Below, piece after piece: positions 1 through 22,403 of a DNA stretch of 22,403 nt. Every line of letters begins with the position of its first letter. The first letter of the stretch is position 1. This DNA is from a virus, in IMG/VR virus record IMGVR_UViG_3300032249_000355, positions 1 to 22,403 of that record; one strand, given 5' to 3'. A program made the position numbers and the translations under genes. Under the pieces are notes generated by a model. It did no database searches and had not been told where the DNA came from. It worked only from the letters and a program-made list of their open reading frames with translations.

Positions 1-2
1 CT

Positions 3-1859
3 CCTATAGATGGTTTGGGTGGAAATTATGCACCAGTAAGAAAAGGTGTATATGAATTATCAGATCAAGTTGATCCGTTGTATCAATTAATAGACGCTAT
101 TCAAGGAACTTCTGTAAAACCTTTTACATTTAAAGAATACGCTGGTCTTCAAAGATTATTAACAAAAGCAGTACAACAAACAAAATACTTTGATGTTAGA
201 AAAAGTTTATTTTCATTACGAGAAGCTTTAGAAAATGATTTAACAGAATCTTTTGGAAAATTAAATAAAACATCTTTACTAGATGATGCTTCAGTAAAAA
301 CAAGTTATGAAGCTACATTAAAAACAAATGGTCAACAAGCAGCAGATGCCTACTTAGATAAAGTATTAGCAGATGCTCAATCGTTAAACGCTGGTTTAAA
401 AGAAGCAAATACAATATTTAGTAAAACTTTAGCTTTTTATGATAAAAGCGTAGCAAGATCTTTAGCTCAAGGGTTTGATAAAACTTTATTTACTAATAAA
501 CAATTAAATGGAATTACAGGAATAGAAGCAATAAGTCCTACTAGATTATTTGATGTTATTGAAAAGAATGTATTTAAGTCAGGAGATGCTGACGCTGTTG
601 AACAACTAAAAGTATTATATGGATATAACACAAGTAAAGAAGGTAAAGAAATGTTTAACAGAGCATTTAACAGATATATGTATAATTCTTTCATATCTTC
701 TTTTGGAGCTAAATCATTTACTCCTGGAAGTGTTTTTGAATTTGTAGAAAATGCAATGACTAAAGCTCCTAAATCAACAGTTGCAACAGATGTGATTAGA
801 AAATTGGGGCAAGAAGATTTCGCTGCGGCTAGGGGATTTACAGTTAAAGATGCGTTGGATGGAAAAGGTAATGAAGTAATTGATATTAAATTTGGTGTAG
901 ATGACTTTGCAGAATTCAGCTCAACTAAATTTATTCAAAATCTTGGTCAATTCGGTAATCCTAAAACAGTTCAAGAATCTAGAAGAATGTTAGCTACTGC
1001 ATATGGTGGAGGAAAACAAGGAGCAGAAGCTTTAAATAATCTGGAAAGATTTATTAGATATACAAAAGCATTAGAAGATGTTCCTATATCCGAGACTTCT
1101 TCTTTCTTACAAAGAAGATTAACACTTGGAGGAAGTTCAGCAATATTAGGAGGCTTTGTATTAGGAGGAGGTGGTCTTGCCACTGGTAACGTATTTGCAC
1201 CATTAGTATTCTTATATTTATCAACAAGAGCTGGTAAAATATTATCTGATCCTACGTCTTTAAGATATATGATGGATGTATTATCTCCTGAAGAAAGAGT
1301 TGCAAAAGCTGCAGGGGAAGTTGGAACTAAAAAAGTTTTAGGTGTTCCTGTAACAACAGGAGAAACAAGAGCAAGAGCTTTTGCTAGATTTGCAAATTAT
1401 TTAGCTGATGAAGAACAAGATCTTCCAAAAGTAGATCCTAAAAATATTAAGCCGGAAGAGATTATTCAAAGATTACAAAACACTCCTACAAGAGTTCCTA
1501 AACAAGGGTTTAAACTTTCTGAATTTCCTAAACAAGAAAGAGAAAGAATGTTTCCTGAAATAACAGCAAAAGAATATGCTCCACCGGCATATAACTTAGA
1601 AGCAGATGCATTTAGAAATGCATATGTACAAGGTAATACAAGAGCATTAACAGCTTTAAATCAGGATTATGGAATAGGTGCTCCTGCTGCAACAGCAGTA
1701 GCTGAAGAAACACAAGCAGGTCAGAATGTTGCTAATGCATTGCAACCACCTAAAATACAACCTTTAACAGCACCTGCTCAACCAGTAACAGGTGAAAAAT
1801 ATGCAGGACTATTTCCATTTGACGTACTTGGTCAAGGAATAGCTAACAAACAAGGATAA
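3..1859 (+). CDS. C-terminal part of a large, probably virion-associated protein (5' truncated)
   Basis: The reading frame is open to the left edge (codons before the first TTG at 15 read P-I-D-G-L), so the true start lies outside the window. About 619 residues are visible. They are mostly helical and polar, rich in Lys, Ala and Gln. There is one long hydrophobic, glycine-rich stretch at about residues 373-405 of the frame counted from position 15, which could be a membrane-inserting segment. The C-terminal 120 residues are Pro/Ala/Gln-rich and low in complexity. I recognise no enzyme motif. It lies at the end of the genome half opposite terL and just before a holin-like gene. That position fits a large internal or injected virion protein at the end of a structural module. 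This function is inferred from size, hydrophobic segment and position only; the coding call itself is secure. Confidence 0.85.
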   Translation, partial: PIDGLGGNYAPVRKGVYELSDQVDPLYQLIDAIQGTSVKPFTFKEYAGLQRLLTKAVQQTKYFDVRKSLFSLREALENDLTESFGKLNKTSLLDDASVKTSYEATLKTNGQQAADAYLDKVLADAQSLNAGLKEANTIFSKTLAFYDKSVARSLAQGFDKTLFTNKQLNGITGIEAISPTRLFDVIEKNVFKSGDADAVEQLKVLYGYNTSKEGKEMFNRAFNRYMYNSFISSFGAKSFTPGSVFEFVENAMTKAPKSTVATDVIRKLGQEDFAAARGFTVKDALDGKGNEVIDIKFGVDDFAEFSSTKFIQNLGQFGNPKTVQESRRMLATAYGGGKQGAEALNNLERFIRYTKALEDVPISETSSFLQRRLTLGGSSAILGGFVLGGGGLATGNVFAPLVFLYLSTRAGKILSDPTSLRYMMDVLSPEERVAKAAGEVGTKKVLGVPVTTGETRARAFARFANYLADEEQDLPKVDPKNIKPEEIIQRLQNTPTRVPKQGFKLSEFPKQERERMFPEITAKEYAPPAYNLEADAFRNAYVQGNTRALTALNQDYGIGAPAATAVAEETQAGQNVANALQPPKIQPLTAPAQPVTGEKYAGLFPFDVLGQGIANKQG

Positions 1860-1860
1860 T

Positions 1861-2007
1861 ATGTATTGTAAAAATTGTGGACACGGTAATCATTGTGGAG
1901 AAAGATTAATAGAAGATATTGATGATGTTAAAGTAGAAGTATGTAAGAATTGTCGATGCAATGAATGCAAAGACTTTACACCAATAGATGAAGACGATGA
2001 CTCCTAA
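1861..2007 (+). CDS. Cys-rich zinc-ribbon-like microprotein (48 aa)
   Basis: The ATG is one base after the stop of the preceding gene and the ORF ends in TAA, overlapping the next gene by 20 bases. The product has a CxxC pair near the N-terminus (YCKNCGHGNHCGE), a further Cys a few residues later, and a second cluster NCRCNEC. The end is acidic (DEDDDS). The spacing suggests binding of one or two metal ions, probably zinc, as in small zinc-ribbon proteins of phages. No enzyme or DNA-binding fold can be assigned. Tight packing between two good genes and the regular Cys pattern argue that it is real. Function unknown. Confidence 0.6.
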   Translation: MYCKNCGHGNHCGERLIEDIDDVKVEVCKNCRCNECKDFTPIDEDDDS

Positions 2008-2221
2008 AACAGTTAGAGAAAATATAATCAGTATTCAAGGACACATTACAGGTGTTAAGAAAGATATAGATGTTATTAAAAATAATCATTTAAAACATTT
2101 ACATGAGGATGTAATGAGTATTCATCAAAAATTAGATAAGTTTGTAAATGCTTTTATTGGTTTTTTAGTTGCTGTAATTCTGTTACTTATTGGAGCAATC
2201 GTTAAACATTTCCTTTCATAA
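1988..2221 (+). CDS. Coiled-coil plus C-terminal membrane segment, XhlA/holin-like
   Basis: The 77-residue product has a polar helical N-terminal two thirds (about residues 10-52, heptad-like I/V/L spacing) and one strong transmembrane segment near the C-terminus (about residues 54-74, FIGFLVAVILLLIGAIV). It ends in a short KHFLS tail. This layout, N-terminal helix then one membrane span, resembles XhlA-type haemolysin/holin accessory proteins found beside phage lysis genes. No endolysin is visible in the window, so a lysis role is unproven; a membrane-anchored superinfection or scaffolding protein is equally possible. ATG at 1988 gives a 20-base overlap with the upstream gene; ATG at 1997 is an alternative start three codons later. 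Confidence 0.7.
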   Translation: MKTMTPKTVRENIISIQGHITGVKKDIDVIKNNHLKHLHEDVMSIHQKLDKFVNAFIGFLVAVILLLIGAIVKHFLS

Positions 2222-2283
2222 ACGCACGTATACGCACGAAATCAATCCTTGACGACCTGCGGTACCTCCTATAAAAACTAATA

Positions 2284-3000
2284 ATGAAGTTTATTGAAGA
2301 TAATAATAAATCAATCCTTGTAGATTTTTCTTGGGATAAAAAATACCCATACAAGAAATACGAACGAGCAACAACGGACAACGGACAACGGACCTACGAT
2401 GTTGAAGGCAAAAAGATTCCTAGTGTAACAACTATATTATCAGCTACTAAACCAAAAGAAGCTCAAGATTCTTTACAAAAATGGAGAGATAGAGTTGGTG
2501 CTGAAGAAGCAAAGAAGATAACGCAAGCTGCTGCATTAAGGGGAACTGAAATGCATTATGTTATTGAACAATACATGAATGGTGTTGGTTATTTAAATTT
2601 AACTCCTCAAGGCGATTTATCAAGAAGAATGGCGCATGTAATAATAAAAAACTTAGAACCATTAAAAGTTATATATGGTAACGAGGTTTCCCTAGCTTAT
2701 AAAGATTTATATGCTGGAGCAACTGATTTAGTTGGAGAGCATGCTGGTGAGCCCACAATAATAGATTTTAAACAAGCAAATAAACCTAAAAGAGCAGAAT
2801 GGATAGAAGATTATTTTTATCAAATAGCTGCTTATGCATTAGCGCATGAAGATAACTTTGGACCAATTAACAAAGGAATTATTTGTATGTGTACTAAAGA
2901 TTTATATTATCAACAGTTTGATATGGATAAATCAATGTTAGATGAATATAAAGATAAATGGTTAAAAAAAGTAGATCAATACTTTAAATCCAATTCTTAA
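2284..3000 (+). CDS. PD-(D/E)XK exonuclease (RecB/MGME1-like phage exonuclease)
   Basis: The 238-residue protein carries the core of the RecB-like PD-(D/E)XK nuclease fold. Asp148 (GATDLVG) is followed by Asp161-Phe-Lys163 (IIDFK), and a downstream Q180-x3-Y184 (QIAAY) matches the RecB-family QxxxY motif. The N-terminal IPSVTTIL segment is typical of the phage/mitochondrial MGME1-like branch. Such exonucleases degrade DNA ends during recombination-dependent replication or host DNA breakdown and usually lie near polA, primase and helicase, as here. Oddity: residues about 30-37 are encoded by a threefold ACGGACA heptamer repeat that also occurs, in variant form, in non-coding parts of the window. 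It converges with the minus-strand helicase gene and overlaps it by 17 bases. Confidence 0.85.
   Translation: MKFIEDNNKSILVDFSWDKKYPYKKYERATTDNGQRTYDVEGKKIPSVTTILSATKPKEAQDSLQKWRDRVGAEEAKKITQAAALRGTEMHYVIEQYMNGVGYLNLTPQGDLSRRMAHVIIKNLEPLKVIYGNEVSLAYKDLYAGATDLVGEHAGEPTIIDFKQANKPKRAEWIEDYFYQIAAYALAHEDNFGPINKGIICMCTKDLYYQQFDMDKSMLDEYKDKWLKKVDQYFKSNS
2371..2393 (+). repeat. Threefold ACGGACA heptamer inside the exonuclease gene (dispersed repeat family)
   Basis: Three direct ACGGACA units in frame with the exonuclease, encoding T-T-D-N-G-Q-R-T. Related strings (ACGAACAACGGAC and shorter) occur at 4768, 10220, 15383, 17491, 18746, 19060 and 19217, and in reverse at 18720, mostly in gaps or at gene ends. 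Confidence 0.55.
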
Positions 3001-4393
3001 CGTTTTCTCCTAAAGTTTTATTAGATATCTGTAATTTGTTTTGAAGTGCTTTCATAATATGAAAGTCCACACTATCTTTAGCAACAATATCAATATAGGT
3101 CACATTTTTGTTTTGACCTATACGATGAGCTCTATCTTCTGACTGTATTCTAATTTCATAGTTATAATTATTAGAAAAATATATTACATAACTTGCTGCA
3201 GTTAGAGTTAATCCAAAACCACCTGTACTTGGATTACCTACAAAGAACTTACATTCAGAATCGTTTTGAAATTTATGCACTGCTTCTTTTCTTTTAACAG
3301 CATCTACATCTCCATAAATATTAACAACAGAGTTTTTGCCATATAACTCTATTAATTTAGAAGTAATAGATTCTATGTTATGAACATAGTTAGCCCAGAT
3401 AATAGCTTTTCCTTCTATTTGTTCTAAGATATTTAATAACTCATCCATCTTAGGATTCTCTTCAAATTCTTTTATGTTACCTTCATCAGTTTTTAAAAAA
3501 CCATTTGTGATCTGATGAAGTCTTAATAGTTCTACAAGCTTAACTGTAAAGCTAACTGATTCATCTTGCATAATGGCAATGGCTTTTTCTTTTAAGTTAT
3601 TATAAACACTTCTTTGTTCTGTGGTTAATTGAATTGTTCTTAACTGTTTAATTTTTTCAGGAAGATCTAAACACTCATCTTTTCTTACTCTATAAGAGAA
3701 TGTTTTTAATTTAGAATTTAATTCATCTAGATTTACATAATACTTAGGAATATGAATATATCTTTGGTTACCTACATGAACAGCATCCATAACAGCATAC
3801 CTAGCTCTAAAACTATAAAAGCTAGAAAATCCTAATAACTCTGGACTTAAGAAAGCACATTGAGTATATAAATCTAATGGAGATTTTGTTACTGGTGATC
3901 CTGTTAATATCCGCTTGTACAGGGCTGATTGCGATAATTTTAAAATGTTTTTGGTTCTTGATGCTCCTTGGTTTTTTATTGATGTACTTTCATCTATAAC
4001 AAAAATATTTTTAGGATATTTTGATAATATTTCTTTTAAAAAAAGAACACCACTTTTATGTGATAAAGCTTCTGTATTAATTAAATAAACTTTTAAATTT
4101 TTAGTATCAATGTCTTTTTTAGACTTGTTCCAGGAGTAAATAGAATAAGGTATCTCACTAGATAAGTGATTCGCAATCTCATCTTCCCAGTTTAAATAAA
4201 CTGATTTAGGAGCTACGATTATGGCTGTGTCTATTAAATTTTGTTGATTTAAAATACCAATATTATCTATAGCAACTTTAGTCTTGCCGGTACCCATTTC
4301 CATAAACCAAGCGTATTCTTTTTTATTCCAAGACTGTTGCAAGGCTTTAATTTGGTGGTCGTAAGGTTTCGTCTTAAACTTGTATTTGATCAT
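2984..4393 (-). CDS. SNF2-family (SF2) DNA helicase/translocase
   Basis: The 469-residue product has the ordered motifs of an SNF2/DEAD-like ATPase. These are an N-terminal Q-like motif (YDHQIKAL, residues 11-18), Walker A MGTGKT (33-38), motif Ia IVAPKSVYLNW (59-69), Walker B DEST (134-137, in place of DEAH/DEAD), motif III LTGSP, a motif V stretch GFGLTLTAASYVIYF and motif VI QSEDRAHRIGQ (417-427). Short SNF2 proteins of this kind are common in marine phages and are thought to translocate on dsDNA in replication, repair or recombination. It is the only large gene on the minus strand, converging on the exonuclease and diverging from the gene at 4472. A candidate promoter TTGTAA-N17-TATAAA (reverse strand, 4452 to 4424) lies about 30 bases upstream of its ATG. 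Confidence 0.92.
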   Translation of the reverse strand: MIKYKFKTKPYDHQIKALQQSWNKKEYAWFMEMGTGKTKVAIDNIGILNQQNLIDTAIIVAPKSVYLNWEDEIANHLSSEIPYSIYSWNKSKKDIDTKNLKVYLINTEALSHKSGVLFLKEILSKYPKNIFVIDESTSIKNQGASRTKNILKLSQSALYKRILTGSPVTKSPLDLYTQCAFLSPELLGFSSFYSFRARYAVMDAVHVGNQRYIHIPKYYVNLDELNSKLKTFSYRVRKDECLDLPEKIKQLRTIQLTTEQRSVYNNLKEKAIAIMQDESVSFTVKLVELLRLHQITNGFLKTDEGNIKEFEENPKMDELLNILEQIEGKAIIWANYVHNIESITSKLIELYGKNSVVNIYGDVDAVKRKEAVHKFQNDSECKFFVGNPSTGGFGLTLTAASYVIYFSNNYNYEIRIQSEDRAHRIGQNKNVTYIDIVAKDSVDFHIMKALQNKLQISNKTLGENVKNWI

Positions 4394-4414
4394 TGTTAAT
4401 TATTAATTTTTTAT

Positions 4415-4452
4415 TTGACATCTTTTATAAGATAATTTAAACAACATTACAA
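4415..4452. promoter_or_regulatory. Divergent promoter region with palindrome ATCTT-TTAT-AAGAT
   Basis: The 78-base gap between the minus-strand helicase and the gene at 4472 holds TTGACA on the plus strand (4415-4420) and, on the minus strand, TTGTAA (4452-4447) with a 17-base spacer to TATAAA (4429-4424). The two overlap. A 14-base inverted repeat ATCTTTTATAAGAT (4420-4433) covers the minus-strand -10. Variants of this element occur at three other promoters in the window. The plus-strand -10 is unclear (no good hexamer at 16-18 bases). Inference: a shared operator controlling both directions. Confidence 0.5.
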
Positions 4453-4471
4453 ACAAAAAAAGGAGGTCTTT

Positions 4472-5017
4472 ATGGATCTTGAAACATTATCTACTTCGAT
4501 AGATGTAGATAGTAGTAAAGTTAAGGATATATCCGTAGCTTGCACAAGGTTATTAGACGTTCAGAAACAAATAGCAGATATTGAGAATCAATTAAAGACG
4601 ATTCAAGAACAAGAGCTTAAGTTATCTGAGCAGATAATACCTAATTTAATGCAAGAGATGGGTATCTCTTTATTAAAATTAGCAGATGGTTCATCAGTAG
4701 AAGTAAAACCCTACTATGCTGCTAAGATCCCTACCGATAAAACCAATGAGGCATTTCAATGGCTCAGGGACAACGGACATGGTGATTTAATCAAAAACAA
4801 TATAACTGTAACTTTTGGTAGATCTGAGGATGATAGGGCTAAAGAACTTATTGACTTAGTTCAACAAAAAGGTCATAGTTATAAGCAAGCCGAAAAGGTT
4901 GAACCGATGACTTTGAAAGCGTTCGTAAGAGAACAAATTCAAAATGGTCGTATGGTTCCTTCCGATATATTCGGTATATACGTTGCAAACAAAACAAAAA
5001 TAACAAACAAGGAGTAA
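4472..5017 (+). CDS. Conserved-looking phage protein of the replication operon, coiled-coil N-terminus
   Basis: A strong Shine-Dalgarno (AAAGGAGGT, 7 bases before ATG) fixes the start of this 181-residue protein. Residues about 15-55 form a predicted coiled coil (alternating Leu/Ile with Gln/Glu/Lys). The middle holds a compact beta-rich part around SSVEVKPYYAAKIP. The C-terminal part has a PMTLKAFVREQIQNG segment reading like a short helical domain. I recognise no catalytic motif. It begins the plus-strand replication operon and is followed after three bases by the probable ssDNA-binding protein, so a role with single-stranded DNA or the replisome is likely but unproven. A GGACAACGGACAT copy of the dispersed repeat falls inside the gene (4768-4780), encoding D-N-G-H. 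Confidence 0.85.
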   Translation: MDLETLSTSIDVDSSKVKDISVACTRLLDVQKQIADIENQLKTIQEQELKLSEQIIPNLMQEMGISLLKLADGSSVEVKPYYAAKIPTDKTNEAFQWLRDNGHGDLIKNNITVTFGRSEDDRAKELIDLVQQKGHSYKQAEKVEPMTLKAFVREQIQNGRMVPSDIFGIYVANKTKITNKE

Positions 5018-5020
5018 ATA

Positions 5021-5827
5021 ATGGTTGCACAAGCACAAGTAAAAGCAGTAGTAAAGAAAAACGAAGCACCGCTACCTTCAGTTGACATTGCGTCACTGGA
5101 AAAGATGTCCGGAGCAGGATTAGAAAACATAGGTTCACAAGATGTGGCTCTACCGTTTTTAAAAATCTTGAGCCAACTTTCCCCACAGGTAACTGCTGGT
5201 GATTCTAAATACATAGCTAACGCAAGACCTGGTATGATTTATAATACTGTGTCCGATCAATTATATGATGGACCTGCAGGTATTAGAGTTGTTCCATGTT
5301 TTTATAAGTTAGAATATCTAGAATGGAGAGATAGAGGCAAGGAAGGTGCAGGAGCACCTGTTGCTATCTATGATTCATCATCAGATATATTAACTAAAAC
5401 TAAAAGAGGTCCAGATAAAAAGGATCGTTTAGAAAACGGAAACTATATTGAGGAGACAGCTTCTCATTATGTTTTGTTAGTTGATGAAAATGACCAACCT
5501 AAAGAGTCAGCTTTAATTACAATGAAAGCAACTCAGAGAAAAAAATCCAGAAAATGGAATTCTATGATGATGACTCAAAGAAGAAAAGGTGCAAAAGGCT
5601 TTTTTATGCCTCCAGCATTTTCTCAAATCTATGTTCTTAAAACTGTTTTAGAAAAAAATAGTTTAGGATCATGGTACGGTTGGGAGATTGAATGGAATAA
5701 AGATATTCCAAACAATACATTGCTTAATGCAGCGCAAGATTTTTACATGAGTTGTAAAAAAGGAGCAGTAAACGTTAAGCATGGTGAAGAAGAAGTTGAA
5801 GCAACTACTGAAGAAACTCCATTTTAA
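5021..5827 (+). CDS. Probable single-stranded DNA-binding protein
   Basis: A good Shine-Dalgarno (AAGGAG, 7 bases before ATG) supports the start. The 268-residue product lacks catalytic motifs but has features of phage SSB-like proteins. A mixed beta-rich core includes IRVVPCFYKLEYLEWRDR and HYVLLVDEN. A basic segment follows (ATQRKKSRKWNSMMMTQRRKGAKG, about residues 184-207). The tail is strongly acidic and ends in Phe (EEEVEATTEETPF), as in E. coli SSB and T7 gp2.5, where the tail contacts replisome partners. It sits between the unknown gene at 4472 and the primase, the usual position for an SSB in this type of operon. The assignment rests on tail, composition and context rather than a recognised OB-fold signature. 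Confidence 0.65.
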   Translation: MVAQAQVKAVVKKNEAPLPSVDIASLEKMSGAGLENIGSQDVALPFLKILSQLSPQVTAGDSKYIANARPGMIYNTVSDQLYDGPAGIRVVPCFYKLEYLEWRDRGKEGAGAPVAIYDSSSDILTKTKRGPDKKDRLENGNYIEETASHYVLLVDENDQPKESALITMKATQRKKSRKWNSMMMTQRRKGAKGFFMPPAFSQIYVLKTVLEKNSLGSWYGWEIEWNKDIPNNTLLNAAQDFYMSCKKGAVNVKHGEEEVEATTEETPF

Positions 5828-5830
5828 TTT

Positions 5831-7495
5831 ATGGATTTCAGCAGGTTCCTAGAACTCTTCGATGGATCCAAACGAAAGTACGGCATCTTCAAGCCTTCGG
5901 GCTTGAAGAGGTCGGATGGTAAAGTTGAAGGAGAATATAATTGGAAAGAATTTCCAGTAGATGGAAACGAACTTCCATTATTCACAGATCATATTGAAGG
6001 AAAAACCCCTATTGGTATAGTACCAACACGTCCAGATGGATCATGTAGTTATGGATGTATTGATGTAGACAAAATTAAATCAGTTGAAGAAGCTAACGAA
6101 GTATTAGCAAAAATTAAATCGTGGAACTTACCCTTTGTACCATTTAAATCTAAATCTGGTGGCATACACGCATATTTATTTGTAGATGGAAGCGTTTCAG
6201 CAAAAGAATTAAAAACAAGATTAAGAACATTATCTTTAAAATTAGGAAGACCTAAAAAAACAATTGATATTTTCCCAGTACAAACAAGATTATCAGAAGA
6301 TGGAACTGGCAACATGTTAAACGTTCCATACTTTAATGCAAAAGATACTGGGCCAGAAAGAAGATGGGCAATAAAAGATTATGACATGAATGATCTTTAT
6401 ACATTAGAAGAATTTTTACAAATGCCTATTAAAAAAATAACTCCTGAAGAATTATTTAAAATAGGAAATAAGTTTACATCTGATTATCCTCCATGCATGG
6501 ATTATTACTTTGAGAATAATGTAGGTGAAGGAGAACGAGATAAAGTTTTAATGCAGTTTGGATGTGTTGCAAGGAAGATTCATGGAGAAGATGAAGAGAA
6601 AATAAGAAACGAAATGCATGAATTTGTTGAAAAACATTTTCAATCTAAAGATGGTTTCAATCATAAAGAATTCGCTACTAAAGTATCTCAAGTAATGAAA
6701 AAGAAAGATGTAGTAGATCAAAAAGATGAAGAAGATATTTGGTTATATAAGAATAATTGTAGACAAATAGATGAGTTAGGTCATTGTGATCGTGTTGGCT
6801 GCAGAACTAGGAAGTTTGGTTTAGTAGAAAAGATTGTAATGGTAACAGATTATAGAATGCTTAAAACAATGCCTAGAAGGCATTTACTTACAATGGTTAA
6901 TGAACAAGGAGATGAAGTTGTTGTATCAATGACAACGGATCAACTATGGACTCAAAATACGATAGCTAAAAGATGTTGGGAAGAAAATATACAATGGACA
7001 ATGCTTCCATCAGAAGAGTTTCAAACAATGAAAGATAACTGGTTTACTCAAATGAAGATAGTAGACAGCTATGATGAAGGTGAAGAAAAAATGTCAGAGT
7101 TTTTTGCAATACTTACTGCTTTCATTGATGAGAGAAGAGGTGGTAATGATATAAGTCAAATAGAAATGGGTTATGTTTGGAAAGACGATAAAGAAAATGG
7201 AAGATACTTTTGGAATGTAACTTCATTTAAAAATTATGCAAAACAAAAATACAATAAAGCATATGAAACAAGTCTTGGTGAAATTTTAGCTAAACTATGT
7301 GAAAAAGAAAAGAATAAGTATCCAGATAAAAAAGATGCTTATAAAAGATTTATTCAATTACATAAAACATATCAAGAATATAAAGGTAGATGTTATTCAA
7401 CACTTCAAACATTTAAAGTTGTACCAAGAGATAATAGCGAAAACATAGAAACTTTTAAAAAAGAAATGAAATCGAATGAATTTACCGCAAACTAA
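5831..7495 (+). CDS. Archaeo-eukaryotic-type primase (AEP / TOTE-like prim-pol)
   Basis: The N-terminal 200 residues show the AEP superfamily signature: the acidic pair Asp78-x-Asp80 (GCIDVD), the SKSGGIHAY segment with His113, and a third acidic residue Asp146 in TIDIFPVQ, followed by GTGNMLNVPYF. This is the pattern of the AEP domain found in TOTE-type and phage prim-pols, which make primers on ssDNA and often also extend them. Residues about 220-295 resemble a PriCT-like helical domain. Cys310, Cys319 and Cys324 (NNC..GHCDRVGC) may bind zinc or an Fe-S cluster. The C-terminal 220 residues are unassigned. The start ATG is three bases after the upstream stop, with no clear Shine-Dalgarno. 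The gene end overlaps the helicase by 20 bases. A perfect UUCG hairpin lies in codons 19-27. Confidence 0.85.
   Translation: MDFSRFLELFDGSKRKYGIFKPSGLKRSDGKVEGEYNWKEFPVDGNELPLFTDHIEGKTPIGIVPTRPDGSCSYGCIDVDKIKSVEEANEVLAKIKSWNLPFVPFKSKSGGIHAYLFVDGSVSAKELKTRLRTLSLKLGRPKKTIDIFPVQTRLSEDGTGNMLNVPYFNAKDTGPERRWAIKDYDMNDLYTLEEFLQMPIKKITPEELFKIGNKFTSDYPPCMDYYFENNVGEGERDKVLMQFGCVARKIHGEDEEKIRNEMHEFVEKHFQSKDGFNHKEFATKVSQVMKKKDVVDQKDEEDIWLYKNNCRQIDELGHCDRVGCRTRKFGLVEKIVMVTDYRMLKTMPRRHLLTMVNEQGDEVVVSMTTDQLWTQNTIAKRCWEENIQWTMLPSEEFQTMKDNWFTQMKIVDSYDEGEEKMSEFFAILTAFIDERRGGNDISQIEMGYVWKDDKENGRYFWNVTSFKNYAKQKYNKAYETSLGEILAKLCEKEKNKYPDKKDAYKRFIQLHKTYQEYKGRCYSTLQTFKVVPRDNSENIETFKKEMKSNEFTAN
5886..5909 (+). promoter_or_regulatory. 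Perfect 10-bp hairpin with UUCG tetraloop inside the primase gene
   Basis: TCTTCAAGCC (5886-5895), loop TTCG, GGCTTGAAGA (5900-5909) make a perfect stem closed by C(UUCG)G, one of the most stable RNA tetraloops. It starts 55 bases after the primase start codon and is not followed by a T-run, so it is not a standard terminator. It could pause transcription, mark an RNase processing site or limit primase translation relative to the upstream SSB. Function is inferred. Confidence 0.6.
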
Positions 7496-9125
7496 AATTA
7501 GAAATGCAGCAGATGGTATAAGGGAAAATCCTGAAATACTTAAAGCTATTGCTAAGAAAACAATTAAAATATTTGGACCTCCTGGCACAGGAAAAACTCA
7601 TAGTTTATTAGACATAGTTGAGAAGGGTATTTCAAGAAAACATATGGTGCCTGATTACATTGGTTTTTGTTCTTATACTGTAAAAGCTGCACGAGAAGGA
7701 ATGGAAAGAGTACTTAAAAAGTTTAAAGGTACATACAGAGAAGATTCTTTTGCATTATTTAAAACAATACATTCAATGTGTTTATCAAGAACAAGAGATG
7801 CAGCATTAGAAATAATAGATGAAAGAAAACATATTCCTGCTTTTAGTTATTTAGAACGAGGAGAAAAAATTAAATTAGAAGTTGGAAAAGACGATGACGG
7901 AAAATTAGTAATTAAAAATTATCCTATTCAATTATATGAGAAGGCAAGGAACTGTAAGATAACTTTAAAAGAAGCTTATGACAGTGATAGTTCAGAAGGA
8001 AAGACAAAAGATTGGCGTAATTTAGTAGATATAGTTAATAATTGGATCAAGTTTAAAGAGGGTTTCTTCATGGACTTTACTGACATGGTAGAAAACTTTT
8101 TGATTAATGATCATTCTTTTGAAACAGATTATTTTATTGTAGATGAAGCACAGGACTTAACTCCATTACAATGGGACTTTGTTTATTTAATGGCAGCTAA
8201 AGCTAAAAAAGTTTACATAGCAGGGGATGATGACCAGGCTATTCATGAATGGAATGGAGCTAGTGTAGAAGAATTTTTAAAGTTTCCAGGCAGATCTATT
8301 GTTTTAAGACAATCAAGAAGATTACCAGAAGAGGTATTAAGATTTTCAGTAAACATTATTAAGAATGTGGTTAATAGAAAAAAGAAACAGTATTATCCGG
8401 CAGGGCACAAAGGATATGTAAGCACAGATAATTTTAAATTAAGCCATGTTAAATTTGAAGATTATCTTAAAGATACTTGGATGATACTAACAAGAACTAA
8501 AAATGAATTGGTTGAGGTGAGAAATACTGCTAGAGATATGGGATTACATTTTAAAAACGCAAAGGGGTTAGGTTCAGTAAATCCAGCTGATTGGAAATCT
8601 ATTGCTCTATGGAATAAATTAATGGAAAACGGTTATCTTAATAGAGAAGAAATTACTTTTTTATATAAGTATATAAATAACATTGAACACGGTTGGAGAA
8701 CAATGACATCAAAAAAATGGAAAGCTATTAAGGAAGATTACCTTAATTATGAAATGTTAAATGAGAGATGTGGTTTAATACAGAATAAGGGACCATGGAC
8801 AACGGCCCTAGAAATTAAAGTAACAGATATAAATTATATTCAAAGATTAATAGAAAAAGGCATTGATTATACCACTAAACCATTGATTATTATAGATAAA
8901 ATACATCAAGTAAAAGGTGGAGAAGCTGATCATGTGGTTGTTTTTGAGGCCTGTCCAAAGATATGCACTTTAAGAGATAAGACACAAAAAGATAGAGACT
9001 CAGAGTTAAGAGTATGGTATGTGGCAGTAACAAGAGCTAAGAAAGGTTTAAACATTATTAAATTTAGCAAACCTTACGGGCATTATATGCCATTAGCTGC
9101 ATTAGGATATGGACATGGAATATGA
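7476..9125 (+). CDS. SF1A (UvrD/Rep/Dda-like) DNA helicase
   Basis: The 549-residue protein has the full SF1A motif set: Walker A GPPGTGKT (34-41), motif Ia FCSYTVKAARE, motif II VDEAQD (222-227), motif III AGDDDQAIHEWNGA (from 249), motif IV around LRQSRRLP, motif V VKGGEADHVVV (from 479) and motif VI VAVTRAK (516-522). At this length it lacks the large 1B/2B insertions of full UvrD and is closer in size to T4 Dda. SF1A helicases move 3'-5' or, in the Dda group, 5'-3' on ssDNA; polarity cannot be told from the sequence. It overlaps the primase gene by 20 bases and the DUF3310 gene by 4 (ATGA), so translation is probably coupled. With no DnaB or gp4 in view it is a candidate fork helicase. 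Confidence 0.93.
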   Translation: MNLPQTKIRNAADGIRENPEILKAIAKKTIKIFGPPGTGKTHSLLDIVEKGISRKHMVPDYIGFCSYTVKAAREGMERVLKKFKGTYREDSFALFKTIHSMCLSRTRDAALEIIDERKHIPAFSYLERGEKIKLEVGKDDDGKLVIKNYPIQLYEKARNCKITLKEAYDSDSSEGKTKDWRNLVDIVNNWIKFKEGFFMDFTDMVENFLINDHSFETDYFIVDEAQDLTPLQWDFVYLMAAKAKKVYIAGDDDQAIHEWNGASVEEFLKFPGRSIVLRQSRRLPEEVLRFSVNIIKNVVNRKKKQYYPAGHKGYVSTDNFKLSHVKFEDYLKDTWMILTRTKNELVEVRNTARDMGLHFKNAKGLGSVNPADWKSIALWNKLMENGYLNREEITFLYKYINNIEHGWRTMTSKKWKAIKEDYLNYEMLNERCGLIQNKGPWTTALEIKVTDINYIQRLIEKGIDYTTKPLIIIDKIHQVKGGEADHVVVFEACPKICTLRDKTQKDRDSELRVWYVAVTRAKKGLNIIKFSKPYGHYMPLAALGYGHGI

Positions 9126-9349
9126 CAAATAAAACATTCTTTAAACAAGTTGGTGGTAAACATTATAAGACAATGAAGATACAGCCTTCAGTATTTATAA
9201 ATGAAAATAATTTACTGTTTGCAGAAGGTAACGCAATTAAATACATATGCAGGCATAAATTAAAAGGAAAAAAAGAAGATATATTGAAAGCAATACATTA
9301 TTTAGAAATGATTTTAGAAAGAGATTATAAAGATGAGTTATCAAATTAA
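9122..9349 (+). CDS. DUF3310 family small phage protein
   Basis: The 75-residue product matches the family pattern: VGGKHYKTMKIQP near the N-terminus, then FAEGNAIKYICRHKLKGKKEDILKAIHYLEMILE. DUF3310 (sometimes labelled nucleotide-kinase-like) is widespread in phages of many hosts, often beside replication genes. Its biochemical role is not settled and the kinase label is weak because no P-loop is present here. The ATG overlaps the helicase stop (ATGA) and the end overlaps the polA start by 17 bases, placing it firmly inside the replication operon. Confidence 0.88.
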   Translation: MTNKTFFKQVGGKHYKTMKIQPSVFINENNLLFAEGNAIKYICRHKLKGKKEDILKAIHYLEMILERDYKDELSN

Positions 9350-11210
9350 TATGACAATACCTAATTCAGAATGGGTTACTCCAAGTGAGTTTCCGGATCT
9401 TTCACACGAAGATGAAATAGCGATAGACTTAGAAACAAGAGACGAAAACATGAAGACTCTTGGAACTGGTTGGGCTAGAAAAGATGGGGAAATAGTTGGT
9501 ATTGCAGTAGCTGCAGGATCCTTTAAAGGTTATTACCCAGTTAACCATCAAGGTGGAGGTAATTTACCAAGATCAAAAGTATTTAATTGGATTCAAGAAG
9601 TGTTAAAAACAAAGGCTGCTAAAATAATGCATAACGCTCAATACGATTTAGGTTGGATTAGATCTATGGGTTGGGAAGTAAAGGGACCTATCATTGATAC
9701 AATGGTTACTGCTGCATTGGTTGATGAGAATAGAAGAAGTTATTCTTTAAATAATCTGTCGATAGAAATGTTAGGAGAGATGAAATCTGAAACAGAGTTA
9801 AAAGAAGAAGCAGCGCAGAGAGGTTTAGATGCTAAAGCTGAGTTATGGAAAATGCCTGCAATGGCTGTTGGTTTTTATGCAGAGCAGGATGCTGTACTTA
9901 CATTAAAACTTTGGAACCATTTAAAAACATTTATTAGAAAAGAACAATTACAAACTATATGGAACATGGAAATGGAGTTGCTTCCAATATTAATAAAAAT
10001 GAGAGAGATTGGAATAAGAGTTGATATAGATAAAGCTGAAGTATTAAAAAAACAATTTAAAACATTAGAGAGTAGTTTAATAACAGAAATAAAAAAATTA
10101 TCAGGGATAGCTGTAGATATATGGGCTGCTAGATCAGTGGCTAAGGCATTTGATGCTGTTGGAATTAAATATGATTTAACTGAAAAAAGTAAAGCGCCAT
10201 CGTTTACTACTAATTGGCTCACGAACAACGAACATCCACTTGCAAAGTTAATTAGAGAAGCAAGGGAAGTAAACAAACTTCACTCAACATTTATAGACAG
10301 TATATTAAGATACTCTCACAAAGGTAGAATCCATGCTGAAATCAATCAATTAAGATCTGATACTGGAGGAACGGTATCTGGAAGATTATCCTATTCTAAC
10401 CCTAATTTGCAACAAATTCCTGCTAGAAATAAGGATTATGGTAAATTAATTAGAGGTTTATTCTTACCTGAAGAAGGTTGTAAATGGGGATCTTTTGACT
10501 ATTCACAGCAAGAACCAAGACTGGTTGTTCATTACGCAGCAACTACAGATAAAAAATTAGGGGGCCTTGCAGGGGCAGATGTATTAATTAAAGCTTACAG
10601 GGAAGATGATGCTGACTTTCACCAGGTTGTAGCTGATATGGCTAATATCCCTAGAACACAGGCTAAAACAATTAATTTAGGTATATTTTATGGAATGGGA
10701 CAAGCTAAGTTAGCTAAACAATTAGGAATAACAGTAGAAGAAGCAAAAGCAATTTTAGCAGAGTACAACAATAAAGTTCCTTTTGTTAAACAATTAGCAA
10801 ATAGAGTACAAAAGCAAGCGTCAGAAACAGGTGCAGTTAAAACAATTGGTGGAAGAAAATGTAGATTTAATTTATATGAACCTAAAAGCTATGGATTATT
10901 TTTAGCTTTAACTGAAAAAGAATATATTATGGAACATGGAAGTTTATCTTCTGCTAGAAGAGCAATGACATACAAAGCATTAAATAGATTAATTCAAGGA
11001 TCTGCAGCAGATCAAGTAAAAATTGCTATGGTTAATTGTTATAAAGCAGGACATATACCAATGTTACAAATTCATGATGAGTTATGTTTCAACGTAGAAT
11101 CTGAGGGTGATGAAAAAAATATTATTGATGTAATGGAGAGTTCAGTAGAGTTAGAAGTTCCTAATAAGGTTGATGTAGCGATAGGAGATAATTGGGGAGA
11201 AGCAATGTAA
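9333..11210 (+). CDS. polA: Family A DNA polymerase with 3'-5' exonuclease (PolA), Leu762 type
   Basis: The 625-residue protein has a proofreading domain with ExoI Asp32-x-Glu34 (DLET), ExoII Asp105 (NAQYDLGW) and ExoIII Tyr182 with Asp186 (YAEQDA), then the polymerase domain. Motif A is DYSQQEPR (Asp389, Glu394), motif B is RTQAKTINLGIFYG (Lys445, Leu449, Tyr453) and motif C is IHDE (His581, Asp582, Glu583). In motif B the residue equivalent to E. coli Phe762 is Leu449, the variant reported as common in uncultured marine phages. Motif A also departs from the usual DYSQIELR (Ile to Gln, Leu to Pro). All catalytic acids are present and there is no 5' nuclease domain, as in T7-type enzymes. ATG 9333 overlaps DUF3310; ATG 9351, just after the DUF3310 stop, is an alternative. 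Confidence 0.97.
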   Translation: MSYQINMTIPNSEWVTPSEFPDLSHEDEIAIDLETRDENMKTLGTGWARKDGEIVGIAVAAGSFKGYYPVNHQGGGNLPRSKVFNWIQEVLKTKAAKIMHNAQYDLGWIRSMGWEVKGPIIDTMVTAALVDENRRSYSLNNLSIEMLGEMKSETELKEEAAQRGLDAKAELWKMPAMAVGFYAEQDAVLTLKLWNHLKTFIRKEQLQTIWNMEMELLPILIKMREIGIRVDIDKAEVLKKQFKTLESSLITEIKKLSGIAVDIWAARSVAKAFDAVGIKYDLTEKSKAPSFTTNWLTNNEHPLAKLIREAREVNKLHSTFIDSILRYSHKGRIHAEINQLRSDTGGTVSGRLSYSNPNLQQIPARNKDYGKLIRGLFLPEEGCKWGSFDYSQQEPRLVVHYAATTDKKLGGLAGADVLIKAYREDDADFHQVVADMANIPRTQAKTINLGIFYGMGQAKLAKQLGITVEEAKAILAEYNNKVPFVKQLANRVQKQASETGAVKTIGGRKCRFNLYEPKSYGLFLALTEKEYIMEHGSLSSARRAMTYKALNRLIQGSAADQVKIAMVNCYKAGHIPMLQIHDELCFNVESEGDEKNIIDVMESSVELEVPNKVDVAIGDNWGEAM

Positions 11211-11587
11211 TGTTAAAAACACTTTGGCCTAAATATTTATTATTTAAAAACAAAATTGAAGCAATTAATATTGAACAAATTGATTTTGAAAATATTAATG
11301 ATGCGAAAGCAGAGTTTACTACACCGCCTGTTTTAGAAAAAACAGAAAACCGTAGATTTATTTGTAGAGATGGTAATTGTAGATTAACAATTGCGAATAA
11401 AGAAAACTATACGCATGCTTTATGTTATGTGTTAGATGATAAAGATGAGGTCCTTTTTTTTAAAAGATTAAATGATTTAGTATATAAAAACGAAAAAGAA
11501 AATATTCCTATGAATGATTTTGAATTTATTTTTAAAGACGACTTTCTCTATGCATTAATTAGTAAATGCAAAAATTTATTTAACTAA
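11210..11587 (+). CDS. Unknown 125-aa protein at the end of the replication operon
   Basis: The ATG at 11210 shares its A with the polA TAA stop (TAATG), a common coupling arrangement. A longer frame starting at TTG 11192 is less likely. The protein has a mixed alpha/beta look and two Cys near the middle (FICRDGNCRLTI), which could pair or bind metal. The second half alternates acidic and aromatic residues (DKDEVLFFKRLND, NDFEFIFKDDFLY). No family recognised. It is the last plus-strand gene before two minus-strand genes and ends one base before the stop of the convergent gene. Confidence 0.75.
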   Translation: MLKTLWPKYLLFKNKIEAINIEQIDFENINDAKAEFTTPPVLEKTENRRFICRDGNCRLTIANKENYTHALCYVLDDKDEVLFFKRLNDLVYKNEKENIPMNDFEFIFKDDFLYALISKCKNLFN

Positions 11588-11588
11588 A

Positions 11589-11804
11589 CTAAGAAGCGAT
11601 ATCTAAATCTTCTTCAGTATTAAATAATTGTTCTCTTGCTTTTAATACATCTTGTTCTCTAAGCCTTCTTTTGATTTCTTTAAGCTCAAGATCAATTTGC
11701 ATCATATCAAGAGTTTCTGTACCTTGCTCAAGATATTTTTGGTTCCACTTGGTTTCCAAAACCATCTTTTTAGCTAACAACGATTCCTGACTTTGCAGTA
11801 TCAT
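11589..11804 (-). CDS. Small coiled-coil protein, minus strand (71 aa)
   Basis: On the minus strand a near-perfect Shine-Dalgarno (GAGGAGATAA directly before ATG) fixes the start at 11804. The product is almost entirely helical, with heptad-like Leu/Met/Ile spacing and dense charge (about residues 28-64, with KEIKRRLREQDVLKAREQL). A coiled-coil dimer is likely. The end is acidic. It overlaps the upstream minus-strand gene by 35 bases, so both are probably one transcript. Function unknown; small helical proteins expressed away from the replication operon are often host-interaction or regulatory factors in phages, but that is a guess here. Confidence 0.72.
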   Translation of the reverse strand: MILQSQESLLAKKMVLETKWNQKYLEQGTETLDMMQIDLELKEIKRRLREQDVLKAREQLFNTEEDLDIAS

Positions 11805-11985
11805 TTATCTCCTCATATGTTAGGAAGACTTTGGATGGGGAATAAGTAATTTCTTTACTCCAAATTCCTCCGCCTTCTCTAAGCTTTGTTATAAAGTTAT
11901 TCTTCGCTTCATCATCACTAGTACCATTTACGTCAAGTATTATACGTTGACCAGCATATCTAGCGATAAAACGATACAACTTCAT
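11770..11985 (-). CDS. Small unknown protein, minus strand (71 aa)
   Basis: The start ATG at 11985 lies 7 bases from the end of a good minus-strand promoter (TTGCAA-N17-TATTAT, 12020 to 11992), so transcription would begin at or very near the start codon and the mRNA would be leaderless or almost so. The protein looks like a compact alpha/beta domain: a beta-strand start (KLYRFIARYAGQRIILDV), a helix (SDDEAKNNFITKLREGG), then WSKEITYSPSKVFLTYEEI. No family recognised. It is first in a two-gene minus-strand unit diverging from the operon at 12068. Confidence 0.68.
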   Translation of the reverse strand: MKLYRFIARYAGQRIILDVNGTSDDEAKNNFITKLREGGGIWSKEITYSPSKVFLTYEEINDTAKSGIVVS

Positions 11986-11991
11986 AATATA

Positions 11992-12020
11992 ATAATATCA
12001 ATGATTTAATATTATTGCAA
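11992..12020 (-). promoter_or_regulatory. Sigma70-like promoter for the minus-strand pair
   Basis: Read on the minus strand: TTGCAA (12020-12015), 17-base spacer, TATTAT (11997-11992). Both hexamers are close to consensus and the spacing is ideal. The predicted transcription start falls at about 11985, the A of the start codon. AT-rich DNA makes chance -10 matches common, so the paired -35 and spacing carry most of the weight. Confidence 0.5.
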
Positions 12021-12029
12021 TACTATCTA

Positions 12030-12068
12030 TTGACATCTAACTATATTTCATTATATCAAGATAAGATA
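12030..12068 (+). promoter_or_regulatory. Promoter TTGACA-N16-TATATC with overlapping operator half
   Basis: A consensus TTGACA (12030-12035) is followed after 16 bases by TATATC (12052-12057). The 15-base string TATCAAGATAAGATA (12054-12068) overlaps the -10 and runs into the ATG at 12068. It is identical to 20509-20523, upstream of another operon, where it is the right part of a perfect palindrome. Transcription would start about 4 bases before the start codon. Confidence 0.6.
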
Positions 12069-12334
12069 TGACAACAAAAAGCAAATCGAAAGCGTGGCAA
12101 GAATATTCTTCTAAAATAGATGATATTTTAGGTAGAATGTATGACACCAACTATCAAGGTCAAAAAGTGACTGAAGATAGTCCTGAATGTGTGGATGCAA
12201 TACTTCGACTATCTAGTGTTAGTATAAAAATGGGAACTATAGATTTTTTTCCATTGACTGAACATTATGCTAAGTTATTAGTAAGAGATGAATTGTTATC
12301 TAGAGAAGAACAAAAACAACAAAGAAGACACTAA
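12068..12334 (+). CDS. Unknown 88-aa protein, first gene of the micro-ORF operon
   Basis: First gene behind the 12030 promoter, with almost no untranslated leader and no Shine-Dalgarno. The product is charged at both ends and helical: N-terminal TTKSKSKAWQEY, a middle with DSPECVDAILRLSSVSIKMG, and a C-terminal helix LLVRDELLSREEQKQQRRH. No known family. The stop overlaps the next ATG (TAATG). As the leading gene of a tightly coupled operon it may set the translation rate of the membrane peptides that follow. Confidence 0.75.
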   Translation: MTTKSKSKAWQEYSSKIDDILGRMYDTNYQGQKVTEDSPECVDAILRLSSVSIKMGTIDFFPLTEHYAKLLVRDELLSREEQKQQRRH

Positions 12335-12444
12335 TGGAAAATCATTATAAATATATTAGGCAAATACTTATATTAACTTTAATATTATTTCCTAAATTAA
12401 CTTTTATTTTTATTGGACTTATGGCTTATCTTTGGTTATTTTAA
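12334..12444 (+). CDS. Membrane micropeptide (36 aa)
   Basis: ATG overlaps the upstream stop by one base (TAATG). After a short basic/aromatic N-terminus (MENHYKYIRQ), residues 11-36 are almost all Leu, Ile, Phe and Ala with one Lys: a long hydrophobic span with a Pro-Lys in the middle (LFPKLTFIF) that could form a hairpin. No homology recognised. It is the first of a run of tiny membrane ORFs; the overlap and the shared hydrophobic character support coding. Confidence 0.55.
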   Translation: MENHYKYIRQILILTLILFPKLTFIFIGLMAYLWLF

Positions 12445-12453
12445 GGAGTAATT

Positions 12454-12654
12454 ATGGACTATACAAAATGGAAATCAGTAGCAGTAAGAAAAGATAAATA
12501 CGATATAATAAAAGCTTTGTGTGACAAAAAATATAGAGCGCCTGCAGCATTTATTGCAAAACTTGTTGATGAATACATAACTTTTCAAGCAAGTAAAAAT
12601 AAACAAACTGTAGAAATTTATATCAACAATTTATTAAACGGAAAATCAAAATGA
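12454..12654 (+). CDS. Ribbon-helix-helix-like small protein, candidate regulator
   Basis: A good Shine-Dalgarno (AAGGAG, about 6 bases before ATG) marks the start. The 66 residues read like an RHH/CopG-Arc domain: a short N-terminal strand with alternating residues (KWKSVAVRKD), helix 1 (KYDIIKALCDKKY), a turn, and helix 2 (PAAFIAKLVDEYITFQA), followed by a helical tail. RHH dimers bind palindromic operators through the strand. That makes this protein a reasonable candidate for the factor acting at the ATCTTATC/GATAAGAT palindromes in this window, one of which lies at its own operon promoter. Fold recognition is by eye and the family link is moderate. Confidence 0.65.
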   Translation: MDYTKWKSVAVRKDKYDIIKALCDKKYRAPAAFIAKLVDEYITFQASKNKQTVEIYINNLLNGKSK

Positions 12655-12731
12655 CATACTTTTTTATATGGATGGGGTTATTAATTGCTTTAATAGCTTT
12701 AGTATTATTTATAGTGTGGTGTTGTAAATGA
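12651..12731 (+). CDS. Membrane micropeptide (26 aa)
   Basis: ATG overlaps the RHH-like gene stop by four bases (ATGA). Nearly the whole peptide is one hydrophobic span (MGLLIALIALVLFIVW) capped by Cys-Cys-Lys. It ends with another ATGA overlap into the lipoprotein gene. The paired overlaps on both sides are the main support for coding. Confidence 0.5.
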   Translation: MTYFFIWMGLLIALIALVLFIVWCCK

Positions 12732-12880
12732 AACCAATTGTAATAATTATGTGCCTACTTCTATCTGGTTGCTTTGGCACTGAACTTCTTAGAATAGGTG
12801 GTATTGGAATTAAAACAGGAGATATAATTTCTTTACCCCACAAAATAGAAACACTAACAAAAGATAAAAATGATAAGTAA
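12728..12880 (+). CDS. Small lipoprotein with lipobox (50 aa)
   Basis: The N-terminus is a classic lipoprotein signal: one Lys, a hydrophobic core (PIVIIMCLLLSG) and the lipobox L-S-G-C with Cys15 as the lipidated residue, followed by FGTELLRIGGIG. After cleavage about 35 residues would remain, anchored to a membrane. In phages, tiny lipoproteins serve as outer-membrane spanin subunits or superinfection-exclusion proteins; the mature part is short and not proline-rich, so an o-spanin role is possible but not shown. It overlaps both neighbours (ATGA before, 11 bases after). Confidence 0.62.
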   Translation: MKPIVIIMCLLLSGCFGTELLRIGGIGIKTGDIISLPHKIETLTKDKNDK

Positions 12881-12983
12881 ACATTTAAAAGATATAAAGA
12901 AGTTATTAAAAGCATACCATAAGAAATTTGATTGCTTCGGTAAGCAACGAAATAAACCAACTAAAAGAAAGAGAAAAAGATAA
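12870..12983 (+). CDS. Very basic micropeptide (37 aa)
   Basis: The product is strongly cationic, more than a third Lys and Arg, ending in TKRKRKR, with a single Cys in the middle (FDCFGKQ). It overlaps the lipoprotein gene by 11 bases and shares the A of its TAA with the next ATG. Likely nucleic-acid or membrane-surface binding by charge alone. No family recognised. Confidence 0.45.
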   Translation: MISKHLKDIKKLLKAYHKKFDCFGKQRNKPTKRKRKR

Positions 12984-13051
12984 TGGAAAGTAATATAATT
13001 GAATTAATAATTATAGGAATACTTGCAGCTTTTTTTGTGAGTATAATTTAA
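12983..13051 (+). CDS. Membrane micropeptide (22 aa)
   Basis: A single hydrophobic helix (IIELIIIGILAAFFVSII) after M-E-S-N. ATG overlaps the upstream stop (TAATG) and the next ATG follows the stop directly. At 22 residues it is near the lower limit of what can be called by eye; support is positional and compositional only. Confidence 0.4.
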   Translation: MESNIIELIIIGILAAFFVSII

Positions 13052-13144
13052 ATGATTGAATTAATGAAAGCATTATATTGGTCAGAAATTATACTTATAA
13101 TAGTTCTGGGAATAATTTTTATAAGCTTTATGAAAAAAAGATAA
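13052..13144 (+). CDS. Membrane micropeptide with basic end (30 aa)
   Basis: Starts at the base after the previous stop. A short amphipathic start (MIELMKALYW) is followed by one transmembrane span (IILIIVLGIIFISF) and the positive tail MKKR, giving a predicted orientation with the C-terminus in the cytoplasm. No family recognised. Confidence 0.45.
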   Translation: MIELMKALYWSEIILIIVLGIIFISFMKKR

Positions 13145-13146
13145 AT

Positions 13147-13239
13147 ATGAATATAAAAAATCATAAACCAAATGGTTGGGTATTATTAATAGTGATAAGT
13201 TGGTTGTTATTAATTTTGTCAATAACAATTCTTAAATGA
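13147..13239 (+). CDS. Membrane micropeptide (30 aa)
   Basis: Begins two bases after the previous stop. A polar, basic N-terminus (MNIKNHKPNG) is followed by one span (WVLLIVISWLLLILSITI) ending in Leu-Lys. The ATGA overlap at its end couples it to the next ORF. Predicted single-pass membrane peptide of unknown function. Confidence 0.45.
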   Translation: MNIKNHKPNGWVLLIVISWLLLILSITILK

Positions 13240-13343
13240 TTTTTAAATTAATTAAAAACTTTTCCTCTTGGTTAAATTATAAACTTTGGTTATATGAAGT
13301 AAGAAAAAGAACAAAAAGATATAAAAAAGAAGGAAAGTTGTGA
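13236..13343 (+). CDS. Basic, aromatic micropeptide (35 aa)
   Basis: ATGA overlap with the previous ORF. The N-terminal half is amphipathic and aromatic (FKLIKNFSSWLNYKLWLYE); the C-terminal half is strongly basic (VRKRTKRYKKEGKL). This looks like a membrane-surface or nucleic-acid binding peptide. The gene stop overlaps the GTG start of the epimerase (GTGA), and the AAGGAA inside its end serves as the epimerase Shine-Dalgarno. Confidence 0.5.
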   Translation: MIFKLIKNFSSWLNYKLWLYEVRKRTKRYKKEGKL

Positions 13344-14341
13344 AAATTTTAATTACAGGGGCCGCAGGTTTTTTAGGATCTCATATTGGTATTAAGTTAT
13401 CTAAACTTGGTTATGATGTTTATGGTGTAGACAACATGATTGGTGGAGATGATTATAATTGGAATTGGTTACCAAAAGAAAAAGCATTTAAATATGATTG
13501 TTCTAATTTAGAACAAATGTTGTTAATAACAAAAGATATGGATGTTGTTTATCATTGTGCTGCAACTCCTCACGAAGGACTTTCAGTATTTTCACCTTAT
13601 ACAATTACACAAAACAATTTAATGGCTACAGTTGGTGTGGTAACTGCTGCAGTACAAAATAAAGTTAAAAAGATTATTTATTGTTCATCAATGGCAAGAT
13701 ATGGACATCAAGGAACTCCATTTACAGAAGATATGAAACCAAGACCGGTAGATCCATATGGTGTATCAAAAGTAGCAGGGGAACAAATGCTGCAGATATT
13801 ATGTGATACTCATGGAGTAGATTGGACAATTGCAGTGCCTCATAACATTATAGGGCCATTACAAAAATATGACGACCCATTTAGGAATGTGGTATCAATA
13901 TTTTTAAATAGAATGATGCAGGGTAAACCACCAATAATTTATGGAGATGGATTACAAACAAGATGTTTTTCTTATGTGGATGATTGTGTGTATTGTTTAA
14001 TTAGAATGATTCATGGCGGTAGCAAAGAAGTTATAAACATAGGACCAGATGAAGAATTTACAACTGTAAAAGAATTGGCTGAAATATGTGCAAACATAAC
14101 TGGCTATAATGGAACTTTTACTTATGTGCCTGATAGACCACAAGAAGTTAAACATGCTGTGTGTTCATCAGATAAAGCTAGAAAAATTTTAAAATATAAA
14201 ACAACAACTAAACTAAAGAAAGCTGTTGAAGAAACTTATAAATATATAAAAGAACGTGGTGCAAAACCTTTTAATTATTATTTAGATTTAGAAATAATAA
14301 ATGAGAAAACTCCTAAAACTTGGACTGAGAAAAAGATATGA
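13340..14341 (+). CDS. NAD-dependent nucleotide-sugar epimerase/dehydratase (extended SDR)
   Basis: The 333-residue protein is a complete extended short-chain dehydrogenase. It has the Rossmann motif TGAAGFLG (6-13), Asp near residue 36 for the NAD ribose (YGVDNMIGG), the catalytic Ser region CSSM (115-118) and Tyr140-x3-Lys144 (YGVSK). RCFSYVDD, typical of the UDP/GDP-sugar epimerase group, lies further on. The substrate cannot be read from the sequence; UDP-glucose/GlcNAc 4-epimerase or GDP-mannose epimerase-like activity is likely. Phages carry such genes to make modified sugars, probably for glycosylating virion protein, DNA or host surface glycans. The GTG start with Shine-Dalgarno AAGGAA overlaps the upstream micro-ORF, and the end overlaps the glycosyltransferase (ATGA), implying a joint pathway. 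Confidence 0.93.
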   Translation: MKILITGAAGFLGSHIGIKLSKLGYDVYGVDNMIGGDDYNWNWLPKEKAFKYDCSNLEQMLLITKDMDVVYHCAATPHEGLSVFSPYTITQNNLMATVGVVTAAVQNKVKKIIYCSSMARYGHQGTPFTEDMKPRPVDPYGVSKVAGEQMLQILCDTHGVDWTIAVPHNIIGPLQKYDDPFRNVVSIFLNRMMQGKPPIIYGDGLQTRCFSYVDDCVYCLIRMIHGGSKEVINIGPDEEFTTVKELAEICANITGYNGTFTYVPDRPQEVKHAVCSSDKARKILKYKTTTKLKKAVEETYKYIKERGAKPFNYYLDLEIINEKTPKTWTEKKI

Positions 14342-15240
14342 ACCATGTGTTTTGTTTCGTAAGTTCAGCTAAGACAGAACATTTTTCAGCGCTTGCTTTA
14401 GATTCTTTTTTTAACAATACAAAACTAGAGCCAGGAGACATATTTGTATTCGTTAACAATGACGGAACAAATTCATTTAGAAAAAGCTATCCAATAGATG
14501 TGTATATAAATAATAAGACTCCAAAGTCTTGGGCAGAAAACTTTAATAAAGGTTTAAGAATAGCTAAAAGATTTAAAAAACACTTCGTAGTAATAACAAA
14601 CGATATTGTATTTACTAAAAATTGGTTTGAGCCATTAAAACAAAGAGATGATGCTGTGTTGATACCTGCTTGTAATATAAATTATTTATATAATGCTGCA
14701 GAATTTAAAACTTCTCCATGTATGCAAATGGAAGAATATATTGGAAAAGAAAAACATTTAGAATCTATTGTTGAATTTCATCAAAACAAATTTAAGTTTG
14801 AGGACCTACAAGAAAGAATATTTATGCAATTATATTTAGGAAGAATTCCGTATCAAGTACATAGCAGTGTGGGTTATTTTGATCATACATTTTCTAACTG
14901 TGGTGGAGAAGATATGGATTATAGAATTAGATGTGCAATACAGGGTTTTAAAACTATGGTAGCAAATCATTCATTAACATTACATTTTCATGGTAAATCT
15001 AGTTGGGATGGAAGTGAGTCAACTTATGAAGAAGAGCAAAGAAGAGCAAAATACATAGATAAATCAATGAAAAAATGGGGTTTAGACCTTACAGAGATAT
15101 TTATTAAAGGTAATAATGCTAAACAACATTGCACTCAACTAGGGCTTGAAGAGTATTTTAATAAGGGTGAATCTTTTAATATAATGAGAACATTAGTACA
15201 AAAGAACTTGCCAAAAGAACAAATAACCTCTAATAACTAA
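14338..15240 (+). CDS. GT-A type glycosyltransferase
   Basis: The 300-residue protein begins with a beta strand (HVFCFVSSAK) and has the nucleotide-binding features of a GT-A fold: VFVNNDGTNS (about 37-46), SWAENFNKGLRIAKRF, and the DxD-like ITNDIVF with Asp89. A late acidic pair Glu191-Asp192 (GGEDMDYRIR) resembles the catalytic ED of GT2/GT27-like enzymes, and a His further on (LHFHGKSSW) may help bind metal. It probably transfers the sugar made by the coupled epimerase. The acceptor is unknown. The ATGA overlap indicates translational coupling. No signal peptide, so it acts in the cytoplasm. Confidence 0.85.
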   Translation: MNHVFCFVSSAKTEHFSALALDSFFNNTKLEPGDIFVFVNNDGTNSFRKSYPIDVYINNKTPKSWAENFNKGLRIAKRFKKHFVVITNDIVFTKNWFEPLKQRDDAVLIPACNINYLYNAAEFKTSPCMQMEEYIGKEKHLESIVEFHQNKFKFEDLQERIFMQLYLGRIPYQVHSSVGYFDHTFSNCGGEDMDYRIRCAIQGFKTMVANHSLTLHFHGKSSWDGSESTYEEEQRRAKYIDKSMKKWGLDLTEIFIKGNNAKQHCTQLGLEEYFNKGESFNIMRTLVQKNLPKEQITSNN

Positions 15241-15242
15241 TC

Positions 15243-15437
15243 ATGGATATAATTATTTATAAAACTTGTAATCACTGTAAAGGTAATGGGTACATGACTG
15301 TGTATTTGAATGAAGGAACTGTTACTTGTAATGAATGTGGTGGTGCGGGTTATTTTTATCCAAGTAAGACGAACAATGAAACACGAACAACGGACATCAA
15401 CCCTAATCAGGAGTCCGTATCATGTCAACAACCGTAG
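15243..15437 (+). CDS. DnaJ-type zinc-finger microprotein (64 aa)
   Basis: Two CxxCxGxG-type motifs (CNHCKGNGY and CNECGGAGY) spaced as in the DnaJ central zinc domain are expected to bind one zinc ion. No J-domain is present, so this is a stand-alone zinc-ribbon protein of a kind common in phages. The C-terminal third (from about residue 42) is polar and is encoded by DNA containing a copy of the dispersed CACGAACAACGGACA repeat, suggesting that this tail arose by repeat insertion. The end overlaps the next gene by 16 bases. Confidence 0.75.
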   Translation: MDIIIYKTCNHCKGNGYMTVYLNEGTVTCNECGGAGYFYPSKTNNETRTTDINPNQESVSCQQP

Positions 15438-15745
15438 ATCCGAAGTTAGAGTTTACAAAGACACTCGAAATATTAGCAACACGATTAAATAAAACCGAAT
15501 ACGATAGAGTAACTTCAACATTATTTCTGCTATACTGTGGAGATTCAATGGGGTTTCAACAAAATGCTGATCCTTATTTAATTCCTACATTTAAGAAAAT
15601 ATGGGAAGAAACTAAACAAAAAAGATTAAGTAACTTTGCAGTAATAAGGCGGTTTAAAGTGTATGAAAACAAAGAAAAAGAAATCGGACAAGGTGTTAAA
15701 AATGTTCATCGACAAGGAAATGGAGATGCAAGTGAAAAGTATTAA
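15422..15745 (+). CDS. Unknown 107-aa protein
   Basis: A Shine-Dalgarno CAGGAG (about 7 bases before ATG) supports the start. The product is helical with an N-terminal LEFTKTLEILATRLNKTEYDRVTSTLF and a central LLYCGDSMGF. The C-terminal 25 residues are basic and polar and lie in the region overlapping the next gene. No known family. Its position in a run of small overlapping genes between the sugar genes and the packaging region suggests an accessory role. Confidence 0.7.
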   Translation: MSTTVDPKLEFTKTLEILATRLNKTEYDRVTSTLFLLYCGDSMGFQQNADPYLIPTFKKIWEETKQKRLSNFAVIRRFKVYENKEKEIGQGVKNVHRQGNGDASEKY

Positions 15746-15986
15746 GCGATCTCTATCCAAGTACCATCAAAGGGATTATCATTACACTATGGACGAGTTA
15801 GATTTATTCATTGAAGAATTCATGGCTTTACAAAAGGGGACAACAAAATTAACTCCTTTAGAGGCACGCCTATTAATGGAACAAGTGAATATCAGTTATG
15901 ACATAAGCAAAGAAAGGAAACTACCAATAGAAACGAGGTATTACGGTGAGTTACTCTCCAGGCTTATTAAAAGTTATGGGCATTGA
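15726..15986 (+). CDS. Unknown small helical protein (86 aa from ATG 15726)
   Basis: The open frame begins at 15663, but that start would overlap the previous gene by 83 bases. ATG 15726 has AAGGA 7 bases upstream and a 20-base overlap, and ATG 15702 is also possible. The product has an N-terminal basic helix (VKSIKRSLSKYHQRDY), a middle acidic helix (MDELDLFIEEFMALQ) and a C-terminal helix ending in LLSRLIKSYGH. No family recognised. Its end overlaps the next gene by 41 bases. Confidence 0.65.
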   Translation: MQVKSIKRSLSKYHQRDYHYTMDELDLFIEEFMALQKGTTKLTPLEARLLMEQVNISYDISKERKLPIETRYYGELLSRLIKSYGH

Positions 15987-16389
15987 AATTGCCAATTCAC
16001 TTTTAGAAATCAATAAACACGAACCAGAACAAAAGTTGTGGCAAGCAGTCCTTGTCAACGCTTTTGAAGATGTGCTGTGTAATGCATCTGATAAAAAATC
16101 AGCAATAGCTAAATGGCAAGCAAACGAATGGTTTAAAAATTCTAATGAAAAAGATTTTGAATCTATTTGTTATATGTCTGGGTTTGAACCAGAATATGTG
16201 ACACAAAGATATAATTTAGCAGTTAAAGAAAAGAAAATTAAATTCAATGAGCGACAAAATGCCTGGGGCGAATATTATAAAGTTTTAATGAAGTTTCATG
16301 CAGCAGATACAAGAGAGCTTAAACGAGAGCTTAAATTAAGTCTTGAAAAGGTTAGACAAAAGGTGCTTCAAACAAAATTTGAAGACTAG
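15946..16389 (+). CDS. Conserved-looking phage protein of unknown function (147 aa)
   Basis: The GTG start at 15946 is supported by the Shine-Dalgarno GAGGT six bases upstream. The middle follows a pattern I associate with short phage proteins found near packaging genes: LWQAVLVNAFEDV, then AKWQANEWF, then DFESICYMSGFEPEYVTQRY. The last part resembles a small helix-turn-helix (ESICYMSGFEPEYVTQRY), which would allow DNA binding, but this is not certain. The C-terminal half is a charged helix ending in KVLQTKFED. It is the last gene before the acidic microprotein and the candidate sRNA. Confidence 0.75.
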   Translation: MSYSPGLLKVMGIEIANSLLEINKHEPEQKLWQAVLVNAFEDVLCNASDKKSAIAKWQANEWFKNSNEKDFESICYMSGFEPEYVTQRYNLAVKEKKIKFNERQNAWGEYYKVLMKFHAADTRELKRELKLSLEKVRQKVLQTKFED

Positions 16390-16448
16390 TATTGCTCTCA
16401 TCTAAAATCGTAGTCTAAACTTATTCCTCTAAAAACAAAGGAGGAAAC

Positions 16449-16610
16449 ATGCCTAAAAAGAAAAAAGAAGAAACACTAGAAGATATCTTAGATAGAATTG
16501 AAACAGATATTCAGACTATCAGAGATAAAATAGAAGAAAATAACGACAATTTTGATGATTCTGACGATGATTCTGACGATGATTTTGAAGATGAATCAGA
16601 TGAAGAGTAG
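16449..16610 (+). CDS. Acidic-tail microprotein (53 aa)
   Basis: An excellent Shine-Dalgarno (AAAGGAGG, 5-6 bases before ATG) marks the start. The product has three parts: a basic start (MPKKKK), a coiled-coil helix (LEDILDRIETDIQTIRDKIEE) and a highly acidic Asp/Glu/Ser tail of about 22 residues. The tail is partly coded by a tandem 12-base repeat (TTCTGACGATGA twice, about 16558-16581). Acidic small phage proteins can mimic DNA (for example T7 Ocr) or block host nucleases and RNA polymerase, but nothing here proves that. It stands alone, followed by a promoter and terminator. Confidence 0.7.
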   Translation: MPKKKKEETLEDILDRIETDIQTIRDKIEENNDNFDDSDDDSDDDFEDESDEE

Positions 16611-16615
16611 AGGTA

Positions 16616-16645
16616 TTGACAGTTAAGTACAACCGCAAGTAGTAT
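16616..16645 (+). promoter_or_regulatory. Promoter TTGACA-N18-TAGTAT for the candidate sRNA
   Basis: Consensus TTGACA (16616-16621) with TAGTAT (16640-16645) at an 18-base spacing. Alternative -10 hexamers TATATA/TATAGA follow at longer spacing. It starts six bases after the stop of the acidic microprotein and points into a stretch with no ORF that ends at a terminator about 80 bases on. Confidence 0.45.
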
Positions 16646-16651
16646 ATAGAT

Positions 16652-16728
16652 TCAAATATTTTCATATTTGACCTTTCTTTTTGTTTAAGTTGTAGGGGGC
16701 CTAGTTTCAACACTAGGCCTTCTCTTTA
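16652..16728 (+). ncRNA. Candidate small non-coding RNA (about 77 nt)
   Basis: Between a consensus-type -35/-10 pair and a strong terminator lies a stretch with no ORF. It opens with a perfect hairpin CAAATAT-TTTC-ATATTTG (16653-16670), continues with a pyrimidine-rich single-stranded segment (ACCTTTCTTTTTG, 16671-16683) and ends in the terminator hairpin. Hairpin, unpaired U/C-rich region, terminator is the layout of trans-acting sRNAs. The pyrimidine segment is partly complementary to Shine-Dalgarno regions such as that before 4472. No known family; transcription is inferred. Confidence 0.4.
16695..16728 (+). terminator. Rho-independent terminator
   Basis: Perfect 8-bp stem GGCCTAGT (16698-16705) / ACTAGGCC (16712-16719) with loop TTCAAC, extendable by three pairs including two G-U, followed by a T-rich tail (TTCTCTTT). 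Confidence 0.75.
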
Positions 16729-16786
16729 CTACTTGAAAATCTCACAACACAACCTACATTAGAATAAATTAACTAATGAGGAAAAC

Positions 16787-16906
16787 ATGCCTAACTATTC
16801 AGAAATAAAGTCTTATTGGACAAAGTTTGCAACAGATGTAACAGCAGATGTTAAATCTTTTTGGGAAAACTACTTTAAGACCATTGAGTCCATCTATAAA
16901 AAATAG
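16787..16906 (+). CDS. Small amphipathic-helix protein (39 aa)
   Basis: A Shine-Dalgarno-like GAGGA sits 5 bases before ATG. The 39 residues form one long amphipathic helix with regularly placed aromatics (YWTKF, SFWENYF) and alternating charge, somewhat like a phasin repeat, but too short for a firm family call. It stands alone, after a terminator and before the gene-free structured region. The coding call rests on the start signal, reading-frame composition and a clean TAG stop. Confidence 0.55.
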   Translation: MPNYSEIKSYWTKFATDVTADVKSFWENYFKTIESIYKK

Positions 16907-16944
16907 TTGTTGACAACAATATATTAATAATTAAATTAACACTT

Positions 16945-17083
16945 GGAACAACTAACCTAGTTATGTGATGTTGTTCCGTCATGGTTAATCTCCGTGATTT
17001 GTTGGTTATTAGGCTTTCATGGTGAGCCAAAGATCACCATGCTCTTCTCCTGTTTGGTTTGTTAGATTTCCGAGCAGGAGAGG
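16945..17083 (+). other. Three strong consecutive hairpins in the gene-free region
   Basis: Within 139 bases without an ORF there are three independent stems: GGAACAAC/GTTGTTCC (16945-16952 with 16970-16977), CATGGTGA/TCACCATG with loop GCCAAAGA (17018-17041), and a 9-bp stem CTTCTCCTG/CAGGAGAGG (17044-17052 with 17075-17083, one G-U). TTGACA lies upstream (16910-16915) inside the palindrome TTGTTG-A-CAACAA. This may be a structured RNA or the DNA secondary structure of a packaging/origin site. I cannot match it to a known RNA family or to a tRNA. Confidence 0.5.
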
Positions 17084-17088
17084 ACTAT

Positions 17089-17335
17089 CAAAGACAGTCC
17101 TAAGACAGCCAAAGACATCTCAAATGTCTTTGCTTAAGTCATTGTAATTAAAGCATAATTAAGCAAAAAACTATATCAAAGACAGTATATATAGGATGGG
17201 GTACCCTAAAAATAAAAATACCCATACCCCCCTGTCTTTGCGTCTTTGGGGGTAAAATTTGCCATATTGTATATATAAATCAATGGGTTAGTCTAAGACA
17301 CTTGCGATGTCTTTGCCTGTCTTTGCGTGTCTTTG
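17089..17335. repeat. Array of nine GTCTTTG heptamers in both orientations (iterons / pac site candidate)
   Basis: Forward GTCTTTG copies start at 17126, 17234, 17242, 17309, 17319 and 17329. Reverse copies (CAAAGAC) start at 17089, 17110 and 17177. The copies at 17309, 17319 and 17329 are exactly 10 bases apart, one helical turn, and read TGTCTTTG each time. The copies at 17110 and 17126 form a perfect 9-bp hairpin (17110-17132). Between copies is a C-rich/A-rich stretch (17190-17230). The array ends about 210 bases before terS. Repeated protein-binding boxes next to terS are what TerS recognises in pac/cos phages; an origin with iterons is the alternative. Confidence 0.65.
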
Positions 17336-17378
17336 GTTGATTTTACTTGTGTTTTTGAAAATTAGTAACCATTTGCTA

Positions 17379-17404
17379 ATTTCCTAGGCTATAAATTAGG
17401 AAAT
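17379..17404. other. Inverted repeat ATTTCCTA/TAGGAAAT before terS
   Basis: Perfect 8-bp arms (17379-17386 and 17397-17404) around a 10-base centre. It lies between the heptamer array and terS and could be an operator, a cleavage-site element or a weak terminator without a T-run. The remaining bases to 17548 hold only AT-rich DNA and one copy of the dispersed ACGAACAACGGAC repeat (17491-17512). Confidence 0.4.
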
Positions 17405-17548
17405 ATAAGGACTATACCCTATTTTATATATAATAAATAACAAATATTCAGGAATAGCGTACTCGAAATGCAATTTAAAGATTAGTGGTTCACGAACAAC
17501 GGACAACGGAACTAGACAAGGCGTGTGTTTATAACCTATTATGGTTGT

Positions 17549-18070
17549 ATGGGTAAACTTCCAAATACATTAAAATCTTCGTTTCATTTAACACCAAAGC
17601 AAAAGAAGTTTGCTGAAGTTATGGTTGCTAAGTGGGGACAAATTACAAAAGCAGAAGCTGTGAGAGAAGCAGGTTATGAACCAAAGCGAGATAATGGTGC
17701 GTCAGAATTAGGATCGAAATTAACAAATCCAAATAAGAATCCTCATGTAGTTAGATACATAGAAAAATTAAGAGCAGCAGAGACATTAAAATGGGAAAAA
17801 GATAAACTTAGATCTTATAAACAATTTGATCGTATGCGTGAGGGTGCAATAGAAAAAAATCAATTCAACGCAGCAATCAATGCAGAGAAATCAATCGGTC
17901 AAATGGCAGGTTTCTTTGTAAACAAAAGTGAAGTAAATGTAATAGGGTTGGAGGGAATGTCTCGTGAACAACTTGAAAAGCGACTCGATGAACTTGAGCG
18001 AAAGATTGGCGAAGGTAAAAATATCATCGATGCGGAAGCAGAAGTTGTTGAAGCTGTCGAACAGTCCTGA
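17549..18070 (+). CDS. terS: Terminase small subunit (TerS)
   Basis: The product has the terminase small-subunit layout. An N-terminal DNA-binding domain starts with LTPKQKKFAEVMVAKWG and continues QITKAEAVREAGY, a helix-turn-helix-like pair, then ASELGSKLTNPNKNPHVVRYIEKL, as in the Terminase_2/P27-like groups. A central helical oligomerisation region and a C-terminal acidic, coiled tail (LEKRLDELERKIGEG...AEAEVVEAVEQS) follow and would contact TerL. TerS rings bind repeated sites on concatemeric DNA to start packaging; the GTCTTTG array just upstream is a natural target. ATG 17549 is chosen because it begins MGKLPNTL; an in-frame GTG at 17525 adds eight residues without a Shine-Dalgarno. Unusually, terL is 3.3 kb away. 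Confidence 0.85.
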   Translation: MGKLPNTLKSSFHLTPKQKKFAEVMVAKWGQITKAEAVREAGYEPKRDNGASELGSKLTNPNKNPHVVRYIEKLRAAETLKWEKDKLRSYKQFDRMREGAIEKNQFNAAINAEKSIGQMAGFFVNKSEVNVIGLEGMSREQLEKRLDELERKIGEGKNIIDAEAEVVEAVEQS

Positions 18071-18182
18071 TTGGAAGGACTTCATACAAGTATTCAACGC
18101 CGTACATAATCCAAAAACGATAACTGCTAAAACAGGTATTGTTTCAATTAGTGTGACAAATGATAAAAAAAGAAGAACATAA
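18030..18182 (+). CDS. Small unknown protein between terS and the 18160 gene (50 aa)
   Basis: In the +1 frame relative to terS, an ORF from ATG 18030 (or TTG 18045/18048) runs through the end of terS and fills the otherwise empty 90 bases to the next gene. The residues outside the overlap (SPDWKDFIQVFNAVHNPKTITAKTGIVSISV) look protein-like, with a beta-strand end and the basic tail DKKRRT. Overlaps at both ends (41 and 23 bases) are long but in keeping with the packing here. Moderate support only; a non-coding spacer is the alternative. Confidence 0.4.
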   Translation: MRKQKLLKLSNSPDWKDFIQVFNAVHNPKTITAKTGIVSISVTNDKKRRT

Positions 18183-18420
18183 ATATCCTTTGGTCAAAGT
18201 AATATGGATTGATATTACTGCAGATTCTAATTGGAAATCATTATCAGAACTAGACAAGGAATCTTTGCCTGTATGTGTTTCGGTTGGTTATCTGTATTCA
18301 ATTAAAAATAAAATTACTAGATTATTTGCTGACTATTCTTTAAAAGATGGAGAGATTGATGAGGTTGGCAACACAACTTTGATACCTAATAGTGTGATAA
18401 TAAATGTGAAAAAGTTATAA
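18160..18420 (+). CDS. Conserved-looking small phage protein (86 aa)
   Basis: The product has a compact beta-rich shape: PLVKVIWIDITADSNWKSLSEL, then PVCVSVGYLYSIKNKITRLFADYS, then a final strand IPNSVIINVKKL. The pattern of an I/V-W-x-D-I strand, a Trp-Ser segment, an S-V-G-Y/W strand and a closing I-P-x-S-V-I strand is one I have seen in small proteins of many phages, without known function. It lies between terS and the VRR-NUC nuclease, in a run typical of genes around the packaging module. Confidence 0.75.
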   Translation: MIKKEEHKYPLVKVIWIDITADSNWKSLSELDKESLPVCVSVGYLYSIKNKITRLFADYSLKDGEIDEVGNTTLIPNSVIINVKKL

Positions 18421-18438
18421 CCTTGCCTTGTTCCTTTC

Positions 18439-18834
18439 ATGTCTAAATCAAATGAATTTAATCTATATCAAACAATAAAATCTAAATTAAAAAACGTACA
18501 TTTTACAAGGGTAGAATCATCAACGCAGAATGGAATACCTGACGTAAACGCTTGTAAAAATGGTAGCGAATGTTGGTTGGAACTCAAGTGTAATTCAGCC
18601 AAGAATCTGGGCTTGTCTAAGTATCAAATGGTTTGGATTATGAACCGAACAAAAGCAGGTGGCAAAGTATTTATTATCAATAGACCCCTCTCGCAAGGTG
18701 CCCTGAAAATCTATACGGGTTCCGTTGTCCGTGTTTCAGGGATCTCGGACAACGAACCACCAACTCTCGTTCTCGGTCCTAAAAAATTTGAATGGCAGCT
18801 CCTGGATCAGCTCCTGTTTCCAGCCTCCAGGTAG
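18439..18834 (+). CDS. VRR-NUC/PD-(D/E)XK endonuclease
   Basis: The N-terminal 60 residues carry the VRR-NUC core: Glu26 (RVESSTQNG), Gly32-x-Pro-Asp35 (NGIPDV) and Glu48-x-Lys50 (WLELK), followed by helix SKYQMVWIMNRTKAGGKVFII. The catalytic set E..PD..ExK is complete. Phage VRR-NUC proteins are single-domain nucleases that cut branched DNA (Holliday-junction resolvase-like) or take part in packaging and recombination. Here it lies between terS and terL, favouring trimming of branched DNA before packaging. Oddity: codons after about residue 90 run through CTCTCG/ACAACGGA-type repeats and the GC-richer patch, so the C-terminal 35 residues may be a recent, repeat-derived extension. Confidence 0.85.
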   Translation: MSKSNEFNLYQTIKSKLKNVHFTRVESSTQNGIPDVNACKNGSECWLELKCNSAKNLGLSKYQMVWIMNRTKAGGKVFIINRPLSQGALKIYTGSVVRVSGISDNEPPTLVLGPKKFEWQLLDQLLFPASR

Positions 18835-19134
18835 CTCTCGGGATTCTCGTTGCTCGGTTGGCTATTTGCTTTTCTTAAAGTTCACCATGCAGCGTCTTCC
18901 CCGCAGGAAGCTCCGTGCTGTCAAGGAAAAAATACTAATGCTCGTACTTCTCGGTTCTCGGTTGGCTATTAGTTGTGGTTTAAACCATCAAAGTTCTCAG
19001 GCAGCCGAAGGCGTTTCACCTGTTTCCTTTCGAAGCTCTCGGTTGGTGTTTCGTTTTTCGTGGACAACGGAACTCTAAAGTACAGGGAGCCTGAGCACGA
19101 AGCTCTGTCAAGGAAAAATAATTTGGAAATGCTC

Positions 19135-19163
19135 TTGACTTTAATCCTGAGCTATCTTATCTA
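19135..19163 (+). promoter_or_regulatory. Candidate promoter TTGACT-N17-TATCTA with ATCTTATC half-site
   Basis: TTGACT (19135-19140), 17-base spacer, TATCTA (19158-19163). The octamer ATCTTATC (19154-19161), the left arm of the palindrome found complete at 20505-20522, overlaps the -10. Confidence 0.45.
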
Positions 19164-19170
19164 GATGGGA

Positions 19171-19212
19171 GCAGGGACACACGGTCTTGTAAATTGGCTA
19201 GCCAGTCCCTGC
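19171..19212 (+). promoter_or_regulatory. 5' leader hairpin GCAGGGAC/GTCCCTGC
   Basis: Perfect 8-bp arms (19171-19178 and 19205-19212) around 26 bases that contain the small palindrome TGGCTAGCCA. It begins where the 19135 promoter would start its RNA and ends 30 bases before the ATG at 19242, so it would cap the mRNA. It has no T-run. Possible roles are RNA stabilisation or translational control. Confidence 0.45.
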
Positions 19213-19241
19213 CAACTAACAACGAACAACGGAGAAACAAA

Positions 19242-19484
19242 ATGAAAAAGAAAATAGAGCCTGTGTGGGGTTGGGTAGATGATGATCATATCTCTATCCT
19301 TTGGAATGTTGAAGACGTTCAGACTCAAGCTAAAAAAAATGGTCTCAAACTTACGGAGGCAGAATGCCGGGAGGTTCTCGATGCGTGTTTAGATGGTCAT
19401 GATGCAAACTTCGGTATCAGTTGGGATACCTTGGACTTCCACATTAACGACATGTTTGGTGATAGAATCGGGAAGGTTGCGTGA
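19242..19484 (+). CDS. Small conserved-looking acidic protein (80 aa)
   Basis: ATG 19242 follows a GGAG eight bases upstream; an in-frame ATG at 19194 would read through the leader hairpin and is less likely. The protein has a strand-rich, acidic start (WGWVDDDHISILWNVEDV), then LTEAECREVLDACLDGHDANFGISWDTLDFHINDMF. The pattern of an E-C-x-E-V-L helix followed by HDA-x-GI-x-WD-x-L/I-x-x-HI matches a small protein family seen in phages and plasmids with no known role. It sits in the GC-richer patch yet reads as a clean protein, and its stop overlaps the next ATG (TGATG). Confidence 0.72.
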   Translation: MKKKIEPVWGWVDDDHISILWNVEDVQTQAKKNGLKLTEAECREVLDACLDGHDANFGISWDTLDFHINDMFGDRIGKVA

Positions 19485-19585
19485 TGCATGCGATGGCGCT
19501 GCTGTTGGTGTTGATGTTAATCCATCCGAAGACCTGGGTGCCGTTGTTCGGGATCCTCGTGCTCTTTTTCATATCATTGTTCTAA
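19484..19585 (+). CDS. Membrane micropeptide with two short spans (33 aa)
   Basis: ATG overlaps the stop of the previous gene (TGATG). The peptide is two hydrophobic runs (MALLLVLMLI and VPLFGILVLFFISLF) joined by the turn HPKTW, predicting a membrane hairpin. Base composition is about half G+C (32/60 in 19481-19540), unlike the AT-rich micro-ORFs at 12334-13343, so it may have a different origin. No family recognised. Confidence 0.48.
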   Translation: MHAMALLLVLMLIHPKTWVPLFGILVLFFISLF

Positions 19586-19795
19586 CCTCTCGCTCGGCTG
19601 CAGCCTGGAGCCAGGTGAATCTCTCGCTCGGTCATTGGCTGCCTGAGGCGTGGTTGAATGTGTAAGCTGAGCCGTCAGGCACGGGGGAAGCTGTTGTCAA
19701 GGATTAAATTTAGTGTTTATAAATTTAAAATATTTATTTGACTTTATCGTTTTAATAATTATTGTTTGGTTAAACAACTAACAAAAGGAGAAAGT
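19586..19795 (+). promoter_or_regulatory. Gene-free gap with repeats and promoter TTGACT-N16-TATTGT
   Basis: The left half holds two CTCTCGCTCGG copies (19588 and 19620) and a GAAGCT..TGTCAAGGA repeat (19687-19702). The right half turns abruptly AT-rich and has TTGACT (19738-19743) with TATTGT (19760-19765) at 16 bases, about 24 bases before the next Shine-Dalgarno. No ORF of substance. Confidence 0.5.
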
Positions 19796-20293
19796 ATGGG
19801 CTTTGACTTATACGGAAACAACAAAGGAAATTCCACAGGCGAATATTTTAGAAACAATGTTTGGTGGTGGAGACGACTTGCTGACTATGTTTGCGAACAT
19901 ACCAAAGTGGTTGATGAGAAAGACTTTGAGAAGTGGCAATATAATGACGGTCATCAAGTTAGCAAAGAAGAGGCAGAACAAATTGCCAATCAACTTGAAC
20001 ATCTAATCTCGACTGGACACGCTCAAAAGTATGCTGAACAAGTTAGAAAAGAACAAGAGATTGCAGAGGCAACTAATAAAAAGGTTGAAGAACTTTTTGA
20101 AAAGATAAGTGAAAAAGTTAAGGTTGCAACTGGTAAAGACCTTGTTCCAAATGAATATCCAAAAGAGTTTAAGGACGAGTGGGATAGAACTTATGAACTG
20201 CGAGACAGCAGAGAAAGTTATCCCTTCAATATTGCAAATGTAAAAGAGTTTATACAATTTTGCAGAACATCAAACGGCTTTAGAATAAGTTAA
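19796..20293 (+). CDS. Conserved-looking phage protein with GEYFRNNVWWWR motif (165 aa)
   Basis: The Shine-Dalgarno AAAGGAG seven bases upstream fixes ATG 19796; a longer frame from 19766 is unlikely. The product starts MGFDLYG and has the striking GEYFRNNVWWWRRLADYVC (about 18-36), a helical, charged middle (SKEEAEQIANQLEHLI; VRKEQEIAEATNKKVEELFEKI) and the closing SYPFNIANVKEFIQFCRTSNGF. Proteins with MGFDxYG...YFRNNVWWWRPLW...FxxFCRxSxGF are widespread in phages and bacteria and lack a known function. The conserved aromatic cluster suggests a binding pocket or interaction site. Independent promoter upstream. Confidence 0.82.
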   Translation: MGFDLYGNNKGNSTGEYFRNNVWWWRRLADYVCEHTKVVDEKDFEKWQYNDGHQVSKEEAEQIANQLEHLISTGHAQKYAEQVRKEQEIAEATNKKVEELFEKISEKVKVATGKDLVPNEYPKEFKDEWDRTYELRDSRESYPFNIANVKEFIQFCRTSNGFRIS

Positions 20294-20367
20294 AAATAAT
20301 CTCTCGCTCTCGCTCGGAATTTCTGGGCGAGGGCTTACTCTCAAATCTCAACTCACCACAGGTCGCT

Positions 20368-20414
20368 GAACAACTGTTTCGTTGTTCCTTGTGCGTTTAA
20401 ATCAAACTTTTTTT
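20368..20414 (+). terminator. Weak terminator-like element
   Basis: A 7-bp hairpin GAACAAC/GTTGTTC (20368-20374 with 20381-20387) is followed, 20 bases on, by a short stem GTTT/AAAC directly before seven T (20408-20414). Neither is ideal alone, but together they could end the upstream transcript. The rest of the gap after 20294 contains a CTCTCGCTCTCGCTCGG repeat copy. Confidence 0.35.
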
Positions 20415-20480
20415 ACAACTTAAAAGCTAGTAATTAAAAAACACAGCAAAATTAAAATTAAAATATTTTTATTTTAACCC

Positions 20481-20522
20481 TTGAAATTTGATTAAAGATA
20501 AACTATCTTATCAAGATAAGAT
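20481..20522 (+). promoter_or_regulatory. Promoter TTGAAA-N17-TATCTT with palindromic operator ATCTTATC-AA-GATAAGAT
   Basis: TTGAAA (20481-20486), 17-base spacer, TATCTT (20504-20509). The perfect inverted repeat ATCTTATC/GATAAGAT with AA between (20505-20522) covers the -10, a position where a bound repressor would block transcription. A further ATCTTAT lies at 20533-20539. The right part is identical over 15 bases to 12054-12068. Confidence 0.65.
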
Positions 20523-20571
20523 AAAATAAATTATCTTATATAACAACTAACAACAAACAAAGGACAAACAA

Positions 20572-20913
20572 ATGACAGCACTAAAAAAAGTAAAGTCAAA
20601 AAGTTTAACCGACAAAGAAAATAAGTTAGGGTTAAATTTTGCTTTGATTAAATATCAAATCAAAGACTACACAAAGAAATTAGATTTGTTAAAAGAACAA
20701 ATTTCAATTTTATTTGAACAGAAAAAACAAAATGTAATTTTTATCTTTGATGAAAAACATCAAGGTTATATTCAAAAAATTACCAGAGTAATGAAAAGAT
20801 TTGACACAACTAAATTCAAATCAGAACACCCAGAAATTTATGAAAAGTATCTGGTTGATTCTAATTACTTAGAGTTCAAACCTTTTATTGAGGAGTTAGA
20901 AAATGCCAAATAA
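20572..20913 (+). CDS. Small coiled-coil phage protein of unknown function (113 aa)
   Basis: The product begins with a basic region (ALKKVKSKSL), then a coiled coil (YQIKDYTKKLDLLKEQISILFEQKKQN), a beta stretch (VIFIFDEKHQGYIQKITRVMKR) and FDTTKFKSEHPEIYEKYL. The latter resembles the FD(S/T)KKFKxEHPExYEKY tail of small proteins found near recombination/nuclease genes in phages of Firmicutes and others. That family is thought to act beside YqaJ-type nucleases or SSB, but its function is not settled. It is behind the operator-bearing promoter and overlaps the next gene by 11 bases. No strong Shine-Dalgarno. Confidence 0.75.
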   Translation: MTALKKVKSKSLTDKENKLGLNFALIKYQIKDYTKKLDLLKEQISILFEQKKQNVIFIFDEKHQGYIQKITRVMKRFDTTKFKSEHPEIYEKYLVDSNYLEFKPFIEELENAK

Positions 20914-21142
20914 TCTAACTACAATCATACAAAGTAATTTAACTAAGGTAAGTAATAATAACCCATTAACTGAAAGTCAGAAGAAAACATTTAGAGAGTT
21001 AGACTATCAATTAATGTTTAAGACTTTGGAAAGTATTGTCGAAGAAACAATGCTAGAGTATCAAGGTACTGAGAGTGTGGAGTTCTTACGAAGAAAGTAT
21101 ATTGAGAAGTTCCAACATCTACTAGAACTAATAAGCAAGTAA
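20903..21142 (+). CDS. Small unknown helical protein (79 aa)
   Basis: The ATG overlaps the end of the preceding gene by 11 bases, with GAGGAG about 11 bases upstream. The sequence is helical with two likely helices (SQKKTFRELDYQLMFKTLESIVEETMLEY and SVEFLRRKYIEKFQHLLELI). No family recognised. A strong hairpin follows the stop, so it is the last gene of this unit. Confidence 0.68.
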   Translation: MPNNLTTIIQSNLTKVSNNNPLTESQKKTFRELDYQLMFKTLESIVEETMLEYQGTESVEFLRRKYIEKFQHLLELISK

Positions 21143-21151
21143 TGACAGCAC

Positions 21152-21177
21152 ATAGCCCAGCTTAATCGCTGGGCTAT
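21152..21177 (+). terminator. Strong hairpin after the 20903 gene, likely terminator
   Basis: Perfect 10-bp stem ATAGCCCAGC (21152-21161) / GCTGGGCTAT (21168-21177) with loop TTAATC, 10 bases after the TAA at 21142. There is no clear T-run, so it may act as a terminator that needs help or as a 3' stabilising stem. The remainder to 21290 is non-coding with C-rich runs (GCCCCCCACCCCCCG, 21239-21253). Confidence 0.6.
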
Positions 21178-21296
21178 TCGCCAATCTCGCCACAGTTTAG
21201 AGTTCCATTTTCCAAAAACCTATATAAATCAATCTAAAGCCCCCCACCCCCCGTTTTTCAGTTCTATGTATCTTGGCGTCTTAGTCTGTAAGCAAG

Positions 21297-21324
21297 TTGC
21301 ATACACGCACAGGGGTGGTATATT
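21297..21324 (+). promoter_or_regulatory. Candidate terL promoter TTGCAT-N16-TATATT
   Basis: TTGCAT (21297-21302), 16-base spacer, TATATT (21319-21324). The predicted start is about 5 bases before the terL ATG at 21336, and no Shine-Dalgarno is present, so a nearly leaderless mRNA is implied. Confidence 0.45.
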
Positions 21325-21335
21325 CTACAAATTAT

Positions 21336-22403
21336 ATGGAAAACGAATTGTTGACGGGGGAGCAGCTTAGAGACAAAGTGGAGTCCCTTTGGTTGAAACA
21401 CATAAAATTATGTCAAGATAATTTTTTATATTTTGTAAAAGAAATGTGGCCGGATATTATTTTTAAAAAAGAAAAAGATAAATCTAAGTGGGGCCACCAT
21501 CAAGTTATTGCAGACGAGTTTACTAAGATAGCTAAACAGAAAAAAGGGAGGCTCATTATCAATATGCCACCCAGACATACTAAATCTGAATTTGCTTCCG
21601 TTTATTATCCTGCATGGATTATAGGGAAGTTTCCTAAGATGAAATTAATGCAAGTTTCTCACAACGCAGAACTAGCAGCACGATTTGGTAGTAAGGTTCG
21701 TAATCTAGTTGATTCACCACAGTATAAACAAATCTTTGGTGATGTTCGTTTAAGAGAAGATTCTAAAGCAAAGGGACGTTGGGAAACAAATCATGGTGGA
21801 GAATACTTTGCTGCCGGTGTCGGTGGTTCCATCACAGGTCGAGGTGCTGATTTATTAATCATCGATGATCCACATACCGAGCAAGATATCTTAAGTGATA
21901 CTGCTATGGAGAAAGCATACGAATGGTATTCATCAGGACCCCGTCAGCGTTTACAACCAGGTGGTTCCATCTTGTTAGTTATGACTAGATGGGCTGAAGA
22001 TGATTTAACTGGACGACTTATTAAATCACAAACAGAAGTTAAAGCAGATAAATGGAAATTAATTTCTTTTCCAGCAATACTTCCAAACAATGAACCAGTA
22101 TGGCCAGAGTATTGGAGTTTAGAAGAATTAGAAAAAGTTAAAGCATCTATTTCAATTAGAAACTGGAATGCTCAATACATGCAAGATCCTGTTGCTGAAG
22201 AAGGTGCAATTATAAAAAGAGATTGGTGGAGACCATGGAAAAAAAGTATACCTAATCTACAACATGTTATTCAAAGTTATGATACCGCATTTAGTAAAAA
22301 GGAAACAGCCGATTATTCTGCTATTACAACATGGGGAGTCTTTTACCCAGATGAAGTTACCCCTGCATTGATTCTATTAGATGCTATAAAAGGAAGATAT
22401 GAC
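21336..22403 (+). CDS. terL: Terminase large subunit (TerL), 3' end outside the window
   Basis: The frame from ATG 21336 is open to the right edge (356 codons). The ATPase domain has the phage Walker A form MPPRHTKS (77-84, Lys83 and Ser84) and Walker B LLIIDD (173-178, with DP instead of the usual DE). These are followed by RQRL and the coupling segment SILLVMTRWAEDDLTGRL. The nuclease domain begins with Asp316 in SYDTAFSKKETADYSA (also Asp326), the RNase H-like catalytic start; the remaining acidic residues lie beyond the edge. TerL is the motor that cuts concatemers and pumps DNA into the head. A nearly leaderless start is predicted. It opens the structural module, which would continue to portal and capsid genes. 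Confidence 0.95.
   Translation, partial: MENELLTGEQLRDKVESLWLKHIKLCQDNFLYFVKEMWPDIIFKKEKDKSKWGHHQVIADEFTKIAKQKKGRLIINMPPRHTKSEFASVYYPAWIIGKFPKMKLMQVSHNAELAARFGSKVRNLVDSPQYKQIFGDVRLREDSKAKGRWETNHGGEYFAAGVGGSITGRGADLLIIDDPHTEQDILSDTAMEKAYEWYSSGPRQRLQPGGSILLVMTRWAEDDLTGRLIKSQTEVKADKWKLISFPAILPNNEPVWPEYWSLEELEKVKASISIRNWNAQYMQDPVAEEGAIIKRDWWRPWKKSIPNLQHVIQSYDTAFSKKETADYSAITTWGVFYPDEVTPALILLDAIKGRYD

Follow-up and report, generated by a model that had tools for sequence, protein, structure and literature searches.

The host-takeover module of phage SPO1 is a cluster of small early phage genes. Numerous small phage genes are already known, and the small proteins of phages have been reviewed (PMC11323111). 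Small early clusters (the SPO1 module; PMC11323111) consist of tiny, packed genes on the replication side, which have no assigned function and vary between relatives. The micro-gene cassette described here differs from them in that its genes lie at the lower size limit (22-50 codons), mostly encode single helices and are nearly all coupled by start and stop codons; they are also exchanged one at a time, with the coupling preserved. One product, m3, resembles known small phage lipoproteins, namely the Cor/Llp superinfection-exclusion lipoproteins and the Rz1 outer-membrane spanins. However, Rz1 spanins pair with an inner-membrane partner, and the cassette has no such partner. In Pelagibacter phage HTVC023P (MN698239), the gp11-gp16 slot has the same gene order as the present locus: PolA, small genes, two minus-strand genes, A88, the RHH-like gene and ZnF. 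Between RHH and ZnF the slot is filled by other genes, and m1-m8 were undetected in bases 1-50000 of the 60878 in that record.

The window (the whole stretch of DNA that was analysed) is a 22,403-base virus record. At the DNA level its DNA polymerase gene shares about 65% identity with those of Pelagibacter phages HTVC023P and HTVC027P. The phage is of the HTVC023P (pelagiphage) kind, and because of the polymerase resemblance its host is probably a SAR11 bacterium. The closest long relative, G001, is 44 kb in length. The cassette lies among replication-side genes; it and its flanks comprise the following features.

12030..12057, plus strand: putative sigma70-type promoter (TTGACA, 16 nt, TATATC), just upstream of A88
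12068..12334, plus strand: A88, 88-aa protein, first gene of the operon; syntenic homologue of HTVC023P gp11
12334..12444, plus strand: m1, 36-aa hydrophobic peptide with a conserved mid-helix Pro-Lys; TAATG overlap with A88
12454..12654, plus strand: RHH-like gene, 66-aa protein; strong Shine-Dalgarno (SD) sequence AAGGAG
12651..12731, plus strand: m2, 26-aa single-helix peptide; ATGA overlap
12728..12880, plus strand: m3, 50-aa small lipoprotein; lipobox LLSGC, residue +2 not Asp
12870..12983, plus strand: m4, 37-aa basic peptide, helix plus Lys/Arg tail
12983..13051, plus strand: m5, 22-aa single-helix peptide; TAATG overlap
13052..13144, plus strand: m6, 30-aa single-helix peptide, C-terminus basic
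13147..13239, plus strand: m7, 30-aa single-helix peptide, N-terminus basic, two conserved Trp
13236..13343, plus strand: m8, 35-aa basic amphipathic peptide, core KKFSSWLDY..W..E.K.R
13340..14341, plus strand: NAD-dependent epimerase/dehydratase; GTG start overlapping m8, SD AAGGA within m8
14338..15240, plus strand: 300-aa protein overlapping the epimerase end; no Pfam match
15243..15437, plus strand: DnaJ-type zinc-finger (ZnF) small protein (DUF5351, 4.4e-07)

The TTGACA element is identical in seven relatives; two minus-strand genes diverge from the intergenic stretch in which it sits. It may act as a promoter; a scan with a stricter consensus missed it and did no better than on shuffled sequence. 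A88 (pN/pS 0.30) has a profile match to HTVC023P 7972-8256 (E 3.5e-38). The RHH-like gene (pN/pS 0.13) is a homologue of HTVC023P gp13. Its label, taken over from the sequence-only reading, is plausible from the helix layout but unconfirmed. The model (mean pLDDT 80) has an N-terminal extended stretch, two helices and then a C-terminal helix; as a monomer it places two helices where expected, but without the strand. The best PDB matches are insignificant, although two of them are the RHH proteins AvtR and NikA. The epimerase matches Pfam Epimerase at 6.5e-45, and the 300-aa protein looks glycosyltransferase-like by eye. The ZnF family closes the slot in relatives and directly precedes m4 in other phages (13 ZnF-m4 junctions).

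All eight micro-ORFs are present at the positions first described, with sizes of 22-50 codons and an ATG start each. From A88 to the epimerase the spacings are -1, +9, -4, -4, -11, -1, 0, +2, -4 and -4 nt. The chaining by overlap or by a gap of at most 2 nt thus holds throughout, the sole wider gap being the 9 nt before the RHH-like gene. A single hydrophobic stretch is found in five peptides (m1, m2, m5, m6 and m7; maximum Kyte-Doolittle value over 19 residues 2.4-3.1), a lipobox in m3, and strong positive charge in m4 (+14) and m8 (+9), as the sequence-only reading had described. It also judged that so long a chain would hardly arise by chance, and this was borne out: counting ORFs of at least 22 codons, the chain holds nine, and 5,000 dinucleotide shuffles of the segment never gave more than three. 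The rest of the window, on both strands and outside stretches overlapping the cassette, likewise reaches at most three. A common gene-caller minimum is 90 nt. The expectation that such ORFs fall below gene-calling cutoffs is correct for m2 (81 nt) and m5 (69 nt) but not for the other six.

Relatives were gathered by scanning viral contigs with neighbouring genes and peptide alignments. Seven of the eight micro-genes recur in other viral contigs, and m2 recurs weakly. Family-wide pN/pS, calculated over independent pairs, is 0.24-0.50 for m1 and m3-m8, against neutral means of about 0.69-1.0. None of 500 neutral simulations was as low for m1, m3, m4, m6, m7, m8 or the related families mL and mN. 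The individual values are 0.50 for m1 (15 members), 0.35 for m3 (22 distinct homologues), 0.27 for m4 (60), 0.34 for m7 (27, three of them weak) and 0.28 for m8 (37). Those for m6 (0.24) and m5 (0.40; seven members, three pairs, 11 of 500 simulations equally low) come from few pairs. A pooled test on closer relatives gives median dN/dS of 0.18-0.68 over the cassette peptides, with m1 the highest. When relatives were checked for broken frames and for lack of third-position bias, neither was found in the testable families. Homologues and purifying selection together support real coding, and at the level of sequence comparison the micro-frames are genes under purifying selection, with the exception of m2, which has too few homologues. 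The single weak m2 homologue (46% in L071, E 0.004) is in a contig that also holds an m3 relative, and support for m2 as a gene comes mainly from the coupled chain.

In m3 the lipobox is conserved and its Cys is invariant in 15 aligned homologues; the lipoprotein would be sorted to the outer membrane. Its structure model is of low confidence (mean pLDDT 65, little beyond one helix) and was left unused. A ribosome-binding role for m4 was considered and rejected, the PDB matches to ribosomal protein S16 and eIF1 being at E>0.5.

The eight genes had been regarded as one unit. This does not hold, since the micro-genes are separately exchangeable. Among 16 syntenic loci, the compositions of which were entered by hand, there are 13 different cassettes. 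In the seven close relatives (window included) the order A88-m1-RHH is constant, and the stretch from RHH to the epimerase changes by whole genes. Insertion, loss and replacement of whole micro-genes occur exactly at start/stop junctions. Clean gene-sized insertions and deletions are seen among relatives with RHH proteins 78-98% identical, and composition differs even between phages in which this protein is at least 95% identical. Within this group m2 and m3 are found only in the window and are missing from its six closest relatives. L088 also lacks m7, and carries a different small lipoprotein gene (TTG start, beginning LKYLFIILMLTNCSKDISFDPGTT) that separates its m8 from the epimerase. L087 has an additional membrane peptide and the mL family, and L085 has the mN family in place of m7. 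In more distant relatives an 80-aa coiled-coil gene follows RHH, and m3 lies after m4 instead of before it. Counted over 119 non-redundant loci, the different neighbours of m4 number at least 12 on the upstream side and at least 12 on the downstream side. Comparison of these sequences shows that cassette genes are gained, lost and exchanged as gene-sized modules; the microproteins are not a fixed complex.

The cassette is composite, because in many other phages m8 is the companion of the epimerase that follows it here; its travelling with a holin/epimerase neighbourhood also contradicts a fixed unit. Of 38 testable loci with an m8 relative, 29 have a GTA_holin_3TM (PF11351) gene upstream of it, at a median of 620 bp from start to start; a 33-aa lipoprotein gene (18/38) and a 31-aa coiled-coil gene often lie in the interval. 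In 20 loci the m8 relative directly precedes the same epimerase family. These counts are not independent because many of the contigs look closely related. Unlike that neighbourhood, the window and G001 have no detectable PF11351 gene, and none was found in the HTVC023P and HTVC027P records.

Coupling (a gap of -20 to +2 nt) is characteristic of micro-gene junctions. There are 112 distinct micro junction types, of which 48 are of -4 nt and 16 of -1 nt. Coupled junctions make up 90 of the 112, compared with 136 of 287 between other small genes at the same loci (Fisher p 1e-9); the path algorithm used to place genes and starts in relatives was mildly weighted towards gaps of -4 and -1 nt, in both groups alike, which may have made some junction types wrong and somewhat inflates the counts. 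New neighbours usually restore the coupling through an overlap of 4 or 1 nt, and most of them lack an SD core. Such a core is present at 25 of 90 coupled starts against 11 of 17 uncoupled ones (p 0.005). Within the window cassette, clear SD pairing is seen only for the RHH-like gene (-8.7 kcal/mol) and the epimerase (-5.7 kcal/mol). This pattern fits termination-reinitiation. Transcription would start upstream of A88, ribosomes would load at the few SD sites (RHH-like gene, epimerase), and most micro-ORFs between these would be made by termination-reinitiation. Any module that brings an overlapping start would then be expressed at once.

The word AAATGA occurs at five cassette junctions in the window. 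Over the loci compared it is found at 36 of 112 micro junctions and 38 of 287 others (p 3e-5), and among 4-nt overlaps at 27 of 48 and 16 of 51 respectively (Fisher p 0.016), both p values being uncorrected for base composition and number of tests. A tentative idea is that this overlap word (A-rich ATGA, often AAATGA) is a recombination seam and the cassette a combinatorial store of envelope microproteins, built bead by bead. With swapping at the overlap word, a foreign micro-gene would arrive already translationally coupled. Given the uncorrected p values the seam idea serves as a lead, and it is less likely than not.

The reading that we prefer, with a probability of roughly 0.6, is that the locus is an accessory operon which undergoes rearrangement and consists of translated microprotein genes, the products of which are directed at the envelope and serve host takeover or competitor exclusion. 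Hydropathy, lipobox and charge support the envelope-type peptides of the sequence-only reading. The products would comprise single-helix inner-membrane peptides, an outer-membrane lipoprotein and basic amphipathic peptides, and would act on host membrane proteins; this functional part, the weakest of the reading, draws on topology and turnover. High turnover fits host- or competitor-specific targets, and it is also compatible with mildly constrained neutral baggage.

Lysis as the main role, one of the functions first suggested, is disfavoured because G001 has its own lysis cassette elsewhere and a spanin partner is missing here. G001 groups its M15 peptidase and glucosaminidase genes with one for a membrane-anchored coiled coil, far from the micro-genes. 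The Rz/Rz1 spanin reading was rejected: m3 fits as the lipoprotein, but there is no inner-membrane partner with a long coiled coil, the largest product being 50 aa. Also unlikely is a lesser part in lysis, in which some of the single-helix peptides depolarise the membrane like pinholins on behalf of a signal-anchored glucosaminidase whose gene lies elsewhere, and the lipoprotein helps to disrupt the outer membrane. The m8 loci with holin and 33-aa lipoprotein genes speak for it, as does the absence of GTA_holin_3TM from the window, G001 and the two HTVC records searched. The G001 glucosaminidase carries an N-terminal membrane anchor, and in known phages this type needs a pinholin. In 15 of 72 m4 loci, M15 and glucosaminidase lie 1.5-2.1 kb upstream. 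However, the other 57 have no M15 within 3 kb, the G001 lysis cassette has its own membrane-anchored coiled-coil gene, and the micro-genes are on the replication side. No holin or spanin family in Pfam or PHROGs matches m1-m8. Composition that varies at RHH identities of 95% or more would be odd for an essential lysis timer. The cassette peptides may still have a depolarising role.

Known membrane toxins are 19-50 aa long, and the peptides resemble them in size and topology as well as showing high turnover. Type I-toxin-like or otherwise growth-inhibiting hydrophobic peptides, turned against the host or rival phages, are nevertheless quite improbable: five would be joined in one coupled operon, there is no hint of genes for antisense RNA partners (Rfam has no match in the window), and the sole possible antitoxin-like gene, the RHH-like one, is far better conserved than the peptides. 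It is highly improbable that the frames serve mainly as translation relays or spacers, bringing ribosomes from RHH down to the epimerase, with the peptides as by-products. Weak or absent SD sequences at most micro-ORFs and coupling unbroken to the epimerase would suit such relays, but purifying selection acts on the peptides at the protein level and particular residues are conserved, an SD of its own serves the epimerase, and micro-genes are kept in relatives without the epimerase. Chance ORFs could be suspected in a segment of 24% G+C; the shuffles, homologues and selection refute them and leave this a negligible probability.

Several other small genes and sites were noted in the window and its relatives. 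A 77-aa protein with a C-terminal membrane helix (1988-2221) has a 90% identical counterpart in G001 (29158-29388) and a weak PHROG 'hemolysin' (XhlA-like) match (E 0.0012). L136 (1966-3013) and L189 (1914-2967) encode a glucosaminidase with an N-terminal membrane anchor, directly followed by an M15 peptidase, a compact early-side lysis pair a few genes past DNA polymerase. At 16450-16610 there is a small ORF with an acidic Asp/Glu-rich end tract derived from a 12-bp tandem repeat (16554-16594); L122, L157 and L189 have similar ORFs by eye. An ORF of about 39 aa at 16788-16907 (MPNYSEIKSYWTKFATDV...) resembles, also by eye, small ORFs in L122 and in L212, where the counterpart is just downstream of an m8 relative. 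The window contains nine TGTCTTTG words, counting both orientations, against 1.3 expected, and eight of them fall within 250 bases at 17089-17335. This cluster is apparently non-coding, contains a C-run near 17228 and lies upstream of a terminase small subunit-like gene; it is possibly an origin, packaging or regulator site.

Searches of Pfam and PHROGs (m1-m8) and PDB (m3 and m4) gave no significant match. For m3, PHROG Cor and Rz reach only E 0.35-0.42 (Cor 0.42), at the signal-peptide end. By tblastn against 50,697 phage records, m3, m4 and m8 have nothing at E<=1, and a single m8 match at E 9 is due to chance. Neither m3 nor m4 was found in GTDB genomes. As BLAST masks low complexity, a local profile search of pelagiphage records was added. 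Profiles of m1-m8, mL and mN gave nothing better than E 0.02 on large parts of five records: HTVC105P (1-36572 of 42385), HTVC103P (1-50000 of 54103), HTVC023P (1-50000 of 60878), HTVC027P (nearly whole) and 023Pt_psg01 (12.8 kb). Cultured Pelagibacter phage HTVC105P (L265) has an unannotated 37-aa lipoprotein at 16474-16587, related to the L088 type. It sits between two ribonucleotide reductase subunit genes and is kin to lipoproteins near m4 and m8 elsewhere. The literature searched, with most subscription journals outside it, yielded no description of these families, of single-gene exchange or of preserved coupling.

Within these scopes, several selected microprotein families are new to Pfam, PHROGs, PDB and the searched phage records. 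The cassette illustrates how phages could trade tiny genes without loss of expression. The peptides are concrete candidates for tests of membrane action in a host group of great ecological weight, since related phages infect the commonest bacteria of the ocean.
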